Part shown: piece by piece, positions 1-64,000 of the stretch | How positions within the stretch are numbered: the stretch's first letter is position 1 | Layout of the letters: every line of letters starts with the position of its first letter | From: Candidatus Uhrbacteria bacterium | Lineage (GTDB): Bacteria; Patescibacteriota; Patescibacteriia; 2-12-FULL-60-25 | Reading direction: 5' to 3' | Length of the DNA stretch: 64,000 nt | Assembly (NCBI GenBank): GCA_016222815.1 | Contig: JACRQE010000002.1 | Span: forward strand, 248,001-312,000 | The notes under the pieces: generated by a model | What the model was told of the DNA's origin: nothing | Databases searched by the model: none | What the model saw: only the letters and a program-made list of their open reading frames with translations | Translations under genes and position numbers: made by a program

Positions 1-1
1 T

Positions 2-28
2 AAAAACTCTCGTTGTGCGAGAGTTTTT
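2..28 (-). terminator. Terminator after tRNA-His
   Basis: Stem AAAAACTCTCG/CGAGAGTTTTT with a five-base loop. Read on the minus strand it follows tRNA-His directly and ends in a T-run. Its symmetry would also let it stop plus-strand transcripts entering the window. Confidence 0.75.
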
Positions 29-31
29 ACG

Positions 32-107
32 TGGGGTGGCTAATGGGATTCGAACCCATGAAAACGGGACCACAACCCGTTGTGATAACCACTTCACCAT
101 AGCCACC
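32..107 (-). tRNA. tRNA-His (GTG)
   Basis: A complete cloverleaf can be folded on the minus strand. The anticodon loop reads TTGTGGT, giving anticodon GTG. The acceptor stem GTGGCTA/TAGCCAC is preceded by an encoded extra G (the G-1 specific to tRNA-His) that pairs with discriminator C73, and CCA is encoded. The T arm contains GGTTCGAATCC. A terminator follows at once, so it appears to be a single-gene transcript. Confidence 0.96.
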
Positions 108-166
108 ATGATATTCAATTGCTGCGTATTTATACCGCATTTAACCGGCCTTGGCAAGACCCTAGG

Positions 167-376
167 TCATTCCCTCCCCCAATCGATGTTGTTCCAAAAC
201 CTTTCATACAATAAATACAGCAAGGTCCTGGTGACGGTCGAAAAGGTGACGACCCAAATCGTCACATCGAGCCTGTGCGTGACGAAGTAGACCACGGCAG
301 AATCGGACATGAGGACGAAGAACCGATAAGCCAAGGTTTTGACCAACGAGCGGTTAAATCGTTCGCGTTGCGCCAT
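167..376 (-). CDS. DUF2061-family small membrane protein
   Basis: The product is 69 residues and resembles the DUF2061 family of small membrane proteins: a basic N-terminus containing RSLVKTLAYR, two hydrophobic stretches (about residues 18-34 and 38-56) and the typical C-terminal ending with YERFWNNIDWG. The family's function is unknown. The start is the ATG of MAQRER. No Shine-Dalgarno site is visible, and a TACACT-like -10 lies only a few bases upstream, so the mRNA may be leaderless. It stands alone between tRNA-His and the tRNA-Arg locus. Assignment is by recognisable family pattern; I could not run a profile search. Confidence 0.75.
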   Translation of the reverse strand: MAQRERFNRSLVKTLAYRFFVLMSDSAVVYFVTHRLDVTIWVVTFSTVTRTLLYLLYERFWNNIDWGRE

Positions 377-476
377 ACGTATACAGTGTACCAGACTTAG
401 GCAGGAATCCCGATTGACCCAACCCCTTTAATCCTATATATTCGCCCTGCCACCTGTCCCTGTAGCACAATGGATA

Positions 477-498
477 GCCCGGTCATCCGACCGGGCAG
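477..498 (+). repeat. Palindrome inserted in the D loop of the tRNA-Arg copy
   Basis: A perfect hairpin with stem GCCCGGTC/GACCGGGC and loop ATCC, followed by AG. The intact tRNA copy has GGATA joined directly to GTGCGCC at this point, so the borders of the insertion can be read exactly. Confidence 0.85.
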
Positions 499-533
499 GT
501 GCGCCAGCCTTCTAAGCTGGTCATGATGGTTCG

Positions 534-573
534 CCAGGTCATCCGACCTGGCGCCCGGTCGGATGACCGGGCG
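534..573 (+). repeat. Double palindrome inserted in the T loop of the tRNA-Arg copy
   Basis: Two adjacent hairpins. The first has stem CCAGGTC/GACCTGG and loop ATCC; the second has stem CGCCCGGTC/GACCGGGCG with loop GGAT, the reverse complement of ATCC. Both share the 12-base core GGTC-ATCC-GACC with the D-loop insertion, the second in inverted orientation. The insertion splits GGTTCG from ATTCCA of the T arm. Confidence 0.85.
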
Positions 574-582
574 ATTCCACCT

Positions 583-834
583 ATGATGTATTTTGTCTAC
601 GTCCTAAGATTAAATAATGGCGATTTGTATAAGGGGTATACGGAAGATATCGAGAGACGGCTAAAAGAGCATGAGCGCGGAATTGTCGATTCAACACGGC
701 CATTCAGGCCGTTAAAACCAGTCTTGATAGAAAAATACTTCAATCAGTCTGATGCGATGAGACGTGAACGATTCCTCAAAACAACGGAAGGACGAAGATT
801 GCTTCATCAGCAATTGAGAGATACGCTTTCATAA
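583..834 (+). CDS. GIY-YIG nuclease family protein
   Basis: The product is an 83-residue single-domain GIY-YIG protein of the UPF0213/YhbQ type. The GIY-like element is YFVYVLR near the start, the YIG-like element is LYKGYT, then comes the conserved arginine region ERRLKEHERG and a later acidic and basic segment RRERFLKTTEG expected to supply the metal-binding Glu. Length matches free-standing family members. Catalytic activity is plausible but unproven. The gene begins four bases after the end of the disrupted tRNA-Arg copy and stops four bases before the intact tRNA-Arg, so it lies inside a duplicated tRNA locus. There is no Shine-Dalgarno site; the frame is also open upstream to a GTG at 499 inside the tRNA copy. 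Start is ATG 583 or 586. Confidence 0.85.
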   Translation: MMYFVYVLRLNNGDLYKGYTEDIERRLKEHERGIVDSTRPFRPLKPVLIEKYFNQSDAMRRERFLKTTEGRRLLHQQLRDTLS

Positions 835-838
835 TTAA

Positions 839-913
839 GTCCCTGTAGCACAATGGATAGTGCGCCAGCCTTCTAAGCTGGTCATGATGGTTCGATTCCA
901 TCCGGGGACACCA
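839..913 (+). tRNA. tRNA-Arg (TCT), intact copy
   Basis: A full cloverleaf: acceptor GTCCCTG/CGGGGAC with one G-T pair, D stem GCAC/GTGC, anticodon stem CCAGC/GCTGG around CTTCTAA (anticodon TCT), T stem GATGG/CCATC, discriminator A and encoded CCA. It is the undamaged counterpart of the copy at 456-579. Confidence 0.95.
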
Positions 914-919
914 TGCCAG

Positions 920-947
920 AACCTCGCGCAAGCGGGGTTTTGCTTTT
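920..947 (+). terminator. Terminator after tRNA-Arg
   Basis: Stem AACCTCGC/GCGGGGTT with one G-T pair and a four-base loop, followed by TTGCTTTTT. It lies seven bases after the tRNA-Arg CCA. Confidence 0.65.
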
Positions 948-979
948 TCCCGGTCGGTTTAACTATACTGGAAAGGTAC

Positions 980-1714
980 ATGCTGATAGCCCATCTATCC
1001 GACCTGCACCTGGGGAAGTCCGACAAACATCGGGATGCCGCCTTCGCGCTGCACAGGGCAATCCTGGCCAATAAAGTAGACCGCACGATAGTCACGGGCG
1101 ACATCACCGAACATGGGCTGGAAGAGGAATTCGCCTTGTTCAAAAAGATATTCAACGATTCCCTTGAACCAGACAGGATGACAATCGTACCGGGGAACCA
1201 CGATCGCCTGAACGACGAGGTGGCGAAAAACATGATGGAAAGCAAGGTCTTAGTCACCCGCCTTCCCGGTTTCATGCTTATCGCGATAGACTCGACCGGA
1301 CCACATAACCGATGGAGGCACGCGGGCCACGGTAAGATCGACGAAAGCATAATCAACAAGACCCTGGGCTTCATCGACCGGGTGGCGTCATCAGATTTCG
1401 TGATTGTCGCGCTCCACCATCATCTGCTCCCCTTGCCAGAGGACCTGTGGGTGGAAAAAATATCGGACTGGCTCCGGTTGCCTTTCGCTGCGGAACTCAA
1501 ATTGGGGAAAACGTTATTAGACAAGCTCAAAGGGCGTTGTGACTTGGTCCTGCATGGACATCGCCATGCGCCGATGGAGAAGACAGCCATCGAACAGTAC
1601 CGGAGCCTGGGCATATACAACGCCGGTTCATCAACAAAGCTGGGACGGTTCAGGATATTCGATATCCGGGACGGGAGACTCATCGAACCACCGAAGTGGG
1701 TGGAGGCGATGTAA
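980..1714 (+). CDS. Calcineurin-like metallophosphoesterase
   Basis: A 244-residue protein with the full metallophosphoesterase signature: SDLHLG (Asp8, His10), GDITEHG (Asp41), GNHD (Asn73, His74), a histidine cluster at 146-148 and HGHRH (His192, His194). These residues hold a dinuclear metal centre in the superfamily. No signal peptide is seen, so it should act in the cytoplasm on a phosphodiester or phosphomonoester; the substrate cannot be read from sequence. The open frame extends back into tRNA-Arg, so the true start is taken as ATG 980, preceded by GGAAAGG and beginning exactly at the conserved first beta-strand. The rhamnose genes follow after about 50 bases. Confidence 0.85.
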   Translation: MLIAHLSDLHLGKSDKHRDAAFALHRAILANKVDRTIVTGDITEHGLEEEFALFKKIFNDSLEPDRMTIVPGNHDRLNDEVAKNMMESKVLVTRLPGFMLIAIDSTGPHNRWRHAGHGKIDESIINKTLGFIDRVASSDFVIVALHHHLLPLPEDLWVEKISDWLRLPFAAELKLGKTLLDKLKGRCDLVLHGHRHAPMEKTAIEQYRSLGIYNAGSSTKLGRFRIFDIRDGRLIEPPKWVEAM

Positions 1715-1766
1715 CGACACGACCCGTATTGCAACCCCAATTTTTGGGGTATACGATGGGGCGGAT

Positions 1767-2315
1767 ATGAAAATCACGCAAACGAAACTGCCAGGCGTGC
1801 TCATCCTCGAACCAAGGAAATTCTCGGATGACCGGGGGTATTTTTTTGAAGCCTTCAAGAAGCAGGAACTTGCCGATGCGGGCATCACCTGTGAGTTCGT
1901 GCAGGACAACCAATCTGTCTCGAAACGCGGCGTCATCCGGGGATTGCATTACCAAAGGAAACCCCGAGCCCAGGCCAAGCTGGTCAGGGTCGTTAGAGGA
2001 ACGGTACGCGACGTGATAGTCGATTTGAGGAGCGACTCCCCTACTTACAAGCAATGGATCCATGTCGACCTGTCGGACGAGAACCTCCTGCAGGTCTTCA
2101 TACCGCACGGTTGTGCCCATGGTTTCTGCGCGCTGACGGATGACGCAACTTTAATGTACAAGTGCGACGATTATTATGCGCCGGAGACTGAAGGCGGGAT
2201 CAGGTTCGACGACCCGGAACTTAACATCGACTGGGGTATACCGTCCGATGAAGCGATTGTGGCGCCGAAGGACCTCCAACTGCCGTTGCTGAAAGATGCG
2301 CCGCAAGATTTTTGA
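1767..2315 (+). CDS. rfbC: dTDP-4-dehydrorhamnose 3,5-epimerase
   Basis: A 182-residue RmlC. It epimerises C3 and C5 of dTDP-4-keto-6-deoxyglucose in the pathway to dTDP-L-rhamnose, a donor for surface glycans. The catalytic pair is visible at canonical positions: His61 in RGLHYQ and Asp169 in PKDL, with Tyr131 in the cupin core and Lys71 for substrate binding. The N-terminal ILEPRKFSDDRGYFFE substrate-binding segment is intact. Length is typical. The frame is open further upstream, but ATG 1767 begins where family members begin. rfbD follows one base after the stop codon, so the two are an operon. The other two enzymes of the pathway (RmlA, RmlB) are not in this window. Confidence 0.95.
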   Translation: MKITQTKLPGVLILEPRKFSDDRGYFFEAFKKQELADAGITCEFVQDNQSVSKRGVIRGLHYQRKPRAQAKLVRVVRGTVRDVIVDLRSDSPTYKQWIHVDLSDENLLQVFIPHGCAHGFCALTDDATLMYKCDDYYAPETEGGIRFDDPELNIDWGIPSDEAIVAPKDLQLPLLKDAPQDF

Positions 2316-2316
2316 T

Positions 2317-3156
2317 ATGAAGATACTCATCACGGGTGCAAAGGGACAGTTGGGTACGGAGCTGGCGGATAATGCGGACAGACAAAGACACGAACTCATC
2401 TTGGCTGACATGGAGGAATTTGATTTGACGGATAAGACGTCAATCGGATCTTTTTTGGAGAAGACAAAATCTGACCTCATCATCAACTGCGCTGCTTTCA
2501 CGCAGGTAGATGCGGCGGAAGCGGATGGGGAGGTGGCGCGTAAAGTGAATGCGGATGCGCCGGAGACGATGGCTGCGTGGTGCAAGGAGAACGGTGCGAG
2601 GATGATTCAGATTTCCACGGATTACGTCTTTTCCGGCAACCATTCCTCACCGTACTCCGTAGACGATTTGCCGGATCCGCAAAGCGCGTATGGCCGGACA
2701 AAGCTTGAGGGAGAGCGCAAGGTCCTGGAAGCTGACGGGAATGCGATCATCATACGGACGGCTTGGCTGTATTCTCCGTACGGAAAAAATTTCGTGAAGA
2801 CCATGCTGAAATTGATGGCGGAGAGGGAGGAGTTGAAAGTCGTGGGCGACCAAATCGGTTCGCCGACATCAGCAGCGGATTTGGCGCGCGCCATCCTCAA
2901 AATCATGGAGCTGGACGGCGTGCGCGGGATTTTCCATTTCACTAACGAAGGCGTGGCGAGTTGGTACGACTTAGCGCAGGCTATCGCCGAATATTCAGGA
3001 AGCAAGTGCCGCGTGCTCCCCATCAAAACCGAAGAATATCCGACGCCGGCGAAACGTCCGGCTTATAGTGTTTTGGACAAAAGCAAAATCAAAGAATTGA
3101 TTGGTCCGATACGGCACTGGAGAGAGGCATTGAAAGATAGCCTGGGGAATGCGTAG
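2317..3156 (+). CDS. rfbD: dTDP-4-dehydrorhamnose reductase
   Basis: A 279-residue short-chain reductase of the RmlD type that makes the last, NAD(P)H-dependent step to dTDP-L-rhamnose. The nucleotide-binding GAKGQLG lies at residues 7-13, the catalytic Thr at 101 in ISTDYVF, and YGRTK with Tyr125 and Lys129 forms the active-site pair. The substrate loop motifs NCAAFTQVDAAE and RTAWLYSPYGKNF are conserved. ATG 2317 starts right at the Rossmann beta-strand. It is co-transcribed with rfbC upstream; the next gene starts 41 bases downstream and could be read through. Confidence 0.95.
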   Translation: MKILITGAKGQLGTELADNADRQRHELILADMEEFDLTDKTSIGSFLEKTKSDLIINCAAFTQVDAAEADGEVARKVNADAPETMAAWCKENGARMIQISTDYVFSGNHSSPYSVDDLPDPQSAYGRTKLEGERKVLEADGNAIIIRTAWLYSPYGKNFVKTMLKLMAEREELKVVGDQIGSPTSAADLARAILKIMELDGVRGIFHFTNEGVASWYDLAQAIAEYSGSKCRVLPIKTEEYPTPAKRPAYSVLDKSKIKELIGPIRHWREALKDSLGNA

Positions 3157-3197
3157 GAAGATGGATGGACTGCGGCAGTTTGGTCTATACTCCATGC

Positions 3198-4700
3198 ATG
3201 AAGTTCGAACTAGCCAGGAATCCTTTCAATCAACAAGAGACGATAGAACGGGAACGCCGTCTGAAACGCACCAGGGTCATCGCGGCGCTGCTATCGGCAA
3301 CAACCATTCCTTCGATTGAAGCCTGTGCCTCCCCGGTCGCCCTGGGACGAGGGCCGCTTGTCGGTATCGAAAGCGCAGATCGGCCGACCGACCTGCCGGA
3401 TTTGCCGACCTATGGCGAGATGACAGAACAACTGAAAGCGGCTATCGGTGAGGATACGCTGGGACAGGCTATGGCAATGCACCAGGCTTATGCCAGACAC
3501 GCCGAAGAACCGCCCCTGGAAACGCATATATCGGGTTTCGAGAACATGGACATGAAAGATAGTCATGTGACTGAATATCTGGGCACGTTCCCCAGATCCT
3601 GGATTTCGAACCTCTCTTCCGTTTCACTGAATTCCCGCTTTTTGGCAATGCCCTATCCTGGCCTGGAAGGCCACGAACAGTTCGGACACGGCGAATATTC
3701 CTACGGAGGCGAGACCTTCGGCATCGAATTCACCCATTCAAGCCTGAAGCGCCAAGACAACCCTAGTTTTTTAGATGTCCAGTCCCTCCTCTATGCTGTA
3801 AGCCACGAACTCGCCCATGGATCGGACTGGCGTTCGGCTCATGGCTTGGACAACCGTCGCGCACTGACTCTGCTCTGGTTGAGTCATCGCGCCGCAACAG
3901 AAGAAGGCAGACCTAAATTCGACTACCCGGAGTCCATCAAAGCAAAAACACCGGATAAAAAATGCGACGAAACATTTGCCCGGACGACGGAGTTCTACGC
4001 CGAGCTTATGAGTACCGCCCTGAATCTCAAAGGTTGCGATAGAGACGATTGGGTAAACAGTGTCGAGCTCCGGTTGATCCACGGATTCCAGAGCTCGAAC
4101 GATGCAGCCGAGCGCAACAGACGGATGGTCGAACTCGTACTAAAATGGACCGCGCCGGATTTCAGACCTTGGGATGCAGCCAATCAGCGCGCTGAACTCG
4201 AGCAGAAGATCGTAAGCCACCATTTCCTGAAACGCCTTGAACGAGGGATTGGGCACATCGAAGATAAACAACTTAGCGCGGCATTCATGGGGGTGCTCGA
4301 TAGCGGCTCCAGATTCGACTTGGATGACGTGAATTTCCAGGCCAGGCGCATCGGAATGGTTCCACCCGACCAGAACGCCTATCCTGACACCAAATCACTT
4401 ATCGACGAATTGGGAGAAACAGGAATGAATACGGACGATGAAACTTGGGCGCTGGTTTATTCTATTTTGAGAGAGACACTTGATACCCGAAGTTATAGTC
4501 TTAATTTGACATCTAGGCACGGTATCAGGATAAGGCCACGAATGAAGGATCCAATTGCTACAATCGATGAGTTCAACCAAGTGTGGCGCAAGCTCACAGA
4601 AGAACAACGCAATGGATTGAGACCTGAATTGTTGAAATTCATCAGCCAAGGGTTGGCCAAAGCGCCGTTAAAGGAAAACCGGGTGGCGCGTGGAGAATGA
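3198..4700 (+). CDS. Putative secreted zinc metallopeptidase (HELAH)
   Basis: A 500-residue protein I do not recognise as a named family. It has a basic N-terminus, a hydrophobic segment around residues 25-45 and IEAC, which resembles a lipobox, so it may be an exported lipoprotein. The clear feature is VSHELAHGSDW at about 200-210: HExxH with His203, Glu204 and His207, the zincin signature. A downstream TTEFYAEL (about residue 265) could provide the third metal ligand. The rest is mostly helical and charged. ATG 3198 was chosen over upstream starts because it gives a signal-like N-terminus. A convergent recombinase gene ends four bases after the stop. Proteolysis is inferred from the motif only. 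Confidence 0.6.
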   Translation: MKFELARNPFNQQETIERERRLKRTRVIAALLSATTIPSIEACASPVALGRGPLVGIESADRPTDLPDLPTYGEMTEQLKAAIGEDTLGQAMAMHQAYARHAEEPPLETHISGFENMDMKDSHVTEYLGTFPRSWISNLSSVSLNSRFLAMPYPGLEGHEQFGHGEYSYGGETFGIEFTHSSLKRQDNPSFLDVQSLLYAVSHELAHGSDWRSAHGLDNRRALTLLWLSHRAATEEGRPKFDYPESIKAKTPDKKCDETFARTTEFYAELMSTALNLKGCDRDDWVNSVELRLIHGFQSSNDAAERNRRMVELVLKWTAPDFRPWDAANQRAELEQKIVSHHFLKRLERGIGHIEDKQLSAAFMGVLDSGSRFDLDDVNFQARRIGMVPPDQNAYPDTKSLIDELGETGMNTDDETWALVYSILRETLDTRSYSLNLTSRHGIRIRPRMKDPIATIDEFNQVWRKLTEEQRNGLRPELLKFISQGLAKAPLKENRVARGE

Positions 4701-4703
4701 CCG

Positions 4704-5636
4704 TCAATTTTCCCTTCTTCGCGCATGGAATGCCTGGTGCACTTCCTTCAATTGTTGGTTGGTGACGTGGGTGTAGATCTGGGTGGTGGTAATGGATGAA
4801 TGGCCAAGCATGGCCTGGACGCTGCGCAGGTCGGCGCCGTTCATCAGGAGGTCGGTGGCGAAAGAGTGGCGGAGCGTGTGCGGCGAGACTTTTTTGGGGA
4901 TGCCGGCCGCGGCCGCATATTTTTTTACGAGCCTCTCGATGGAACGTGGGGTGATGGAACCCACGACCTCGGCGCCTGATTTGGCGCGGTCGTGGCGCAC
5001 GAAAATGTAGGGACACTCGTCCTGGCGAGCTTTGAGATATTCGCGCAGGAAGTGGCGAGCTTGGTTGGAGAGGAAGACCACGCGCACCTTGTCACCTTTA
5101 CCGCGAATGGAAAATTCTTCGCGGTCCAGGTTGATCATGTCTTTCTTCAGAGTGGCGAGTTCGGAGACGCGCATGCCGGTGGAGAAGAAAAGTTCGAGCA
5201 CGGCGCGGTCGCGGGCTTTGATGATATCCGGCGCGTCGGTCGAGGCGGGCGCGGCGAGAAGGCGCTCTAGGTCCATGGCATCGAGGAACGAGACTTCGCG
5301 CGTCCCCTGCTTAGCCAGCTCGATCTTCTCGGGTGCCATGCTGTCCACGTCGTGGCGGGCTAGGTACTTGAGAAAAGAACGCAGGGCAATCAGGTGATAA
5401 TTCTGCGTGGACTTCTTGAGCGTGCCGCGCTTGGGATCTTCGAGACGGTTCAGCCACAAGCGATAATTCCGGACCATCTCGTAATCCACATCGTCGGCTT
5501 TAGGATCCTTGGACCATTCGATGAAACGGTGGAGATAAAAATCATAATTGCGGACCGTGAGGGGCGAGCGGCCTTTTTCGATCTCGAGATATTCGAGGAA
5601 CTTGCGGAGATAGTGGGAAATGGGTTGGGAGGACAT
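4704..5636 (-). CDS. Tyrosine recombinase of the XerC/XerD family
   Basis: A 310-residue tyrosine recombinase. The N-terminal SAM-like core-binding domain (residues 5-95) is followed by the catalytic domain with Arg156 (TGMRVSEL), Lys180 (GKGDKVR), His253 and Arg256 (HTLRHSF), His279 (GHSS) and the nucleophile Tyr288 (IYTH). Length and all six active residues match Xer proteins, which resolve chromosome dimers at dif in cooperation with FtsK. It is the only recombinase in the window, so it may act alone as in other one-recombinase systems; that is inference. The start is the Met of MSSQPIS; upstream in-frame residues look non-coding. It converges with the peptidase gene. No obvious dif-like 28-mer was noticed nearby. 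Confidence 0.92.
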   Translation of the reverse strand: MSSQPISHYLRKFLEYLEIEKGRSPLTVRNYDFYLHRFIEWSKDPKADDVDYEMVRNYRLWLNRLEDPKRGTLKKSTQNYHLIALRSFLKYLARHDVDSMAPEKIELAKQGTREVSFLDAMDLERLLAAPASTDAPDIIKARDRAVLELFFSTGMRVSELATLKKDMINLDREEFSIRGKGDKVRVVFLSNQARHFLREYLKARQDECPYIFVRHDRAKSGAEVVGSITPRSIERLVKKYAAAAGIPKKVSPHTLRHSFATDLLMNGADLRSVQAMLGHSSITTTQIYTHVTNQQLKEVHQAFHARRREN

Positions 5637-5729
5637 GGAGGAATGGTACTCAGTACTTGGTAGATTATAGCGGATGGGTCGGAAAATGGATAATTTTAGT
5701 ACAAATTTGGCCAAAAGAGGGTAAATACC

Positions 5730-5758
5730 TTGACAAAATCCGAAAAATCATGTTAGCT
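5730..5758 (+). promoter_or_regulatory. Promoter, TTGACA-17-TTAGCT
   Basis: A perfect -35 and a fair -10 with a 17-base spacer, about 45 bases before the Shine-Dalgarno site of the gene starting at 5808. Confidence 0.6.
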
Positions 5759-5807
5759 GACAAATCTTTTGGCACAACACACCCCTGTCCCAAGGAGGTA
5801 TCGCCAG

Positions 5808-6683
5808 ATGTCGAACTTTACAGCACTCAACATCACCGTCCTGCCCTTTGCTATCTCTTCAACCGAGTTGGAGCGGATGAGGAAAGGCAGCCACATCATC
5901 GATGAAATTCTGGCTGAAAGGATGCCTGAAATAGAGGATCAGAACGCCTACATCAACGCACAATCTCAGCGCATCCCAGCCGGAGCGACGGTCAAGCTCG
6001 ACGACCTGATGCGTTCTGCCAACGACCATGGGTTTCGCGAGATCAGCTTCCCGTTGTTCGTGCCGCACTTCGTCAACAACGATGAGTGGATGGGCCATCG
6101 CTACGTCCTACTCTTCACGGATTGCATGGACGGTTTGCTGATCAGGTCGGGAGACTCCCAGCGATTGCACGACGCTTCAGCCTTCGCCAAAGTCTCGGAC
6201 ACCAAGTTCGGCCGAGTCTATGCCCTAGACCTATCCGACTGCTCCGTCGGCATCCTGGTTTATGGCGAGATGACATTGCTCTTCGACATGGGTGACGTCA
6301 TGTCGAACTTCGACTTGGGGGCACTGCTCGGGGAGGGTGTCGTGCCGCCGGTGGAGCTAGAAAGATATCGAATGCTTCAGAGCCTGGAGCGTTACCGGGC
6401 GGGACAACTGACACCGGAAGAGGAGGAGGATCAGCGCCAAGCCGCACAATGGATACGTAATCGTATGGCTCCGGGGCCAGGTCAGGTCACGGCAGATGTT
6501 GGATCAGCTCTGGGCGACAAATCGGCTGCAAAATTGCCGGAGGAACCGGTCGCCGAGGCACAGCCCATTCCCCCGCCGTTGCCGCATGAGACTGACGAGC
6601 CGGTGGAAATCGACGGTGAGGATCTCGACCAGGTGCCCGCCGCGCTTGCCGAAGAACCCACCACACCCTCGCCCTACGACTGA
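5808..6683 (+). CDS. Hypothetical protein, paralogous to the product at 6808
   Basis: A 291-residue soluble protein of unknown function. The start ATG has a strong Shine-Dalgarno site AAGGAGGT eight bases upstream. The central part (about residues 60-165) aligns by eye with the next gene's product: HRYVLLFTD against DRYVLHLTD, a following G-L/E-L, then QRLHD against KRLSD and a later G-I/Y-L ending in LLFDMG against LHFELG. The C-terminal 90 residues are low-complexity, rich in Glu, Pro and Ala, and probably unstructured. No signal peptide or membrane segment is seen. The pair looks like a tandem duplication with divergence. I assign no function. Confidence 0.7.
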   Translation: MSNFTALNITVLPFAISSTELERMRKGSHIIDEILAERMPEIEDQNAYINAQSQRIPAGATVKLDDLMRSANDHGFREISFPLFVPHFVNNDEWMGHRYVLLFTDCMDGLLIRSGDSQRLHDASAFAKVSDTKFGRVYALDLSDCSVGILVYGEMTLLFDMGDVMSNFDLGALLGEGVVPPVELERYRMLQSLERYRAGQLTPEEEEDQRQAAQWIRNRMAPGPGQVTADVGSALGDKSAAKLPEEPVAEAQPIPPPLPHETDEPVEIDGEDLDQVPAALAEEPTTPSPYD

Positions 6684-6712
6684 CCAACCCAAGCGGGCCG
6701 CTCCCGCAACTC

Positions 6713-6742
6713 AAGCCCCGTGCCGAAAACACGGGGTTTGCC
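6713..6742 (+). terminator. Terminator-like hairpin between the paralogous genes
   Basis: Stem AAGCCCCGTG/CACGGGGTTT with a seven-base loop; the T-run after it is short. It separates the two related genes, suggesting they are separate transcripts or that read-through is reduced. Confidence 0.55.
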
Positions 6743-6807
6743 ATATCTATTGCAGGAATAGATTCTCGGGCATAGCATTCAAGAGTCACGTTAGAGGGAG
6801 GGCTAAC

Positions 6808-7272
6808 ATGACTGACAAGAAGCTTCGGCTGACGGTATTCGGACCTGACGGGAAGGAATGGGAAGTCGATATCGAGAAAGGAGGGGCAGCCACCTTGGGC
6901 AACATTCTCGGGTGTTCGGTCGGGATCGACGGTCCGGTCCCGTTCATGTTCACACTTATCGGCTGGGACGAGTCCCAAGACCGATACGTCCTGCACCTGA
7001 CTGATGCCATCAAAGGCGAGCTGTACGTGGATGGCGGAACCAAGAGGTTGAGCGATTGCATACGGGACAGATCTGCCCAAGGCGTGGAATCGCTTGGAAT
7101 CTGGACCCTGGTCCTGCCTGTACCGTGCTCCGGCTATCTGACCGCAGCCGGCGTGGTCCTGCACTTTGAGCTGGGGGTCGAAATACGCAAATCCGACATC
7201 CGGCCAATCTTGGACGCGGCAAACGAAAATCGAACATCCGTGGAAGTGACATACATCCGACGGAGTTCGTGA
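6808..7272 (+). CDS. Hypothetical protein, paralogue of the product at 5808
   Basis: A 154-residue protein with no recognised domain. It shares the core pattern of its neighbour at 5808 (RYVL-x-x-TD, a Gly-rich turn, RLSD, and a closing beta-strand ending in LHFELG) but lacks the acidic, proline-rich tail. Predicted mostly beta. The Shine-Dalgarno site AGAGGGAGG stands before ATG 6808, which fixes the start. It is followed by a good terminator at 7290. There is no signal peptide. The two-gene arrangement suggests related roles, perhaps as partners, but nothing in the sequence names a reaction. Confidence 0.7.
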   Translation: MTDKKLRLTVFGPDGKEWEVDIEKGGAATLGNILGCSVGIDGPVPFMFTLIGWDESQDRYVLHLTDAIKGELYVDGGTKRLSDCIRDRSAQGVESLGIWTLVLPVPCSGYLTAAGVVLHFELGVEIRKSDIRPILDAANENRTSVEVTYIRRSS

Positions 7273-7289
7273 AAGTCCTTTTTTCCAAG

Positions 7290-7317
7290 CAACCCGCCGT
7301 GCGCTAACGGCGGGTTT
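7290..7317 (+). terminator. Intrinsic terminator
   Basis: Stem AACCCGCCGT/ACGGCGGGTT with a six-base loop and TTTT after it, 18 bases past the preceding stop codon. Confidence 0.8.
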
Positions 7318-7390
7318 TCGCATCCAGAGGGATTGACAAAGCCGGAAAAATCGGGGAAGGTCTTTGGAGAGGACGGACCTTGGAGGCAAA

Positions 7391-8065
7391 ATGAACGAAC
7401 TCGGATTCGACTGCACTTTCTACTTCGTCCGCCATGTCAGGAGCGAAGCGAACGACAAACCGGAGATTATCGGCGGCATCAATCCGTTCACGCCGGCTAC
7501 CAAACAGGGACTGCTCCAGGGCCAGGCTGTGGGGCGCAGGCTGTTTGAGATGAGCGTCAATTTCGACGCCATTTACTCCTCGCGGACGCGGCGCACCAAG
7601 ACGACGGCTAACCTGATCTGCCGTGAAACGGAAATTGATCCGAAGAAGATCCGGGTCAGCAAAGAACTGGTCGAGCGCGACCAGGGCGACTGGGTCGATA
7701 AGGTCAGAAGCCAGACGTACACGCCCGAAGTCCTGGCGCAGATGAACATGGGCGTTCTGGATTTCGCGCCGCCGAATGGAGAGTCCCTGCGACAGAAAGG
7801 GCGCGTCATGTACGGCTGGGTGGAGAGGGAAATCCTGCACAACCCGGAGTTCATCGCGCTGGCCAAGACGCATCCGTTGCACATCATCGTGGTGACGCAC
7901 GGACTGGCTCTCCAGTGCCTGCTGCGCGAGATCCTCGGATTCGACGCGCAGTTCACCTGGCGCTGGGCCATGGAGAACGCTTCGCTCACCATCATGCGCT
8001 ACACCAAGAACAGCTGGTTCCCGGTGTGCATCAATGACACGGGACATCTGGTGGGGCTCAGTTAA
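7391..8065 (+). CDS. Histidine phosphatase family protein
   Basis: A 224-residue member of the phosphoglycerate-mutase-like histidine phosphatases. The phosphorylated histidine is in YFVRHVRSEAN (about residues 11-21; the usual RHG is RHV here). The second Arg lies in SSRTRRTKTTA, the general acid Glu in ELVERDQGDW, and the second His in VVTHGLAL. Family members remove phosphate from sugars, nucleotides or small metabolites; the substrate is not readable. The Shine-Dalgarno TTGGAGG precedes ATG 7391, and a TTGACA box lies about 58 bases upstream with a poor -10. It stands between two terminators, so it is a single-gene transcript. Confidence 0.85.
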   Translation: MNELGFDCTFYFVRHVRSEANDKPEIIGGINPFTPATKQGLLQGQAVGRRLFEMSVNFDAIYSSRTRRTKTTANLICRETEIDPKKIRVSKELVERDQGDWVDKVRSQTYTPEVLAQMNMGVLDFAPPNGESLRQKGRVMYGWVEREILHNPEFIALAKTHPLHIIVVTHGLALQCLLREILGFDAQFTWRWAMENASLTIMRYTKNSWFPVCINDTGHLVGLS

Positions 8066-8092
8066 CACAGTACCGAAATCAGAACAAACCAA

Positions 8093-8127
8093 AAGCCCGC
8101 GCGAAACTTCGCAGCGGGCTTCTTCTT
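8093..8127 (+). terminator. Intrinsic terminator
   Basis: Stem AAGCCCGC/GCGGGCTT with an inner GCGAAACTTCGC hairpin, followed by CTTCTT. Confidence 0.75.
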
Positions 8128-8169
8128 ATCGCTAAAGACGATAATTGGTCGAAATGATACACTGACGAC

Positions 8170-9219
8170 ATGAAAAATCCTGAAAGGAAACAGGTCTCCA
8201 GGACCGAAACGACTGATGACAGCGGCGAATTCGAGGTGCGACCGGAATTGCGCGGCGAATTCGATAAACTTCGCTGGCTGGAGGAAGAACAGTTGGCTGC
8301 GCCGAAGGAAAAGCGGCAGACCACGGCAAAACCATCGAGCGATAAACTCAATTTGAGGCATAAGCGGATGGCCGAAGAGACCGTACGGCAAGCCGAACAG
8401 GCGCGGGGCAAATTAGCGGTGTTGAAAAAACCCACAGATGAAGCTTGGCGTAGGAAAAAGCTGTCAGAGCTGGATCGGGAGATCGAAGAGACGCATGAGA
8501 TGATGACAGAAAGGCCACCGGCGGCGAGCGATACGGAATGGCAAGCTTTCCAGAACGACTGCCGGAAGCTGTTGGATGAACTCGAAGGCCAAAAGCTTCG
8601 TTTTGCCCGACTAGAACGCGATCCGGAAGAGCCGAAGATCGCGGAACTGGAGAAGGAAATCACCAGGCTGGAAAATTTCAAGACCGGCCACAGCCGGAAA
8701 AAATTGGAAGCGGAAACTGGCGAAGGAGAGCAGCAAGGAACTGAAACATTGAGGGACCTTCAAGAACTCAAAAAGGATCTCATGAAGATAGAACAGGTTG
8801 GGCCTGAACTGCGGCTCGCGGTTTTGCAGGAGATAAAAGAGCAGGTACCGCTGTTCTGGTTTTTGGATCCGAAAAGACGGTTAGCGGACAAAATCTTTTC
8901 GCCGGATTTCGCACCACAGGGCTCGGAAAAAGAAAAGACGGAATACGACAAGCTGATGAAGGCGAATTATCCCAAAGAGTCGGCCAAGTTCCGTCGCACT
9001 TGCCAGGATTTGATGCGGATGAGGAAAAACTCGGGGACGCAGGACAGATATAATTTGGTAGAGCTCGAATCGGCTCTGGATGAGTATTACGCAGTGGATA
9101 CTTCACAGCGGAAAATCGAAATTGACGGAAAAATCGCGGCCAAACTGGAAGAGATACGCATGAGAAACAAAACGGCCGAACAACCGACGACGCCGTATTT
9201 CCCGACCAGCAATAAATAG
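8170..9219 (+). CDS. Hypothetical coiled-coil protein
   Basis: A 349-residue, very charged protein with no signal peptide and no membrane segment. Heptad-like Glu/Lys/Leu patterns run through residues 65-110, 130-180 and 190-225, so long coiled coils are likely. A less charged, aromatic-containing part (VPLFWFLDPKRRL, about residues 228-242) may be a small folded module. No family recognised. Start ATG 8170 has no clear Shine-Dalgarno site. It is bounded by terminators on both sides and converges with a small minus-strand gene. Confidence 0.65.
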   Translation: MKNPERKQVSRTETTDDSGEFEVRPELRGEFDKLRWLEEEQLAAPKEKRQTTAKPSSDKLNLRHKRMAEETVRQAEQARGKLAVLKKPTDEAWRRKKLSELDREIEETHEMMTERPPAASDTEWQAFQNDCRKLLDELEGQKLRFARLERDPEEPKIAELEKEITRLENFKTGHSRKKLEAETGEGEQQGTETLRDLQELKKDLMKIEQVGPELRLAVLQEIKEQVPLFWFLDPKRRLADKIFSPDFAPQGSEKEKTEYDKLMKANYPKESAKFRRTCQDLMRMRKNSGTQDRYNLVELESALDEYYAVDTSQRKIEIDGKIAAKLEEIRMRNKTAEQPTTPYFPTSNK

Positions 9220-9231
9220 GACCGTCATCAA

Positions 9232-9268
9232 AAAAACACCCGTCACGTTTTGCGTGGCGGGTGTTTTG
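9232..9268. terminator. Bidirectional terminator between convergent genes
   Basis: Stem AAAACACCCGTCACG/CGTGGCGGGTGTTTT with one mismatch and a short T loop, A-run on one side and T-run on the other. It serves the gene ending at 9219 (plus) and the one ending at 9384 (minus). Confidence 0.8.
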
Positions 9269-9383
9269 AATTGCTCATTCGGCTGGTCGAATTGCTTCAA
9301 CCGTCCGAACGAGCAGAGGAGACGGAGTCTTCCGTCTCCTCGAGAAGTTTCCCTGTGACGCCGGGGCAGCGGATCCGTGGGGA

Positions 9384-9710
9384 TCAGTGGGTGACTTCGC
9401 TGGTCGGGATGATATCGCCGGGCTGATGGCACCCGCGCCTACCCATGACCACCAGATAGCCACCCAGGCAAGAGTCGAACAGGGCGACATCGTAGCCGAC
9501 CCCGGACTTCATGCCGAACGCCGCGGACAGCAGGAGAGCGGCGCCCCCATCGAGCAGAAGGAGTCCGCCCTCCTCGACCTCGATTTCGTCGAGCAGGCCG
9601 CACATATCATCGACGGGATTGGTTTCGCCCCGTTCGACGAACTCGACCGTGATGTGGGTAGCGAGCTGGCCGGAAACCGTGCAATCGCAAACCGACATGC
9701 AGCTAGACAT
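9384..9710 (-). CDS. Small hypothetical protein
   Basis: A 108-residue protein with no recognised family. It carries Cys-rich MSSCMSVCDC at the N-terminus, then an acidic, leucine-rich middle part and a Gly-rich C-terminal half. The strand was chosen because the minus-strand ATG has GGAGG eight bases upstream and a TTGACA-17-TATCTT promoter about 135 bases before it; the open frame on the opposite strand has neither. An additional hairpin (GGAGACGGA/TTCCGTCTCC, 9317-9340) lies after the stop. The function is unknown; cysteines could bind a metal. Confidence 0.6.
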   Translation of the reverse strand: MSSCMSVCDCTVSGQLATHITVEFVERGETNPVDDMCGLLDEIEVEEGGLLLLDGGAALLLSAAFGMKSGVGYDVALFDSCLGGYLVVMGRRGCHQPGDIIPTSEVTH

Positions 9711-9844
9711 TGATCAATCCTCCACGACACCATCGTGCCTGCGAAATTGCAGGTTATAGATAGTGCCCGACCCAAGGCGGCGAGAGTTCGCCGGCTCGGG
9801 TCGTCTAGATTGTCGAAGTGGCGGCAATCGGTATTTAACATGAC

Positions 9845-9873
9845 AAGATAGCATGAAAAGAGGGTTTTGTCAA
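9845..9873 (-). promoter_or_regulatory. Promoter, TTGACA-17-TATCTT (minus strand)
   Basis: On the minus strand TTGACA is followed by a 17-base spacer and TATCTT. It points to the small gene 9384-9710 and leaves a leader of about 130 bases. Confidence 0.75.
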
Positions 9874-9957
9874 GAGTATGACTTACATTTCTTCTTAAAT
9901 AAGGCACATTGTAGCTATTTTTAGTTAATTTAAGCTAAATTTGCTGTATTCTTACTC

Positions 9958-9986
9958 TTGACAAAATGGCTAATTCGTGCTATATT
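9958..9986 (+). promoter_or_regulatory. rpsO promoter, TTGACA-17-TATATT
   Basis: A perfect -35, 17-base spacer and TATATT. The stretch before it is AT-rich and contains repeated AGCTAAAT/AGCTATTT motifs. Transcription from about 9993 gives a leader of about 225 bases before rpsO. Confidence 0.8.
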
Positions 9987-10023
9987 AACTTTTGTAACTT
10001 TTTGAAAAGCCGAAAAAAGGAAA

Positions 10024-10123
10024 AGCCCGTATCTTGATTGTTTTTAATGACCGTGATACGTTCTGACAGCTAAATCAATACGCCCATCCGGTTTTACTAC
10101 GGGATGGAGCGCGAATCCGGGCT
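10024..10123 (+). promoter_or_regulatory. Three-way-junction RNA structure in the rpsO leader
   Basis: AGCCCG (10024-10029) can pair with CGGGCT (10118-10123), enclosing two hairpins: CGTATC/GATACG (10028-10033 with 10055-10060, sharing two bases with the outer stem) and CCATCC/GGATGG (10084-10089 with 10102-10107). S15 represses its own translation through leader structures in several bacteria, one of them a three-way junction, so an autoregulatory element is the likely meaning. The specific S15 contact bases cannot be proved here. Confidence 0.5.
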
Positions 10124-10147
10124 CATTCGCCTACTGACTAATTCCAA

Positions 10148-10176
10148 GAGGTCCCCCGGTTAAACCGTGGGACGAC
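10148..10176 (+). repeat. REP-like palindrome, copy 1 (rpsO leader)
   Basis: Imperfect palindrome GTCCC-CCGGTT-AAACCG-TGGGAC followed by GACAAAT. A near-identical copy stands at 10624, a variant at 12064, and a longer relative at 10557. Confidence 0.7.
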
Positions 10177-10218
10177 AAATCGAGGGATTGTCTGCACGCG
10201 ATTGAGGCCGACAAATGC

Positions 10219-10479
10219 ATGTTGGATGCAGCCAAGAAGAAGCGGATAATCGATAAGTTCAAGACCCACGCGACCGATACGGGTTCGCCGCAGGTCCAGA
10301 TCGCCATTTTGACCGAGGAGATCAAGGAGCTGACCGAGCACTTGCGCGGCCACAAGAAGGACTTCTCCAGCCGCCGCGGCTTGATCAAGAAGGTCGGCGA
10401 GCGCCGCCGCCTGATGAAGTACCTCAAGCGCGAGGACTCAAAGGCATATGACGAGCTGATGGCCAAACTGAAGGTGTAA
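10219..10479 (+). CDS. rpsO: Ribosomal protein S15
   Basis: An 86-residue S15, near the usual 88-89. The helical core is clear: [20 protein letters not shown], then [18 protein letters not shown] and the C-terminal [13 protein letters not shown]15 binds the 16S rRNA central domain early in 30S assembly. The leader carries a three-way junction and a REP-like palindrome; GAGG stands 11 bases before ATG 10219. pnp is not the next gene as in many bacteria, but lies 2.4 kb downstream past two inserted genes. Confidence 0.95.
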
Positions 10480-10492
10480 AAAGAAGAATGTA

Positions 10493-10530
10493 GAACCGCC
10501 CCGGTGTCCACCGAGGCGGTTTTGATTTTT
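10493..10530 (+). terminator. rpsO terminator
   Basis: Stem AACCGCC/GGCGGTT with an inner CCGGTG/CACCGA pairing, then TTGATTTTT. Confidence 0.75.
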
Positions 10531-10556
10531 AATTACGATTCAAATAAATAACTCTG

Positions 10557-10602
10557 TCATTCTCCGGTTCAACCACGTAGAACGTGGCGCAGCCGGGGAA
10601 TC
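10557..10602 (+). repeat. REP-like composite palindrome
   Basis: An outer stem ATTCtCCGG/CCGGgGAAT encloses an inner stem CCACGT/ACGTGG. It begins with the same CCGGTT-AACC core as the elements at 10148 and 10624 but has an extra inner hairpin. Confidence 0.6.
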
Positions 10603-10623
10603 TTACAATAAGAGCGTTTGGCG

Positions 10624-10652
10624 AGGTCCCCCGGTTGAACCGTGGGACGACA
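10624..10652 (+). repeat. REP-like palindrome, copy 2
   Basis: GTCCC-CCGGTT-GAACCG-TGGGAC followed by GACAGAT, differing at very few positions from copy 1 at 10148. It precedes the TTGACA box of the next gene. Confidence 0.7.
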
Positions 10653-10725
10653 GATTAAACGGTTGACAATATCCATAAATAATGGTGAACTCATATATCG
10701 CACATTTCACGGTAAGGAGCCTGAA

Positions 10726-11943
10726 ATGACCAAGAAGAAATTCCGAATCGTAGCGGCTATCTGCGGCCTTTGCATCATTTCCATCCCGGCCACCGTCCTG
10801 TTCTTCAGCCGGAACAGCGACGGCCGGACTTCCAGCAAACTGCTCGTACCACCTGGACCCGAGGCCAAGAGCCACGTCCCGGCCAATCTCCAGAAGGCGG
10901 TCAGCGACGGGCTGAAGACGCTGAACAGCGAGGACTTCGACCAAGCCTTGTGCGGCGGCAAGGGCTCCGGACTGGAGCGATGCGTCGGCGACTACATCAT
11001 GGTCGCGGTGGACAAGGACGCAAAGCAGACGCTGGTGCGCGTGTACCAGGGCAAGAAGTCGGATCCGCCGGATTACACGGTCGCGCTGGAACCCGGGTGG
11101 AGCTCTTCGCGCGTCGGCATCAACGTGCCGTTCACCATCACCCATCCGCCGGACAAGACGGTCGTGGCCCTACTCACGGCAGTGCGAGTTGACGGCGAGG
11201 TCCGCGAGATGGCTTATGCGCCGTACTCGTCATCCCTGGATACCCCGGAGATGCGGGCGGCGGGCCTGCGCTACCTCGACAGCCTGTACGGGCAAGCGGC
11301 CGAGAGACTGGACAAGCGTGGCGTGAAATCCTTGTACTTGCCGGCTCCGGCGACGCGCAGTTCGGACAAGGCGCATATCGCGACCCTGATCCTGACCGAG
11401 CAGGTGTTCAGCGACACCGCGTTCGTTTCGGGCGACGACAAGGAACGCCTTCGCATGGTCAACCGGACGCTCGTCCTGCTGGCCGCCAACGGTCCGGGAG
11501 CTTATCCCTTGAGCCGCAGCCGCGTCGGTGCGGTCGGCATCGCGCAGATTATGCCCACGACCTATTCCAGTCTCGCAGCCGCTTACCCCAAAGCCGACCT
11601 GCCACGGGACAGCAGCCAGGGCCGGACCGAGCACGAACCTGCCATCAGGACCATGATCCTGCACACTGACAACCAGTGGTGGGCGCTGCAGAAAAACCAG
11701 GCCTACGTCTCCTGGCTGCTGGAACACGACACGGAACGGTCGTTCGTCTTCGCCGCCGGCTACAACGCAAGCATGGCTACGGTCCGCGACGCGGTCTACA
11801 CCTGCAAAGCCAAGTGGCTGGACGAAAGCTGCCGCGACCTTCCCGGCGAGACGCGACGCTACGTCACGAAATATCGCTGGATCCGCGAACTGCTCACGAA
11901 CAGTTCCTTCAGGCGCAACGCCGAGAAGAACGCCGGTTACTGA
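10726..11943 (+). CDS. Lytic-transglycosylase-like (SLT fold) exported protein
   Basis: A 405-residue protein with an N-terminal membrane anchor (hydrophobic residues about 8-27 after MTKKKFR). The C-terminal half contains SLT hallmarks: SRVGAVGIAQIMPTTY (about 264-280), matching the GA-x-G-x-M/I-Q-x-MP block, and AAGYNAS, matching the GYN block. In active transglycosylases a Glu-Ser precedes the GA block by roughly ten residues; here the position reads LAANGPGAYPLSRSRVGA with no Glu, so the usual catalytic acid seems absent. It may bind rather than cleave peptidoglycan, or use another residue. Shine-Dalgarno AAGGAG precedes ATG 10726. A TTGACA at 10663 may be its -35, though the -10 is weak. 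Confidence 0.75.
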   Translation: MTKKKFRIVAAICGLCIISIPATVLFFSRNSDGRTSSKLLVPPGPEAKSHVPANLQKAVSDGLKTLNSEDFDQALCGGKGSGLERCVGDYIMVAVDKDAKQTLVRVYQGKKSDPPDYTVALEPGWSSSRVGINVPFTITHPPDKTVVALLTAVRVDGEVREMAYAPYSSSLDTPEMRAAGLRYLDSLYGQAAERLDKRGVKSLYLPAPATRSSDKAHIATLILTEQVFSDTAFVSGDDKERLRMVNRTLVLLAANGPGAYPLSRSRVGAVGIAQIMPTTYSSLAAAYPKADLPRDSSQGRTEHEPAIRTMILHTDNQWWALQKNQAYVSWLLEHDTERSFVFAAGYNASMATVRDAVYTCKAKWLDESCRDLPGETRRYVTKYRWIRELLTNSSFRRNAEKNAGY

Positions 11944-11948
11944 ACCTC

Positions 11949-11978
11949 ACCCCCGTGGCCAAGTGGCTTCGGGGGTTT
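11949..11978 (+). terminator. Intrinsic terminator
   Basis: Stem ACCCCCG/CGGGGGT with an inner GCC/GGC pairing, then TTCG. It follows the SLT-like gene by five bases. Confidence 0.65.
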
Positions 11979-11994
11979 CGATTTATCCCGACCA

Positions 11995-12023
11995 TTGACA
12001 AAAAAGCGGTTTTAAGATATTTT
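11995..12023 (+). promoter_or_regulatory. Promoter, TTGACA-17-TATTTT
   Basis: Perfect -35, 17-base spacer and TATTTT, about 60-80 bases before the NYN-domain gene. Confidence 0.75.
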
Positions 12024-12063
12024 TAGAGGGCTAATTTTCAATAATTTAACATCTTTTATTAGG

Positions 12064-12084
12064 TTCCGCGGTTAAACCGTGGAA
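12064..12084 (+). repeat. REP-like palindrome, variant copy
   Basis: TTCC-gCGGTT-aAACCGt-GGAA, sharing the CGGTTAAACCG core with copies 1 and 2, then TGACAATAAA. It ends on the A of an ATG that could be read as the start of the NYN gene. Confidence 0.6.
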
Positions 12085-12101
12085 TGACAATAAATAAGCA
12101 T

Positions 12102-12710
12102 ATGATCAGTTTTGACCAACGCGTGGCGGTGCTCATCGACACGCAAAACATGTACCATTCGGCAAAGCATATCCACGGCGCCCGTTTGGCTTTCGAGAAA
12201 GCGGTGGACGCGATTGTGGGCGGCAGGCAGGTAGTGAGAGTCTTTGCATACGTAGCTCGTTCAAAAACGGGTGAGGAACAGGCTTTCTTCGATGCTCTGA
12301 CCAGCGCGGGCATTGAGCTCCGTGTGAAGGACGTGCAGGAGTTCTCAAGCGGCGAGAAAAAAGCTGATTGGGACGTAGGCATGGCCGTGGATGCGGTGCG
12401 TCTGGCCGAGAAAGTGGATGCCATCGTGCTCATGACCGGCGATGGGGACTTCGTGCCGCTGGTCCAATACCTGCAAGGCAAAGGCGTGCTGGTCGAAGTG
12501 GCGGCCTTCGCTGAATCCACAAATGCCCAGCTCAAGACGGTGACGGACAGGTTCTACGACCTTTCGACCGAGGGACATGAATTCCTGATAAACCCGAAAC
12601 GCCGCGCTGCAGCATCAGGTAAAGACAAACTTTCTTTGTCGTTGGATGACGACGAAAAGCATGAAAAGGGACCGGGCGAGAAACTTCGCCGCGTGAAGGT
12701 GACTTTCTGA
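12102..12710 (+). CDS. NYN domain (LabA/DUF88-like) protein
   Basis: A 202-residue protein with a NYN domain of the PIN-like nuclease superfamily. Conserved acidic residues are in VAVLIDTQNMYHSAK, DWDVGMAVDA and LMTGDGDFVPLV, the usual places for metal coordination, so RNA cleavage is a family-level possibility. The C-terminal 40 residues are charged and probably disordered. The ATG at 12102 starts next to the first beta-strand; ATG 12084, six codons earlier and inside a palindrome, is the alternative. Neither has a clear Shine-Dalgarno site. pnp follows, so two RNA-processing genes stand side by side, which may or may not be meaningful. Confidence 0.8.
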   Translation: MISFDQRVAVLIDTQNMYHSAKHIHGARLAFEKAVDAIVGGRQVVRVFAYVARSKTGEEQAFFDALTSAGIELRVKDVQEFSSGEKKADWDVGMAVDAVRLAEKVDAIVLMTGDGDFVPLVQYLQGKGVLVEVAAFAESTNAQLKTVTDRFYDLSTEGHEFLINPKRRAAASGKDKLSLSLDDDEKHEKGPGEKLRRVKVTF

Positions 12711-12836
12711 TCCCGTAGAACGGGTCTGGAGTCACCCTTCGGTCCTCCATCATTCCGCTTAGCGCAACGCGCACCGTGGAGTTATGGGGGACGGGAGAAT
12801 AATCCCGGTTAACAATTTAACGACGTAGTTCATCCC

Positions 12837-12890
12837 GAGACATAGATCCGCGACGCGGATTCAGTCTCCGGACGAACGCGTTTTGTTCGT
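12837..12890 (+). promoter_or_regulatory. Hairpins in the pnp leader
   Basis: GAGAC (12837-12841) pairs with GTCTC (12864-12868) around an inner ATCCGCG/CGCGGAT stem. Directly next to the start codon is a second hairpin with ACGAAC/GTTCGT arms. PNPase controls its own mRNA through leader hairpins in other bacteria, so this could be an autoregulatory leader. The stem sits where a ribosome-binding site would be expected. Confidence 0.45.
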
Positions 12891-15194
12891 ATGGAAAAAG
12901 AGAAGACTTTTTCGATAGAGTGGGGCGGACGCACGCTGACCATCGGCGTCGGGCTCCTGGCCCAGCAGGCCAACGGTTCGTGCACCGTACGTTACGGCGA
13001 CACCGTGGCGCTGTGCACGGCCACCATGGGCGGCATCCGCCCGGGGCTGGATTTCTTCCCGCTCCAAGTGGATTTCGAAGAGCGCATGTATGCCGCGGGC
13101 CGCATCAAAGGTTCGCGCTTCATCAAGCGCGAAGGCCGGCCCACGGATGAAGCCATCCTGTCAGGCCGCCTGATAGACCGCGCCATCCGGCCGTTGTTCG
13201 ACGACCGTTTGCGCAATGATGTGGCCGTCGTGGCCACGGTGTTCTCGCACGACCAAGAGAACGATGCGGATATCCCGGGGCTGATCGGCGCTTCCTGCGC
13301 CCTGGCCATCTCGGACATTCCTTGGTACGGCCCGATCGCCGCCTTACGCGTCGGTCGCGTTGACGGACAATGGGTGCTGAACCCGACTTACGCCCAGACA
13401 GAAGCGGGTGATCTGGATTTGGTCGTGGCTGGAGCAGACGGAAAAACCGTCATGCTTGAGGCTGGGGCGAATGAAGTGAACGAAGAGGACGCCAAGCAGG
13501 CCATCGAGTGGGCGCACACCCAGATCGGTCCGGTGATAGAACTCATCAACAAGGTGAAGGCCGAGGTAGGCAAAGCCAAGGCCAACATGTTCGAACCGAC
13601 GACGGATGAGGAGAAAGCAGCAGCAGCCGAAAAAGAAGCTTTCAAGGAGAAAGTTTTCGGCATATTGAAGGAGCTCTCGCCGAAATTCCTGTTCAACGAA
13701 CCGCTCAAGTCCAAAAAGGCCCGCAAGGATGCCGGACATAGGCTTGAGGTAGCTTTGGACGAGGCGCTGGAAAAAGAAGGTTTGCCGAAAGAAAAGCGCG
13801 AGGAAGCAAATGAGCTCATGGATGAGTTCATCGACTTGGAGGTTTCGCGCCAGATTTTGGAGAACGGGAAACGCGCTGACGGCCGGGCTTTGGATGAAAT
13901 CCGCGAACTGGACGCCATGGTCGGCGTGATGCCGCGCACCCATGGTTCAGGCTTGTTCAACCGTGGCGCGACACAGGTGCTTTCGTCCGTGACGCTGGGT
14001 TCCCCCGGTATGGTGCAGACCTTGGACACCATGGAATACCAGACCAAGAAGCGCTACTTCCACCACTACAACTTCCCGGGATACAGCGTGGGAGAGACGA
14101 AGAGCAACCGCGGTCCGGGCCGCCGCGAAATCGGTCACGGTGCCTTGGCTGAACGCGCCATCATGCCGGTTTTGCCGGCTGAAGACATATTCCCCTACGC
14201 CATCCGCGTGGTGTCGGAAGTGTTGGGATCGAACGGTTCGTCCTCCATGGGCGCGACCTGCGGTTCAACGCTGTCTTTGATGGATGCCGGCGTCCCGATC
14301 ACGGCTCCGGTAGCCGGTATCGCCATGGGCGTGGCCAGCGACGAGAAGACGGGACGCTTCCGCGTGTTCACTGACCTTCAAGACTTGGAGGATGGGATCG
14401 GCGGCATGGACTTCAAGGTTGCAGGTTCGCGCAAAGGCATCACGGCCATCCAAATGGACACCAAGACCCACGGCTTGCCGCTCGAGACGGTCAAGGAGAC
14501 TCTGGATATGGCCAAGACGGCTCGCTTGAAGATCTTGGACGTAATCGAGCAGACGATACCGGCACCGCGAGCAGAGCTTTCGCCGTTCGCGCCGCGCATC
14601 GAGATGATCCGCATCAACCCGGACCGCATCCGCGACGTCATCGGCCCGGGCGGCAAGATGATCAACGAAATCATCGCCGCCTGCAACGTGCAGATTGATA
14701 TCGAGGACGACGGACGCGTCATGATCACCTCGACGGACATGGATGGCATGAAGAAAGCCATGGACTGGGTCAAGAGCATCACGCGTGAAATCGCGGTCGG
14801 CGAAATCTTCACCGGTCCGGTCGTACGCATCATGGACTTCGGGGCTTTCGTGGAGATCGCACCGAAGCAGGACGGATTGGTCCATATCAGCGAAATGGCC
14901 CCCTATCGCGTGAACAAGGTCGGCGACGTGGTGAAGATCGGCGATATGGTAACGGTCAAAGTCTACGAAATCGATTCCATGGGACGCATCAACTTGTCCA
15001 TGAAACGCGCCCTGCCTGACTACAAAGAATCAAACGATGACCAGCGCCCGTTGCGCGACAGCGGCAATGGAGGCGGACGCGGTGGAAACGGAGACCGCGG
15101 ATTCGGAGGTAACGGGAACCGAGGACCACGCCCGAACGGCGACGGTCCACGTCCTACCCCACCCCCGCCGATCACGCCTCCAGACATCTTCTAG
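12891..15194 (+). CDS. pnp: Polyribonucleotide nucleotidyltransferase (PNPase)
   Basis: A 767-residue PNPase, the phosphorolytic 3'-5' exoribonuclease of RNA decay. Domain order is complete: first RNase PH-like domain (residues 5-215), helical linker (about 215-320), second RNase PH-like domain (320-550), KH domain with VIGPGGKMI near 582, S1 domain from about 637 (GEIFTGPVVRIMDFGAFVEI). The extra C-terminal tail (about 705-767) is rich in Gly, Arg, Asn and Asp and ends in a poly-proline patch; such RGG-like tails can add RNA affinity. The start ATG has no Shine-Dalgarno site and lies beside a hairpin. A membrane-anchored unknown protein follows after 12 bases. Confidence 0.97.
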   Translation: MEKEKTFSIEWGGRTLTIGVGLLAQQANGSCTVRYGDTVALCTATMGGIRPGLDFFPLQVDFEERMYAAGRIKGSRFIKREGRPTDEAILSGRLIDRAIRPLFDDRLRNDVAVVATVFSHDQENDADIPGLIGASCALAISDIPWYGPIAALRVGRVDGQWVLNPTYAQTEAGDLDLVVAGADGKTVMLEAGANEVNEEDAKQAIEWAHTQIGPVIELINKVKAEVGKAKANMFEPTTDEEKAAAAEKEAFKEKVFGILKELSPKFLFNEPLKSKKARKDAGHRLEVALDEALEKEGLPKEKREEANELMDEFIDLEVSRQILENGKRADGRALDEIRELDAMVGVMPRTHGSGLFNRGATQVLSSVTLGSPGMVQTLDTMEYQTKKRYFHHYNFPGYSVGETKSNRGPGRREIGHGALAERAIMPVLPAEDIFPYAIRVVSEVLGSNGSSSMGATCGSTLSLMDAGVPITAPVAGIAMGVASDEKTGRFRVFTDLQDLEDGIGGMDFKVAGSRKGITAIQMDTKTHGLPLETVKETLDMAKTARLKILDVIEQTIPAPRAELSPFAPRIEMIRINPDRIRDVIGPGGKMINEIIAACNVQIDIEDDGRVMITSTDMDGMKKAMDWVKSITREIAVGEIFTGPVVRIMDFGAFVEIAPKQDGLVHISEMAPYRVNKVGDVVKIGDMVTVKVYEIDSMGRINLSMKRALPDYKESNDDQRPLRDSGNGGGRGGNGDRGFGGNGNRGPRPNGDGPRPTPPPPITPPDIF

Positions 15195-15206
15195 GATACG
15201 AATCGG

Positions 15207-16307
15207 ATGGATGAGCTGAAGACAATGCTCCCGCAGGCCAACCACCTGCTTGGATATGCAGAACAGAAACAGCCGCCCTGGCTTAAGATCGGGCTGATAG
15301 CGATATCAGCCCTGGTCTTGGCCGGGGCGGTTTTGGTCGGTGGATATTCGATCCTCGGAAAAGTCCCACGGATAAAAGGGCAAGCAGTCGTTTTGACGGT
15401 GAACGGAGGACAAGCACTGCCGGTTTTCGTTCCGGAAATCTGGAAACGCGCAGTTAAGTCCAGCAACCTGCCGGTCATAGTGGGTTTGGCGAATGAATCG
15501 GGGAAGATGACGCCATACGCAATCACGAACAGATGGGCGTCATTGGAGGCCGAATATTTTCAGGAGTCTGATTTTTATAACCTATACAGCGATGGACCGA
15601 TACAGACAGAAGGGTACGTCGATTTTTTCCAAATAATCCAAGCCATATTTGATGCATCATCGGGTTCGGCACATCTGAACCTGGACACATCCGGGATGTC
15701 TGATGCTGACGGCATAGAAATCTCTGGACCTATTGTCGCGAATAGTTGGCGCAGCGACTTCAAACTCAAACACGCAGAAGGTTTAAACTCATCGGATAAG
15801 GATATTTTCGTGGATCTCGAATCCTTTCCCGAGGCTTGGCCCACGATAAACCAGGCGGTCAAAAATATTTCAGGGATCGAGATAGATGAAAAGCCAAAAA
15901 CGATCGGTTTCAATCTGTCGCCTGAAGGATTGGACGATTTGATGCTGACCTATTTGGAAACGCCGGCTGATACCACGCTCTTGAGGCTTGCCGGCTCGAT
16001 CGGCTTGTCTGACGTCATGCCATACGTCCTGCCGGATGGGACTACGGTCTTGGAGCTTAAGCTGCCAAAGCAGAAGTTAGGCCAATTCAATAACCAGATG
16101 AATCCTGATTCCTGGAAGTCCATCGCCATCAAGAATGGCAATATCCAGGATATCCAATCCGCAACCCTCCCAAAGGGACAGGGTTGCACCCAAGGCAGGA
16201 TTGCACTAAAAGTATCCAGAGTCGCTTTAAATACGGTTTTCGCCGACATCAATCAGGATTTTGAGCTACATGAGGATTCTGGATTGCTTGTAGCTTGCGT
16301 GAAATAA
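15207..16307 (+). CDS. Hypothetical membrane-anchored protein
   Basis: A 366-residue protein with one transmembrane segment near the N-terminus (about residues 28-50) and a large C-terminal part outside the membrane. Its N-terminus is short and its soluble part contains no family I recognise; it is beta/alpha mixed with several GL-S-D and LP-G patterns. It starts 12 bases after pnp, so it may be co-transcribed with it. No Shine-Dalgarno site is clear at ATG 15207. A DnaA-box region follows immediately. Confidence 0.65.
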   Translation: MDELKTMLPQANHLLGYAEQKQPPWLKIGLIAISALVLAGAVLVGGYSILGKVPRIKGQAVVLTVNGGQALPVFVPEIWKRAVKSSNLPVIVGLANESGKMTPYAITNRWASLEAEYFQESDFYNLYSDGPIQTEGYVDFFQIIQAIFDASSGSAHLNLDTSGMSDADGIEISGPIVANSWRSDFKLKHAEGLNSSDKDIFVDLESFPEAWPTINQAVKNISGIEIDEKPKTIGFNLSPEGLDDLMLTYLETPADTTLLRLAGSIGLSDVMPYVLPDGTTVLELKLPKQKLGQFNNQMNPDSWKSIAIKNGNIQDIQSATLPKGQGCTQGRIALKVSRVALNTVFADINQDFELHEDSGLLVACVK

Positions 16308-16308
16308 C

Positions 16309-16353
16309 TTATCCACAATCAATCCACTGTTTCTGTCAGCATACTGTGGATAG
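16309..16353. promoter_or_regulatory. Pair of inverted DnaA boxes
   Basis: TTATCCACA at 16309-16317 matches the DnaA box consensus exactly; TGTGGATAG at 16345-16353 is the inverted box CTATCCACA with one mismatch. A third weaker one, TGTGGACAA, lies at 16471-16479 inside the candidate RNA. The stretch 16350-16435 is AT-rich. This could be a DnaA-titrating or regulatory site or part of an origin. Confidence 0.6.
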
Positions 16354-16403
16354 AATTAATAAGCTTGTTAATAGCTTATTTTTTTAGGCAATAGAGCTAA
16401 TTA

Positions 16404-16432
16404 TTGATAGAAGGCTCAAAAAAAGGTATGAT
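16404..16432 (+). promoter_or_regulatory. Promoter of the structured RNA, TTGATA-17-TATGAT
   Basis: TTGATA, a 17-base spacer and TATGAT place a transcription start at about 16439. No start codon with a long plausible protein follows; instead the dense hairpin region begins. Confidence 0.75.
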
Positions 16433-16438
16433 GTATCT

Positions 16439-16966
16439 ACATGGCGTTACCACGTCATGAAGTCCACCACTGTGGACAACTTCGTACTTTCCACACACCT
16501 TCTGCAGGAAGTGCGGAAAGCGCAATTCCTAGAAGATCTTAGCTCAAGGGCTAAGACAGGACAGCTTGAAAGCGCCAAGAGCGCTGATGACCTCGTCGTT
16601 CCTTCATAACTGCTACACAATGGACTTCCATACTTGTATGGAGGCCAATTCAATGCCTTGACTCGACCTGTGCCGTTCATTCGGTACGTCGAAATCAAAA
16701 AACAAAACAATCTTAACTTAGGCGACCTCACTTATATTGGGCCTTCGGGCTCTCTCGAGGCTACCGCCGTGGTTGGGTCGAGAGCAGCAGCACTTTCTTT
16801 TAGACTTAGACATAGTGTCCAAATCGTCGATCCCGCCATGCGGGAATCGCCTCTCTTACCACTTGCACCGACAGGAGCACGACGAACATGGTACCCGCGT
16901 CCAAGCCTGGAACCGCGCGCGACCACTTATTACTTTAAGGGCCCTCCGTGCGGTTTCTTCTTTTTG
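16439..16966 (+). ncRNA. Candidate long structured non-coding RNA, unidentified
   Basis: About 530 bases with no credible protein, starting behind a good promoter and ending at a GGGCC/GGTTT hairpin followed by a T-rich run. I could fold many local stems: 16459-16483 (GAAG-TCCAC/GTGGA-CTTC), 16507-16529 (with a GAAA loop), 16538-16555, 16571-16585, 16628-16641, 16663-16692, 16739-16752 (with a UUCG loop), 16752-16784 (CTCTCGA/TCGAGAG) and 16829-16848 (CCCGC/GCGGG). It lacks the tRNA-like end and CCA of tmRNA, the GAGGAAAGTCC and ACAGAAA motifs of RNase P RNA, and the SRP RNA loop. It is too long for 6S RNA. Which class it belongs to is unknown. Confidence 0.65.
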
Positions 16967-17139
16967 TTGAATTTTATAACGCGACTTTGTTTAAGTAAAA
17001 ACAGTGATTCCTGTTACCCCTTGTCAAATACTCCTCTTTTGGCTGTATTGCGCAGGATTTCCATGGCATATCCGCTTTACACATCGCTCCTTGTTATTTT
17101 TAGCGTAAATAGGGCACACTATAACCATAGGCCAGGGTG

Positions 17140-17168
17140 TTGACGCACCCACATTTCCGGCCTATACT
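17140..17168 (+). promoter_or_regulatory. Promoter, TTGACG-17-TATACT
   Basis: TTGACG, 17-base spacer, TATACT; about 25 bases before the DksA/TraR-type gene. The roughly 170 bases between the RNA terminator and this promoter show nothing else. Confidence 0.75.
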
Positions 17169-17193
17169 TTCTTATCGCTAAAGCGACACACAT

Positions 17194-17568
17194 ATGAACG
17201 CCGATAAAATCGAGTATTTCAAACAGCGGTTGTTGGAAGACCTTAAACGACTGACGCAACAGTTGGAGGATTTGGGCAGGAAGGATAATGAAAGGCCGGG
17301 ACACGTAGAGGTCGAATATCCGGAATCAGGCAGCAATTCCGAGGATGACAATGCCGCGGAGGTAACCCAATATGCGGACTCATTGTCGTTGGAAGCGCGT
17401 TTGGCCTCGGAACTGAAGGATACGGAAGATGCGCTCAAAGCCATCGAAAACGGCAACTACGGAAGTTGTAAGTACTGCAAGAAAGAAATCGATGAGAAGC
17501 GCTTGGAGGCACGTCCGGCATCCTCAAGCTGCATAAACTGCAAGAAGATCCTGACGCAGGAGATGTGA
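17194..17568 (+). CDS. DksA/TraR C4-type zinc finger protein
   Basis: A 124-residue protein of the DksA/TraR type. An N-terminal coiled-coil pair (residues 5-30 and 60-85) is followed by CKYC-x17-CINC, a four-cysteine zinc finger. DksA-family proteins enter the RNA polymerase secondary channel and adjust initiation. The acidic coiled-coil tip of DksA (DxxDxA) is not obvious; SEDDNAAEVTQYAD lies in the comparable zone. lspA overlaps its stop by four bases, so the two are an operon driven by the 17140 promoter. Confidence 0.85.
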   Translation: MNADKIEYFKQRLLEDLKRLTQQLEDLGRKDNERPGHVEVEYPESGSNSEDDNAAEVTQYADSLSLEARLASELKDTEDALKAIENGNYGSCKYCKKEIDEKRLEARPASSSCINCKKILTQEM

Positions 17569-18011
17569 GGCTTGAGACCAAACAACGCTTGGCACTCAGT
17601 GCGCTGGCCGCGGCCATCGCTACGGTTGACCAAATAAGCAAATATGCGATCCGAGCCCAACCAGCACCAAGCTGGCCTTGGCCCGGATTTTTGGAGCTGA
17701 CGCACCATCAAAACTTCGGTTTGATCGCCAATACGCCTGTGCCGCGGATCTTGATTTTGATTGTGACGTTGGCGGTCATGATCGCCTTGGTCCAGAGAAT
17801 ATTCCTGGCGGAGAAGTTGGGTATTAACGAGCGTCTGGCGCTGACCATAATTTTAGGCGGAGCATTGGGCAACTTTGTGGACAGGCTGCTTCAAGGCTAT
17901 GTCTTCGATTGGATCTTGATCTTTAATACATCAATCATCAACATCGCGGATATCGCCATAACTTTGGGCATCGTTGGTTATGCCTTGATCATTTGGAGGA
18001 AAAAGAAATAA
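17565..18011 (+). CDS. lspA: Lipoprotein signal peptidase (signal peptidase II)
   Basis: A 148-residue LspA with four predicted membrane helices. It cuts prolipoproteins after diacylglyceryl transfer. The catalytic aspartates are visible: Asp106 in GNFVDRL and Asp129 in NIADIAI, and Asn103 and Asn126 are also conserved. The start is taken as GTG 17565, overlapping the stop of the upstream gene (GTGA) with AGGAG just before it. Its presence fits the several lipobox-bearing proteins in this window (58422, 61914). Confidence 0.93.
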   Translation: MRLETKQRLALSALAAAIATVDQISKYAIRAQPAPSWPWPGFLELTHHQNFGLIANTPVPRILILIVTLAVMIALVQRIFLAEKLGINERLALTIILGGALGNFVDRLLQGYVFDWILIFNTSIINIADIAITLGIVGYALIIWRKKK

Positions 18012-18020
18012 TCAGATGCG

Positions 18021-18049
18021 TTGACAAAAAGTCTAATCGGCGGTAGCTC
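18021..18049 (+). promoter_or_regulatory. Promoter, TTGACA-17-TAGCTC
   Basis: Perfect -35, 17-base spacer, weak -10; 21 bases before the YifB-family gene. Confidence 0.5.
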
Positions 18050-18070
18050 TGGAATAAGAGCTATTTTTTT

Positions 18071-19582
18071 ATGGCATCAATCATCTTAACCTCATCGCTG
18101 AACGGGATAGAGGCACATCCTGTGGAGCTGGAAGCTGATATATCCCCGGGCTTGAGCGCATTCATCGTGGTCGGGTTGCCTGACGCGGCAGTGCAGGAAG
18201 CTCGCGAGCGGGTGAAGAGCGCTATGAAACATTCGGAGCTTCCGTTTCCTCGGACCAAGGTGACAATTAATTTAGCGCCAGCTGATTTGCGCAAGACCGG
18301 TACGGGTTTCGACTTGCCCATGGCCGCAGCTGTGCTCCAAGCACAGGGGAATCTACCAAAACGCGAAAAGCACGAAACCATGCTGGTCGGCGAGCTGGCG
18401 TTGGATGGGAAATTGAGGCCGGTACCTGGCATCCTTTCGATGGCTATATTGGCGGCAAATGCAGGCATCAAGGAGATGATCGTGCCGGAACCGAACGGCG
18501 GGGAAGCGGCCTTGGTGCCGAACATAACCATCAGAACGGCGCAAAACCTGGGCCAGGTCTACAGCCATCTCTGCGGTAAGACGATACTGCCTCAAGCTCC
18601 ACCGAGGTGTATAGAGGCTGAAGGAACCGAAAACGCCAATCTCGACATGGCAGCGATACGCGGACAAGAACAAGCCAAACGATCACTCGAGATTGCGGCG
18701 GCCGGAGGGCACAATATCTTATTACAAGGACCTCCGGGTTCGGGAAAAACGCTTCTCGCAAAGACGTTGCCGAGCATCCTACCGAACCTGACGACAGATG
18801 AAGCGCTCGAGGCGACGAGGATCCATTCGGTAATGGGCCTGCTGCCGACAGGCGGATACATCTCGATAAGGCCATTCCGGGCGCCGCACCATTCGGCATC
18901 AGGAGTTGCGCTGGTAGGAGGGGGCGCTGTGCCGAAACCGGGAGAGATTTCATTGGCACATCGCGGAGTCCTGTTCTTGGATGAATTCCCGGAATTCTCG
19001 CGCAGCGTGTTGGAATATCTGCGGCAACCGTTAGAGGATGGAGTCGTGACAGTCGCGAGGGCGCAAGGAACGATTTCTTTCCCGGCGCGCTTCTTGCTCG
19101 TCGCAGCCATGAACCCTTGTCCGTGCGGCTATGCCACTGATCCGGATCGGGCCTGCATCTGCAGCCAGATTCAAACCGAACGCTACCGCAAACGAATATC
19201 CGGACCACTAATGGATAGGATTGATTTGGCCATTGAGGTACCCAAGGTGCCGACAGAAAAATTGACGGACCTGGAGCCCGGAGAATCTTCCGTGGAAATC
19301 CGGAAGCGGGTCCAAGCAGCACGAGATCTCCAGACTGAAAGGTATGTGGATTGCCGAGCCAAAACGAATGCGGAATTGTCGAGCGATATGGTGCGCCGTA
19401 TGATCCAACCGTCGGCAGAAGCGAAAATCATCCTGCACCAGGCTGTCGAACATTTTAAACTTTCAGCCAGAGCATATTTCAGGGTACTGAAGGTCAGCCG
19501 GACGATTGCGGACCTGGAAGCGACGGCGGAAGTGGAGTCGAGACATGTAAGCGAGGCTTTACAGTACCGACAAGTGACGTAA
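18071..19582 (+). CDS. YifB/ComM family Mg-chelatase-like AAA ATPase
   Basis: A 503-residue YifB/ComM protein. The N-terminal Lon-protease-like (ChlI) domain occupies residues 1-165, the AAA+ core starts near 200 with Walker A GPPGSGKT (about 220-227) and Walker B VLFLDEF (about 300), and the C-terminal Mg-chelatase-like part begins after the NPCPCGY...CICS cysteine block. ComM is a hexameric helicase that promotes branch migration during natural transformation in Vibrio and Acinetobacter. Natural DNA uptake is plausible given the pilin genes at the far end, but the link is inference. Length is typical. Confidence 0.95.
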   Translation: MASIILTSSLNGIEAHPVELEADISPGLSAFIVVGLPDAAVQEARERVKSAMKHSELPFPRTKVTINLAPADLRKTGTGFDLPMAAAVLQAQGNLPKREKHETMLVGELALDGKLRPVPGILSMAILAANAGIKEMIVPEPNGGEAALVPNITIRTAQNLGQVYSHLCGKTILPQAPPRCIEAEGTENANLDMAAIRGQEQAKRSLEIAAAGGHNILLQGPPGSGKTLLAKTLPSILPNLTTDEALEATRIHSVMGLLPTGGYISIRPFRAPHHSASGVALVGGGAVPKPGEISLAHRGVLFLDEFPEFSRSVLEYLRQPLEDGVVTVARAQGTISFPARFLLVAAMNPCPCGYATDPDRACICSQIQTERYRKRISGPLMDRIDLAIEVPKVPTEKLTDLEPGESSVEIRKRVQAARDLQTERYVDCRAKTNAELSSDMVRRMIQPSAEAKIILHQAVEHFKLSARAYFRVLKVSRTIADLEATAEVESRHVSEALQYRQVT

Positions 19583-19619
19583 ATTTGGCTAAAATAAGCT
19601 AAAATTGTACCTAAAACCA

Positions 19620-19648
19620 TTGACAGAAATAGACCAAATTGATAAAGT
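19620..19648 (+). promoter_or_regulatory. Promoter, TTGACA-17-TAAAGT
   Basis: Perfect -35, 17-base spacer and TAAAGT. It drives the M23 peptidase gene and sits about 100 bases before an AGAGAGGT ribosome-binding site. Confidence 0.7.
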
Positions 19649-19937
19649 CTGTAAACCAAAAAATGGTTCCGGACAGTAAATCAAATCCAGCCGAGGCCTG
19701 TCGCATAGCCAAGATGTCCCAGTTGATTGCGGCGTTTCGAGCTGAACAGAGAGGTAGAATATTCCAACCGACCTAAAAAAAATTTCGACCAAGATCGCCA
19801 TCGCCCTATTCAGGGCAACGCGCCGGATAAAACGCGGGCTGCAGGCTACCTTCGCCTTAATCGGCAAAGCCCTGGCTCCGTTCGGGCGTTTTTTTATCAG
19901 GTTCACGATCCTGCCGATCTACAGGTCTTTGGTGGGC

Positions 19938-21122
19938 ATGCGTCTCAAGAGTAATCGGCTCGCTTTGCCGACACGCGGACTAGTGCTCCACATACTGACC
20001 AACCGTTACGCTTTCCATGCTGTAATCGCCATCCTGGCGGTTTTGACGGCGTTCACCAACCTTCAAGCACGCCAAGCTCACGCCCAAGACGTGGGACAGC
20101 AAAGCCTGCTTTTCGCGCTAGCGACCGACCAGAAGAACGAGATCGTTGAAGAGACGGTGCGGCCGGAAATGGCAGTCAAGAATTCAAACTACCTGGGGAC
20201 GCAAACGCTGATCAACATGCCGCATGTGGACTTCGACTACGACCCGATGGCGGACGGCATGGAACAGAGCCTGGTAGTCCCAGGAACGATTGCGGCACAG
20301 CCCTTGCCGGACACCGAAGAGTCGACCAAGCCGCGGACAAAGACGGAAAACTATACGGTCCAGGAAAACGATACGATCAGCACAATCGCCCAGCGCTTTG
20401 GGGTGAACGTCGGAACACTGCTCTGGAACAACAACCTGCAGGAACGCCAGTACATAAAACCGGGCGATGTCCTGCGTATCCCGCCGGTTTCGGGCATGCT
20501 GGTCAAGGTCAAGTCAGGAGACACTTTGGGCAAACTCGCGACGCGCTATTCGGGCGACCAGGATGAAATCGCCAACTTCAACAACATCGCTGCCGATGAG
20601 CCGCTCCAGGCCGGAGCGGAGCTCATGATTCCGGGAGGTAAACCGCCCGAGATCGCCCAAACACAGACACAAATCGCAGTCAGGGCAAAAAACCAAGTCA
20701 CGGAACCCAAGCCTTCTTCGGTCAAGAAGCCGGCTGACCTTGATACCAAGGAATTGCCCAAGACAAAAATGCTGTGGCCGACCAGCGGACATGTCATAAC
20801 CCAATATTTCGGCTGGAAACATATCGGCTTGGACGTGGACGGCGACTATTCATCGCCGCTCTATTCCGCGGCTGACGGCGTGGTCGAAAAAGCCGAGTGG
20901 AGCAATGCCGGTTATGGCCTGATGATTCTGATACGCCATGATAATTCCACGCAGACGCGTTATGGACATGCTTCGAAAATATTCGTCAAGAAGGGCGATA
21001 CGGTAAAACGCGGACAGGTTATCGCCATGATGGGAACAACTGGACGTTCGACCGGAACCCACCTGCACTTCGAAGTCATCATCAACGGAAAACGGGTGAA
21101 TCCTCTGGGGTATATAAGGTGA
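19938..21122 (+). CDS. LysM-M23 family peptidoglycan peptidase
   Basis: An exported cell-wall endopeptidase. From ATG 19938 it has 394 residues: a hydrophobic segment (about 25-42), two LysM modules (YTVQENDTISTIAQRFGV about 135-180; VKVKSGDTLGKLATRYSG about 187-232), then an M23 domain with HIGLD, YGHASK and GTHLHFEV holding the zinc ligands. M23 enzymes cut peptide cross-links in peptidoglycan. The frame stays open upstream to 19758 with protein-like sequence (for example RFFIRFTILPIYRSL), and an AGAGAGGT site stands just before an ATT codon at 19761. The real start is therefore probably earlier than any ATG, adding about 59 residues; 19938 is the first in-frame ATG. A terminator follows. 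Confidence 0.9.
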   Translation: MRLKSNRLALPTRGLVLHILTNRYAFHAVIAILAVLTAFTNLQARQAHAQDVGQQSLLFALATDQKNEIVEETVRPEMAVKNSNYLGTQTLINMPHVDFDYDPMADGMEQSLVVPGTIAAQPLPDTEESTKPRTKTENYTVQENDTISTIAQRFGVNVGTLLWNNNLQERQYIKPGDVLRIPPVSGMLVKVKSGDTLGKLATRYSGDQDEIANFNNIAADEPLQAGAELMIPGGKPPEIAQTQTQIAVRAKNQVTEPKPSSVKKPADLDTKELPKTKMLWPTSGHVITQYFGWKHIGLDVDGDYSSPLYSAADGVVEKAEWSNAGYGLMILIRHDNSTQTRYGHASKIFVKKGDTVKRGQVIAMMGTTGRSTGTHLHFEVIINGKRVNPLGYIR

Positions 21123-21142
21123 GGGTACAGACACGAATTACG

Positions 21143-21172
21143 GAAAGAGCGGCTTGTGTGGCCGCTCTTTTG
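21143..21172 (+). terminator. Intrinsic terminator
   Basis: Stem AAAGAGCGGC/GCCGCTCTTT with a loop of about eight bases, then T; 20 bases after the M23 stop. Confidence 0.8.
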
Positions 21173-21184
21173 AAACTAAATTCT

Positions 21185-21319
21185 TCAGGACAGACTTAGG
21201 GTATAGCCGACGGCCGCTAAGACAAGGGAGGACGCGACCTTCAAAACGACCAGCGTCTTGAACTTACGCGAACGAAGCACACGGAGCGCTTGGGGCTTTA
21301 GATTACCCGCATTAAACAT
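21185..21319 (-). CDS. Possible small membrane protein
   Basis: A 44-residue frame on the minus strand. A basic N-terminal half (LRVLRSRKFKTL) precedes one hydrophobic stretch (VASSLVLAAVGYTLSL) long enough to cross the membrane. GGGGGT stands eight bases before ATG 21319. It lies between the M23 terminator and the tig promoter. The length is so small that chance cannot be excluded. Confidence 0.35.
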   Translation of the reverse strand: MFNAGNLKPQALRVLRSRKFKTLVVLKVASSLVLAAVGYTLSLS

Positions 21320-21375
21320 GGACATATACCCCCAAAACGGCCGATGACCCGGCGAATGACAAGGGGCCAAAGCCT

Positions 21376-21404
21376 TTGACAAAAGAACAGGTTCGGGCTA
21401 TCGT
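21376..21404 (+). promoter_or_regulatory. tig promoter, TTGACA-17-TATCGT
   Basis: Perfect -35, 17-base spacer, TATCGT; 19 bases before the tig ATG, so the leader is short. Confidence 0.7.
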
Positions 21405-21423
21405 CTGACGACTAAAAACACTT

Positions 21424-22719
21424 ATGGAGACGCCAAAAATCACCCAATTACCCAAGTCGCAGGTCGAGCTCAAATTCGCAGTTACCAAAGAAGAAGCCAA
21501 ACCATACCTGGACCAAGCAGTGGTCGAGATTTCGACCGCTAGACCCATCAAGGGCTTCCGTCCGGGCAAAGCCGGTTATGACGATGTGGCAAGGGAATTC
21601 GGCGAGATGCTGATTTGGGAAACGGCTTTGGAACGGATCGTGCGCGCAAAGTACGTCAAAACCGTCCTGGAACAGGAAATTGAAACCATCGGGTCACCAA
21701 AGATCGACATGGACAAGCTCGTCCCCGGCCAAGATATCGAATTCACGGTCACGGCCAACGTCATGCCAAAGGTAACGGAGTTGATGGATTATTCCCAACC
21801 TTTGATCGAGCACCGGAAGCGCGAGGTAAACGCCGAGGAAGAGGATAAGGCGATCCAAGATTTGCGCAAAATGCGCCGCACCGAAGCAGCCGTGGACCGT
21901 CCGCTGACTCTGGATGATTTGGCTGTCATCGACCTGGAGATTTCCCAAGACGGCGTGTCGGTCGAGGGCGGGACATCGCGCGACTACAAAGTCTACCTGA
22001 ACGAGCCGCATTATATCCCGGGATTTTCAGAAAAGTTGGTGGGTGCGAGCAAGGGCGAGACGAGGAAGTTCGAACTGGAATTCCCCAAGGAGCACTATAC
22101 GAAAAACTTAGCCGGAAAAAAAGCGGAATTCACGGCTACTATAAAAGATGTCTTTGAACTTAAACTTCCGGAGCTTAACGATGAGTTCGCCAAAGCTTTG
22201 GGTTTGGAGTCGCTGGCTAATCTGCAGGAACTGCTGAAAAAGAATTTGCAGATGGAAGCTGACCATAAAGCCGAAGAGGCAGCCGAGATCGAGATGTTGG
22301 AAAAGCTGGCCAAGGGATCACGTTTCACGGATATCCCGGACAACCTCGTGAACGAGGAAGTTCATCGCATGATCCACGAACTGGAGCATGGTGTGGAGGA
22401 ACAAGGCATGCGCATGGAGGATTATCTGGCCAGCATGAAGAGGACCATGGACCAGCTGAAACTGGATTTCGTACCCCAAGCAATACAGCGGATCCAGACA
22501 GCCGTGCTGTTACGTGAGGTCGCCAAGCGCGAGAAGGTCGAGGTCACGGAAGAGGAGCTGGATGCGGAGATAGACCACATCTTGGAACGGATCAAGCCTG
22601 AAGATACCGAAACGCGCGAACGCGTCTCGTCAGCCGATTACCGGGATTATGTGGCGGCCCAGATGAAGAACCGGAAAACGTTGAGCCTGCTGAAAGAAAA
22701 GATGGTCAAAAAACAATAA
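21424..22719 (+). CDS. tig: Trigger factor
   Basis: A 431-residue trigger factor, the ribosome-bound chaperone at the nascent-chain exit. The N-terminal ribosome-binding domain contains RPIKGFRPGKAGYD in place of the GFRxGK signature. A PPIase-like middle domain (about residues 150-245) follows, then the helical C-terminal arms. Length is normal. It has its own promoter and terminator. It starts at ATG 21424 with no strong Shine-Dalgarno site. Confidence 0.94.
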   Translation: METPKITQLPKSQVELKFAVTKEEAKPYLDQAVVEISTARPIKGFRPGKAGYDDVAREFGEMLIWETALERIVRAKYVKTVLEQEIETIGSPKIDMDKLVPGQDIEFTVTANVMPKVTELMDYSQPLIEHRKREVNAEEEDKAIQDLRKMRRTEAAVDRPLTLDDLAVIDLEISQDGVSVEGGTSRDYKVYLNEPHYIPGFSEKLVGASKGETRKFELEFPKEHYTKNLAGKKAEFTATIKDVFELKLPELNDEFAKALGLESLANLQELLKKNLQMEADHKAEEAAEIEMLEKLAKGSRFTDIPDNLVNEEVHRMIHELEHGVEEQGMRMEDYLASMKRTMDQLKLDFVPQAIQRIQTAVLLREVAKREKVEVTEEELDAEIDHILERIKPEDTETRERVSSADYRDYVAAQMKNRKTLSLLKEKMVKKQ

Positions 22720-22737
22720 ACCACAGACGATAAGCCG

Positions 22738-22769
22738 AAAACGAGCGGGTGAGAAAACCCGCTCGTTTT
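22738..22769 (+). terminator. tig terminator
   Basis: Stem AAAACGAGCGGGT/ACCCGCTCGTTTT-like with a short loop; strong and T-ended. Confidence 0.85.
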
Positions 22770-22788
22770 ATGTTAGACTGAAAATATT

Positions 22789-23622
22789 ATGAAATTCGGA
22801 GCACATGTTTCGATAGCCGGAGGTGTCCAGAATGCGCCCTTGAACGCAGCTGAAATCGGCTGCGAGACTTTCCAGATGTTCACCCGTTCGCCGCAGGGCG
22901 GACCGGCACCCGCATTGACCACGGAGATACTGGAGGCGTTCGCTGACGGCTGTCGGAAGAACGGGCTCGATAACTGGGTCGTGCATGCACCTTATTACAT
23001 CAACTTCGCATCTGTGGAAGAAAGGATAAGGAAGTCTTCAGCTCGAGTAATCCGAGAGGATTTGGAACGGGCATCGAAACTCAACGCTTCATGCCTGATG
23101 TTCCACCCAGGGAGCGCCAAAGGTGTTGAGTTCAAGCAGGCCATAGCTTGGTGCATCGACGGAATCAAAAAGGTCCTGGATGGTTATGCTGGTCCAACGA
23201 AATTGTTGATTGAGATATCCGCCGGAGCAGGCGAAATCATCGGGGATACTTTTGAGGAAGTCGCCGAGCTTCTGGACGGCGTCGGACATCCTGAATTGGG
23301 GGCATGTTTCGACACGGCGCACGCTTTCGCTTCGGGGTATGATTTGAGAGATACAATCTCCGTCGATAAGACATTTAAGTCTTTCGACGAGATCATCGGA
23401 TTGAAGCGACTCAAGGCAATCCATTGCAATGACTCAAAGATTGAGCTTGGAGGACATAAGGATCGACACGAACATCTTGGCCAAGGTTTCATCGGGTTAG
23501 ATGGTTTCCGTGCGCTGGTAAACTTGAAAATATTGAAAGACATCAACCTGTACCTCGAGACTGAACCTGACGGCGTGGAGAAGGATTTGGAGGTTTTAAA
23601 GAAACTGCGGGATAATGGATGA
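22789..23622 (+). CDS. nfo: Endonuclease IV (AP endonuclease)
   Basis: A 277-residue Nfo-type apurinic/apyrimidinic endonuclease with three metal-binding blocks: FHPGSAKG, CFDTAHAFASGYD, and HCNDSKIELGGHKDRHEHLGQG. The enzyme cuts 5' of abasic sites in base-excision repair and handles some oxidised ends. Length matches the family. The next gene starts three bases after the stop; the three genes nfo, IMPase-like and DUF167 are tightly packed and probably one operon. Confidence 0.95.
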   Translation: MKFGAHVSIAGGVQNAPLNAAEIGCETFQMFTRSPQGGPAPALTTEILEAFADGCRKNGLDNWVVHAPYYINFASVEERIRKSSARVIREDLERASKLNASCLMFHPGSAKGVEFKQAIAWCIDGIKKVLDGYAGPTKLLIEISAGAGEIIGDTFEEVAELLDGVGHPELGACFDTAHAFASGYDLRDTISVDKTFKSFDEIIGLKRLKAIHCNDSKIELGGHKDRHEHLGQGFIGLDGFRALVNLKILKDINLYLETEPDGVEKDLEVLKKLRDNG

Positions 23623-23625
23623 CAT

Positions 23626-24423
23626 ATGCAAGACATGAAAAAGTTCTTAGGCATAGCGAAAAAAGCACTTCTGGCAGGAGAGTTGGAATTGTTGCCGCGA
23701 TTCAAGAAAGAACATCCGGGCAAATGGAGATACAAGAAACATTCAGAGATCGTGACTGAGGCGGACGAAGCGTCGAATCATGCGATTATTTCGACTTTAA
23801 GGAAAATGACGCCTGATTTCGGTATATTGACCGAAGAGACACCGAGGTTGGACGGCAACAAAGATACCTATTGGGTCGTGGATCCGCTGGATGGAACGAC
23901 GAATTATACGGCGCATTTGCCGCTTTGGGGTATCTCAATAGCATTGATAAATAAGGGAGAAATCATACTCGGAGCGATCAGTCTGCCCACCATGCAGGAG
24001 AGGTGTTTTGCAGTACTTGCCGGCGGCGCTTGGATAGAAAACAGGTTGGGCAAAAAAGCCATCCATGTTTCGGACAAGACGAAGATGAAAGATGCGTTGG
24101 GCATGTTCTGCTATGGTTATCTGCCGGAAGAGAAGGCGCGGGGCCTAAAGAACGTCACGGACATGGCCCATAAATCACGATCCACCCGACGATTAGGCGC
24201 AGCTGTGTTTGAGGCTGTTTGGGTCGCGACTGGCAGGGCTGAATATTCGGTTTTGCATGGGATATACGACTGGGATGTGGCCGCTGGTACGCTGCTCGTG
24301 AGAGAAGCTGGGGGTGAAGTCATGACTCCCGAGGGCAAACAGTGGGAGCTTGGAGATAAGGATTTCATGGCGGTCTGCCCCGGCATGAAGAAGCCGTTAT
24401 TAACGATTTTCAAACATGGCTAA
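23626..24423 (+). CDS. Inositol monophosphatase family protein
   Basis: A 265-residue member of the lithium-sensitive phosphatase superfamily. Metal-binding motifs are present: the EE pair in GILTEETPRL, DPLDGTTNY, and WDVAAGTLLVREAGG. Such enzymes dephosphorylate inositol phosphates, fructose 1,6-bisphosphate or 3'-phosphoadenosine phosphates; the present substrate cannot be told. Start is ATG 23626; ATG 23635 is an alternative. The DUF167 gene overlaps its last eight bases. Confidence 0.9.
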   Translation: MQDMKKFLGIAKKALLAGELELLPRFKKEHPGKWRYKKHSEIVTEADEASNHAIISTLRKMTPDFGILTEETPRLDGNKDTYWVVDPLDGTTNYTAHLPLWGISIALINKGEIILGAISLPTMQERCFAVLAGGAWIENRLGKKAIHVSDKTKMKDALGMFCYGYLPEEKARGLKNVTDMAHKSRSTRRLGAAVFEAVWVATGRAEYSVLHGIYDWDVAAGTLLVREAGGEVMTPEGKQWELGDKDFMAVCPGMKKPLLTIFKHG

Positions 24424-24670
24424 AATTTCCATACGCGTAATCCCGAACGCATCAAAGACTGAAGTCGCGGGCAAGGAAGGCGCGACCTGGAAGATACGCC
24501 TGGCTGCACCGCCGGTTGATGGGAAAGCGAATGGGGCGCTGATAAAATTTTTGTCTGATGTTTTGGATATCCCGAAAAGTTCGATTGAGGTCTTGAAGGG
24601 ACATTCGAGCAAGCAAAAAATAGTCGAGATCCCCATGAACATCGGGGACATAGAAGAGCGGCTGACATAA
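24416..24670 (+). CDS. DUF167 (YggU-like) protein
   Basis: An 84-residue DUF167 protein of unknown function. The family pattern is clear: ISIRVIPNASKTEV at the start and APPVDGKANGALIKFLSD in the middle, then the IEVLKGHSSKQKIVEI strand pair. The start overlaps the preceding stop by eight bases, indicating translational coupling. The terminator stem overlaps the last codons. Confidence 0.9.
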   Translation: MAKISIRVIPNASKTEVAGKEGATWKIRLAAPPVDGKANGALIKFLSDVLDIPKSSIEVLKGHSSKQKIVEIPMNIGDIEERLT

Positions 24671-24682
24671 CCGCTCTTTTTC
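24654..24682. terminator. Terminator between convergent operons
   Basis: Stem AAGAGCGG/CCGCTCTT with a loop of about nine bases and TTTCTTT after it. It lies inside the last codons of the DUF167 gene and before the minus-strand yidD stop. Confidence 0.75.
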
Positions 24683-24693
24683 TTTGATTCCAC

Positions 24694-24945
24694 CTAAGGC
24701 ACTGGATCGTGTCCGCCGGCTGACCAGGGATTGCAGCGCAGGATGCGTTTAAAAGTCATCCAGGAGCCGACCACCAAACCGTATTTGCCGACCGCGCCGT
24801 AACCATACTCCGAGCACGTGGGGTGGAACCGACAAACTCGGTAGGGGGTGAAGCGCGACAAAGGTCCGTGGTCGAAAGACAGCGTGTGTTGATAGCCTAC
24901 GATGAATAGTTGGCCGACGCGCCGAGGCAGGTGGGTGATCTTCAT
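24694..24945 (-). CDS. yidD: Membrane protein insertion efficiency factor YidD
   Basis: An 83-residue YidD. The signature CRFHPTCSEYGY is followed by the amphipathic helix and WMTFKRILRCNPWSAGGHDPVP, the usual C-terminal end. YidD helps membrane-protein insertion together with YidC. Order rpmH-rnpA-yidD is the conserved origin arrangement; yidC, normally next, is not here because convergent genes follow. Confidence 0.95.
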   Translation of the reverse strand: MKITHLPRRVGQLFIVGYQHTLSFDHGPLSRFTPYRVCRFHPTCSEYGYGAVGKYGLVVGSWMTFKRILRCNPWSAGGHDPVP

Positions 24946-24963
24946 AAAAGTCCTTCAATAGGA

Positions 24964-25377
24964 TCAGGACGACGCTTTAGGACGGGATAGCTTGGCCGAG
25001 TGCTTGGCGGCACGCGAGGATGGTTTAGCTGGTTTCAAGAGCGCTTCGGGAATGTGGGAGATAAGGCGCTCGACCTCCTGGAGCAAGGATGGCCATTTTG
25101 CGGTCTTGGATTCGGGTTTGAGGATGAAAAGAAGGTGCATTTCGGCCGGGATCTTATCCCAAAGCTGTCCGACCGCTTCGCGCATGCGCCGTTTGGCCCG
25201 ATTTCGGTCAACCGCCTTTTTGAAGACTTTGGTTGAAGTGATAAAAGCGACTTTTGAGGGCTGATTCTTGATTTGACGCACTCTTAACGTGGCCAAGGGG
25301 CCAAAAACCGTGTGTCCGGAAGAGGCTAATTTCAAGAAATCCCTTTGTTTGGTCAATCTTTTGGGCTTGGGTAACAT
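24964..25377 (-). CDS. rnpA: Ribonuclease P protein component
   Basis: A 137-residue RnpA. The RNA-binding block AVDRNRAKRRMREAV is intact, and the N-terminal LTKQRDFLKL is typical. The C-terminal 20 residues are an added Lys/Ser/Ala-rich tail. The protein helps the catalytic RNA mature tRNA 5' ends. It is 18 bases upstream of yidD and about 48 bases downstream of rpmH, with a hairpin between. Confidence 0.93.
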   Translation of the reverse strand: MLPKPKRLTKQRDFLKLASSGHTVFGPLATLRVRQIKNQPSKVAFITSTKVFKKAVDRNRAKRRMREAVGQLWDKIPAEMHLLFILKPESKTAKWPSLLQEVERLISHIPEALLKPAKPSSRAAKHSAKLSRPKASS

Positions 25378-25393
25378 AATGATCTGATTCGAT

Positions 25394-25419
25394 GAAAAAT
25401 CCCGCTGGATAGCGGGATT
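25394..25419 (-). terminator. Hairpin between rpmH and rnpA
   Basis: On the minus strand stem AATCCCGC/GCGGGATT with a six-base loop followed by TTTC. It may act as a partial terminator that leaves more rpmH than rnpA mRNA. Confidence 0.55.
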
Positions 25420-25425
25420 GTCTCA

Positions 25426-25575
25426 TTATCTGGCCTTTTTTACCACCAGGCGCTTGCGACCGGTGGTCCGTCGGCGGGACAAGACCTTGCGTCCGTTCTT
25501 GGTTGCCATCCTAGACCGGAAGCCGTGGACTTTCACATACCGGCGTTTTTTGGGTTGATATGTCCGTTTTGGCAT
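25426..25575 (-). CDS. rpmH: Ribosomal protein L34
   Basis: A 49-residue L34. Start is the Met of [12 protein letters not shown], which is where the family begins; upstream in-frame codons are not used. Nearly half the residues are Arg or Lys, as expected, with [16 protein letters not shown] in the core. First gene of rpmH-rnpA-yidD, divergent from dnaA. Confidence 0.96.
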
Positions 25576-25600
25576 GTATTTCTGCTTAATTAATGGTAAA

Positions 25601-25629
25601 AGACTAACATCTTCTTTCGATTTTGGCAA
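25601..25629 (-). promoter_or_regulatory. rpmH promoter, TTGCCA-17-TAGTCT (minus strand)
   Basis: On the minus strand TTGCCA, a 17-base spacer and TAGTCT, about 25 bases before the rpmH ATG. Confidence 0.6.
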
Positions 25630-25639
25630 GACCGGGGTA

Positions 25640-25665
25640 TACTTTATCCACTTTTTATCAACAGG
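25640..25665 (+). other. DnaA-box-like sites upstream of dnaA (putative origin segment)
   Basis: TTATCCACT (25644-25652) and TTATCAACA (25655-25663) each differ from the consensus TTATCCACA at one position and lie two bases apart just before the dnaA -35 box. They could support origin activity or DnaA autoregulation. Which of the three DnaA-box regions in this window is the true origin cannot be settled by eye. Confidence 0.5.
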
Positions 25666-25666
25666 T

Positions 25667-25695
25667 TTGACAACTCACAACTCGGCTGTTGATAT
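25667..25695 (+). promoter_or_regulatory. dnaA promoter, TTGACA-17-TGATAT
   Basis: Perfect -35, 17-base spacer, TGATAT. About 40 bases before the dnaA ATG and immediately after two DnaA-box-like sites. Confidence 0.65.
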
Positions 25696-25736
25696 TCTCT
25701 TAAATACATTACGTTCATTCATCTTTTTAGTGCCTT

Positions 25737-27134
25737 ATGGACAACAACGAAATCTGGCGGGCAACGTTAGGCGAGCTTGAGCTGACGTTATCCAAAGCTA
25801 ATTTCACCACTTGGTTTAAAAACACCTATGTTTCTTCATTCGATGCTACTCGGGTGGTGATTGCCGTCCCCAACACCTTTACCAAGGCTTGGTTGGAAAA
25901 AAAATACCATGAGGCTATAGTCAAAGCCCTGCGGAACGTGACTTCGGCGAATATCCGGGAGGTCGCCTATCGCGTAGAGGTCAAAAATACCACGACTTTG
26001 CAGCAATTTGCTGACCAGATTGAGACTTCGCACCCAGTGAATGAGGAAGGATACACACCCACGGTCAACGAAACATGCCAAAGCCAACAGGCTGCCAATG
26101 ACTTAGGCCTTAATCCGCGTTATCGTTTCGAGACCTTCGTGGTAGGCAAAACTAACGAGCTGGCCCATGCCGCAGCCATGGCAGTGGCCGCCAAACCAGG
26201 AGAAGTCTACAATCCGCTGTTCATTTACGGCGGTTCCGGATTGGGTAAGACACACATGCTGCAGGCGGTCGGGCACCACATCCACGCAAACCAACCGAAT
26301 TTGAAGATTTTGTACGTCACTTGTGAGCGGTTCACTAACGAGTTCATCCAAGCCGTGCGCGGAGGACGCGGCAAGGAGTTCAAGGACTTATACCGGAATG
26401 TGGACATCTTATTGATGGACGACATCCAGTTCATCACGGGCAAAGAGAGCACACAGGAAGAGTTTTTCCACACTTTCAACACGCTCCACCAAAACAATAA
26501 ACAGATCGTGATAACTTCCGACAGGTCGCCTAAAGATATCCAGGGACTGGAAAGCCGCATGCTGTCGCGGTTCGAGTGGGGCATGATCACAGATGTCTCA
26601 AGCCCGGATTTTGAGACACGGGTGGCGATTTTGGAGGCCAAGGCGCGCGAAAAGAGCTCACAGTTGAGTTCAGAGGTGCTGCGCTACATCGCGGGTACGG
26701 TGCAGATGAACGTCCGCGAGCTCGAAGGGGCGCTGAATAAGATAATCGCCTACCACCAATTCAAGAACACCAACCCGACATTGGAATCGGTGCAGTCTCT
26801 TTTGCAGAGCTTTGTGCCCAACATACCGAAACGGAACATCACGCCGCGGCGTTTGATTGAGATAGTCACCGGTTATTACGACTTATCCATGGAGGAAATC
26901 CTGGGGAAAAGCCGTGAACAACGTCTGGCTTATCCGCGCCAAATCGCGATGTACTTATTGCGCGAAGAAGGAAAGTGCTCTTTTCCGGCCATCGGCGGGC
27001 ATGTCGGAGGACGCGACCATACGACAGCTATCCATGCCTGCACGAAAATTTCCGATCTGCTTAAGACGGACGAACAGTTGAAGCGCGATATTTCACTGAT
27101 CCGAGAAAAGCTCTATGCATCTGTGGGCTCTTGA
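25737..27134 (+). CDS. dnaA: Chromosomal replication initiator DnaA
   Basis: A 465-residue DnaA. Domain I (residues 1-80) begins with IWRATLGELEL; domain II is short; the AAA+ domain III has Walker A GGSGLGKTH (about 163-171) and Walker B LLMDDIQF (about 224-231), and the arginine-containing SRLSRFEWG-type block appears as SRMLSRFEWGM. Domain IV ends with GGRDHTTAIHA (about 424-434), which contacts DnaA boxes. Length is usual. It starts at ATG 25737 with no strong Shine-Dalgarno site. DnaN follows after 220 bases in the standard order. Confidence 0.97.
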   Translation: MDNNEIWRATLGELELTLSKANFTTWFKNTYVSSFDATRVVIAVPNTFTKAWLEKKYHEAIVKALRNVTSANIREVAYRVEVKNTTTLQQFADQIETSHPVNEEGYTPTVNETCQSQQAANDLGLNPRYRFETFVVGKTNELAHAAAMAVAAKPGEVYNPLFIYGGSGLGKTHMLQAVGHHIHANQPNLKILYVTCERFTNEFIQAVRGGRGKEFKDLYRNVDILLMDDIQFITGKESTQEEFFHTFNTLHQNNKQIVITSDRSPKDIQGLESRMLSRFEWGMITDVSSPDFETRVAILEAKAREKSSQLSSEVLRYIAGTVQMNVRELEGALNKIIAYHQFKNTNPTLESVQSLLQSFVPNIPKRNITPRRLIEIVTGYYDLSMEEILGKSREQRLAYPRQIAMYLLREEGKCSFPAIGGHVGGRDHTTAIHACTKISDLLKTDEQLKRDISLIREKLYASVGS

Positions 27135-27288
27135 CCCACAAGCTGTGCATTAACTGGAGACTGACAGATGCATAAATCGGCAGCCGAATATCCGAGACAG
27201 ATCCATCCACCCTTTAAGAACCCTTTCGACACACCTGACTGTGAACAAATAATGGATGAATGAGCCCGCAAAACAAGAGTCTCTCGAC

Positions 27289-27317
27289 TTGTCCCTGCTA
27301 TCCACACCACCTACTAT
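27289..27317 (+). promoter_or_regulatory. dnaN promoter overlapping a DnaA box
   Basis: TTGTCC, a 17-base spacer and TACTAT. The near-consensus DnaA box CTATCCACA (27298-27306) lies wholly within the spacer, so bound DnaA would block RNA polymerase. The rest of 27135-27354 is without genes; it contains an AT-rich stretch just before dnaN. Confidence 0.6.
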
Positions 27318-27354
27318 CTACTACTGAATAAATATATTACTTTCTGAAACAGAT

Positions 27355-28488
27355 ATGAAATTCGCATGCACCCAAGAGAACCTGATCCAAGGTCTCAACA
27401 TGGTAGGCCACGTAGCCGGTAAGAATGTTAACTTGCCGGTATTGGGCAACGTTTTGTTGAAGACAGAGGCGGGAAGCCTGAAGCTCTCGGCAACCAACCT
27501 GGAGATGGCAGTCAACTCGACAGTCAGAGGAAAGGTTGAGGTCGAAGGAGAATACAGCGTCCCGGCAAAACTGTTCATGGATTATGTTTCTTTGTTGCCT
27601 GCGGGGAAGGTGGAGTTGGTTTTAAGTGAGGAGGGCTTAGAGGTGAAGTCGGGTGATCAGGAGACGGTGCTTAAAGGAATCGCGGCAAATGAGTTTCCCC
27701 TGCTTCCTAAGCTGGCGCGGGATCACGGTTATTCTATCCCATCGGCGGAGCTGAAGCGCGCGTTGTCCCAGGTAGCATTTGCGGTATCCACATCACAATC
27801 CAGGCCGGAGCTGACCGGGGTAGCCTGTTTTTTCCAGGAGAATAACGGGACGTATAGCGCGATCATGGTCGCAACCGATTCTTACAGGTTGGCAGAGCGG
27901 GTCGTGGCATGTTCAGGTAGCGGATCGGCAAGCAGATATATCGTCCCGGCTAGAGCGCTTGTGGAAGTGACGAGGATTTTAGGTGCCTATAAAGACGAAC
28001 TAGGTGTGCCGGAGAGCGTAAGTATGAGTTTCACGGAAAATCAGCTAGTCGTTTCTTTTGGGAACGTTGAGCTGATTTCGCGTTTGATAGAAGGATCCTT
28101 CCCGGATTACAAACAGATCATTCCCCAGCAGTTCAAGACAGAAGCCGTCTTGAGCCGCTCGGAACTCCAGAAGGCGGTCAGGGCCGCAAGCTTATTCTCA
28201 AGGCAGGGCTTGTTTGATGTCCATTTGTCGTTCGATCCGGAAAAGGGAGAATGTGTGGTAGAGTCGGCTGACCAGGGTGTGGGCAAGACCAAGACGGTCA
28301 TCAAAGGAGCGGTAACAGGCATCCAAAACTCCGTCACGTTGAACTTCAGGTACTTGGGTGATGGTTTGGCGGCTATGGGCGGGGAAAGCATCAAAATAAG
28401 GCAAATAGACGGCATGAATCCCCTGCTTGTCTCTCCGGAAGGTTCGAATGAAGCGTACCAATATATCGTGATGCCTATCAGGCAATAG
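27355..28488 (+). CDS. dnaN: DNA polymerase III subunit beta (sliding clamp)
   Basis: A 377-residue beta clamp with three repeats of the clamp fold. Recognisable blocks are LPVLGNVLLKTE near residue 35, the RPELTGVACFF block near 145, and the C-terminal MNPLLVSPEGSNEAYQYIVMPIR. Start ATG 27355; no strong Shine-Dalgarno site. The clamp tethers the replicative polymerase. The hairpin after it ends the operon. Confidence 0.97.
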   Translation: MKFACTQENLIQGLNMVGHVAGKNVNLPVLGNVLLKTEAGSLKLSATNLEMAVNSTVRGKVEVEGEYSVPAKLFMDYVSLLPAGKVELVLSEEGLEVKSGDQETVLKGIAANEFPLLPKLARDHGYSIPSAELKRALSQVAFAVSTSQSRPELTGVACFFQENNGTYSAIMVATDSYRLAERVVACSGSGSASRYIVPARALVEVTRILGAYKDELGVPESVSMSFTENQLVVSFGNVELISRLIEGSFPDYKQIIPQQFKTEAVLSRSELQKAVRAASLFSRQGLFDVHLSFDPEKGECVVESADQGVGKTKTVIKGAVTGIQNSVTLNFRYLGDGLAAMGGESIKIRQIDGMNPLLVSPEGSNEAYQYIVMPIRQ

Positions 28489-28510
28489 CGAACGGAACAG
28501 GGAGGGTAAG

Positions 28511-28536
28511 AAAAAACAGGCCGAAGCCTGTTTTTT
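28511..28536. terminator. Terminator between dnaN and the PBP gene
   Basis: Stem AAAAAACAGGC/GCCTGTTTTTT with a CGAA loop; perfect and symmetrical, so it serves both converging genes. Confidence 0.9.
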
Positions 28537-28539
28537 CGT

Positions 28540-31479
28540 TTATTCGCTATCCACCGTGATGTTGATTTGGTCGCCACGGTGGACGTTGTTGTTTTTATCC
28601 TCCATGGCAGCGAAGAGGGTGTAATTCCCGGGACCTGGGTTGTTGGGCCAGTTGAACCTGATAAGGTTGGTGCTGGGCGCGATTTCAGAGCTCAAGAGGC
28701 GGGTTGAACCGTCGAGTGTTTGATAATAGAGGTCGACTTTCTTGGCATTGGACAGGTCGCTTAATGAGACAGAGATTGAAACCGGGAAATCAGCCGGTTT
28801 GAGGTGTTTGCCATTGGAAGGGTCTATGATGTTGAGCTCCAGAGGTGTGGGTTCGGCATTCAGGTTTAAGGTCACGGTCGCCGTTCCTTTGTTGCCGACA
28901 TCGTCGTAGGCCGTGACGGTAAGGTCGTGATAGCCTTTGTCGATGGTGTTGGGGAAGTGGACCGGGATTACCCATGGGCTCAAGGTCTTAACTCCGATGA
29001 GCACGCCCTCGCTCCAAATTTCGACTTTGGCTAAGGACCTTTTAGCCGTGATATCCAGCGTGACTGTGCCGCTGCGGTCTGACCAGGTCGAATTGGATGA
29101 GGGGTCTAGGATTCCGACGCGAGGTTGGTTGTCCGCAGTATGGACGTCGTCATATTCCGTGGGTGGGGTCGAGGTGGTGTTCCAGTTGTTGCGCTTCACC
29201 CAATCTTGCACCGCGTTTTCCCAGTTCCAGTATTGCGGGTCTTGGGTCGGGTCTTTGGGAGCCGGTCCGCGCGGATCGTCCTTATCCAAGTAGTAGAGGA
29301 TGTTATGGGCGGTATGGAAGGTTTTTTCCTCGACCATGTCCGGCGGGGTTTGATCCGTGGCCAAACGTCCGGTGACTTTGTCTATCTTAACTTTTGACTC
29401 TGTGCTTTTGCCGAGCAGGACGGGTTTGGTCGCATCATTCGGCGGTGGAGCCGGGAAGTTTTCGACAGTCGTGTTCTCGAGGGCGCGCTGCATATAGCCT
29501 TGCCAGATCGGCCCGGCGATGATTGAACCGTCAGCACCTCTTTTCATGGCCGAGTTGTCGTTGTTGCCGACCCAGACCCCGGTGACCATGGAGGGCGTAT
29601 AACCCATAGTCCAGGCGTCGTGGAAATCATTGGTGGTGCCGGTCTTGGCGGCCACCGGACGGCCGGGAAGGGTCAGGTGGTTGTGGATGCCGAAGATGTA
29701 GGCGCGGGCATTGTTGTCGCTCAAAACGTTGGATATCTGGAGGGCGATGCCGCGTTCCATGACCTGATGCGTTTCCGGATCCTTGAACTCCTCGAGAGTC
29801 TTGCCTGAAGAATCCTCGACTTTGAGGATGGCTGTGACAGGGTGCTGTTCGCCTTCAGCCGCGAAAGCCGCATAAGCGTTAGCGTGCTCTATGAGCCTGA
29901 CTTCGCCTCCGCCAAGGACCAGGGAGAGTCCGAAGCGGCTACGGTCACTAAACGTCGTGTAGCCGAGCTGTTCGGCGAAATCCAGGACCCGACCTACACC
30001 AACCAAATACAGCATCTTCACGGCTGGGATGTTCAGGGAGCCTTGAAGGGCCGAGCGGACGGTCAGCGGGCCATTCTCTTTGAGGCTGTAGTTTTTAGGT
30101 TCGTAATCCTTGAGATCGGTCTTGAAGGTGGTGTTCACGTCCCAAAGGATGGTGTCAGGTGTATAGCCTTTGATGAAACCCGCGGCATAGGCGATGGGTT
30201 TGAAGGAGGAGCCGGGTTGGCGCGGTTGGAGCGTGACGTTTACCTGGCCATCGTGCTCGTTGTCGAAGAAATCCTTGGAACCGACCATGGCGAGGATTTG
30301 GCCCGTCTTGGGATCCAGGGAGATGAGTGCCGCGTTGTGGAATCCAAATTTTTCGCCGCGTTCTTCGACGCCTTTCTTGACCTCCTCTTCAGCAATTTTT
30401 TGTTTGTCGTAATCCAGGGATGTGATGACTTTCAGGCCCTTGCGTTCGACCGTGGTTTGGCCGTACTTATCCTCCAGGAGAGAACGGACGTACATCACGA
30501 AGTGCGGAGCATCAATATTGCCGATCTTTTTAGGGATAAGTTTTTTCAGGGTGTCGATTTTCTTCGCTTCTTCGGCCTGGTCTTTGGTGACGTAGCCCTG
30601 GTCAGCCATCTGCTCAAGGATATATTTTTGACGGCTGACCAAAAGCTCGCGGTTGTCGCCGCGCGAACCGGTTCCGTAGGGCGAGTAGAGATCCGGGGCC
30701 TGGGGCAATGCGGCGAGCAGAGCCGCTTCGTCCAAAGTCAGTTCTTTAGCTGGTTTACCGAAATAGTTTTGGGCCGCCGATTCGATGCCGTAAGTGGTGG
30801 CTCCGTACGGGACTTCATTCAAGTACATCTGGAGGATCTGGTCTTTGCTGAATACACGTTCGATCTGGAGCGAGAGAAGAATCTCCTTGAATTTCCGGAT
30901 GTAGCTCCGTTCGGTGGTCAAGACGGCGTTGCGGACGAGTTGTTGGGTCAGGGTCGATGTACCTTTGATGCGTTCGCCCTTCAGGGTGTTGACCACGAAA
31001 GCGCGCAATAGGCCGCGCCAGCTGATGCCGTGATGGGTATAGAAAGTCTTGTCCTCGATGGCTACCGTCGCCTGAGGGACAAAGACGGGAATGTCTTTGA
31101 TTTGGATAAGGCTGCGGTTTTCGTCACCGTGGATCTCGTAGAGCAGGTGGGTCCCGGTGCGGTCGAAAATCTTGGTGGAAAGCGGCAGGTCGCGGGTGAT
31201 TAAGGAGTTCGGGTCAGGCAGGTCGCGTGAAATCCAGGCCAAAGCCATGCTGACGAATAAAGCCAAGGCCAGCGTACCGCAACCGGCGACCAAAGCGGCA
31301 ACCACGGCGAACCGTTTCCAAAAAGCCCGTCGTTTTTTTGAAGTCGCCGGGGAATGGTCGGATTTCTGCCCAAAGATCGGTATGAGATGTTTTATCGGCA
31401 TAGCTGGTTTAATATTTTTTGGCTTCGTTAAGCTATTTTTGGCAGTTTTACCCTTGCCAAAAATGGTCGTCTCACGCAT
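28540..31479 (-). CDS. Class A penicillin-binding protein (PBP1A-type)
   Basis: A 979-residue bifunctional peptidoglycan synthase. A cytoplasmic basic segment and one membrane anchor (about residues 57-82) precede the glycosyltransferase domain, with AIEDKTFYTHHG near 140 and TLTQQLVRN. The transpeptidase domain has the nucleophile in GSSFKP (about 425), an SLN-type motif in QGSLNIP and KTGT near 614. After about residue 690 comes a linker and a Big/Ig-like C-terminal region of about 220 residues (VTLDITAKRSLAKVEIWSEG and following), longer than in standard PBP1A and maybe for wall or partner binding. Start is ATG 31479; an ATG 26 codons later is possible. Divergent from the 3D-domain gene. 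Confidence 0.93.
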   Translation of the reverse strand: MRETTIFGKGKTAKNSLTKPKNIKPAMPIKHLIPIFGQKSDHSPATSKKRRAFWKRFAVVAALVAGCGTLALALFVSMALAWISRDLPDPNSLITRDLPLSTKIFDRTGTHLLYEIHGDENRSLIQIKDIPVFVPQATVAIEDKTFYTHHGISWRGLLRAFVVNTLKGERIKGTSTLTQQLVRNAVLTTERSYIRKFKEILLSLQIERVFSKDQILQMYLNEVPYGATTYGIESAAQNYFGKPAKELTLDEAALLAALPQAPDLYSPYGTGSRGDNRELLVSRQKYILEQMADQGYVTKDQAEEAKKIDTLKKLIPKKIGNIDAPHFVMYVRSLLEDKYGQTTVERKGLKVITSLDYDKQKIAEEEVKKGVEERGEKFGFHNAALISLDPKTGQILAMVGSKDFFDNEHDGQVNVTLQPRQPGSSFKPIAYAAGFIKGYTPDTILWDVNTTFKTDLKDYEPKNYSLKENGPLTVRSALQGSLNIPAVKMLYLVGVGRVLDFAEQLGYTTFSDRSRFGLSLVLGGGEVRLIEHANAYAAFAAEGEQHPVTAILKVEDSSGKTLEEFKDPETHQVMERGIALQISNVLSDNNARAYIFGIHNHLTLPGRPVAAKTGTTNDFHDAWTMGYTPSMVTGVWVGNNDNSAMKRGADGSIIAGPIWQGYMQRALENTTVENFPAPPPNDATKPVLLGKSTESKVKIDKVTGRLATDQTPPDMVEEKTFHTAHNILYYLDKDDPRGPAPKDPTQDPQYWNWENAVQDWVKRNNWNTTSTPPTEYDDVHTADNQPRVGILDPSSNSTWSDRSGTVTLDITAKRSLAKVEIWSEGVLIGVKTLSPWVIPVHFPNTIDKGYHDLTVTAYDDVGNKGTATVTLNLNAEPTPLELNIIDPSNGKHLKPADFPVSISVSLSDLSNAKKVDLYYQTLDGSTRLLSSEIAPSTNLIRFNWPNNPGPGNYTLFAAMEDKNNNVHRGDQINITVDSE

Positions 31480-31540
31480 TATCTACCGTTTAGCGTCCAA
31501 GACCTAAAAGAGCTGGACCTATTGTACAGAATTCAAGGCT

Positions 31541-32071
31541 ATGGCACTACTCCTGAACACAATCAAGTTAACAGCCGGACAACGGAAAGTCGTGGCGGCA
31601 TTGGCGGTAGTCTTGACCATGAACGGTACAGGGGTGCAGGCGGCCGAGTCTCCATCCGCTTCGCCCTACGTCCCAACCTGGGAAACGGGGCGAACGGCGC
31701 AGGATGACGGAGCCGATATGGGGCTTAGGATTCCGGTGACTCCGGTGGGGCAACTTAAACCAGCGGAAGATACTGCCCCATCCAGGGTCATGCGCGTCAC
31801 GATGACGGCGTATACCTCTTCGCCATTGGAATGCGATGATTCCCCTTTCGTTACGGCAGACGGATCTCGAGTGAGGGACGGTATAGTGGCCGCCAACTTC
31901 CTGAAGTTCGGGACACGTATTCGCATCCCAGAATTATTTGGCGATAAGATCTTCGAGGTACACGATCGGATGCATAAGCGTTTTTCGAACCGTCTGGATG
32001 TTTGGGTGCCGACAGTCTCAGAGGGACGTAAGTTCGGAATCAAACGCAACGTCATCATCGAAATACTTTAA
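31541..32071 (+). CDS. Secreted 3D-domain protein
   Basis: A 176-residue exported protein. The signal peptide is residues 1 to about 36, ending GTGVQAAE. The C-terminal half is a 3D domain, a small double-psi beta-barrel named for three conserved aspartates: TMTAYTSSPLECDD, then VAANFLKFGTRIRIP, VHDRMHKRFSNRLDVW. It resembles the catalytic barrel of MltA-type lytic transglycosylases and resuscitation-promoting-like wall proteins. A role in peptidoglycan turnover is expected; the reaction is not proven. It is divergent from the PBP gene, again a wall-related neighbour. Confidence 0.85.
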   Translation: MALLLNTIKLTAGQRKVVAALAVVLTMNGTGVQAAESPSASPYVPTWETGRTAQDDGADMGLRIPVTPVGQLKPAEDTAPSRVMRVTMTAYTSSPLECDDSPFVTADGSRVRDGIVAANFLKFGTRIRIPELFGDKIFEVHDRMHKRFSNRLDVWVPTVSEGRKFGIKRNVIIEIL

Positions 32072-32154
32072 GAAACGATTCTGACAGCCGTTTTGGGTCG
32101 GTTAAGCCTCGACAGGCGCAAAAGAGTTTGGTACATTCGTCAGGCAAAAAGCAT

Positions 32155-32228
32155 GGCCAGATAGCCAAGTGGTAAGGCACGGGTCTGCAAAACCCTTATC
32201 GCGGGTTCGATTCCCGCTCTGGCCTCCA
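32155..32228 (+). tRNA. tRNA-Cys (GCA)
   Basis: Cloverleaf complete: acceptor GGCCAGA/TCTGGCC, anticodon loop reading TCTGCAA with anticodon GCA, T arm GCGGGTTCGATTCCCGC, discriminator T and encoded CCA. The discriminator U73 is the identity base for tRNA-Cys. Confidence 0.96.
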
Positions 32229-32229
32229 T

Positions 32230-32264
32230 CCCCCGCCGGTCTCAAAAAGGCAGCGGGGGTTTTT
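32230..32264 (+). terminator. Terminator after tRNA-Cys
   Basis: Stem CCCCCGC/GCGGGGG with a long loop and a TTTTT run, directly behind the tRNA. Confidence 0.8.
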
Positions 32265-32335
32265 GTATTTGACAACTTGGTCAAGTTCGCTTTGGGTGCC
32301 GTGACGGAGAGGGTCAGGTGCGCTACCCTTGGGGC

Positions 32336-33109
32336 ATGTTGATACTAGGACACCGGGGCTGCCAATCGCGCAGCCGGACCGAGGATACTTTGGAGTCATT
32401 CAAGGCAGCCATCCAGCAGGGTGCAGACGGCATCGAATTCGATCTGCGTTTGTCGAAGGATGGCGAAGTCATGGTGGTGCACGACCATAGTCTGCATCGC
32501 GTGGCAGGCAATGCCCATAAAGTCGGAGACCTGACGTCCAATGAGCTCACGAGCCTGGAACTGCGGTATGGGGGGAAAATTCCGACGCTGAACGACGTCA
32601 CGGCAGAGATCCATGCACCGGCAGTTTTAGATATGGAGATCAAGCAAAAAGAGGTCGTACCAAGCTTGATTCGTAAACTCTCGACAAGCTCATCGCTGCG
32701 TGAGAGGACTATCGTCTCTTCGTTTTTGGCTCCGGCGTTGCGTGAAGTCGCCGTGGCGTGTCCAGACGTACGCATCGCAATATTGATACGTCGATGGCCC
32801 TTGCCGTTGCGGACGGCGACTTTGCAGCATAAGATCGAAAAACTGAAACCCTGGGGCGTCGCATTTCCGCTCATGGTGCTGAATCCCAAAAGGGTCGAAT
32901 ATCTGAGGCGGTTCGGCGTGATGGTCGGCGGTTGGGATTTACGCGGGACATACGGAGAGCACCAGAAGGCTAATGAATTGGGATTGGATTTCATGATTGT
33001 CCGTAAAGTCTGCCTGCCTCCAGAAAAACACCTGCGAGCCGGTTCGGCACAGGTTAAAAAAATCTTGGATTATGCCAGAAAGAAAAAGCAAGACAGCCGT
33101 ATTGATTGA
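32336..33109 (+). CDS. Glycerophosphodiester phosphodiesterase family protein
   Basis: A 257-residue GDPD-family TIM barrel. GHRGCQSRSRTEDTLESF provides the first catalytic His and the substrate Arg, GIEFDLRLSKDGEVMVVHDHSLHR the metal ligands Glu/Asp and the second His, and VLDMEIKQK the later Glu and Lys. The protein has no signal peptide. It would hydrolyse glycerophosphodiesters to glycerol 3-phosphate and an alcohol; substrate range is unknown. polA overlaps its last 38 bases in another frame, so the two may be coupled. Confidence 0.88.
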   Translation: MLILGHRGCQSRSRTEDTLESFKAAIQQGADGIEFDLRLSKDGEVMVVHDHSLHRVAGNAHKVGDLTSNELTSLELRYGGKIPTLNDVTAEIHAPAVLDMEIKQKEVVPSLIRKLSTSSSLRERTIVSSFLAPALREVAVACPDVRIAILIRRWPLPLRTATLQHKIEKLKPWGVAFPLMVLNPKRVEYLRRFGVMVGGWDLRGTYGEHQKANELGLDFMIVRKVCLPPEKHLRAGSAQVKKILDYARKKKQDSRID

Positions 33110-35756
33110 CGCCAATGCTTTGTTGCACCGGGCTTGGCATGCGTTGCCGCCGTTGACTGCACCGGATGGAAGGTTGGTCAACGCCGTCTACGGTTTCACG
33201 TCAGTGCTGTTGAAGGTTCTGCAGAACGAGCGGCCTGATTATCTGGTCGTGTGTTGGGATACGGCGGCTCCGACATTCAGACATGTGGCGGCGCCGGAAT
33301 ACAAAGCCCAGCGCGAAGAACAGCCTCAGGAGTTTTATGATCAGGCAGGCCCGGTCAAAGAAGTGGTGGAGGCAGTTGGAGGACTGAATGTGGAATTGGA
33401 CGGCTATGAGGCGGATGACCTGCTCGGCACATTGGCCTTGCGTTTGGCGGGTGAGGGAGCGGATGTTTCGGTCTACACAAGCGACCGCGACGTGTGGCAG
33501 ATAATCAGTCCGCGGATAAAAGTAGTGGCATTCAAGAAAGGGGTGAGCGAAACCGTAACTTATGACCACGAGAACCTGAAGGAGTTGACCGGGTTGGAAC
33601 CGTCACAGGTAGCTGACTTCAAAGCATTACGCGGAGATGCCTCTGATAATTTGAAGGGTGTGCCGGGCATCGGCGAAAAAACCGCGACTGAGCTCCTGAA
33701 GAAATACAGTGACTTGGATACGATCTTTAGGGCCGCGCATGACCAGAGGAGCGAGATGAAGGATGGGGTCAGGCGCAAGCTATTGGAAGGGGAAAATGCG
33801 GCTGAAACGACATTGCCCCTGGTGAGACTCGTGCTTGATGTTCCGATTAAGACGGAAGTCGCAGACATGCTGAGACGCCCAGCGGATGAGAGTCGGCTGC
33901 GAGAATTGTTTGGGACACTCGGATTCAAGACGCTTTTAAACAGGATTGGAATCAAGACAGAAAGGCCGAGTGAGGTTGTGGTCGAGCGGATGACGGAGAG
34001 TGTCGGACGAAGCGTGGACAGTAAAGAGGGTGTGGAAGTCCTGGAGCAATCCCCCACCACAGCGGATAACGTCAGAGCAGTGTTGGAAGACGCGAATAAG
34101 GAATCCGAGTTGATCATCAATCCAATCGAAACGAGCCAGGACTCATTATTTTCCGATACGGCTGAAGTCGGTTTGGGAACCAAGACGCTTTCAGTGTTGG
34201 TCACAAAAAGCTTACTGACGGACAAAAAAGTCGCCGAATCGCTTAAAAGGACTTTTGAGGATAAAGGGGTGGGAAAAATCGGGCATGGCCTTAAACGAGC
34301 ATGGCACTGGTGTCGAAGACATGGATGGGATTTGAATGGTTTGGTCTTCGATACCGAAATCGCGGCTTATCTATTGGCTGCGGGTGAGGGCGGGCACGAC
34401 CTAGGGACGGTTGCGGAAAGCAAGCTGGGATTACCCATATTAGAGGATGAATCACGCCCGATGCATGAAGTTGAAGCCATACGCAGACTGGAGAGTGCGT
34501 TGTCGACCGAGCTGCAAGAGTTCAGGTTGACGGACATCTTAGAGAAATTCGAACTGCCGTTGATACCTGTCCTGGGAAAGATGGAGGAGGTCGGCATCGG
34601 CATCGACAGGGAATATTTCAAGAAACTCGCCAATGAATTCCAAGAGACAAAACGCGGCCTGGAGAAAGAGATGGTAAAGATGGCCGGAGAGGAATTTAAT
34701 CCAGCATCCCCTGCCCAACTGTCACATATTCTTTTTGAGACGCTTAAATTGTCGACTAAGGGAATCAAGCGCGGCAAGACCGGCATATCGACCGCTGCAT
34801 CAGAGCTGGACAAGCTTGAAGGAACGCATCCGATCGTAGCGAAGGTAGGCGAATATCGCGAAGTGGCAAAATTATTGTCGACATATGTCGAGGCGCTGCC
34901 CGCGTTGGCGGATGCGGACGGCAGAGTCCACACTACTTATAACCAAGACGTGACATCCACAGGACGTCTTTCTTCGACCAATCCGAACCTGCAGAACATC
35001 CCGATCAGGACGGAATTGGGCCGCAGGATCAGGCGCGGCTTCGTGGCTAAAAAAGGCATGGAGCTGTTGTCTTGCGATTATTCACAGATAGAGTTGCGTA
35101 TCGTGGCAGCGTTGGCGAACGACACCAGGATGTTGAATGCTTTTCGTGAGAAACAGGATATCCATACGGCTACAGCGGCCGCAATTTGGCACGTCTCACT
35201 GGAATCGGTCACAAAGGAACAACGGAGAGCGGCCAAGGCGGTGAATTTCGGGATCATATACGGCCAGGGACCGATGGGTTTGTCGCGGTCAGCGGGTATC
35301 CCGATGGAAGAAGCGCGACATTTTATCGACGAATATTTCATGGCCTATTCGGGCATCAAAGAATATTTGGATAAGACCAAAGCCCAGGCTCGGGTAGATG
35401 GTTATGTGGAGACCATGTTCGGGAGACGACGCTTGATGACGGAAATCAATTCCAACCGCCCAGAAGTACGAGCCGCGGCAGAACGCATGGCGATCAATAT
35501 GCCGGTCCAAGGGACGGCGGCAGACATCATCAAGTCTGCGATGATTAAAGTGGATCGGATGTTGCCTGAGATAAGCGAGGAATCCAGATTGTTGCTCCAG
35601 GTCCACGATGAATTGGTTTTGGAGATACCGGAAGGCCAGGGCGGAAAGATCGCCGAACGGATACGAGATATCATGGAAAGCGCAGAGACAATCCCCTGTC
35701 CTCTAGTTGTGGATGCGAAATGCGGAAAGAATTGGGATGAGATGGCTAGCGTTTAA
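33072..35756 (+). CDS. polA: DNA polymerase I
   Basis: An 894-residue Pol I. The N-terminal 5'-3' exonuclease contains LIDANALLHRAWH, GYEADDLLG, TSDRDVWQI and the HhH-like GDASDNLKGVPGIGEKTA. A 3'-5' exonuclease-like middle domain (about 360-500) lacks the DxE motif, as in Bacillus and Thermus Pol I, and is probably inactive in proofreading. The polymerase part has motif A CDYSQIELR (about 668), motif B RRAAKAVNFGIIYG (about 719) and motif C QVHDELVLE (about 843). Start is the Met of MPERKSK at 33072; upstream in-frame residues lie inside the preceding gene. Used in repair and Okazaki fragment maturation. Confidence 0.96.
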   Translation: MPERKSKTAVLIDANALLHRAWHALPPLTAPDGRLVNAVYGFTSVLLKVLQNERPDYLVVCWDTAAPTFRHVAAPEYKAQREEQPQEFYDQAGPVKEVVEAVGGLNVELDGYEADDLLGTLALRLAGEGADVSVYTSDRDVWQIISPRIKVVAFKKGVSETVTYDHENLKELTGLEPSQVADFKALRGDASDNLKGVPGIGEKTATELLKKYSDLDTIFRAAHDQRSEMKDGVRRKLLEGENAAETTLPLVRLVLDVPIKTEVADMLRRPADESRLRELFGTLGFKTLLNRIGIKTERPSEVVVERMTESVGRSVDSKEGVEVLEQSPTTADNVRAVLEDANKESELIINPIETSQDSLFSDTAEVGLGTKTLSVLVTKSLLTDKKVAESLKRTFEDKGVGKIGHGLKRAWHWCRRHGWDLNGLVFDTEIAAYLLAAGEGGHDLGTVAESKLGLPILEDESRPMHEVEAIRRLESALSTELQEFRLTDILEKFELPLIPVLGKMEEVGIGIDREYFKKLANEFQETKRGLEKEMVKMAGEEFNPASPAQLSHILFETLKLSTKGIKRGKTGISTAASELDKLEGTHPIVAKVGEYREVAKLLSTYVEALPALADADGRVHTTYNQDVTSTGRLSSTNPNLQNIPIRTELGRRIRRGFVAKKGMELLSCDYSQIELRIVAALANDTRMLNAFREKQDIHTATAAAIWHVSLESVTKEQRRAAKAVNFGIIYGQGPMGLSRSAGIPMEEARHFIDEYFMAYSGIKEYLDKTKAQARVDGYVETMFGRRRLMTEINSNRPEVRAAAERMAINMPVQGTAADIIKSAMIKVDRMLPEISEESRLLLQVHDELVLEIPEGQGGKIAERIRDIMESAETIPCPLVVDAKCGKNWDEMASV

Positions 35757-35799
35757 GGACGAAGTTCCATTATCCATGTGTTTAGGGTAGGCTGTCCGC

Positions 35800-36627
35800 A
35801 TGCTAATAGTCTGTTCAGGACCTGATACCTGGAGGGCCAGGAAAAGGGCTCAAGAGCTGGTCGAGGCGTTCAAGGCAAAACACGACGCTTCGGGTTTTTC
35901 GACGGAAGCCTTGAAATCCGGCGATTTTCAGGCGGTCATGAACCAAATAGGAGCGCCATCGATATTTTCGCCAAAACGCTTCATACGCTGTGACGGCTTG
36001 TTGGAGGGTTTGAAAATCGCAGATATCAGGAAGCTGTCTTCGCGTCTGAAAACAGATGGAGAAAATACGATATTGCTTACAGTCGAAGCTGAACCGCCTG
36101 CACAGAAGACGATTGATGAATTCGAGGGACAGGGATTTTTTCACTACGCATATCCAAATGTTACCGGCAGCGCATTCCAACAAGCGTGTATCGCGTATGC
36201 GAAAGACAAAGGGGTCAGTGAATCAAAGGCAAGAACAGTCGCGTCAAGGTGCGATGGTGATATGTGGATGGCGGTAAACGAACTGTCGAAGCTGGGAGCT
36301 TATGCAGACGCCCCTTTGTCCGAAAGCGAATACGATCAAGATTCCCTTTTCGCATTAGTCGATGATTATTTGATCAAAAACAAAAGCTGGAGAGACAATT
36401 TTTGGAAGTCGGGCGATGACCAAGTCCCCTCGTTATTATTGACGCAAACCAAGACAGCGCTGAGAATCAAGGACGGTGAACCGGTCAAACTACCAATATT
36501 CGTAATAAGAAAATTTAAGAATTCAGATCCGACTAAATTAGAAAATTCATTTTTCAAATCACTGCTGTGTTTTATTTCGCTGAGGAGTGGCTTAAGCGGT
36601 ACAAAAGAGCTAGAGTCGATTTTATGA
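35800..36627 (+). CDS. holA: DNA polymerase III delta subunit-like protein (clamp loader)
   Basis: A 275-residue protein with the HolA pattern: MLIVCSGPDTWRARKRAQEL at the start, GDFQAVMNQIGAPSIFSPKRFIRCDG (the FF-x-x-R-x-V-x-V block), and a helical C-terminal collar. HolA opens the sliding clamp. Divergence is strong, but the order polA-holA-rpsT supports it: holA is followed by the minus-strand rpsT in many genomes. It starts 43 bases after polA. It is shorter than the 330-340 residues of E. coli HolA, which is common in small genomes. Confidence 0.78.
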   Translation: MLIVCSGPDTWRARKRAQELVEAFKAKHDASGFSTEALKSGDFQAVMNQIGAPSIFSPKRFIRCDGLLEGLKIADIRKLSSRLKTDGENTILLTVEAEPPAQKTIDEFEGQGFFHYAYPNVTGSAFQQACIAYAKDKGVSESKARTVASRCDGDMWMAVNELSKLGAYADAPLSESEYDQDSLFALVDDYLIKNKSWRDNFWKSGDDQVPSLLLTQTKTALRIKDGEPVKLPIFVIRKFKNSDPTKLENSFFKSLLCFISLRSGLSGTKELESIL

Positions 36628-36651
36628 AAATGGATGGCTGGGAATCAAAAT

Positions 36652-36680
36652 GAAAATCCCGGTTTTTAGCCGGGATTTTC
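36652..36680. terminator. Terminator between holA and rpsT
   Basis: Stem GAAAATCCCGG/CCGGGATTTTC with a seven-base loop. Serves the two converging genes. Confidence 0.85.
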
Positions 36681-36682
36681 AT

Positions 36683-36946
36683 CTAAACTTTTTTGTTGAT
36701 TGACCGCATGACGGAAGATTTTTTGCGGCTGGCATTATTCTTCTTCAGGATGCCGATTTTTGCAGCCTTGTCGAGTGCTTGCTGATAAGTTTTTACAGCT
36801 TCAAGTGCTTCTTTATTCTTATTTTCTTTTATCAGAACCTTCACCTTGTTCAGTAAAAATTTCAATTGGCTTTTTGTCCGCTGGTTGCTTTCGCGGCGTT
36901 TCTTGGATTTCCGCAGATCCTTTAAGGACGATTGTTTGTTTGGCAT
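36683..36946 (-). CDS. rpsT: Ribosomal protein S20
   Basis: An 87-residue S20. The Met of MPNKQSSLKDLRKSKKRRESNQ is the family start; five residues upstream in the frame are not used. The protein is Lys/Arg-rich and helical, with the C-terminal block LDKAAKIGILKKNNASRKKS. It binds 16S rRNA in the early 30S. Confidence 0.95.
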   Translation of the reverse strand: MPNKQSSLKDLRKSKKRRESNQRTKSQLKFLLNKVKVLIKENKNKEALEAVKTYQQALDKAAKIGILKKNNASRKKSSVMRSINKKV

Positions 36947-37034
36947 ATATAAGTCAGACAAATATAAGGAAAATATTACTTTTCGTCAAGGATAAGAAGA
37001 TAATTTTGAAGTTTAAACTTATATATCGGCCTTC

Positions 37035-37063
37035 TTGACTATAGGAAAGATCAAGATTATAAT
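37035..37063 (+). promoter_or_regulatory. tRNA promoter, TTGACT-17-TATAAT
   Basis: TTGACT, 17-base spacer and a perfect TATAAT. It points to tRNA-Arg(CCT), 64 bases downstream. Confidence 0.8.
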
Positions 37064-37111
37064 ATATTGGCTTAAATTAGATGTATTTGGAAGGAAGTAG
37101 AATATATTATA

Positions 37112-37128
37112 TATTTTACGACGCATGT
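37112..37128 (+). repeat. 17-bp direct repeat, left copy
   Basis: TATTTTACGACGCATGT. It is identical to 38112-38128, exactly 1000 bp away, and upstream bases are also similar (ATTATAT-rich). The left copy ends on the first two bases of tRNA-Arg(CCT). The segment between the copies holds two tRNAs and all eight parS sites. Confidence 0.7.
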
Positions 37129-37200
37129 CTCCATAGTTCAAGGGAAGAACAAGGGACTCCTAAGCCCTAGATGGTGGTTCGAGTCCACCTGGAGACGCCA
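37127..37200 (+). tRNA. tRNA-Arg (CCT)
   Basis: Acceptor GTCTCCA/TGGAGAC, D stem GTTC/GAAC, anticodon stem AGGGA/GCCCT with an A-G mismatch next to the loop CTCCTAA (anticodon CCT), T stem GGTGG/CCACC, discriminator G and encoded CCA. The mismatch at 31-39 is unusual but all other arms are clean. Confidence 0.92.
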
Positions 37201-37326
37201 GGAGAGCGTTGATGTCAGTTTTGACGTCAGTTCTCCTGGTGTCTCCAATATCTTGACAAGATTGTTAAAAATTGTTTCACGTGAAACATTTAGTAATGAT
37301 TAATTGTTTCACGTGAAACAATTTTT

Positions 37327-37403
37327 GGGCCGATAGCTCAGCTGGCTAGAGCGCTGCATTCGCATTGCAGAGGTCGGGGGTTCAAATCCCCCTCGGTCCA
37401 CCA
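37327..37403 (+). tRNA. tRNA-Ala (CGC)
   Basis: Acceptor GGGCCGA/TCGGTCC carries the G3-U70 pair that identifies alanine tRNAs. The anticodon loop TTCGCAT gives anticodon CGC. T arm and encoded CCA are normal. It stands between parS sites two and three. Confidence 0.96.
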
Positions 37404-37404
37404 A

Positions 37405-37436
37405 TAAAATCCATCCGATTAATCGGATGGATTTTA
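37405..37436 (+). terminator. Terminator after tRNA-Ala (CGC)
   Basis: A perfect 32-bp palindrome with arms TAAAATCCATCCGATT and its complement; directly behind the tRNA. Confidence 0.75.
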
Positions 37437-38111
37437 GTTAATTGTTTCACGTGAAACAATTTTTTAAATTCATTTATTCATTGAAATTCATCGTACATGT
37501 AAATGTTAGTAAGTTTAAGATTTAGCGTATTAAGTAGATCTGTAAGTTTGGAGCTTTGATATTGAAAAAGAGTGTTTTTCATCCTGGCCGATCTACTATT
37601 GCTATTGTACAAATAAATTGCAGAACTCTGAAATGTTTCACGTGAAACATTGATAGTATAGCTTTTTGAGTTTGATAAATCGTAAATATTGTGAATCTGT
37701 ATTGAAATATTTAGCAATTGTTTCACGTGAAACATTCGATATCATAAGTGTGCTTTTCATAAACTGCGCTTAGATTTTCTACAAATTGTTTCACGTGAAA
37801 CAATTTGTAGATAAATTTTTTGATTTTTACGAAATTCCACACATATTAAACTGATGTGCATTTTGTAAACAATGTTTCACGTGAAACAATCTAATTGATT
37901 TATTAGTAAAGTATTCTATATGAATACATATTTTGAGATCAATGGACTAGGAGCACGACCTCAAGCATATTATTGGGATACAGCATTCTAAAGTACCTAA
38001 TGAGAAAAGGATTAAAATATTTGAAAACAAGAAAATTGTTTCACGTGAAACAATTTTGTATATTGAATGATTGGCTAATTAGAGAATAAATTTAACTAAA
38101 AATTATATAAC

Positions 38112-38128
38112 TATTTTACGACGCATGT
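38112..38128 (+). repeat. 17-bp direct repeat, right copy
   Basis: Identical to 37112-37128. This copy lies about 34 bases before the surface-protein gene 38162. It shares the flanking ATTATAT-like bases. Confidence 0.7.
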
Positions 38129-38161
38129 GCATTAGGTTATAAAACAGTATATAATGGCAAA

Positions 38162-39094
38162 ATGGTTAAAAGGTTGGTCATTCCTTTTGTAGCATTATAC
38201 ATTTTGATTGGTTGTTTTTTTGTTGCATTTGGTGCGTTTGCGATGACGAGCACGAATTACACGGTTTCTTGGGATTCGATCAATAGTGGCGGTTCGGATA
38301 CTGGAACATCTACAAATTATCAATTAAGAGATACTTTGGGCGAACTGGGATCTGGTTATTCGTCAAGTTCGAATTATGTATTGAGCGCTGGGTATAGGAC
38401 TGGCGATAAATCAGACAATTTTATCACTTTTGATATTTCCGGTCATAATAGTACGTCAAAGGTCGCGTATTCAGCCTTTAGTTCTTCAACTAACTCGGTG
38501 ACAGTAGCTTCGACGGCCAGTTATTCAGCTGGTGACTACATTGTGGCGGTTGAGAATCTGGGTTTTTCAGAAAAAGTCTCTTTTGGAAAAGTTATTGACG
38601 TAACTGGATTGGTTTTGACGGTTGATGCTTGGGATGGATCAACAAGCACCATGAGCGCAACTCCGGCTGGAGGGAATGATTTTGTATATAAATTATCAAC
38701 AAATACGGTTGCTTTCGGAACGCTTAGCCAATCTATCGAAAACACAGCAACATCAATGACTAAGGTCCGCTCCAATGCCGCTAACGGCTACGCTGTATAT
38801 GTGAACGACGATGGCCATTTGAGGATTGATGCTGCAAATTATATTGATGATGTAGCTGATGGCAGTGTTACTTTGGGCCAAGAAGAGTATGGTTGGAAAG
38901 TTTTCGGTACACAGGCGACAAGTACGGGATTTGATTATCCATTCAGCACTTCGACGCGTGCGATACAGGAGGCGGCTAACGGAACTTCTGCTGAAGAGAG
39001 GGTTGTGATGGTATATAAAGCTTCGATCACAAGCGGTACGGTAGGCGGAACTTACGGGCAAACCGTATATTTCACCGCAACGGCGAATTATTAA
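38162..39094 (+). CDS. Secreted WxL-like surface protein
   Basis: A 310-residue exported protein: a hydrophobic signal (residues 5-27), then a Ser/Thr/Gly-rich beta protein. The segment TSTNYTVSWDSINSGGSDTG and SSNYVLSAGYRTGD form a short repeat-like N-terminal module; the C-terminal half (VAFGTLS to VYFTATANY) resembles the WxL-type surface domain in which Trp is replaced. The next gene encodes a DUF916-like partner, the usual neighbour of WxL proteins, which supports the call. TATAAT lies 7-12 bases before the ATG, so the mRNA is probably leaderless. Function: adhesion or envelope attachment is inferred. Confidence 0.65.
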   Translation: MVKRLVIPFVALYILIGCFFVAFGAFAMTSTNYTVSWDSINSGGSDTGTSTNYQLRDTLGELGSGYSSSSNYVLSAGYRTGDKSDNFITFDISGHNSTSKVAYSAFSSSTNSVTVASTASYSAGDYIVAVENLGFSEKVSFGKVIDVTGLVLTVDAWDGSTSTMSATPAGGNDFVYKLSTNTVAFGTLSQSIENTATSMTKVRSNAANGYAVYVNDDGHLRIDAANYIDDVADGSVTLGQEEYGWKVFGTQATSTGFDYPFSTSTRAIQEAANGTSAEERVVMVYKASITSGTVGGTYGQTVYFTATANY

Positions 39095-39187
39095 TTCGGT
39101 TTTTCAGTAATGAGTCGGTGCGTCTACGGTGAAGTTGTATCAATCGGTGATTGATTATGGACAGGTTTGATTTCGTTAAAGACAGTT

Positions 39188-40183
39188 ATGCATTTTTACC
39201 ATAAACGATTAATTATCCTAGCGTTTGTCGTGCTTAGTTTCTTTTTTACCAGGAATTGCGTTTTGGCAATTACCGTTTCTCCGGTCAAATACGAATTTGA
39301 TCTGAAGCCAGGATCCGCCAAATATGGGCAGGTGACTTTATTTAACGAAACTTCGGTAAAACAATCGTATTATCCAACCAGTTTAAATTTTTCGGCAGAT
39401 GGCGAATCTGGCCGCCAGAAATTTTCGGATGCAAAGGATGTGACCGGGTTGAATAAGTGGTTCTCATTTGGAATTGAACCGATAACCCTGGGACCCGGAG
39501 AATATACGGAATTTGATTGGAGCATAAACGTTCCTGAAAGTGCAGAATCGGGCGGATATTCAGCGGTATTGTTGTTTTCAAATCTACCCGCGGATGCTGG
39601 TGCGGGATCGGTAGGGGTTGGAGGCAGGATAGGTGTGATATTTTTGGTGAATGTGACGGGTGACGCCAAAGAAGGGGCGGAAATCGAATCTTTTAAGGTA
39701 ATACCAGAAGGGGACTCGCTATTCAGATCCACGGAAGTCATGACGGATAAGCTCCCTGTCGATATCGAACTGCGGGTGAAAAATACAGGCGGTTTACATA
39801 TCGTTCCCAAATGCGAGATAAAGGTCACGGATATCTTTGGACGCGAGAGCTTCTTAGATGTATTTCCGGCGGATGGGACGATTTTACCCGGGACTATCCG
39901 TAGATTTCATTCAAGGTTCGGATCAAAATCCGCGACTGATGGTGACTTTCTGTATAACTTGAGGAACGAGTGGATGGAGTTCACCGTCGGACGATATAGA
40001 GCCAAGGCTACGGTGTCTTATGGGAGCGAAAATCAGAGCATTGTGGCTGTTTCTACATTTTGGATTCTGCCCTGGAGAACAGGCTTGTGTCTTGGGATAA
40101 TTTCGGTCCTATTGGTTTTGGTGATAAACGGATATAATAGGAAGACGGTTTCAGCGGCCAGAAAGAAAACCGGGGAAAGTTGA
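39188..40183 (+). CDS. DUF916-like (WxL-interacting) membrane-anchored protein
   Basis: A 331-residue protein with signal peptide (about residues 5-27), an extracellular part starting ITVSPVKYEFDLKPGSAKYGQVTLFN, and one C-terminal membrane helix followed by a basic tail (GYNRKTVSAARKK). This is the layout of WxL-interacting proteins: an N-terminal DUF916 Ig-like domain and a second beta domain (from about 165), then an anchor. In Gram-positive bacteria they bind peptidoglycan and hold WxL proteins. ATG 39188 is chosen; an in-frame TTG at 39167 is the alternative. The next gene begins nine bases after the stop. Confidence 0.75.
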   Translation: MHFYHKRLIILAFVVLSFFFTRNCVLAITVSPVKYEFDLKPGSAKYGQVTLFNETSVKQSYYPTSLNFSADGESGRQKFSDAKDVTGLNKWFSFGIEPITLGPGEYTEFDWSINVPESAESGGYSAVLLFSNLPADAGAGSVGVGGRIGVIFLVNVTGDAKEGAEIESFKVIPEGDSLFRSTEVMTDKLPVDIELRVKNTGGLHIVPKCEIKVTDIFGRESFLDVFPADGTILPGTIRRFHSRFGSKSATDGDFLYNLRNEWMEFTVGRYRAKATVSYGSENQSIVAVSTFWILPWRTGLCLGIISVLLVLVINGYNRKTVSAARKKTGES

Positions 40184-40192
40184 GACGCGGAA

Positions 40193-43100
40193 ATGAAGTC
40201 AGCTAGATTTTCTAAAATATTGTCGGCATTGTCTATCGCGGCCTTGGGTCTCGCGCTTTTGTTGATATCCAATCGACCAGTCACTGCAGCCATCGCGACG
40301 CCGGCATACGACCAACTGAATAATAACGCCATTGGCGTCCCTGCCAACCATGAGATTGTGTTCAAGACGCCGACAGGCGTGGATCAACCCTCGGATACTA
40401 TCGTCATCAGCCTCCCGAATTTCGTTTTCGGCGCATTAGCGATTTCGGATATCGACTTGCATTACGGACCTACTACGGGTTATGAAAATGCGACCACAAC
40501 TGCAGCGGCACCGGGTGTAGATATATGGGGTGTGGCGATTGCGGGCAATGCGATTACCTTCACGGCTCCGACCAACGCTGCGCTTGGCACCGTACCGGCG
40601 AATAATAAGATTGCAATCCGAATTGGTCTGAACGCCGGCGGCATCAATCAGCTGACGAATCCGGGTTCGGCGATGAGCGCATCGGTGACCATCGGCGGGA
40701 CGTTCGGAGACGGCAACACCATAGTCGTGCCGATCCTTGGCAGCGGATCCTTGTCGGTCAGTGCTTTCATCTCGACGACCAGCGCACCACCGGTTCCACC
40801 GGGCGGAGGAGGCGGAGGAGGCGGAGGAGGGGGCACAATCAGTGCACCGGTCATTTCGAATATTCAGGTGATAAACATCACATCGAGCACGGCGCGCGTC
40901 ACTTGGGATACGGATAAGCTTTCAAATTCGAGCGTGGCATATGGATTCACGATAGCGCACGCCAGCGGGACGGTCTCGGATGCGACTTTGAAGACGAACC
41001 ATTCAATAGATTTGTCCGGCCTATCCCCGAACACCATGTACCACTTCGTGGTGACTTCGGTTGATTCGACATTTCTTTCGACTTCTTCAGGCGACCAAAC
41101 TTTCATTACCCAGACGGATGTCACGCCGCCGGTCATCTCAAATATCCATGTCGTCAACATCACGAATACTTCGGGCATCGTGATGTGGGATACGAATGAA
41201 CCTGCAAATTCTTTCGTGCAATACGGCACGACTGTGGCATACGGAGCATCAGAATTTTCTGCTGGTTATCTGACGAGCCATTCCATCCAGTTGAACGGCC
41301 TAAATCCGGGCACACTTTATCATTTCCGCGTCGCGTCAACTGATATCGCGGGGAATGGAGCGACAAGCACGGATAATAATTTCACTACTACGTTCGATGT
41401 AACGCCGCCAAGCAATGTCACGCTGACGGCGACGCCAGGGGATTCGTTAGTCCATCTGGCTTGGACCCTGCCGCCAGACCCGGATTTCTTGGGGACGAAA
41501 ATAATGCGCAAGACCGGAGGATTCCCGATCGGTCCGACAGACGGTACCTTGGTTTATGATGGTCCCGCGACATCAACAAACGACATAGGCCTCCTGAACG
41601 GGACGACATATTACTACGGGGCTTATGCCTATGATACTTTGCATAATTACGCATCGGGCGCATTGGCCACGGCTATCCCGGTAGGACCTCCACCGCCACC
41701 GTTACCGCCAGCCCCCACTTCGACACCGCCAGTCCCTCCGTCACCCACTTCGACACCGCCAGTCCCTCCGTCTTCAACCACGACACCACCAATCCCGCCG
41801 GCGCCGGGAGCGACGACTACGCCACCGGTCGTACCACCAGCAATCCCTTCGTCGACCACCACGACGCCGTTGCCCACGACACCTGGAGCGACGACTACGC
41901 CACCGACGGTACCACCTACGACGATCGTCCCTGGAGCCGTGCAGATCAGCGCACAGTTCTTCAATGCCAACAAGACCATCCAGTTCGTACCTGATATCGA
42001 CAGCCGGGTCGGCGTGTTGAACGGCACGACGGTTTTCGTCACGTTGTCGACAGCCGAATTCACCAAAGTTCCGACACTGGCGACATTTACGGTCGGCAAT
42101 TCAATATATGCCTTGGCGTTATCAGCGGATGGATTGTCCTATACAACGACTTTCGTGGCGCCGGTCCCAGGGGAATATCCTTCCATAGCCACCGTGAATT
42201 TTTCGGACGGGTCGGTAGGGCAAGCATCTTACACAGTTAATTCCCAATATGGCGGCAAAGTCGTCGAAGAAGGATCTACCGGACCGACGAACCAAATCGT
42301 ACCGGATGCTTCGGTCCAGATCTATCGCGACGAACAAGGGACGTGGGCTAAGTATGGAACCCCTTTGACGACAGGTCCGGATGGCTCTTATGCCGCTGTA
42401 TTGCCGAACGGCCGCTATTATTCGGAGATCAGTAAAGAGGGTTATCGGACGAAAAAAAGCGACACGGTAGAAGTCAGGCAAAACGTCTATAACGAAACTC
42501 TGGCTTTGATACGCGTCCCGACGCCGCAGCAAATCGCGGAAGGCACGCCGTTCACCGCCGCATTGGCGATAACCGCGGCCAATATCTCTGAGCAATTGGT
42601 TTACGGCATGAAGATTGCTCGCGAGATATCCCAGACACCGGAAGTCCAACAAGCGAACGCGATAGCCGCACCGACATTGTTGACGGTCGCGGTCTTGAAC
42701 TCCGCCAGCGCCATATCGTTCTTCAACTTGTTGGCCTACCTCCAATATCTGTTCACCCAGCCGCTCTTACTGTTCGGTCGGAGGAAGAAAAAGAAATGGG
42801 GTATCATCTTCAACTCACTCAGCAAACAGCCGATTGATCTGGCCATCGTCCGTTTGGTACATTTTGAAACTAGGTTGGTGATGCAGACGGTCGTTACAGA
42901 CAAGTTCGGACGTTACCGATTCCTGGCGCAAAAAGGCAATTACATGATCGAGGTGGTAAAACCAGGATATGTTTTCCCAACTTCATATTTGGGCGACAAG
43001 AAGGAAGATGTCGATTATCTGGATTTGTATCACGGAGAAAAATTGGAGATCGCTGAGGATGGGGTGATATCCTCGAACATCCCGTTGGATCCGTTGATGA

Positions 43101-43561
43101 CCGAAGAAACGCCACGCCGCGTGCTGTTGCGTAAGACGCTCATGACGTTGAGGCACGGATTGGCGTTCAGCGGCATACCGTTCGGAATCATTATTTTAGC
43201 CGTGACACCAAGCGCGCCAAACGGACTCTTATTGCTTGCCCAGATAGGCGTCTACGTACTGTTTAGGAGGTTGTCCATGCCAGCCAAAGCTCGAAGCTGG
43301 GGTTCTGTCTTCGACGCGAAGACCAAACAGCCGATCAGAAGCGTCGTCATGCGCATCTTCGACAAGAAGTTCAATAAACTGCTGGAGACACAGGTCACGG
43401 ACAGAAACGGAAAATATGGATTCTTTGTCAGACGGAATATTTATTACATCACGGCTGATAAAGCGGGTTATAAGAGGTTCACGAGTCCGGATATTGATTT
43501 GTCACAGAAGGATGAGGCAGTCATCGATCAGAATGTGTCTATGGAGCGATTAGAGAGCTAA
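40193..43561 (+). CDS. Multi-domain surface protein with FN3 and carboxypeptidase-regulatory-like modules
   Basis: A 1122-residue envelope protein. Order: signal peptide (1-33); beta N-terminal domain (34-200); poly-glycine linker of 11 Gly (about 205-215); fibronectin-type-III-like domains at about 217-310, 311-403 and 404-500, the first two each with a VTWDT or VMWDT strand and GL-x-PGT/NT-x-Y-H-F pattern; Pro/Thr-rich linker (500-590); Ig-like domain (590-690); carboxypeptidase-regulatory-like domains at about 690-775, 865-945 and 1030-1122. Hydrophobic segments at about 825-862 and 985-1025 interrupt the last modules, so the two C-terminal ones may face the cytoplasm or periplasm; topology is unclear. 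Nine bases after the DUF916-like gene, hence same operon. Function unknown, probably surface display. Confidence 0.75.
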   Translation: MKSARFSKILSALSIAALGLALLLISNRPVTAAIATPAYDQLNNNAIGVPANHEIVFKTPTGVDQPSDTIVISLPNFVFGALAISDIDLHYGPTTGYENATTTAAAPGVDIWGVAIAGNAITFTAPTNAALGTVPANNKIAIRIGLNAGGINQLTNPGSAMSASVTIGGTFGDGNTIVVPILGSGSLSVSAFISTTSAPPVPPGGGGGGGGGGGTISAPVISNIQVINITSSTARVTWDTDKLSNSSVAYGFTIAHASGTVSDATLKTNHSIDLSGLSPNTMYHFVVTSVDSTFLSTSSGDQTFITQTDVTPPVISNIHVVNITNTSGIVMWDTNEPANSFVQYGTTVAYGASEFSAGYLTSHSIQLNGLNPGTLYHFRVASTDIAGNGATSTDNNFTTTFDVTPPSNVTLTATPGDSLVHLAWTLPPDPDFLGTKIMRKTGGFPIGPTDGTLVYDGPATSTNDIGLLNGTTYYYGAYAYDTLHNYASGALATAIPVGPPPPPLPPAPTSTPPVPPSPTSTPPVPPSSTTTPPIPPAPGATTTPPVVPPAIPSSTTTTPLPTTPGATTTPPTVPPTTIVPGAVQISAQFFNANKTIQFVPDIDSRVGVLNGTTVFVTLSTAEFTKVPTLATFTVGNSIYALALSADGLSYTTTFVAPVPGEYPSIATVNFSDGSVGQASYTVNSQYGGKVVEEGSTGPTNQIVPDASVQIYRDEQGTWAKYGTPLTTGPDGSYAAVLPNGRYYSEISKEGYRTKKSDTVEVRQNVYNETLALIRVPTPQQIAEGTPFTAALAITAANISEQLVYGMKIAREISQTPEVQQANAIAAPTLLTVAVLNSASAISFFNLLAYLQYLFTQPLLLFGRRKKKKWGIIFNSLSKQPIDLAIVRLVHFETRLVMQTVVTDKFGRYRFLAQKGNYMIEVVKPGYVFPTSYLGDKKEDVDYLDLYHGEKLEIAEDGVISSNIPLDPLMTEETPRRVLLRKTLMTLRHGLAFSGIPFGIIILAVTPSAPNGLLLLAQIGVYVLFRRLSMPAKARSWGSVFDAKTKQPIRSVVMRIFDKKFNKLLETQVTDRNGKYGFFVRRNIYYITADKAGYKRFTSPDIDLSQKDEAVIDQNVSMERLES

Positions 43562-43578
43562 AAAAACATATCCACAAG

Positions 43579-43608
43579 ATATCAACCATGAGGTTGATAT
43601 TTTTTTTG
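43579..43608 (+). terminator. Terminator after the surface operon
   Basis: Stem ATATCAACC/GGTTGATAT with a four-base loop and eight T residues. Confidence 0.9.
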
Positions 43609-43762
43609 CTTTGTTGAGCCAAAATAGTTTTTAGTTACTATATAGTTAGCATTCTGTTGTGAGTAGAGCGGTTTTTTACAGGGCAATCAATCCAGATTGC
43701 GCCGAATAGGACCGTCCGCCCAGAACGGGATGTAGACAGAAAATTTGGCTAGGTTGTAAGAC

Positions 43763-46700
43763 ATGACGAACCAGTCGTTCCGTACCTTTTCTATATGGGC
43801 CCGAGGCATCCTCGGTGTCGCTTTTGTCGTTGCGATCTTGTTTTCTGTATTTGAATCAAACTCGGTTTCCGCGGCTGCTGACATTCCGCAATATTTCAAC
43901 TACCAAGGCAGACTGATGTCGTCTAGCGGGGTTAACGTCGTCGACGGGACATATTCGATTAAATTTTCTTTATACAACCAGTCGTCCGGTGGAACTCCGA
44001 TTTGGACCGCCTCAGGTACAACTGCCGTCCCCGTGGCGCTAAACATGACTGTCACCAACGGTCTGTTCACGGTTTTGTTGGGTGACACCTCGTTCCAATC
44101 GCAGAATGCATTATCTAACATCAATTGGAACCAAGATGGTTTGTATTTGGGTATTACTGTTGGAGCGGATTCGGAGATGACCCCAAGGAAGAAACTTTCA
44201 TCAGTTCCTTTTGCTTTCAATTCGAACACCTTACAGGGGAATTATGCTTCATCGTCGGTTGCGGCTGCGGGCGGATCACTTTTCTCGATACACCAGACGA
44301 CAGCTGACGCAGCAGTCTCTTCACGCACTGCGTTGTCAGTCACAACAGAAGGCACTGATAATAATTTTGATTTTTTGATTAAGGCCGCAAATTCCTCGAG
44401 TGATGTTTTTACAATATCCCGGCAAGGAAACGTCACTACGACTGGGAATCTGGTCGTTCTGACGAATACAACTTTGGGAGATGCAGGCACGGATCTTTTG
44501 ACGATTAACGCACGTGTCGCTTCTGATATCATCCCGAACGCCGACCTGACATATAAGCTCGGAGATGCGACGCATCGATGGTTAACGCTGGAAGTCGGAA
44601 CCGCGACAACGACAAATCTTTTCGCGGAAACCGTCTCGAGCACAAACAGCATATTCCAAAATGCGACATCCACATGGTTTGGGGCGACGACAGTCTCAAC
44701 GACAAATCTTTTCGTGAACGGCCAAGAATTCAGTACGGGGGCGCCGGCGACGACAGCGACGTTACAGACGATCACTACAAACGGCGCGACCACTACGGAT
44801 CAGATATATGCATTCGGTGGGATCCGAACATCCAACCTGACAGCAACCGGAACCACGAACCTGCAGGGCACGACGCTGACTTTTGCAACCGCGACCGAAG
44901 TCACTTCCACGAATTTGTTTGCATCATTCGGAACTTTCACGACACTGGCCTCAAATGTCTTAACTGCGTCACAGGCTACGGCCACGACTTTGGCTTTCAC
45001 TAGTGCATCCGGTTCGAGCCTGCTTGTTTCGGGACAAAGCGTATGTTTGGCCAACGGGATAAATTGCCCATCTGCACCGGCTGGATCGTACATCTGGACG
45101 GATGATGCGACGAATAACATCATCTATCCCACCACCACGACGAGGGACGTGCTTCTTGGAGGTTCGACTACGGCTACGGCAGGGTTCATCTTCGACAAGG
45201 GGACAACAACCTCGACCGTCATCATCGGGAACCAGACAGGGAACGCGAACCTTCTCGTGGGCACGATGACTTATGGCGGAGGTTTGGATCCGAATTTCGT
45301 TACGGATGGGAATGATGTGTTCGTCCAAGGGCAACTAGGTTCACTCGGTGGTCTGTTTTCGGCGACTGGCGTCACGGTCGGGACAGGCTCGACTATCTAT
45401 GGGGACGGGAACTTGTACAAGACTTCGGCTGGGGATTTCACGTTGGCGTTGAATGTCGCGTCCACGAGTTGGCGCTTCCGCACTGGTGGCCAAGAATCAC
45501 TTACCGTGGCTTCGTCAGGAAGGATCGGCATCGGAGTGACCACACCGCTTGAGGCTTTGGACGTGAGCGGGACGATACGGAATGTTTATCAAAACGCAGG
45601 GCAGGGGTTCAATATTGTTGGCACAGCCAATCTCAACTCAAGTCCAGGACCAAATTCACTATTCGTCTCTGGAAAGTACGCATACACGGCAAACTACGAC
45701 AACGACACGATGAATATCGTTGATGTTTCCAATCCTTTGTTACCAACGGTTGTCGGCACGAGCACGTTTAGTGCATTAGCAGATCCGTATTCAGTCATCG
45801 TAGCTGGTAGATATGCTTACGTCGCAAATAGCGGTAACGGATCACTGGTCATCGTTGACATCTCCAATCCGACTTTACCGGTAATTGTAGGTACGAGTAC
45901 GTTGCATGGCGGAGCACAAGGCCCGGTGTTTATCGCACTATCGGGGAGATATATTTATGCAACCAGCTGGGGTATTGATAGGGTAGATATCGTCGATGTA
46001 TATGACGCAACATCGCCGAAAGTCGTTTCGACTGTTCAATTTCCGCTCACTTCGGATCCCTGGGGCATATCCGTCCAAGGGAACTATGCATATATTTCGA
46101 ACTACGGCAGCAGCACGATAAATGTCATGGACATTTCCAATCCATCCTTGCCACGTATCGTGAGCACCAGTACTTTGACTAACGGGGCAACGCCTTATGT
46201 GATTACCGTATCAGGCCGTTATGGATATGTATCAAATTACGGCAACAGCACCGTAAACGTAATAGATTTTGCCAATCCACTCGCTCCTGTAGTCATAGCC
46301 ACAAGTACATTACCGGCTGGAGCGGGAACATCCGGATTATTCCTCTCCGGACGCTATGTCTATGCATCGAATTACACCAACAATACGGTCAGTGTGATTG
46401 ATGTTGCGGTTCCGAACAGTCCTGTAATAGTCGGGACAAGCAACCTCCCCGGAGGTTCAGGCCCGAATACGTTATTCGTTTCGGGAAAATTCGCCTATAC
46501 GGCGAATTACAGCAACCACACCGTTTCGATTCTTGACCTCAAAGGCCTCGAGACTTCGGCTCTCCTCGCCCATACCGCCGAAGTCGGTTCGCTCTCTGTC
46601 CTCTCCAACGCCTCAATATACAATCAATTGACCGTCGGCGGGGGATTGGTTGTGGGTCCAGGAGGATTGCTTTCGCAGGGTTCACTCGCCATATCCTCCA

Positions 46701-49700
46701 CCAACACGACTTCGACCATCGTCTATGCGGTTTCGACGACAAACGCCGAAGTATCCACCCGTCTAACTGTCGGTGGAGTGAGCGTGTGCTTGGTGAACGG
46801 AGCTAACTGTCCTGCAGGACCGGCAGGTGCCTACATCTGGACCGACAGTACTTCGACCGGCGTCATCTATCCCACCACTTCAACCAGGGATGTATTGCTC
46901 GGCGGCACAACAACGGACACAGCTGGTTTCATCTTCGATAAGGGAACGGTGACCTCGACCGTCATCATCGGCAACCAGACCGGGAATGCGAACTTGCTCG
47001 TCGGTACCACGACATATGGCGGAGGGCTTGATCCGAATTTCGTCTTAAACGGAAACGACGTTTTTGTCCAAGGGCAACTGGGTTCCCTCGGCGGTCTGTT
47101 TTCGGCGACTGGCGTCACGGTCGGGACAGGCTCGACTATCTACGGGGACGGGAACTTGTATAAGACCTCGGCTGGGGATTTCACGTTGGCGTTGAATGTC
47201 GCGTCCACGAGTTGGCGCTTCCGCACTGGTGGCCAAGAATCATTTACCGTGGCTTCGTCAGGTTTTGTAGGTATAGGCGCTGCGACACCGCTTGAAGCTT
47301 TGGATGTGAACGGAACGATCAGAGACTTGTTGAGGGGTAATTCAAATTTAACCATCGCGACAACGACCCAAACAGGCACAGAGCCGTATTCGGTGGCGAT
47401 CAATGGCGGTTATGCATATGTCACTAATTATTCGTCGAGTGATCTGAAGGTTTATGACGTGTCGAATCCATCCACGCCACAAGTTCTTTCGACCCTGGCT
47501 TTGAATGGGGGGCCGATAAGCATCGCGGTTAAAGGAAACTATGGTTATGTCGTGAATGACGCTTCCAACACCCTACAGATCGTTGACGTGTCCAATCCGT
47601 CAACTCCGTTCGTCACGGCTTCGACGGGGACCGGTGGTTCACCCAGCAGCATCTATATCAGCGGCAACTACGGATATATCGTGAACCTGAATTCATCGAC
47701 ACTACAGATATTCGACATCTCGAATCCCCAGCAGCCGACGCTGAAAGGAAGCGTCGCCACAAACGCAAGCCCGATAGATGTTGAGGTTCAGGGAAAGTAT
47801 GCGTATATCACGATGAATTTTGCCAATACACTGCAGGTAATTGACGTCAGTAACCCGTCAAATCCCGTGGTCGTGGGCACGTCGGCAGTGCTGGGCAATT
47901 CCATTAATCAGTTGGCCGTGAAAGGCCGGTATGCATTTGCTACCGCATATGGTGATTTCGCCATTAAGGTCGTCGACATCTCAAATCCGAATTCACCTTT
48001 TGTGGCAACCACGATCAATACTACGGCTCGTCCGGTCGCCTTGGCGTTGAGCGGACGTTATCTGTATTCGACGACATACGGCGCAAGCCCGAATAAGATG
48101 GAGATATTCGATATCCAAAACGCAAGTTCAATCACCGGCGTCGTGAACTATACGGTCGGGGAGGATGTCCGAGGGATTGCAGTCAGCGGGAGGTATGTCT
48201 ACCTCACCAATTCGGGCAACAATACGATGAGTATCGTTGAGCTTGATGGTGTTGATACGACGGCGTTGACGGCCCAAAGCGCCGAGCTCGGTTCGCTCTC
48301 CATACTGGCTAATGCAAACATATTTAACCAACTATCAGTGGGCGGCGGGTTGGTGGTAGGTTCTGGCGGTATTTTCTCGCAAGGTTCCCTCGCCATCTCA
48401 TCCACCAACACTACATCGACGATAGCCTTTGCAGTATCGACGACAAATGCCGAAGTCTCCAATCGTCTTACGGTAGGGGGGGTGAGTGTGTGTTTGGCAA
48501 ATGGGACTAATTGCCAGAGCGTCACATCTGCGGCATCTGACATCTGGACCGACAGTACTTCGACCGGCGTCATCTATCCCACCACTTCAACCAGGGATGT
48601 ATTGCTCGGTGGCACAACAACGGACACAGCTGGTTTCATCTTCGATAAGGGAACGGTGACCTCGACCGTCATCATCGGCAACCAGACCGGCAATGCGAAC
48701 TTGCTCGTCGGCACCACGACATATGGCGGAGGGCTTGATTCGAACTTCGTATTGAACGGAAACGACGTCTTCGTCCAAGGGCAACTGGGTTCCCTCGGCG
48801 GTCTGTTCTCGGCGACGGGCGTTACTGTCGGCGGAGGTTCCACGATTTATGCTGATGGCCTGATCAACAAGACGAACGGCGCCCTCTATATCCAGGCAAA
48901 CGCATTCCTGCCGAACAGCGATAATGGAATCGACTTCGGTTCAGCGACGGCGACATGGAAGGATGCTTATCTGACCGGAAGCGTGTATTCCTATTCCGGT
49001 ATCGTCAGGTCACAGGGTTTCATATCGCCCAACCTCCTGCTGAATCCGAGCTTTGAGGCGGCGACAAGCGGCGGATGGTCTATGCAGACAGCGGGATCGT
49101 CTACAGCGGCCACTACCACACCGGCATACGACGGATCATTCGCAGGTCGAATGCATGTAGATAACATGGGCGATTACACCACCGTTTATCAGACTGTGGG
49201 TGCAGCGTCCGGTACCCAATATTCAGCCTCACTTTATGCAAAGGGAGCAGTGGGTGGCGAGACGCTTTTCGTGTTGTTCCAAAATTCCGGAAACGGTTTC
49301 TATAACTTTACGGGACCGAATGCCGGAACTTTTACACCAGGGACTCCGCCTATCTCTTCGGATCAAATGTATAACTGCGTCCAAACGACGAGTTATAGCC
49401 GATGTCTCGTACCGGCAATAACGGCAACCGGCACCAGCATCATCATGTTCGTGTATGCGGGAAACAACCAGATTGCTTACGCGGACGAGACGATTGACGT
49501 GGATGCGATACAGCTCCAGGTCGGGTCAGCTTCGACGGCATACCAAACCACGACCGTGCCAGCACAGAACCTGTTCAGCTTTTGGTCATCAGCGTCATCG
49601 GCATCAGTCAGGCCGCAGGATAAGATTTTCGATATCTCCTCCAATAGCGGTTCATCATCCTGGTTTTCGATGGACGGGAACGGCCTCATTACCCAGCGCG

Positions 49701-52700
49701 GAACGGGCATCCAAACGGATCAAGACAGAAGTTCGTACGCTCTATCCATCCCGTTAAGCTCGACAAACGTATCTACCCATTCATTCAGCACAGTGATGGG
49801 GACCAGCACCTTGTTCTCGATTTCCGGCACAGGCAACGGGACTGGAGGTATAAGCAGTTCCACGGTGTCAGTTGACATCGGTGCGGTCGGCGGCTCGATA
49901 AATCTGCATGGCATCACTTATGCGAATGACGGATTCGTATCGGCCAGCATTACGGCAACGAACCTGACGGCAATGGGCAACTTCCAAAACATCGTCGCAT
50001 CCGGGACGACGCTGACTACGGTCACGACGACAGCGATTGGGACTGATCCACAAAACATTTACGTGCAAGGAAAATACGCATATGTCGGCCTGAATGTCTT
50101 TACAGGCGGCCTGCAGGTTATCGATGTTTCAAGTTCCACGAATCCAAAAGTCATATCAACCGCCAATACATATGACAGCGTGTTAGATGTCTTCGTGAGC
50201 GGACGCTATGCATATGTGAAAACTCAAGGATTATTGGATTTCCAAATTATCGATATTTCGAACCCGTTTGCGCCCGTCATGATGTCATCAAGTACATTTG
50301 GGGGCGGACGCGGCCTGTATGTGAATGGGAAATACGCTTATGTCACGGAACAGGGAGGAGGACAGGTCCTGGTGGTGGATGTCTCAAACCCGGCTAACCC
50401 GATAACCGTCAAAACACTAACGGTCGGAAACAATCCGAACAGCGTATATGTCCAAGGCAAATATCTTTATGTCGCGGAATTAGGCGCGCAAGACATCAGG
50501 ATTTTCGATATCACAGACCCGGCAAATCCCCAAAGCGTAAGTACGATCGGCAGCGCCTCGCAATTTAAGAGTATATATGTGCAAGGAAGGTATGCTTATG
50601 CTGCCAGCCAAAGCCCGAGTGAAATCAAGATTTACGACATTTCAAATCCGGCGTCCGCATCGCTGATGAGTTCGTTAAGCGTCCCCTCGACCCCGGCCAG
50701 CATCAACGTCAGCGGCAGATATGCGTACGTGGAAGGTACGAGCTCCGGGAACATTTCGATGATTGATGTCAGCGATCCGACTAATCCGGTCGTGGTCGCA
50801 ACAGCCAGCGTATTCGCGAATCCGGTAAAAAGTTTCTTGAGCGGACGTTATCTGTATGTCGCTAATGGGTCCGGAAACAGCATGTCCATCGTTGATGTAC
50901 GGGGAACCGAGACTAACGGGCTGATAGCGCACACGGCAGAGATTGGAAACCTGACAGTGCTTAACAGCGGGGTGATCGGCGGTAAATTGACTGTCGAGAA
51001 CCAGCTTACGGTCGGGACGGGCGGCATACTTACAAACGGCCCAGTGAGCGGACGTGAATTTTCGGCATTGCCGCTTCCGGGCGGCTTGTCGCTCATCTCA
51101 CAGCTGTCGTTCAATGGCGGTTCGGCCCACGATATAGCAGTATCGGGGAATTATGTCTTTACTGCGAACTACACCTCGAACACCGTTTCTATCCTGGATG
51201 CCACCAATCCTTCGAACATCACGCTCGTCACATCGACTTACCTAGGAGATTCATCCACCGGAGCTTACGGCATCAGTGTCCAAGGCCATTATGTCTATGC
51301 GGTAAATTATGTAAGCAGTACGCTCGCCATCCTGGATATCGCGAATCCGACCATCCCGGTCCTTGTTTCGACGACAACCGTCACTCCCCAACCATCGAGC
51401 ATATTCGTCAGTGGTAAATACGCATATATATCGCTATTCAACAATAGCAGATTGGCTGTCGTGGATATCAGTAATCCCGCCGCGCCGATCTTATCGACCA
51501 GCACCGTAGTTGGCGTAGATCCCTCATCCGTTTACGTGGAAAAAGAATATGCTTACGTGCTTAACGCGACCGCTGGGACATCAACATTATCGATCCTCAA
51601 TATCAGCGATCCAACGAATCCGGTGACGGCATCGACACTTACTTTAAATGGCAATAACGCCAGCCGTATCAAAGTAGTGGGTTCTTATGCTTACATCGCG
51701 CTTACGAATAATGTTAAGGGTGCTCTTTCGGTGGTGAACATCAAAAACCCAAGCAGCCCCGTGACAGTCGCTACCGTTCGTTTTACTGGAATCACGAATA
51801 ATCTCGCCGTCAACGGAAGGTTCGCCTATACGACTGATAACAGCGGCAACGTCAGGACTTTTGATGTGTCAGACCCGACCAATCCCGTACTCTTGGATAC
51901 ACTGGCGGTCGGCGCTTCGGTAAATCCAGGGGTCATGACCGTAAGCGGCAGGACGTTGTTTGTGGCGGACGGCAGCAGCGACCAACTTTATGCTTTCGAC
52001 ACCCAGGGTGTAGAAACCAGCGGGTTGAAGGCTAATACGGCGGAAATCGGCAATCTACAGGTGTTGACCAACGCGGAGGTGGTTAACCAATTTACTATCG
52101 GTGGCGGTTTGAATGTCGGGAACGGAGGGATCTATTCCCAAGGGGGGTTGTCGGTCTATACGTCGATGGCCGACGCGACTTCGACTTTGCTCTACAACTC
52201 GGCTTCGAATACGGCTCCGGTGCTCCAGATAGTGGCCGGTTGCGACAACGCCAATTCATCGACCAATAGCATGCTCATTTTGGCCGGCAATACCACGGAC
52301 CAGCGCAAGTTCCGCGTGGGCTGCAATGGCGTAGTCGCCACAGACGCAACGTTCAATACCGGCGGCGCGGATCTGGCCGAGTACTTCAAGGTTACCGAAA
52401 CGGGATTGGTTCCGGGTACTGTCGTATCGCTCGCGACAGGGGCTACTTCAAGTGTAGAAAAAACCACGAATGCGAACAGAAACAGGACCGTGGGTGTGAT
52501 AGCCAGTAATCCGGGCTTTATCGGAAATGCGGTCGAAGGTAGGGAAAATGATGCGAGTTACGGTCTCGTGGCGATGTTGGGCCAAACTATAGCCAAAGTT
52601 GATGCAACCGCTAATCCAATAGCTGTCGGCGACATGCTTATGGCTTCGGATAACGGCGTAGCCGTCAAAGCCAAAGGCGCAGGACAGGTCCTTGGGACAG

Positions 52701-54043
52701 CGCTTGAGGCATTGCCTTCGGGCACGGGCGAGATAAAGATCGCGGTTGAACCGCATTGGTGGGCAGGGGACTTGCTGACCGCCGAGGGCGATGCGAATTT
52801 CTTGAATAGCGACCTGACCGTCAAAGCTTTGGGCACGGCCACGTCATCGCTCGACAGTTATGATTCATCCCAGTTCAGTTTCCAGGGTTCGGTCTACGAT
52901 GAATCTACGGCTTCGGCATATCCGACCTCATTCAGCATGTGGAATGAGAGCATTTCGGCATCCTCATCGTTGTTCCACCTTGGTTTCGCTACCGGGACGA
53001 ATCGTGCGGCTTCGGTCCTGACTATCTCGAACATGGGTGATGTCTCGGTCACGGGAGACTTCACGGTCGGACGCAGGCTATTCCTGGGCTCCAAGATTGG
53101 ACAGTACGGTTCGACTTCGACCTATATATATGTAGACGACACGCTGTCGCCGTCATCCACCTATATAGCGACCAATGCGGATGGCTGGTCGACTTCATCA
53201 ACCTACGATTATGCTGAACGGTATTACTCGGAGGATAACCTCGTGGCTGGGGAGTTGGTAGCTATTGACCTGCACAGCATGGAATATGTTAGACGGACGA
53301 CGGGCGGGAACGATGTGGCTATCGGCATCGTATCGACAAAGCCTGGTTTCGTGACCGGCGGATATATGAAGGGTACGTATCCGGTGGCACTTGCCGGCCG
53401 TGTACCGACCAAGATCGTGGGTCCAATCGAGATTGGCGACCCGATAATGGCTTCGGATGTGCCGGGAATGGGCAAGAAGGCTGATAAAGTCGGGTATATC
53501 GTGGGTTACGCTTTAGAGGCTTACCCGAATCCGGATCAGGGAGTGGTTTCTGTCTTTGTCCAACCAGGTTGGAATGGGATGCTCTCGGCGAACGAGTCCT
53601 CGGGTTCTGGCCAGTTCACATCCGCAGCCTCGGTCTTGCGTACGGGTTTAGCAAAAATTTATGCGGGTTCCAAAGAAGTGACGGTGCATTATCAGGACAC
53701 GGGTGCCTATCCTTTGGTCCAAGCAACACCGTACGGTGAGACCAGGGGAGGATACTGGGTGAAGGACGTCACGGCTGATACTTTCACGATAGAGGTCGCA
53801 GAAGCTCCGATGTTCGACTTAGTGTTCGCTTGGTCGGTCCAAGCTTCGACGCTAGGCAATACGATGTCGTTCTCGGACAACACGCAGTTGCCGTATGACC
53901 CGACCTCGGGCGTGGTGTTTGGGCCAGTTCTACCGCCGCCGGTGGAGGAATCAAACAGTTCGACCACGGCTACAACTACGGAATCGACTGCGATCCAGGT
54001 CCCATCGGACGGGACGACTTCTACGGGTGAAGTAGTCCAATAA
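43763..54043 (+). CDS. Giant secreted repeat protein with four LVIVD-type propeller segments
   Basis: A 3426-residue exported protein. The N-terminal anchor/signal is about residues 10-38; IPQYFNYQGRL starts a beta domain (40-155). Ser/Thr-rich stretches follow. Four segments contain LVIVD-like repeats (AYVAN-x-G followed by IVDISNP): about residues 609-928, 1191-1498, 2080-2385 and 2441-2753; each is long enough for one beta-propeller. A jelly-roll, carbohydrate-binding-like domain with NPSFE lies at about 1757-1935. The C-terminal third carries two related modules opening with ADLAEYFKV (about 2869) and YDYAERYYSEDN (about 3149), similar in style to the peptidase-G2/intramolecular-chaperone modules of tail-fibre-like proteins. 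No sorting signal or C-terminal helix is seen. No ligand or activity can be stated; adhesion to a host or neighbour cell is an inference. Confidence 0.8.
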   Translation: MTNQSFRTFSIWARGILGVAFVVAILFSVFESNSVSAAADIPQYFNYQGRLMSSSGVNVVDGTYSIKFSLYNQSSGGTPIWTASGTTAVPVALNMTVTNGLFTVLLGDTSFQSQNALSNINWNQDGLYLGITVGADSEMTPRKKLSSVPFAFNSNTLQGNYASSSVAAAGGSLFSIHQTTADAAVSSRTALSVTTEGTDNNFDFLIKAANSSSDVFTISRQGNVTTTGNLVVLTNTTLGDAGTDLLTINARVASDIIPNADLTYKLGDATHRWLTLEVGTATTTNLFAETVSSTNSIFQNATSTWFGATTVSTTNLFVNGQEFSTGAPATTATLQTITTNGATTTDQIYAFGGIRTSNLTATGTTNLQGTTLTFATATEVTSTNLFASFGTFTTLASNVLTASQATATTLAFTSASGSSLLVSGQSVCLANGINCPSAPAGSYIWTDDATNNIIYPTTTTRDVLLGGSTTATAGFIFDKGTTTSTVIIGNQTGNANLLVGTMTYGGGLDPNFVTDGNDVFVQGQLGSLGGLFSATGVTVGTGSTIYGDGNLYKTSAGDFTLALNVASTSWRFRTGGQESLTVASSGRIGIGVTTPLEALDVSGTIRNVYQNAGQGFNIVGTANLNSSPGPNSLFVSGKYAYTANYDNDTMNIVDVSNPLLPTVVGTSTFSALADPYSVIVAGRYAYVANSGNGSLVIVDISNPTLPVIVGTSTLHGGAQGPVFIALSGRYIYATSWGIDRVDIVDVYDATSPKVVSTVQFPLTSDPWGISVQGNYAYISNYGSSTINVMDISNPSLPRIVSTSTLTNGATPYVITVSGRYGYVSNYGNSTVNVIDFANPLAPVVIATSTLPAGAGTSGLFLSGRYVYASNYTNNTVSVIDVAVPNSPVIVGTSNLPGGSGPNTLFVSGKFAYTANYSNHTVSILDLKGLETSALLAHTAEVGSLSVLSNASIYNQLTVGGGLVVGPGGLLSQGSLAISSTNTTSTIVYAVSTTNAEVSTRLTVGGVSVCLVNGANCPAGPAGAYIWTDSTSTGVIYPTTSTRDVLLGGTTTDTAGFIFDKGTVTSTVIIGNQTGNANLLVGTTTYGGGLDPNFVLNGNDVFVQGQLGSLGGLFSATGVTVGTGSTIYGDGNLYKTSAGDFTLALNVASTSWRFRTGGQESFTVASSGFVGIGAATPLEALDVNGTIRDLLRGNSNLTIATTTQTGTEPYSVAINGGYAYVTNYSSSDLKVYDVSNPSTPQVLSTLALNGGPISIAVKGNYGYVVNDASNTLQIVDVSNPSTPFVTASTGTGGSPSSIYISGNYGYIVNLNSSTLQIFDISNPQQPTLKGSVATNASPIDVEVQGKYAYITMNFANTLQVIDVSNPSNPVVVGTSAVLGNSINQLAVKGRYAFATAYGDFAIKVVDISNPNSPFVATTINTTARPVALALSGRYLYSTTYGASPNKMEIFDIQNASSITGVVNYTVGEDVRGIAVSGRYVYLTNSGNNTMSIVELDGVDTTALTAQSAELGSLSILANANIFNQLSVGGGLVVGSGGIFSQGSLAISSTNTTSTIAFAVSTTNAEVSNRLTVGGVSVCLANGTNCQSVTSAASDIWTDSTSTGVIYPTTSTRDVLLGGTTTDTAGFIFDKGTVTSTVIIGNQTGNANLLVGTTTYGGGLDSNFVLNGNDVFVQGQLGSLGGLFSATGVTVGGGSTIYADGLINKTNGALYIQANAFLPNSDNGIDFGSATATWKDAYLTGSVYSYSGIVRSQGFISPNLLLNPSFEAATSGGWSMQTAGSSTAATTTPAYDGSFAGRMHVDNMGDYTTVYQTVGAASGTQYSASLYAKGAVGGETLFVLFQNSGNGFYNFTGPNAGTFTPGTPPISSDQMYNCVQTTSYSRCLVPAITATGTSIIMFVYAGNNQIAYADETIDVDAIQLQVGSASTAYQTTTVPAQNLFSFWSSASSASVRPQDKIFDISSNSGSSSWFSMDGNGLITQRGTGIQTDQDRSSYALSIPLSSTNVSTHSFSTVMGTSTLFSISGTGNGTGGISSSTVSVDIGAVGGSINLHGITYANDGFVSASITATNLTAMGNFQNIVASGTTLTTVTTTAIGTDPQNIYVQGKYAYVGLNVFTGGLQVIDVSSSTNPKVISTANTYDSVLDVFVSGRYAYVKTQGLLDFQIIDISNPFAPVMMSSSTFGGGRGLYVNGKYAYVTEQGGGQVLVVDVSNPANPITVKTLTVGNNPNSVYVQGKYLYVAELGAQDIRIFDITDPANPQSVSTIGSASQFKSIYVQGRYAYAASQSPSEIKIYDISNPASASLMSSLSVPSTPASINVSGRYAYVEGTSSGNISMIDVSDPTNPVVVATASVFANPVKSFLSGRYLYVANGSGNSMSIVDVRGTETNGLIAHTAEIGNLTVLNSGVIGGKLTVENQLTVGTGGILTNGPVSGREFSALPLPGGLSLISQLSFNGGSAHDIAVSGNYVFTANYTSNTVSILDATNPSNITLVTSTYLGDSSTGAYGISVQGHYVYAVNYVSSTLAILDIANPTIPVLVSTTTVTPQPSSIFVSGKYAYISLFNNSRLAVVDISNPAAPILSTSTVVGVDPSSVYVEKEYAYVLNATAGTSTLSILNISDPTNPVTASTLTLNGNNASRIKVVGSYAYIALTNNVKGALSVVNIKNPSSPVTVATVRFTGITNNLAVNGRFAYTTDNSGNVRTFDVSDPTNPVLLDTLAVGASVNPGVMTVSGRTLFVADGSSDQLYAFDTQGVETSGLKANTAEIGNLQVLTNAEVVNQFTIGGGLNVGNGGIYSQGGLSVYTSMADATSTLLYNSASNTAPVLQIVAGCDNANSSTNSMLILAGNTTDQRKFRVGCNGVVATDATFNTGGADLAEYFKVTETGLVPGTVVSLATGATSSVEKTTNANRNRTVGVIASNPGFIGNAVEGRENDASYGLVAMLGQTIAKVDATANPIAVGDMLMASDNGVAVKAKGAGQVLGTALEALPSGTGEIKIAVEPHWWAGDLLTAEGDANFLNSDLTVKALGTATSSLDSYDSSQFSFQGSVYDESTASAYPTSFSMWNESISASSSLFHLGFATGTNRAASVLTISNMGDVSVTGDFTVGRRLFLGSKIGQYGSTSTYIYVDDTLSPSSTYIATNADGWSTSSTYDYAERYYSEDNLVAGELVAIDLHSMEYVRRTTGGNDVAIGIVSTKPGFVTGGYMKGTYPVALAGRVPTKIVGPIEIGDPIMASDVPGMGKKADKVGYIVGYALEAYPNPDQGVVSVFVQPGWNGMLSANESSGSGQFTSAASVLRTGLAKIYAGSKEVTVHYQDTGAYPLVQATPYGETRGGYWVKDVTADTFTIEVAEAPMFDLVFAWSVQASTLGNTMSFSDNTQLPYDPTSGVVFGPVLPPPVEESNSSTTATTTESTAIQVPSDGTTSTGEVVQ
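45087..45530 (+). repeat. Internal DNA repeat, copy 1 (in the giant gene)
   Basis: Encodes the segment from YIWTDDATNNIIYPTTTT to the propeller start. The part 45330-45530 is nearly identical to 47080-47280 at the DNA level, including silent positions. Confidence 0.8.
46833..47280 (+). repeat. Internal DNA repeat, copy 2 (in the giant gene)
   Basis: About 1.75 kb after copy 1. Its first 270 bases are almost identical to copy 3, and its last 200 to copy 1, so it is a mosaic. Confidence 0.8.
48540..48830 (+). repeat. Internal DNA repeat, copy 3 (in the giant gene)
   Basis: About 1.70 kb after copy 2 and nearly identical to its first part (IWTDSTSTGVIYPTTSTRD and following). It stops matching after the SLGGLFSATGVTV coding part and then goes to a different domain. 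Confidence 0.8.
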
Positions 54044-54072
54044 TCAACGTCCAATATCAGAATCTAACGTCA

Positions 54073-54098
54073 GAAACGCACCATGAACGGTGCGTTTC
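54073..54098 (+). terminator. Terminator-like hairpin after the giant gene
   Basis: Stem GAAACGCACC/GGTGCGTTTC with a six-base loop, but without a T-run. Confidence 0.6.
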
Positions 54099-54224
54099 CG
54101 TAATACATGACCTTAGCGAGCTTTAAGCTTAACCATGGGATAACTTGATGGCGATAATGCGCTAACGTGCTAGTATTAGATATGTTATACTTTCGTTCAG
54201 CCAAGATTTTTTTCTAAAATATCT

Positions 54225-56696
54225 ATGGAAATCAAGTCACTCCACGAAACAGTCGCTTCTCTGCGTATCGGAAAACCCGCTGAATCCGGGCTTTCCCGCC
54301 TGCTCGGTCGGGTCGTCGACGCCTGCCTATACCTGGCTGTCTGCCTGGTCCCGCTGTGGTTTTTGCCAGCTACTTTGGATGTTTTGGAGCTCAATAAGCA
54401 GACGATTTTCGTCATCATAACCATGGTGGCGCTCATCGCTTGGCTGGGTAAATCGATCCTGGATAAGCGGTTCACCATGACGCGTTCGTGGATTCATCTG
54501 GTCGTGGCCATCTTTTTGGTCGGATATCTGATAACGAGCTTATTTTCGGTGGACCGTTACATGTCGATGGTGGGCAATTTCGGACAGATGCAATGGGCGT
54601 TCACGACAATTGCGGCATTCGTGGTGTTTTATTTTGTCCTGACAAACGCGGTCAAGGATACGGCCAAGCTTTACCATCTGATCCTGGCTTTCTTGATCTC
54701 ATCCACGCTTGCGGCGGTTTACGGCATCCTCCAGATTTTGGGGATCTTTCCGCTGGGTTGGCTTTCGGCAGTCACGGCCAGCAAGAACTTCAATACAGTC
54801 GGCACCATAAACTCACTCGGGGCCTTCCTGACCTTACCGATCGTACTCTCGGCTTCACTCATGGTTTTGGGATGCAAAGATGAGATGTGCGTCTTGGGCC
54901 GCAAGAGCAAGGGTAGCGTCGCGGCAAAAGTCCTGGTTTGGCTGTCGATGTTATCCGCCCTGGCGTATGTCGTTTTGACCGATTTCTGGGTGAATTGGGC
55001 GGTAATCCTGTTCGGGAGCGTGGTTTTGGTGGCCATCACAATGGCCCGGACGCGGTCCATCAAGCATCCGACAAAGATCATCGTCCCTGGCGTCCTGTGT
55101 CTGATTTCGATCGCGTTGCTCATTTGGGCCACACCGATCAAAGTCGAATTACCGGCAGAAGTTTCACCGTCAGTCTCGCATTCCTGGAACATCGCCAAGA
55201 TGGTATTGCAAGACAAGCCGTTCTTCGGTTCAGGTCCGGGCACATGGATCTATGATTATTCCAAATACCGCGCCGCATCAGTGAACACGTCTCCGTTTTG
55301 GACCATCCGTTTCGAGCGCGGCATCTCGTCATTCTTCTCGCTCTTGGCCATGGTGGGCATCATCGGGACTTCCCTTTGGCTGTTGTTGGTCCTGTCCGCG
55401 GTGGTGAAGAGCGCTTTGCATCTGCTCAAAGAAAAGGATGATGACCAGTGGCAGGCGTACCTGACCGTATTCACAGGCTGGGTGACGGTGACGTTCATGG
55501 CGTTTTTCTACAACTATAACTTCTCACACCATTTCGCATTCTGGTTCCTGCTGGCGCTCCTGGCGTCATTGGTCGCGAAGAACGCGTTCACGTTGGACGG
55601 CAAACAAAGGCCGGCCATCATGACCGTCTTGTCCATCCTGTTCATCGTCCTGTCGGTCGGCGCCATCTCAATCCTGTGGCTGGCCGGGCAAAGGCTCGTG
55701 GCTGACGCCTCATATTCCTCGGCGGTTATGTCTTTCCGTAACGGCAAGCCGGTCCAGGAGTCGATCGATGCATTGAATTCGGCCGTGGCCTTGAACAAGA
55801 TGAACGATTCGTATTACCGCAACCTGTCGCAGGCGTATCTGATAAACGTCAGCCAGGAACTGCAGGGCAATCCTGACGCGGAAAAAGTCAAAAAAGTGAA
55901 TTCGCTCATCGCGGCGGCTATCGATACGGGAAAGAGGGCGACGGAAATCGCGCCGGATAACGTGGATAACTGGGCTAACCTGGCCATCGTCTATCAGGCG
56001 ATCGCCTCATTCACCCGCGGCGCGGATGAATTCGCAATCAAGAATTTCCAGGAGGCGTTGCTCCGCGAACCGAACAATCCGGTGTTCTACAACGAAATCG
56101 GCAAGCTCTACATTTTGCGGAGCGACGCATACCGGACGCTTCTGAACAGCGCGGACGAAAAAGTGAAAGCTGAAGCACAAGCGAACGTTAACGCCGAATT
56201 GGACAAGGCGGCGGAACAGTTGAACCAGGCTATCCAGGTCAAACCTGATTTTGCCACGGCCCACTATAACCTGGCCATCATGTATGAACGCCAAGGCCGG
56301 GTGAAAGATGCCATCACCAAAATGGAGCAGGTACTGACCGTGAACAATAAGGATATCGGCGTGGGTTTCCAGCTGGCCATCCTGTACTACCGCGACAACC
56401 AGAAGGAAAAAGCACGCGACCTGTTCGAGCAGATCGTGGCCATGCAGCCGAACTATTCCAATGCGCGTTGGTACCTGTCTGTGCTGTACGAAGAAGCGGG
56501 CAGATTGGATGACGCCATCGCCCAGGTGCAGGCGGTTAAACAGCTGAATCCCGGGAACCAAGTCATAGACCAACGGATGGAGCAGTTGATTGATGCCCGG
56601 ACCAATAAGAACAAGCCGGCTGTGGCGCCGCTGCCAGAACCGCTGAAGGAAACGATCTCCGGACCTAAGCAGCTGAACGAGGTCCAGACGCCGTAG
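54225..56696 (+). CDS. O-antigen ligase-like membrane protein with C-terminal TPR repeats
   Basis: An 823-residue protein. About 11-13 hydrophobic helices fill residues 25-500; the region WNIAKMVLQDKPFFGSGPGTW (about 325-345) fits the periplasmic loop signature of the Wzy/WaaL/PglL O-antigen ligase superfamily. From about 510 on the protein is hydrophilic and shows TPR-like helix pairs (AVALNKMNDSYYRNLSQAYL, AHYNLAIMYERQGRVKDAI, ARWYLSVLYEEAGRLDDAI). Such ligases transfer lipid-linked glycans to lipid, wall or protein acceptors. The TPR part may select the acceptor. It follows the surface-protein genes, so glycosylation of these proteins is possible but is inference. A coiled-coil gene follows 45 bases later. 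Confidence 0.82.
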   Translation: MEIKSLHETVASLRIGKPAESGLSRLLGRVVDACLYLAVCLVPLWFLPATLDVLELNKQTIFVIITMVALIAWLGKSILDKRFTMTRSWIHLVVAIFLVGYLITSLFSVDRYMSMVGNFGQMQWAFTTIAAFVVFYFVLTNAVKDTAKLYHLILAFLISSTLAAVYGILQILGIFPLGWLSAVTASKNFNTVGTINSLGAFLTLPIVLSASLMVLGCKDEMCVLGRKSKGSVAAKVLVWLSMLSALAYVVLTDFWVNWAVILFGSVVLVAITMARTRSIKHPTKIIVPGVLCLISIALLIWATPIKVELPAEVSPSVSHSWNIAKMVLQDKPFFGSGPGTWIYDYSKYRAASVNTSPFWTIRFERGISSFFSLLAMVGIIGTSLWLLLVLSAVVKSALHLLKEKDDDQWQAYLTVFTGWVTVTFMAFFYNYNFSHHFAFWFLLALLASLVAKNAFTLDGKQRPAIMTVLSILFIVLSVGAISILWLAGQRLVADASYSSAVMSFRNGKPVQESIDALNSAVALNKMNDSYYRNLSQAYLINVSQELQGNPDAEKVKKVNSLIAAAIDTGKRATEIAPDNVDNWANLAIVYQAIASFTRGADEFAIKNFQEALLREPNNPVFYNEIGKLYILRSDAYRTLLNSADEKVKAEAQANVNAELDKAAEQLNQAIQVKPDFATAHYNLAIMYERQGRVKDAITKMEQVLTVNNKDIGVGFQLAILYYRDNQKEKARDLFEQIVAMQPNYSNARWYLSVLYEEAGRLDDAIAQVQAVKQLNPGNQVIDQRMEQLIDARTNKNKPAVAPLPEPLKETISGPKQLNEVQTP

Positions 56697-56741
56697 GCAG
56701 GCACGTTCGTCGATTTGCATCAGTCCGTCCCTTGAACTCCC

Positions 56742-57539
56742 ATGTCATGGCTAAGCCAATTCATCGCGTGGCTGTCGCCCGCGTCCAATGAAAACGCCGA
56801 GACCGGTACTGGGATTAAGTTAGGCAAAAAAATACAGGAAAGAAGCTCGGCAAAGTCCGCATTGGCCGCTGAACAGGCCGAGCTGGCGCAAGAAATCGAG
56901 AGGTTGTTCTTGGCATATGATGAGAGGGTCAGGGAGGTTTCGATGCGGGTCCGTGATTTGAGACCGGATGCGGCGGAAGAGGAGGTCGCACGACTGCGGG
57001 ATGTGCAGAAAGACCTGCAGATGGTGGTGCGGCGGCTGGATGCGGCCATAAAGTCACGCCAAGAACTGGAGCAGGAGCTTTCGAGCTGGCGCAATCGAGG
57101 GCAAGACCGCGAACAAGTACGGCACAGAGCGGAGATTATCCGATCAGAACTGGCGGTCAGGGGATTAGGTGTAGCTGAAAATGCAGAAGATATTCAGCCT
57201 ATCCAGATTGAGGATTTCGTGAAGAATAGGCCGAAAATCAGCATCTTGGCTGGAGCGGAGAAGGAGGCGGAATTGATGCCGGTATATGCCGAGGTCGAAG
57301 AGGAGCAGATCGAGCCTCTGCATGTCCCGGACGTCGAGCATCTCCTCGCCGCCATACGTGAAGCCACGCGAGAAGCCGAACGCTGGCACGCCATCCCGGT
57401 TGAGGACCATGATGAGGAAGCGTTGCTCCAGGTCAGGCATGTCAAGGAACTGAATGGAGTGCTGAAACGGCTGGATCGCGAACGGGGAATATCGAGGGAC
57501 AGGATAGAGATGGCGATTTGCCCGAGGGAGTATCGATAG
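56742..57539 (+). CDS. Hypothetical coiled-coil protein
   Basis: A 265-residue soluble protein with no family I recognise. The first 20 residues could form a short amphipathic helix (MSWLSQFIAWLSP); residues 35-130 are a long charged coiled coil, and 190-255 a second helical stretch. No signal peptide is clear. It is 45 bases after the O-antigen-ligase-like gene and ends at a strong terminator, so it is probably in the same transcript. Confidence 0.6.
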   Translation: MSWLSQFIAWLSPASNENAETGTGIKLGKKIQERSSAKSALAAEQAELAQEIERLFLAYDERVREVSMRVRDLRPDAAEEEVARLRDVQKDLQMVVRRLDAAIKSRQELEQELSSWRNRGQDREQVRHRAEIIRSELAVRGLGVAENAEDIQPIQIEDFVKNRPKISILAGAEKEAELMPVYAEVEEEQIEPLHVPDVEHLLAAIREATREAERWHAIPVEDHDEEALLQVRHVKELNGVLKRLDRERGISRDRIEMAICPREYR

Positions 57540-57543
57540 ACAA

Positions 57544-57572
57544 AAAAACACCGTTGGGAAGACGGTGTTTTT
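57544..57572. terminator. Terminator between convergent genes
   Basis: Stem AAAAACACCGT/ACGGTGTTTTT with a seven-base loop, symmetrical. Confidence 0.85.
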
Positions 57573-57581
57573 GATTGCGGA

Positions 57582-57863
57582 TCAATTCGAGATTGGTGTC
57601 TGCGGATTGTTCTTCGAACCGAAGAGCTCTGAACTTGGGATTTTGGCTACGAGGAAGAGATAAATGATTTCCAGGATACCGCCGGTGTTGAAGATCAGGA
57701 GGATGACGAACCACAAACCTTCGTTGCGGCGCGCCGAGTGCCACAGGGCCAGACCTTTCCAGAAGATGGTCCAGAGCAACAAGAAGATGAAGAGGAGAGG
57801 GAAAAGAACTAGAAACCAAGCACCGTAACCGGTGATGAAACGTTCTACAAGGGTTGAGTCCAT
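57582..57863 (-). CDS. DUF5652-like small membrane protein
   Basis: A 93-residue protein with two membrane helices: residues 13-37 (containing WFLVLFPLLFIFLLLW) and 49-72 (WFVILLIFNTGGILEIIYLF). The pattern of a Trp/Lys loop (FWKGLALWHSARRNEGLW) and NT-x-GILEI-x-Y resembles DUF5652, known mainly from CPR and archaeal genomes. Function unknown. Start is the Met of MDSTLVERF; the upstream open frame runs into the tRNA array and is not coding. Confidence 0.7.
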   Translation of the reverse strand: MDSTLVERFITGYGAWFLVLFPLLFIFLLLWTIFWKGLALWHSARRNEGLWFVILLIFNTGGILEIIYLFLVAKIPSSELFGSKNNPQTPISN

Positions 57864-57879
57864 ATGTCTTGAGTATAGC

Positions 57880-57906
57880 AAAAACTCGCGAATTACGGGA
57901 GTTTTT
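57880..57906 (-). terminator. Terminator at the end of the tRNA-Ala array
   Basis: On the minus strand stem AAAAACTC/GAGTTTTT with an imperfect inner pairing. It lies just past the last truncated tRNA copy. Confidence 0.6.
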
Positions 57907-57909
57907 GCG

Positions 57910-58225
57910 TGGTGGACCTTAAGGGATTCGAACCCTTGACCCTCCCGATGGACATCGGGATGCTCTATCTTCGCCGTATATGACAAGACCCGCTTTTGTG
58001 CGGGTTTCGTCGTGGTGGACCTTAAGGGATTCGAACCCTTGACCCTCCCGATGGACATCGGGATGCTCTATCTTCGCCGTATATGACAAGACCCGCTTTT
58101 GTGCGGGTTTCGTCGTGGTGGACCTTAAGGGATTCGGGATTCGAACCCTTGACCCTCCCGATGGACATCGGGATGCTCTATCTTCGCCGCATATGACAAG
58201 ACCCGCTTTTGTGCGGGTTTCGTCG
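57910..58225 (-). repeat. Tandem array of three truncated tRNA-Ala copies
   Basis: Three units start at 57910, 58013 and 58116 (plus coordinates), 103, 103 and 110 bp long; the last has a seven-base duplication in the T loop. Read on the minus strand each unit contains a terminator hairpin (AAACCCGC/GCGGGTCTT), 20 bases unlike the tRNA (TATACGGCGAAGATAGAGC zone), a perfect hairpin TCCCGAT-GTCC-ATCGGGA in place of the anticodon arm, and then the T arm, acceptor 3' strand and CCA of tRNA-Ala, identical to the real gene. The first two units are identical; the third differs at one more base. Confidence 0.85.
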
Positions 58226-58302
58226 TGGTGGACCTTAAGGGATTCGAACCCTTGACCCCTTCCATGCCATGGAAGTGCTCTAGCCAGCTGAGCTAAAGGC
58301 CC
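58226..58302 (-). tRNA. tRNA-Ala (GGC)
   Basis: On the minus strand a full cloverleaf: acceptor GGGCCTT/AAGGTCC with G3-U70, D arm GCTC/GAGC, anticodon stem CTTCC/GGAAG around ATGGCAT (anticodon GGC), T arm AAGGGTTCGAATCCCTT, discriminator A and encoded CCA. It is the intact source of the truncated copies downstream of it. Confidence 0.96.
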
Positions 58303-58363
58303 GGAATGCATTGTTCTGACTTTGTGGCAGTAGATTGCCATATAAAGAATCGGCCGTCAATGA

Positions 58364-58392
58364 TTGACAAAGCGGCCGAAACATGATATAAA
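58364..58392 (+). promoter_or_regulatory. Promoter, TTGACA-17-TATAAA
   Basis: Perfect -35, 17-base spacer and TATAAA, 29 bases before the lipoprotein gene. Confidence 0.8.
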
Positions 58393-58421
58393 CGACGATT
58401 CTGAAACCGGAGGAAGATGGA

Positions 58422-58901
58422 ATGAGAAAGTTTTTTTTGCTGTTGGTCGTATGTGGTCTGACGTTCGTAGGCTGCAGCCGCAAGGAGAGGTTGGTGTGGA
58501 CTGTGGTCTGGACGCCGCCGGAAAACGTGCAGACAGACTCGGTGGAAGTCCAAGGATGGTACCGGGACCAGAAGGGCGTCATGCATCCTTGGGGAACGAT
58601 TTGCCGGATGGAAAAGGTCCGCGGTTTGCTAACGTCCGGCGCGTACACGTGCGAGATTGCGTTGCAGCCCGGCACCGAGGTGATCTGGAACGTGCGATAT
58701 GCCTCGCAATCCGCGACAGGTGGCTTCTGCTGGGTGTTCGACCAGTCGAACGACCAACCGTGCGGCGGACACGGAAAGGATGTGGGTTTGGTCAGGGATT
58801 TTTACAACGAAAACGAGGTCGCGAAGGTTCGCATGCCAAATGGCTTCGGACCACTGGACCCGCCCGTCTACTTCAACGCACGAAGTTTGATGGTGCGTTG
58901 A
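58422..58901 (+). CDS. Putative lipoprotein of unknown function
   Basis: A 159-residue protein with a clear lipoprotein signal peptide: MRKFFLLLVVCGLTFVGC, lipobox FVGC with Cys18. The mature part is a small beta-rich domain with four more Cys (in GTICRME, TCEIAL, GGFCWVF and QPCGG), which may form disulfides. No family recognised. Shine-Dalgarno GGAGGAAG precedes ATG 58422. It has its own promoter and terminator. LspA (17565) would process it. Confidence 0.75.
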   Translation: MRKFFLLLVVCGLTFVGCSRKERLVWTVVWTPPENVQTDSVEVQGWYRDQKGVMHPWGTICRMEKVRGLLTSGAYTCEIALQPGTEVIWNVRYASQSATGGFCWVFDQSNDQPCGGHGKDVGLVRDFYNENEVAKVRMPNGFGPLDPPVYFNARSLMVR

Positions 58902-58912
58902 CCAACCAACTG

Positions 58913-58954
58913 AACCGGCTCGTGACATCCTGTCGCGGCCGGTTTTCTCGTTTT
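58913..58954 (+). terminator. Intrinsic terminator
   Basis: Stem AACCGGC/GCCGGTT with an inner CGTGACA/TGTCGCG-like pairing, then TTCTCGTTTT. Confidence 0.75.
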
Positions 58955-58959
58955 AGGCG

Positions 58960-58988
58960 TTGACGCTCTACGGGTTTGCAGGTAGTCT
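58960..58988 (+). promoter_or_regulatory. ychF promoter, TTGACG-17-TAGTCT
   Basis: TTGACG, 17-base spacer, TAGTCT; the predicted transcript starts only a few bases before ATG 59000. Confidence 0.6.
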
Positions 58989-58999
58989 CTCATTACTTT

Positions 59000-60094
59000 A
59001 TGCCTCTCCAAATCGGGATAGTCGGGCTGCCGAACGTGGGTAAATCCACGCTTTTTTCGGCCATAACCAAAAAAGCGGTGGATTGTGCCAACTTTCCGTT
59101 CTGCACGATCGATCCGAACGTCGGAGTCGTCGAGGTCCCGGACGAGAGGCTGGAACCGCTGGCCAAAATGTCCAAATCCGGGCGCATCGTGCCGACGGTC
59201 ATCGAATTCGTGGATATCGCCGGCTTGGTCAAAGGCGCGTCAGAGGGTCAGGGTTTGGGCAACAAGTTCTTGGCCAACATCCGCGAGTGCGACGCCATCG
59301 CCCAGGTCCTGCGCGCATTCGACGACGAGAACGTCATCCATGTGGACGGCACCATCAATCCTGAACGCGACGCCGAGACAATTGGGATTGAGTTGGCTTT
59401 GGCTGATATGGAGACGGTGGGCAAAAGGATCAAGAGCGTGGCGAGCCAGATGAAATCCGGCAGGACCAAGGAACTCGAGATCCTGCAAGCAGCTTTGGAG
59501 AAAGCGCAGGCCGAGTTGGAGAAGGGGACGCAGCTGCGCGACCTGGAATGGAATGAGGATGAAGCAAAGGAACTGAAACAACTCCAACTCATGACGCTTA
59601 AGCCCATGCTGTACGTGGTGAACGTGAGTGAATCGCAGATCCAGGACGGTTCGTGGAAGGAGCGAATCGGCAAACTTGCTGCGACCGCGACCTGTCGCAT
59701 CATCCCGGTGTGCGTGAAGATGGAAGCTGAATTGGCGTCCATGAATCCGGAAGAGAAGAAGGAATATCTGGAAGCCATGGGGCAGACCGAATCGGGTTTG
59801 GATAAAGTCATCAAAGAGGCTTACGACGTGCTTGGGCTCATCACGTTTTTGACTACGGGTGAAATGGAGACGCGGGCTTGGACAGTGAAGAAGGGCGCAA
59901 AAGCGCCACAGGCGGCGGGCGTCATCCATACGGATTTTGAGAAGACGTTCATCCGCGCGGAAATCACGAATTGGAAGGATTTGTTGGACAATGGGGGAGA
60001 GATCGGGTGTCGCGAAAAAGGTTTGACGCGCATTGAGGGCAAAGATTATGTGATGAAGGATGGGGATGCTTGCTTCTTTCGAGTAGGTGCTTAG
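59000..60094 (+). CDS. ychF: Redox-regulated ATPase YchF (Obg-like)
   Basis: A 364-residue YchF/OLA1. The G domain starts directly at the N-terminus: GLPNVGKST (P-loop), [17 protein letters not shown] (switch II/G3), then a coiled-coil insert (about residues 130-195) and the C-terminal TGS domain ([39 protein letters not shown]). The G4 motif is VNVSE instead of NKxD, which explains the family's preference for ATP. It binds ribosomes and is nearly universal. Start is the Met of MPLQIGIVG. Predicted short or no leader. Confidence 0.96.
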
Positions 60095-60101
60095 GAATGT
60101 C

Positions 60102-60215
60102 ACTTTCGTAACCGAAAGTAACCAAAGGTTTTGGGGGTCCGCGATGCGCTCTCGGTGTCGCGGGCTTTTTCGATTTTGCAACCACGCTTAGCGCGTACCC
60201 CCAAGCCCCCGCTGT
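60102..60215. repeat. Imperfect inverted repeat after ychF
   Basis: A small hairpin ACTTTCG/CGAAAGT (60102-60119) is followed by a long imperfect inverted repeat: TTTTGGGGGTCCGCGATGCG (from about 60129) against the complement of CGCTTAGCGCGTACCCCCAAG (about 60185-60205). No gene lies within. It could be a degenerate mobile palindromic unit or a complex terminator. GCGGGCTTTTTCGATTTT in the middle has terminator character. Confidence 0.5.
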
Positions 60216-60239
60216 CACTTGCGAAACAATCTTTAGCCA

Positions 60240-60268
60240 TTGACCATAGTGGAAATTTTTGGTACTTA
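60240..60268 (+). promoter_or_regulatory. Promoter, TTGACC-17-TACTTA
   Basis: TTGACC, 17-base spacer, TACTTA; 30 bases before the gene at 60299. Confidence 0.6.
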
Positions 60269-60298
60269 GAGGTCAGAACTTTCTAAGTGAGGTGATAC

Positions 60299-60958
60299 AT
60301 GGAGGGTGTTTACGATTGGCAGAAACCGTTGGAAATCCCCAGGCATGACGAGCCGGAGGCCGAGAAGAGGCTCCAGACGGCTATGGAGCAGGCGGTCAGG
60401 AGATCCGGGATGCCGATGGCCGTAAAAGCGCTCAGCTTCAAACTGATGGACGCGGTCCAACATCCTGATACTGACGCCATGATATTCGGGTTCCTGTCCG
60501 AGGGGCGAAGTCAGGGGACTTACGGCGTGCCGCTGCGCGTCGAGGTGTTTCCGCAGGATTCAATCCGGCGTCGTCGGCGGGCCTTCATCTTCCAGTTGGA
60601 CGGCGCGGTCTGCGTCGTAGCGGAACGTAATCCGTACCACGAGGATTCTCCGGGCCATGACATGGTCGAAATTGAACGCATCCAGGGTTGGCCCGAGGGT
60701 GTGCGCCATATGTGCATCTACGTCGCCAAGACGTTACGAGCTTCGTCCGCCTGGGAACTGAAGATGGCTGAGGAATTGGAAGTCCTGGCGCCGCTTGGGA
60801 CTCGATCCGGATTCAGAGGACCGGATAAATATGCTTTTATCCGCGGCAAGCTCGCCGGCGAAGAGGGTCTGGAAGCGATTGAGACCGATGAGGCTTACTT
60901 GCGTGGCCACAAGGAAGGACGAACGATTTTCATCTTGAGCCACCCGGCCATGCGTTGA
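60299..60958 (+). CDS. Hypothetical protein
   Basis: A 219-residue soluble protein with no family I recognise. It has an Arg cluster (SIRRRRRAFIF, about residues 88-98), a beta pair LDGAVCVVAERNPY, and a helical C-terminal half with SSAWELKMAEELEVLAPLG. Shine-Dalgarno GTGAGGTGAT stands before ATG 60299, so translation is well supported. It is a single-gene transcript with promoter and terminator. Confidence 0.65.
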   Translation: MEGVYDWQKPLEIPRHDEPEAEKRLQTAMEQAVRRSGMPMAVKALSFKLMDAVQHPDTDAMIFGFLSEGRSQGTYGVPLRVEVFPQDSIRRRRRAFIFQLDGAVCVVAERNPYHEDSPGHDMVEIERIQGWPEGVRHMCIYVAKTLRASSAWELKMAEELEVLAPLGTRSGFRGPDKYAFIRGKLAGEEGLEAIETDEAYLRGHKEGRTIFILSHPAMR

Positions 60959-60964
60959 ACTCAG

Positions 60965-60996
60965 CGGCCCGTGCAGCATATGTACGGGCCGTTTTT
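60965..60996 (+). terminator. Intrinsic terminator
   Basis: Stem CGGCCCGT/ACGGGCCG with an inner GCA/TGT pairing and TTTTT after it. Confidence 0.9.
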
Positions 60997-61029
60997 CATA
61001 CCTGACGGAACGAGTATAATGATTTCCAT

Positions 61030-61902
61030 ATGCAAAAAGTGCGTAAAGCCATCATTCCGGTTGCGGGTTTCGGGACGCGGTTCCTACCGGCGACCAAGGC
61101 CAGCCCGAAAGAGATGCTGCCGATCATCGACAAGCCGGTCATCCAATATGTGGTGGAAGAAGCGGTAGCGTCGGGAATCACGGACATCATCCTGGTGACC
61201 AATATCTCCAAACGCGCGGTCGAGGACCATTTTGATGATAACCCCAACCTCGAGTCATGGCTCAAGGCGTCAGGCAAAAAGGAGCAGCTTGAGGAAATAA
61301 AAGCTATCGGACATTTGGCGAATTTCATTTATGTCAGGCAAAAGGGGCCGTATGGCACGGCCACGCCTGTCATGAACGCCAGGTCTTTGATCGGGGATGA
61401 GCCTTTCGCGGTGCTTTTTGGCGATGAGCTCGTGGTGGGCAAAAAGCCGCGCCTCAAACAGCTGATTGAGGTGTACGAGAAATACGGGGACCCGGTCTTA
61501 TGTTCCATCCCGGTGACTGACGAGGAAACCAAGAAGTACGGAATCATCGATCCGGCGGCCGAAGTGGAAAAAGGCGTTTATCAGCTGAAGGGCTTGGTCG
61601 AGAAACCGGGGCCGCAGAAAGCGCCTTCGCGGTTAGGCTCCATCGGAGCCCATGTTTTGACCCCGGATATCTTCGACGAAATCAACAAACTCAAAAAAGG
61701 CTACGGAGGAGAGATGATCCTGTTGGATGCGATTTTCTCTTTGATGAAGAAGCGGCCCGTGTACGCCAAGCGCATCGAAGGGACGTATTACGACACTGGT
61801 TCCAAGATAGGATGGCTGCGTGCGAACCTGGAAATGGCGTTAAGCCGCCCGGATTTGGCTAAAGAAACAAGGGTACTCGTTAAAAAGCTGTCGAAAGTGT
61901 AA
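61030..61902 (+). CDS. galU: UTP-glucose-1-phosphate uridylyltransferase
   Basis: A 290-residue GalU. The nucleotide-binding signature GFGTRFLPATKASPKEMLPI is at residues 14-33; VLFGDELVV carries the metal-binding Asp; KGLVEKPGPQKAPSRLGSIGAHVLTPDIF and GTYYDTGSKIGWLRANLEMA are the sugar-binding and C-terminal blocks. It makes UDP-glucose, a donor for surface glycans, and so complements the rhamnose genes at the left end. It starts at ATG 61030 with a TATAAT-like box close upstream. The binding-protein gene begins 11 bases after the stop. Confidence 0.96.
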   Translation: MQKVRKAIIPVAGFGTRFLPATKASPKEMLPIIDKPVIQYVVEEAVASGITDIILVTNISKRAVEDHFDDNPNLESWLKASGKKEQLEEIKAIGHLANFIYVRQKGPYGTATPVMNARSLIGDEPFAVLFGDELVVGKKPRLKQLIEVYEKYGDPVLCSIPVTDEETKKYGIIDPAAEVEKGVYQLKGLVEKPGPQKAPSRLGSIGAHVLTPDIFDEINKLKKGYGGEMILLDAIFSLMKKRPVYAKRIEGTYYDTGSKIGWLRANLEMALSRPDLAKETRVLVKKLSKV

Positions 61903-61913
61903 AATAGCCGGGT

Positions 61914-63350
61914 ATGCAATCATCGAACAAGAATAAATGGTTTTTTAAATTGGTTTGGGGATTTGTCGCTTTGGCGACTTTGGGCCAAGGCTGTGTCAAG
62001 GGGCCGGATGCGGCAACCCAGGCGGCTTCGAAGAAAGTCGAGCTCATGGTTTGGGGCGTAGTGGATGATGTGGACGCCTACCAGGCGATCCTGACCGATT
62101 ACCGGAGGCTGCATCCGAATGTGACTTTGACTTTCCGCAGGTTCAGGCTCGAGGAATACGAAAACGAACTTTTGAATGCTTTGGCTGAAGACCGCGGACC
62201 GGACGTGTTCATGATCCATAACGACTGGGTCGGAAAGTACATGCCCAAGATCGTGCCAATGCCGACGCAGACCAAGACGGCTTCGCAAAGCGTCCAGGGC
62301 ACGCTCAAAAAAGAACTGGTTTGGACTTTGGTCACAGAGCCCACGGTTTCGATCAGACAGTTCAAGATCGACTATCCGGATGTGGTGGCGTCGGACATGT
62401 TGCGGACCGTGGACGTCTCAACGATCCCGGACAAACGCGATTACCAGCAAAGGGTGGTCGGCATACCGTTGTCTGTGGATACGCTGGCCATGTATGCGAA
62501 TAAGGATTTGCTGAATGCGGCCGGCATTTCGACCATGCCTGAAAATTGGGATGATTTCCAGACTGCGGTCAAGAAGCTCACAAAACTGGATGACCAGGGC
62601 GCGATTCTCCAATCAGGAGCGGCTCTGGGCACGGGAAAGAATATTGAACGTTCGCCGGATATAATCGCGGCGCTCATGATGCAGAACGGGGCCGAGATGA
62701 GCGCGGCTGACGGCACGCCGACCTTCAACACGATTCCAGCCAAGCTTTCAGGGCAAAGGGATTTTCCGCCGTCACACCAGGCGCTGACTTTTTACACGGA
62801 TTTCGCCAATCCTGGCAAAGATGTCTACACCTGGAACAATACGATGCCGAACTCGCTGGATGCTTTCATCCAGGGCAAGACCGCGTTCTTCTTCGGGTAT
62901 GGCTACCATCTGCCTACGATCCAGGCAGGAGCGCCGAAACTCAACTTGGGTATAGCGAAGTTGCCGCAGATTACAGGGAATCCGACAGTGAATTTCGCAA
63001 ATTATTGGTCATGGACCGTGTCCAAGAAGACCAAGAGCGTGGATCTGTCGTGGAATTTACTGAATTTCATGCGCAAGCCCGAAGAATCCCAGAAATATAT
63101 CGATTATGCAAAACGCCCGGCCGCGTTGCGTTCCCAATTGGGGGCGCAGATGGAGAATGAGGACGTGGGCGTGTTCGCCTCGCAGGTGCTGACTGCGCAA
63201 TCCTGGTATCGTGGCAATGATCCGACGGCCATGGAGAACGCCATGATGAGCATGATTGACGATGCGCAAGGCATAGACCCGGAAAAGATATCAAGCATAG
63301 TGAACGTGGCCGTGGATAAGATATCGCAGACGATTCCCTACAATTTTTAG
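61914..63350 (+). CDS. Extracellular solute-binding lipoprotein (family 1 type)
   Basis: A 478-residue lipoprotein. A signal peptide with lipobox GQGC (Cys27) precedes the bacterial family-1 substrate-binding fold: VELMVWGVVDDVDAYQAILTDYRRLHPNVTLTFRR, then DRGPDVFMIHNDWVGKYM, GIPLSVDTLAMYANKDLLNAAGI and AFIQGKTAFFFGYGYHLP. Such proteins bind sugars or oligosaccharides for ABC importers. No permease gene follows in the window; a pilin gene comes next, nine bases downstream. It may therefore have a role tied to the secretion cluster or work with distant transporter genes. LspA would process it. Confidence 0.85.
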   Translation: MQSSNKNKWFFKLVWGFVALATLGQGCVKGPDAATQAASKKVELMVWGVVDDVDAYQAILTDYRRLHPNVTLTFRRFRLEEYENELLNALAEDRGPDVFMIHNDWVGKYMPKIVPMPTQTKTASQSVQGTLKKELVWTLVTEPTVSIRQFKIDYPDVVASDMLRTVDVSTIPDKRDYQQRVVGIPLSVDTLAMYANKDLLNAAGISTMPENWDDFQTAVKKLTKLDDQGAILQSGAALGTGKNIERSPDIIAALMMQNGAEMSAADGTPTFNTIPAKLSGQRDFPPSHQALTFYTDFANPGKDVYTWNNTMPNSLDAFIQGKTAFFFGYGYHLPTIQAGAPKLNLGIAKLPQITGNPTVNFANYWSWTVSKKTKSVDLSWNLLNFMRKPEESQKYIDYAKRPAALRSQLGAQMENEDVGVFASQVLTAQSWYRGNDPTAMENAMMSMIDDAQGIDPEKISSIVNVAVDKISQTIPYNF

Positions 63351-63359
63351 CCGGAAATT

Positions 63360-63749
63360 ATGTCCAACAGAACCGCAAAAAATATCTTAAAGCTTGGAAC
63401 AACCGTAAGCGGTCTGTTGTTGCCTTGGGTGGTACAGGCGCAATCCCTGCAGACAGAGATGAACAAGGCGGGCGTCAATCCAGGGTGCATGTCGGCCGGG
63501 AACTGCAGTCTGGATGATATCGTCAAAACCGGGGCGGCTTTCGCCAACATGCTGGTCGAGATTTCGGCGGCGTTGTTTTTCGCGACCTTTGTTTATGGCG
63601 GTGCGATGTATCTTATGTCAGCTGGGAAGACAGATTGGGTGAAGAAAGGAACGGACGCGATGAAGGGCGCAGCGATTGGGATGCTGATTGTGTTGAGCGC
63701 CTGGACCATCGTCAGGTATGTGGCTACGGCGCTGACCGGAGCTAAATAA
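63360..63749 (+). CDS. VirB2/TrbC-like pilin
   Basis: A 129-residue protein with a signal peptide (cut probably after VQAQ, about residue 28) and two membrane helices (about 60-85 and 103-125) joined by a short Gly/Lys loop (SAGKTDWVKKGTDAMKG). This matches the VirB2/TrbC type of pilin and the small two-helix proteins found in CPR type IV secretion or pilus clusters. A Cys pair (PGCMSAGNC) lies in the mature N-terminal part. It starts nine bases after the binding-protein gene, and a further Cys-rich exported protein follows in the same direction. Confidence 0.75.
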   Translation: MSNRTAKNILKLGTTVSGLLLPWVVQAQSLQTEMNKAGVNPGCMSAGNCSLDDIVKTGAAFANMLVEISAALFFATFVYGGAMYLMSAGKTDWVKKGTDAMKGAAIGMLIVLSAWTIVRYVATALTGAK

Positions 63750-63758
63750 TCATCAAAT

Positions 63759-64000
63759 ATGAACGCTCCCACAGAAGGATTTCGAGGGTCGGTAAAAGTC
63801 TGGTTTTTGGGATTTTTTGGTGCCCTGGTGTTCTTCGCCGCCCAACCACTTGCGGCTTCAGCGTATACCGAAACTGAGTGTCTTTCCCCCGGAGTCGCGG
63901 GTCAGTGCCGCGTCAGCTGCGATAAGGGGGAGAATGAAGTTGGCACCTGCAGCGATAACTGGGTATATGTGACTTGTTGCAGCAAGAAGGTGATCCCGCA
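63759..64000 (+). CDS. Cys-rich exported protein, truncated by the window edge
   Basis: The first 80 codons only. A signal peptide (hydrophobic about residues 14-33, AASA before the cut) is followed by a Cys-rich stretch: ETECLSPG, GQCRVSCDKGE, GTCSDNW, VTCCSKK. The spacing suggests several disulfides. The gene begins nine bases after the pilin-like gene, so the operon continues beyond the window. It may be another pilin-like or pilus-associated component of the same apparatus; the remainder of the gene is needed to decide. Confidence 0.65.
   Translation, partial: MNAPTEGFRGSVKVWFLGFFGALVFFAAQPLAASAYTETECLSPGVAGQCRVSCDKGENEVGTCSDNWVYVTCCSKKVIP

Follow-up and report, generated by a model that had tools for sequence, protein, structure and literature searches.

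The window analysed here is a stretch of 64,000 nucleotides from a Candidatus Uhrbacteria genome, and it carries, all on the forward strand, a broken copy of a tRNA-Arg(TCT) gene, a small GIY-YIG nuclease gene and an intact tRNA-Arg(TCT) gene. The intact tRNA (839-913) was identified by ARAGORN and by Rfam (tRNA, 69.1 bits) and is followed by a terminator-like hairpin at 920-945, conserved in an empty site of a related genome (L034). The broken copy is preceded by a promoter-like box, CCTATATATTCGC, at 433-445, which presumably served the original tRNA-Arg gene. It consists of three blocks, corresponding to nt 1-22 of the tRNA (456-477; 22/22 identity to 839-860), nt 22-56 with the anticodon arm intact (499-533; 35/35 identity to 860-894) and ATTCCA (574-579), without the 3' acceptor strand; the exact match of the blocks to the intact gene, claimed in a preliminary description of this DNA, was confirmed. 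Blocks 1 and 2 are separated by a D-loop insert of 21 nt (478-498), first described as 22, which lies at the 3' edge of the D loop and forms a hairpin with loop ATCC (GCCCGGTCATCCGACCGGGC at 477-496). Blocks 2 and 3 are separated by the T-loop insert of 40 nt (534-573), correctly described as a double hairpin: two adjacent hairpins have the loops ATCC and GGAT, the second has the reverse complement of the core of the first, and the insert splits the T-arm motif as GTTCG/ATTC.

The nuclease gene (583-834, stop included; 83 aa) is the only open reading frame between the two tRNA copies, in a cassette of less than 0.5 kb; it ends four bases before the intact tRNA, as had been reported, and begins three, not four, bases after the broken copy. 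The frame is also open from a GTG at 499 across the broken tRNA into the nuclease (499-834), so that annotation could add a spurious tRNA-derived N-terminus to the protein. The hairpins share one core, as the preliminary description had it, with GGTCATCCGACC at all three places. With one mismatch allowed, this core occurs in the 64 kb only at these three places, and five copies were found genome-wide, three of them at this locus; a genome-wide repeat was ruled out, the hairpin being nearly confined to the locus. Folded as RNA, the cassette region was far more stable than its shuffles (z -8.3). A chance origin of the arrangement was excluded because it recurs at many loci.

The predicted protein matched PF01541 (47 bits, E 2.5e-12) and carries the catalytic Tyr, Arg, His and Glu of the GIY-YIG superfamily, with Y6, Y16, G18, R26, H30 and E62 invariant. 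It is domain-only, without a separate DNA-binding domain. Its structural model (pLDDT 96.5) matched GIY-YIG structures, the closest folds including UPF0213/YhbQ and SLX1 proteins (1zg2, 1ywl, 6seh), which resemble it in fold and domain size. These proteins have housekeeping or repair roles, and SLX1 is a branched-DNA nuclease; the YhbQ-like genes of the same genomes, unlike the tRNA-linked cassettes, are without duplicated flanks. For nuclease pairs with unsaturated dS, dN/dS was 0.03-0.12, most pairs being saturated at synonymous sites, and this indicates that the protein is maintained by purifying selection. A known anti-phage defence system was rejected, PADLOC giving no match. Searches of PHROG and NCBIfam gave no match of the protein to SegB or phage homing endonuclease families.

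The source genome (1.30 Mb, 8 contigs) holds six PF01541 genes. One of them (L003) lies beside tRNA-Arg(CCG), with an upstream broken copy bearing D-, anticodon- and T-arm hairpins and, behind the GIY-YIG gene, a 3' partial tRNA copy bearing a further hairpin; the same arrangement was found in congeners at tRNA-Pro, Trp, Arg(GCG), Phe and Val. A family survey of all PF01541 genes in 41 genomes, searched blind to tRNAs (80 stretches examined), revealed a tRNA density of 1.0 per kb within 250 bp of GIY-YIG genes, falling to 0.23 between 250 and 500 bp and to about 0.03 at distances above 1.5 kb. Sequence patterns divided the genes into T (tRNA-linked), R (away from tRNAs) and Y (YhbQ-like) types. 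Across the phylum (80 further stretches beyond the family set), the T profile matched in 203 of 287 genomes, and of 164 T genes, 110 had a tRNA no more than 300 bp away, in 109 cases on the same strand, with 37 isoacceptors represented in all; the T profile and the query for a named genome set were built from tRNA-adjacent genes, the family survey was not. A tRNA lay within 300 bp of none of 28 genes of the REP-type R subfamily and of 9 of 26 Y genes. About a third of the T subfamily has no tRNA within this distance. At loci where contig ends lie near the gene, tRNAs are undercounted; the genomes are public assemblies, many of them metagenomic.

In the named genome set, the pattern was the same in Berkelbacteria, Roizmanbacteria, Magasanikbacteria and others, as well as in a Marinimicrobiota assembly and some proteobacterial ones. 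On one Marinimicrobiota contig (L311), three broken tRNA-Asp copies and the hairpin TCCCGATGGAATCGGGA lie beside a T-type gene, which could reflect a binning error or inter-phylum transfer. T-type genes were also found beside tmRNA, on the same strand, at five loci (L168, L195, L206, L242, L251), and likewise at L306. The cassette of a small GIY-YIG gene and partial tRNA copies interrupted by hairpins is recurrent in Patescibacteria, and many tRNA isotypes adjoin GIY-YIG genes; since the same arrangement stands at dozens of tRNA genes across the phylum, it resembles a parasite of tRNA genes that is widespread and, it seems, of an undescribed kind.

Two congeners (L034 and L344) carry empty sites, with an intact tRNA-Arg(TCT) but no GIY-YIG gene, and by-eye comparison showed the same promoter-like box directly before the intact tRNA. 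In the window this box precedes the broken copy, so that the broken copy appears to hold the original position, and the intact copy probably needs read-through. Sporadic presence with an empty target allele in relatives and tRNA association at many isotypes are marks of a homing endonuclease, and these findings bear out a part of the earlier proposal, that the cassette uses tRNA genes, for which the lack of an empty site in close relatives had been named as a refuting condition. Isotype labels were clustered on the nuclease tree (64 changes versus 81 when shuffled; 0 of 200 shuffles as low) but often switched; the best within-genome isotype pair (L152/L212) is old, with saturated dS.

Comparison of the loci revealed two layouts. 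In one, the GIY-YIG gene ends 0-60 nt before the intact tRNA, with an upstream broken copy that usually begins at tRNA nt 1; in the other, the intact tRNA with its terminator comes first and the gene starts after it, followed by 3' partial copies and sometimes by a duplicate of the terminator. Pieces of the locus's own tRNA amounted to 27.2 and 18.0 nt per locus, versus 0.6 and 0.5 nt for other isotypes, and at L126 and L028 identical hairpins were found in the 5' and 3' tRNA copies. Such displaced partial copies look like attL/attR remnants, and a XerC/D-type gene lies at 4704-5714 of the window, as would fit a cassette placed at the tRNA by a tyrosine recombinase, with the GIY-YIG gene as cargo. 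This explanation is already disfavoured and, in our judgement, extremely unlikely: the cassette is shorter than 0.5 kb, many isotypes have exactly matching duplicates, and the displaced copies lie 5', 3' or on both sides. An integrase-mediated tRNA element was rejected, there being no recombinase gene in the cassette. A group I intron in the tRNA gene was likewise rejected, the Rfam scan of L005 having returned tRNAs only, with sub-threshold chance matches and no ribozyme; Rfam gave no other known RNA at the cassettes examined.

The 53 inserts found in broken copies had a mean longest stem of 6.43 bp, versus 3.47 bp when shuffled (the highest of 200 shuffles being 3.83) and 3.14 bp in random flanks. 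Most of their breakpoints lay in one of the D, T and anticodon loops or precisely on either side of the anticodon arm, and none lay in the acceptor stem. The preliminary description had placed the insertions in loops, which is correct for the D and T loops of the window, but the anatomy proved wider, extending to broken copies on the 3' side, to anticodon arms that had been replaced, to tandem arrays and to tmRNA loci. The T-loop double hairpin has the form GGTTCG-[hairpin]-CG-[hairpin]-CG-AATCC and was found again and again, at tRNAs for Arg, Ser, Lys and Tyr; its stems differ, and at several loci its loops are ATNC and GNAT. The layout seen in the window was found also at L074, L174, L180, L160 and L235. 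In three full-length copies all 14 pairs were kept, six of them with compensatory changes, and the anticodon-arm hairpin likewise showed compensatory changes over six loci. These changes, the very stable fold and the position of the double hairpin a few nucleotides before the start codon at several loci would suit an RNA leader, in which the hairpin-bearing broken tRNA would fold, evade both RNase P and tRNA maturation, and regulate how strongly the nuclease or the tRNA is expressed, mobility being secondary or past. Such a role is quite unlikely in our view, as it leaves unexplained the empty sites, the 3' copies behind the gene, the nuclease-free tandem arrays and the isotype switching.

A related array was seen also apart from the nuclease. 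On the reverse strand of the window (57915-58302), tRNA-Ala(GGC) at 58226-58302 is followed by three tandem 3'-half copies in which the anticodon arm is replaced by the hairpin TCCCGATGTCCATCGGGA, with no GIY-YIG gene. At L034 (1290-1455), L013, L017 and L019, an antisense T-arm, several hairpins, a sense T-arm/acceptor 3' end and a second terminator follow one another behind tRNAs, again with no GIY-YIG gene inside. Also at L019 (2414-2657), the two halves of a tRNA-Ile(GAT) copy, divided at nt 36/37, enclose an intact tRNA-Ile. The hairpin CCCGRTGNACAYCGGG, related to the window core, has 14 copies in its genome, some away from tRNAs, and in three congeneric genomes (L262, L265, L272) it lies 59-69 bp from tRNA-Asp(GTC). 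The tRNA-Ala array and the dispersed CCCGRTGNACAYCGGG hairpins might indicate that tRNA genes were duplicated in tandem and the spare copies decayed as unrelated palindromes invaded them, GIY-YIG genes being present only because tRNA neighbourhoods are tolerant. We hold this to be very unlikely, given that 109 of 110 genes share the strand of their tRNA and that isotypes cluster on the tree; the pieces are, moreover, perfectly identical, the inserts are concentrated in loops or whole arms, and YhbQ-type GIY-YIG genes of the same genomes are without direct or inverted flank repeats.

The type of hairpin follows the nuclease lineage across tRNA isotypes. Cores of the form GTC-ATNC-GAC were found within 350 bp of the gene at all four loci of the window clade (Arg, Ser, Lys, Ser) versus 2 of 160 other T loci, and once in 512 kb of outer flank, so that palindromes do co-occur with GIY-YIG genes beyond the window, an outcome in favour of the preliminary description, which had named the lack of such co-occurrence as refuting; two further clade members were found by the hairpin pattern itself and are not independent evidence. 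In addition, similarity of the hairpin cores rose with nuclease identity, all pairs being at different isotypes (13 of 1000 permutations as high). On another reading, the hairpins themselves would be what the nuclease recognises, much as REPs are for RAYT; it would cut hairpins or cruciforms, tRNA arms included, and spread hairpins together with its own gene between hairpin-rich tRNA genes. The tracking of core by clade and its rise with nuclease identity, the conserved loops ATNC and GNAT with covarying stems, and SLX1 among the closest folds all agree with this, as do the inverted repeats of the sister subfamily (see below). Nevertheless we consider it unlikely, since the genome does not carry the window hairpin as a dispersed repeat, no hairpin cleavage is known here, and the covariation is weak evidence if the palindromes are independent insertions. 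To our knowledge, domain-only GIY-YIG proteins have no transposase activity.

Analysis of the R-type genes showed inverted flank repeats of at least 12 nt at 16 of 31 loci, versus 6% in mispaired controls, and none was found for the Y type. In one genome (L107, at 4001 and 7750), two R copies share 96% identity over 522 bp; TGTCATTGCGAG and CTCGCAATGACA mark their limits, and the sequence outside is unrelated for each copy on one side at least. REP-type inverted repeats (TGTCATTGCGAG, TTGTCATTCCTGCG, TCATCCTGAACTTG) flank R-type genes at L107, L085, L096, L122, L137 and L001. These data support a general link of small GIY-YIG enzymes to palindromes. A wider reading, which we offer tentatively as a possibility, is that two unrecognised classes of palindrome-linked bacterial element owe their mobility to small domain-only GIY-YIG proteins, one class hopping between tRNA and tmRNA genes and building partial tRNA copies armed with lineage-specific hairpins, and a sister class bounded by common REP-type inverted repeats (TGTCATTGCGAG..., TTGTCATTCC..., TCATCCTGAAC...), as a GIY-YIG counterpart of RAYT-REP. 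The sister subfamily may reveal the mobility enzyme of common REP-like repeats.

The explanation of the locus that we favour, and hold to be somewhat probable, is a small SegB-like mobile cassette that targets tRNA genes, keeps the intact tRNA and rides its promoter. SegB of phages T4/T6 is a free-standing GIY-YIG homing endonuclease beside tRNAs of many isotypes, which cuts inside tRNA genes with the motif RAWTSGAAC and, by way of recombination, causes tRNA segments to be amplified (PMC13096335, which cites Brok-Volchanskaya 2008). As reverse complement, this motif reads GTTCSAWTY, the sequence of the T arm. The window has it whole in the intact tRNA (890-898) and interrupted by the double hairpin in the broken copy. 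Acting as a free-standing homing endonuclease, the domain-only nuclease would attack a sequence common to all tRNAs, most likely the T arm, with GTTCGATTC as a candidate cleavage sequence in the intact or empty tRNA. Repair of the break would copy the cassette into the tRNA locus, and an intact tRNA would be left with a partial duplicate at one flank or at both. This intact tRNA would keep the host alive and be excised from the transcript by normal tRNA processing, while the promoter of the tRNA would also serve the nuclease gene. Isotype promiscuity, local duplicates and tandem arrays would all be accounted for if a SegB-like enzyme cut the T arm and recombination ensued.

Hairpins in the D, anticodon or T loops would, on the same reading, disarm the partial copies. 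The T-loop 9-mer of the locus's own tRNA survives in 2 of 49 upstream broken copies, a figure not wholly due to hairpin disruption, since many of these copies stop short of the T loop; that an intact T loop is retained in several 3' copies counts against the reading. Also against the SegB-like cassette, the intact tRNA keeps the proposed target, so that self-cutting must somehow be prevented. Further points on that side are the lack of a SegB family match and of a separate DNA-binding domain in the proteins, the age of the L152/L212 pair, the third or so of the T subfamily without a tRNA within 300 bp, and the origin of the phylum profile in tRNA-adjacent genes. If this reading is true, attack on tRNA genes of the SegB type would reach beyond phages into the chromosomes of a large bacterial phylum, an explanation would be at hand for the families of palindromes and broken tRNA copies that these genomes carry, and the loci would form a natural record of a selfish gene lodged in an essential RNA gene without killing its host.

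Several known systems invite comparison. A literature search, covering few subscription papers and no preprints, returned no link of GIY-YIG genes to tRNA copies or REPs in bacteria other than the phage SegB paper. In bacteria, group I introns that carry endonucleases and lie in tRNA genes (PMC3984707) also place an endonuclease gene at a tRNA gene, but here no ribozyme was found, and the tRNA is duplicated rather than spliced. Mobile double-hairpin and repetitive hairpin elements of organelles (PMC2800124) have, by their description, single and double hairpins inside RNA-coding genes; no nuclease partner is reported there, and here the hairpins lie in broken bacterial tRNA copies. RAYT-REP/REPIN systems (PMC2817692, PMC3116915), which the preliminary description had taken as precedent, share a nuclease gene flanked by palindromes whose type tracks the enzyme lineage. 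The enzyme here is GIY-YIG and not an HUH tyrosine transposase, the palindromes lie inside tRNA copies, and there are few copies per genome, the five of the window core (three at the locus) not making an abundant dispersed repeat; RAYT-REP is an analogy, not membership, and SegB is the better precedent. The present cassettes differ from SegB in being chromosomal and mostly of Patescibacteria, in their domain-only proteins of 80-100 aa and in their hairpin-interrupted tRNA copies, a feature not described for SegB; as the window protein matches none of the SegB family models, the likeness would be one of action and not of proven membership. What the two have in common is a GIY-YIG gene adjoining tRNA genes of many isotypes and, in the target of SegB, a motif like the T arm.

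Follow-up and report, generated by a model that had tools for sequence, protein, structure and literature searches.

The window, by which we mean the whole 64,000-nt stretch of DNA analysed here, carries at 16439-16966 (+) a stand-alone structured RNA gene of ~530 nt. In the absence of expression data, we consider it likely that this is a single-copy, large noncoding RNA gene present through one class of Patescibacteria, whose product acts in trans, probably as a housekeeping RNP, and is made under rRNA-like antitermination. The gene, with its promoter, fold, terminator and conservation, is observed; the antitermination, the RNP and the housekeeping role are inferences. The locus reads, in order, pnp further upstream, a 366-aa gene, the RNA, a dksA/traR-type gene (called dksA below) and lspA. 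Its features, all on the + strand, are as follows.

15207-16307, +: upstream gene, 366 aa, no Pfam match; conserved pnp-side neighbour
16404-16432, +: sigma-70-type promoter, TTGATA-17-TATGAT; same type conserved in homologs
16439-16966, +: whole noncoding RNA gene, starting at about 16439 and ending in the U-rich tail; supported by the fold (z -4.6) and by homologs
16440-16477, +: two 5' hairpins (16440-16459 and 16462-16477), from the fold of the window sequence; variable among homologs
16484-16490, +: boxA-like site 1, GTACTTT
16572-16584, +: hairpin GCGCC-AAG-AGCGC, seen in close relatives
16598-16604, +: boxA-like site 2, GTTCCTT, directly before the Px 5' strand
16610-16614, +: Px 5' strand CTGCT, pairing with 16786-16790; covaries, 0/500 shuffles
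16625-16643, +: hairpin Pa
16654-16668, +: Pb 5' strand, pairing with 16771-16786; 12/15 pairs covary
16670-16688, +: hairpin Pc, variable in sequence, from individual folds
16691-16710, +: conserved A-rich single strand GAAATCAAAAAACAAAACAA between Pc and Pd, from alignments
16721-16768, +: stem Pd (16721-16729 with 16757-16768), with an apical UUCG hairpin at 16739-16752; 11/13 pairs covary
16771-16786, +: Pb 3' strand GGTTGGGTCGAGAGCA, from covariation
16786-16790, +: Px 3' strand AGCAG, from the covariation of Px
16790-16796, +: boxA-like site 3, GCACTTT
16802-16908, +: domain closed by Py (16802-16807 with 16903-16908) and holding Pz (16824-16829 with 16880-16885)
16911-16966, +: terminal hairpin Pt with U-rich tail (intrinsic terminator); 6/6 outer-stem pairs covary, present in most homologs
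17194-17568, +: downstream gene, DksA/TraR-type zinc-finger protein, with its own promoter-like site at 17140-17168

The RNA is ~440-570 nt long in close relatives. The 366-aa protein, its constant neighbour on the pnp side, is fast-evolving, with 23-32% identity between genera.

An RNA gene with its own promoter and terminator

A sequence-only reading of this DNA had described an orphan structured RNA with its own promoter and terminator, and that description holds on the grounds of fold, homologs, covariation and the lack of an Rfam family. The TTGATA-17-TATGAT promoter it had named is confirmed at 16404-16432, and sigma-70-like promoters of the type TTGANN-17-TATNNT also precede the homologs: the best upstream promoter score averaged 9.1, compared with 7.7 in shuffles and 7.6 antisense, a score of 10 was reached in 24 of 43 homologs versus 1 antisense, and the spacing was 17 bp in 36 of the 43. 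At the other end of the RNA, the terminator that had been called there is also borne out. In the window it consists of a 9-10 bp stem, a long inner stem-loop and a U-rich tail, and was absent from the output of a simple scan because of its long loop. Homologs show an outer stem of 6-10 bp in this hairpin, with a GCC...GGGC stem inside it and a U-rich tail behind, and the outer stem of Pt is the best-covarying part of the 3' domain. The impression that open frames here look random was also correct. We detected no coding signal in the RNA, in which the longest stop-free stretches averaged 83 codons compared with 70 in shuffles, and the indels between homologs are irregular.

A covariance-model search of the window and the homologs tested against all 4227 families of Rfam 15, a check that the sequence-only reading had proposed, returned no match, permissive E-values included; a hit to AsdA at E = 5.2 is attributable to chance. 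That reading had been unable to match the RNA to OLE, GOLLD, ROOL or HEARO, and identity with any of these is rejected by the absence of a match to their Rfam covariance models.

The size of the RNA and its single-copy, class-wide occurrence would also be compatible with strong divergence from within a known housekeeping family (tmRNA, RNase P RNA, SRP RNA or 6S RNA). No convincing features of these four had been noticed in the sequence, and none of them has an Rfam match at the locus. The genome's tmRNA sits elsewhere (G000:C8:158736-159134), and neither RF00023 nor ARAGORN, by the criteria of tRNA-like ends and a tag frame, finds one here. The RNase P RNA is elsewhere too (G000:C6:23542-24015), with no RF00010 match at the locus. 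SRP RNA in the usual sense, raised by the motif GAAGCAGCAG, is rejected, the class being without both 4.5S RNA and the Ffh M domain: RF00169 was found in 0 of 96 class genomes and the Ffh M domain (PF02978) in 0 of 96, with positive controls. For 6S RNA, a search confined to this locus gave no RF00013 match. With nothing in Rfam matching the window or its homologs, descent from a known family is already largely refuted, and we give it almost no weight. SRP appears to have been lost in the whole class; its loss in Parcubacteria was published in 2015 (PMC4508563).

A covarying core and 3' domain

As a 536-nt RNA (16435-16970) the sequence folds at -178 kcal/mol, compared with -149 +/- 6.4 for shuffles (z = -4.6, 0/100 shuffles). 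In the core, Pb closes a three-way junction with Pc and Pd, whose linker is A-rich and conserved (GAAAnCAAAAAaCAAAAnC). Helix Px joins sequence preceding Pa to the end of Pb, and its pairings across homologs include ACUGC/GCAGU, ACUAC/GUAGU, AGCUAC/GUAGCU and ACGACUU/AAGUCGU. The 5' region before Px is variable, and in some relatives well under 100 nt long.

Across 34 sequences, 92.8% of cells in the core were paired and 23 of the 28 pairs changed on both sides, giving a covariation score of 0.478 compared with 0.176 when shuffled and at most 0.11 when slid. The core alignment had been fitted to the structure, so this score is favoured; individual folds of eight homologs gave the same core architecture without such fitting. 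For the 3' domain, comprising Py, Pz and the terminal hairpin, 90.6% were paired in 23 sequences, 14 of 18 pairs carried double changes, and the score was 0.407 compared with 0.175 shuffled, the structure having been derived from the same 23 sequences that were scored. With default settings, RNAalifold on alignment A6 returned the terminal hairpin only, and Py and Pz come from the RIBOSUM run. Py contains an A-C mismatch in the window sequence and gave 63/500 shuffles in a coarse window test; it rests on the alignment counts. Taken together, covariation demonstrates Px, Pb, Pd, Py, Pz and the terminal stem.

Of the features listed in the sequence-only reading, the UUCG tetraloop stands, as the apical loop of Pd. 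The 7-bp CTCTCGA/TCGAGAG stem is rejected as a conserved pairing and is a competing pairing of the window sequence alone: TCGAGAG forms the Pb 3' strand, and the GAGG of CTCTCGAGG is part of Pd.

One family, f46 (L055, L073, L075-L077, L079, L080 and L082), has in its 3' domain a long helix of the GGGCGUUGAGUUUU/AAAACCCAACGCC type, in which an A-C mismatch flanked by G-C pairs appears to be conserved.

Distribution through the class and the neighbouring dksA gene

Searching with blastn brought up homologs from three congeneric genomes and from several further genera of the family, and the same neighbours flank every one of them. A core covariance model of 149 positions (R1), built from an alignment of eight homologs, matched 32 of 41 genomes of the family and 41 of 380 genomes of the class. 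A broader model made from 43 sequences (R2) matched 97 of the 380 class genomes under strict filters; this figure is a floor, in that only the best candidates per genome were scored, it includes the genomes on which R2 was trained, and many class genomes were not reached. The total for the family is at least 35 of 41, made up of the 32 found by R1, G005 and G030 found by R2, and G018 found in the region upstream of dksA.

As a test of synteny, we fetched the dksA-upstream regions of 20 genomes without an R1 match and ran R2 on them without filters. Matches were obtained in 14 of the 20 at E < 0.1 (12 at E < 0.005), and each of them shares the strand of dksA and sits just ahead of that gene. 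Of the 14, three (L083, L086 and L095) belong to the R2 training set, and the independent figure, with these left out, is 11/17. These matches indicate that the RNA is class-wide despite low sequence identity. The homology search in Patescibacteria with covariation testing, put forward earlier as a check, has therefore yielded an RNA that is conserved across the class with strong covariation. Maintenance of the structure by compensating mutations throughout the class suggests that the RNA has an important job, the nature of which is unknown.

Outside the class we saw no convincing homolog; R2 gives only weak matches there, none beside dksA, and those with E from 4e-4 to 0.01 are about what chance would produce given such rough E-values. 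A scan for the exact motif named records from Candidatus Uhrbacteria and 'Patescibacteria group bacterium'. When exact-motif loci were tested with R2, 7/7 from Patescibacteria passed and 0/6 from other groups did, the matches in SAR86, Thauera and others failing the model. A mobile origin was likewise rejected, since neither phage and plasmid records searched with the window RNA nor viral contigs searched with the core motif gave a match.

Two unusual loci were seen along the way. An R2 match at G050:C6:77550-77716 (E 5.6e-8) is not beside dksA, which in that genome lies on contig C4, and is either a relocated copy or a false match. In L072 (G029:C12:25400-27600), the 5' half of the RNA and the core, at 762-909, run into the dksA reading frame; neither the 3' half of Pb nor any of the 3' domain is present, which reflects either a deletion in the genome or a misassembly.

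Most genomes, including distantly related members of the class, have the RNA immediately upstream of dksA and in the same orientation, and the RNA ends in an intrinsic terminator, as might be expected of a cis leader of dksA-lspA (a riboswitch, an attenuator or a protein-sensing element) whose terminal hairpin terminates conditionally until a signal lets transcription read on. However, the constant association with a downstream dksA that marks a riboswitch is not met: genus g14 (L036 and L040) keeps the pnp-side neighbour and has another gene downstream, its dksA being elsewhere, and in G015 dksA is divergent. Because the downstream gene in g14 is not dksA, a dksA riboswitch is unlikely and the RNA appears to be independent of dksA. 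In addition, dksA has its own promoter-like site (17140-17168), known leaders are much smaller than this RNA, and the gene order could stay conserved for other reasons. From g14, G015 and the dksA promoter-like site we infer that the RNA acts in trans; the dksA-lspA synteny leaves room for action in cis, to which we assign a small chance.

The gene that replaces dksA after the RNA in g14 encodes a large secreted repeat-rich protein (L036 1924-3174 and L040 1877-3172).

boxA-like sites, possible function and comparison with known RNAs

Leaders of rRNA operons carry boxB followed by boxA, and boxA is the NusB-S10 site. Between the 5' part of the transcript and the end of the core, the homologs contain 85 copies of GYWCYTT in sense and 6 in antisense. 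The motif occurs at 5.4 per kb in the RNA, compared with 0.39 (sense) and 0.58 (antisense) per kb in the downstream DNA, a 14-fold greater density, and at least one copy is present in 40 of 42 homologs. These sites are related by descent, and their number is not a count of independent events. They are concentrated in three places, namely the 5' end and the positions immediately preceding the Px 5' strand and immediately following its 3' strand, and in several relatives a hairpin can be seen by eye between the promoter and the first site. The sense strand of RNase P RNA or tmRNA has no GYWCYTT; the genome's own 16S leader has the related TGAACTTCGACAA. GYWCYTT is looser than the gamma-proteobacterial boxA consensus GYTCTTTAANA (PMC5725501), which we count against reading the sites as boxA. 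That they mean Nus antitermination is an inference, without binding data.

The GYWCYUU repeats might alternatively make the RNA a trans-acting sponge or decoy that titrates a protein such as NusB-S10, or pairs with the ribosome-binding sites of mRNAs, on the model of CsrB-type RNAs, which titrate CsrA. Many homologs do have two to four sense-strand sites, some of them at fixed places flanking Px, but there are only about one to four per RNA, and what is most deeply conserved is the folded core, the A-rich strand and the terminal hairpin, none of which a sponge needs. We therefore think a sponge improbable and favour a folded housekeeping RNP.

For such an RNP, transcription would start at the sigma-70-type promoter and end at the intrinsic terminator, which is also the last conserved hairpin. 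The boxA-like sites, placed behind a 5' hairpin in several relatives, may recruit NusB-S10, and the long untranslated RNA would then be made and folded under rRNA-like antitermination. Its fold is a core closed by Px, containing hairpin Pa and the three-way junction of Pb, Pc and Pd, followed by the Py/Pz domain and the terminal hairpin. The mature RNA could serve as scaffold or catalyst of the RNP, which has no known protein partner; its putative binding surfaces would be the A-rich strand and the terminal hairpin.

Very small genomes are the rule in Patescibacteria, a huge and for the most part uncultured group, and this class has dropped even SRP yet keeps a noncoding RNA gene of ~0.5 kb. 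To our knowledge, large structured bacterial RNAs conserved class-wide are rare, and their known roles are nearly all those of central machines (rRNA, RNase P RNA and tmRNA). It is possible, if rather doubtful, that we are dealing with an ancient, class-wide, Nus-controlled housekeeping RNP that is unknown in other bacteria and carries out an essential task specific to these reduced cells, such as a ribosome-associated function after the loss of SRP; that the RNA takes over some of the work of SRP is speculation. The boxA-like sites provide a testable lead to Nus antitermination acting beyond rRNA operons, on a stand-alone noncoding RNA, and with a defined core, helices and a covariance model the family is searchable and its partner open to pull-down.

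The RNA meets the criteria for a large orphan RNA (at least 0.4 kb, extensive covariation-supported structure, no coding signal and no known function), and in the open-licence literature we found nothing of this kind in Patescibacteria. We file it as a new family among the large orphan RNAs, not as a member of OLE, GOLLD or ROOL. Like those RNAs (PMC12286853), it is large (0.5-0.8 kb in their case) and of unknown function, with an elaborate conserved structure and no coding capacity; it differs from them in being unmatched in Rfam, in sequence, structure and host range, and in its boxA-like sites. GOLLD and ROOL come mostly from (pro)phages, close to tRNA islands (PMC12286853), whereas the window RNA is chromosomal and class-wide. 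With tmRNA and RNase P RNA it shares a similar length and the character of a single-copy, housekeeping-type RNA gene, but those have another architecture, lack sense-strand boxA-like sites and are located elsewhere in the genome. With rRNA operon leaders it has in common a promoter, in several relatives a 5' hairpin, and then a sense-strand boxA-like element; unlike those leaders, it has no rRNA behind it, its transcript stops at a terminator of its own after ~0.5 kb, and the boxA-like sites recur within the folded RNA itself.
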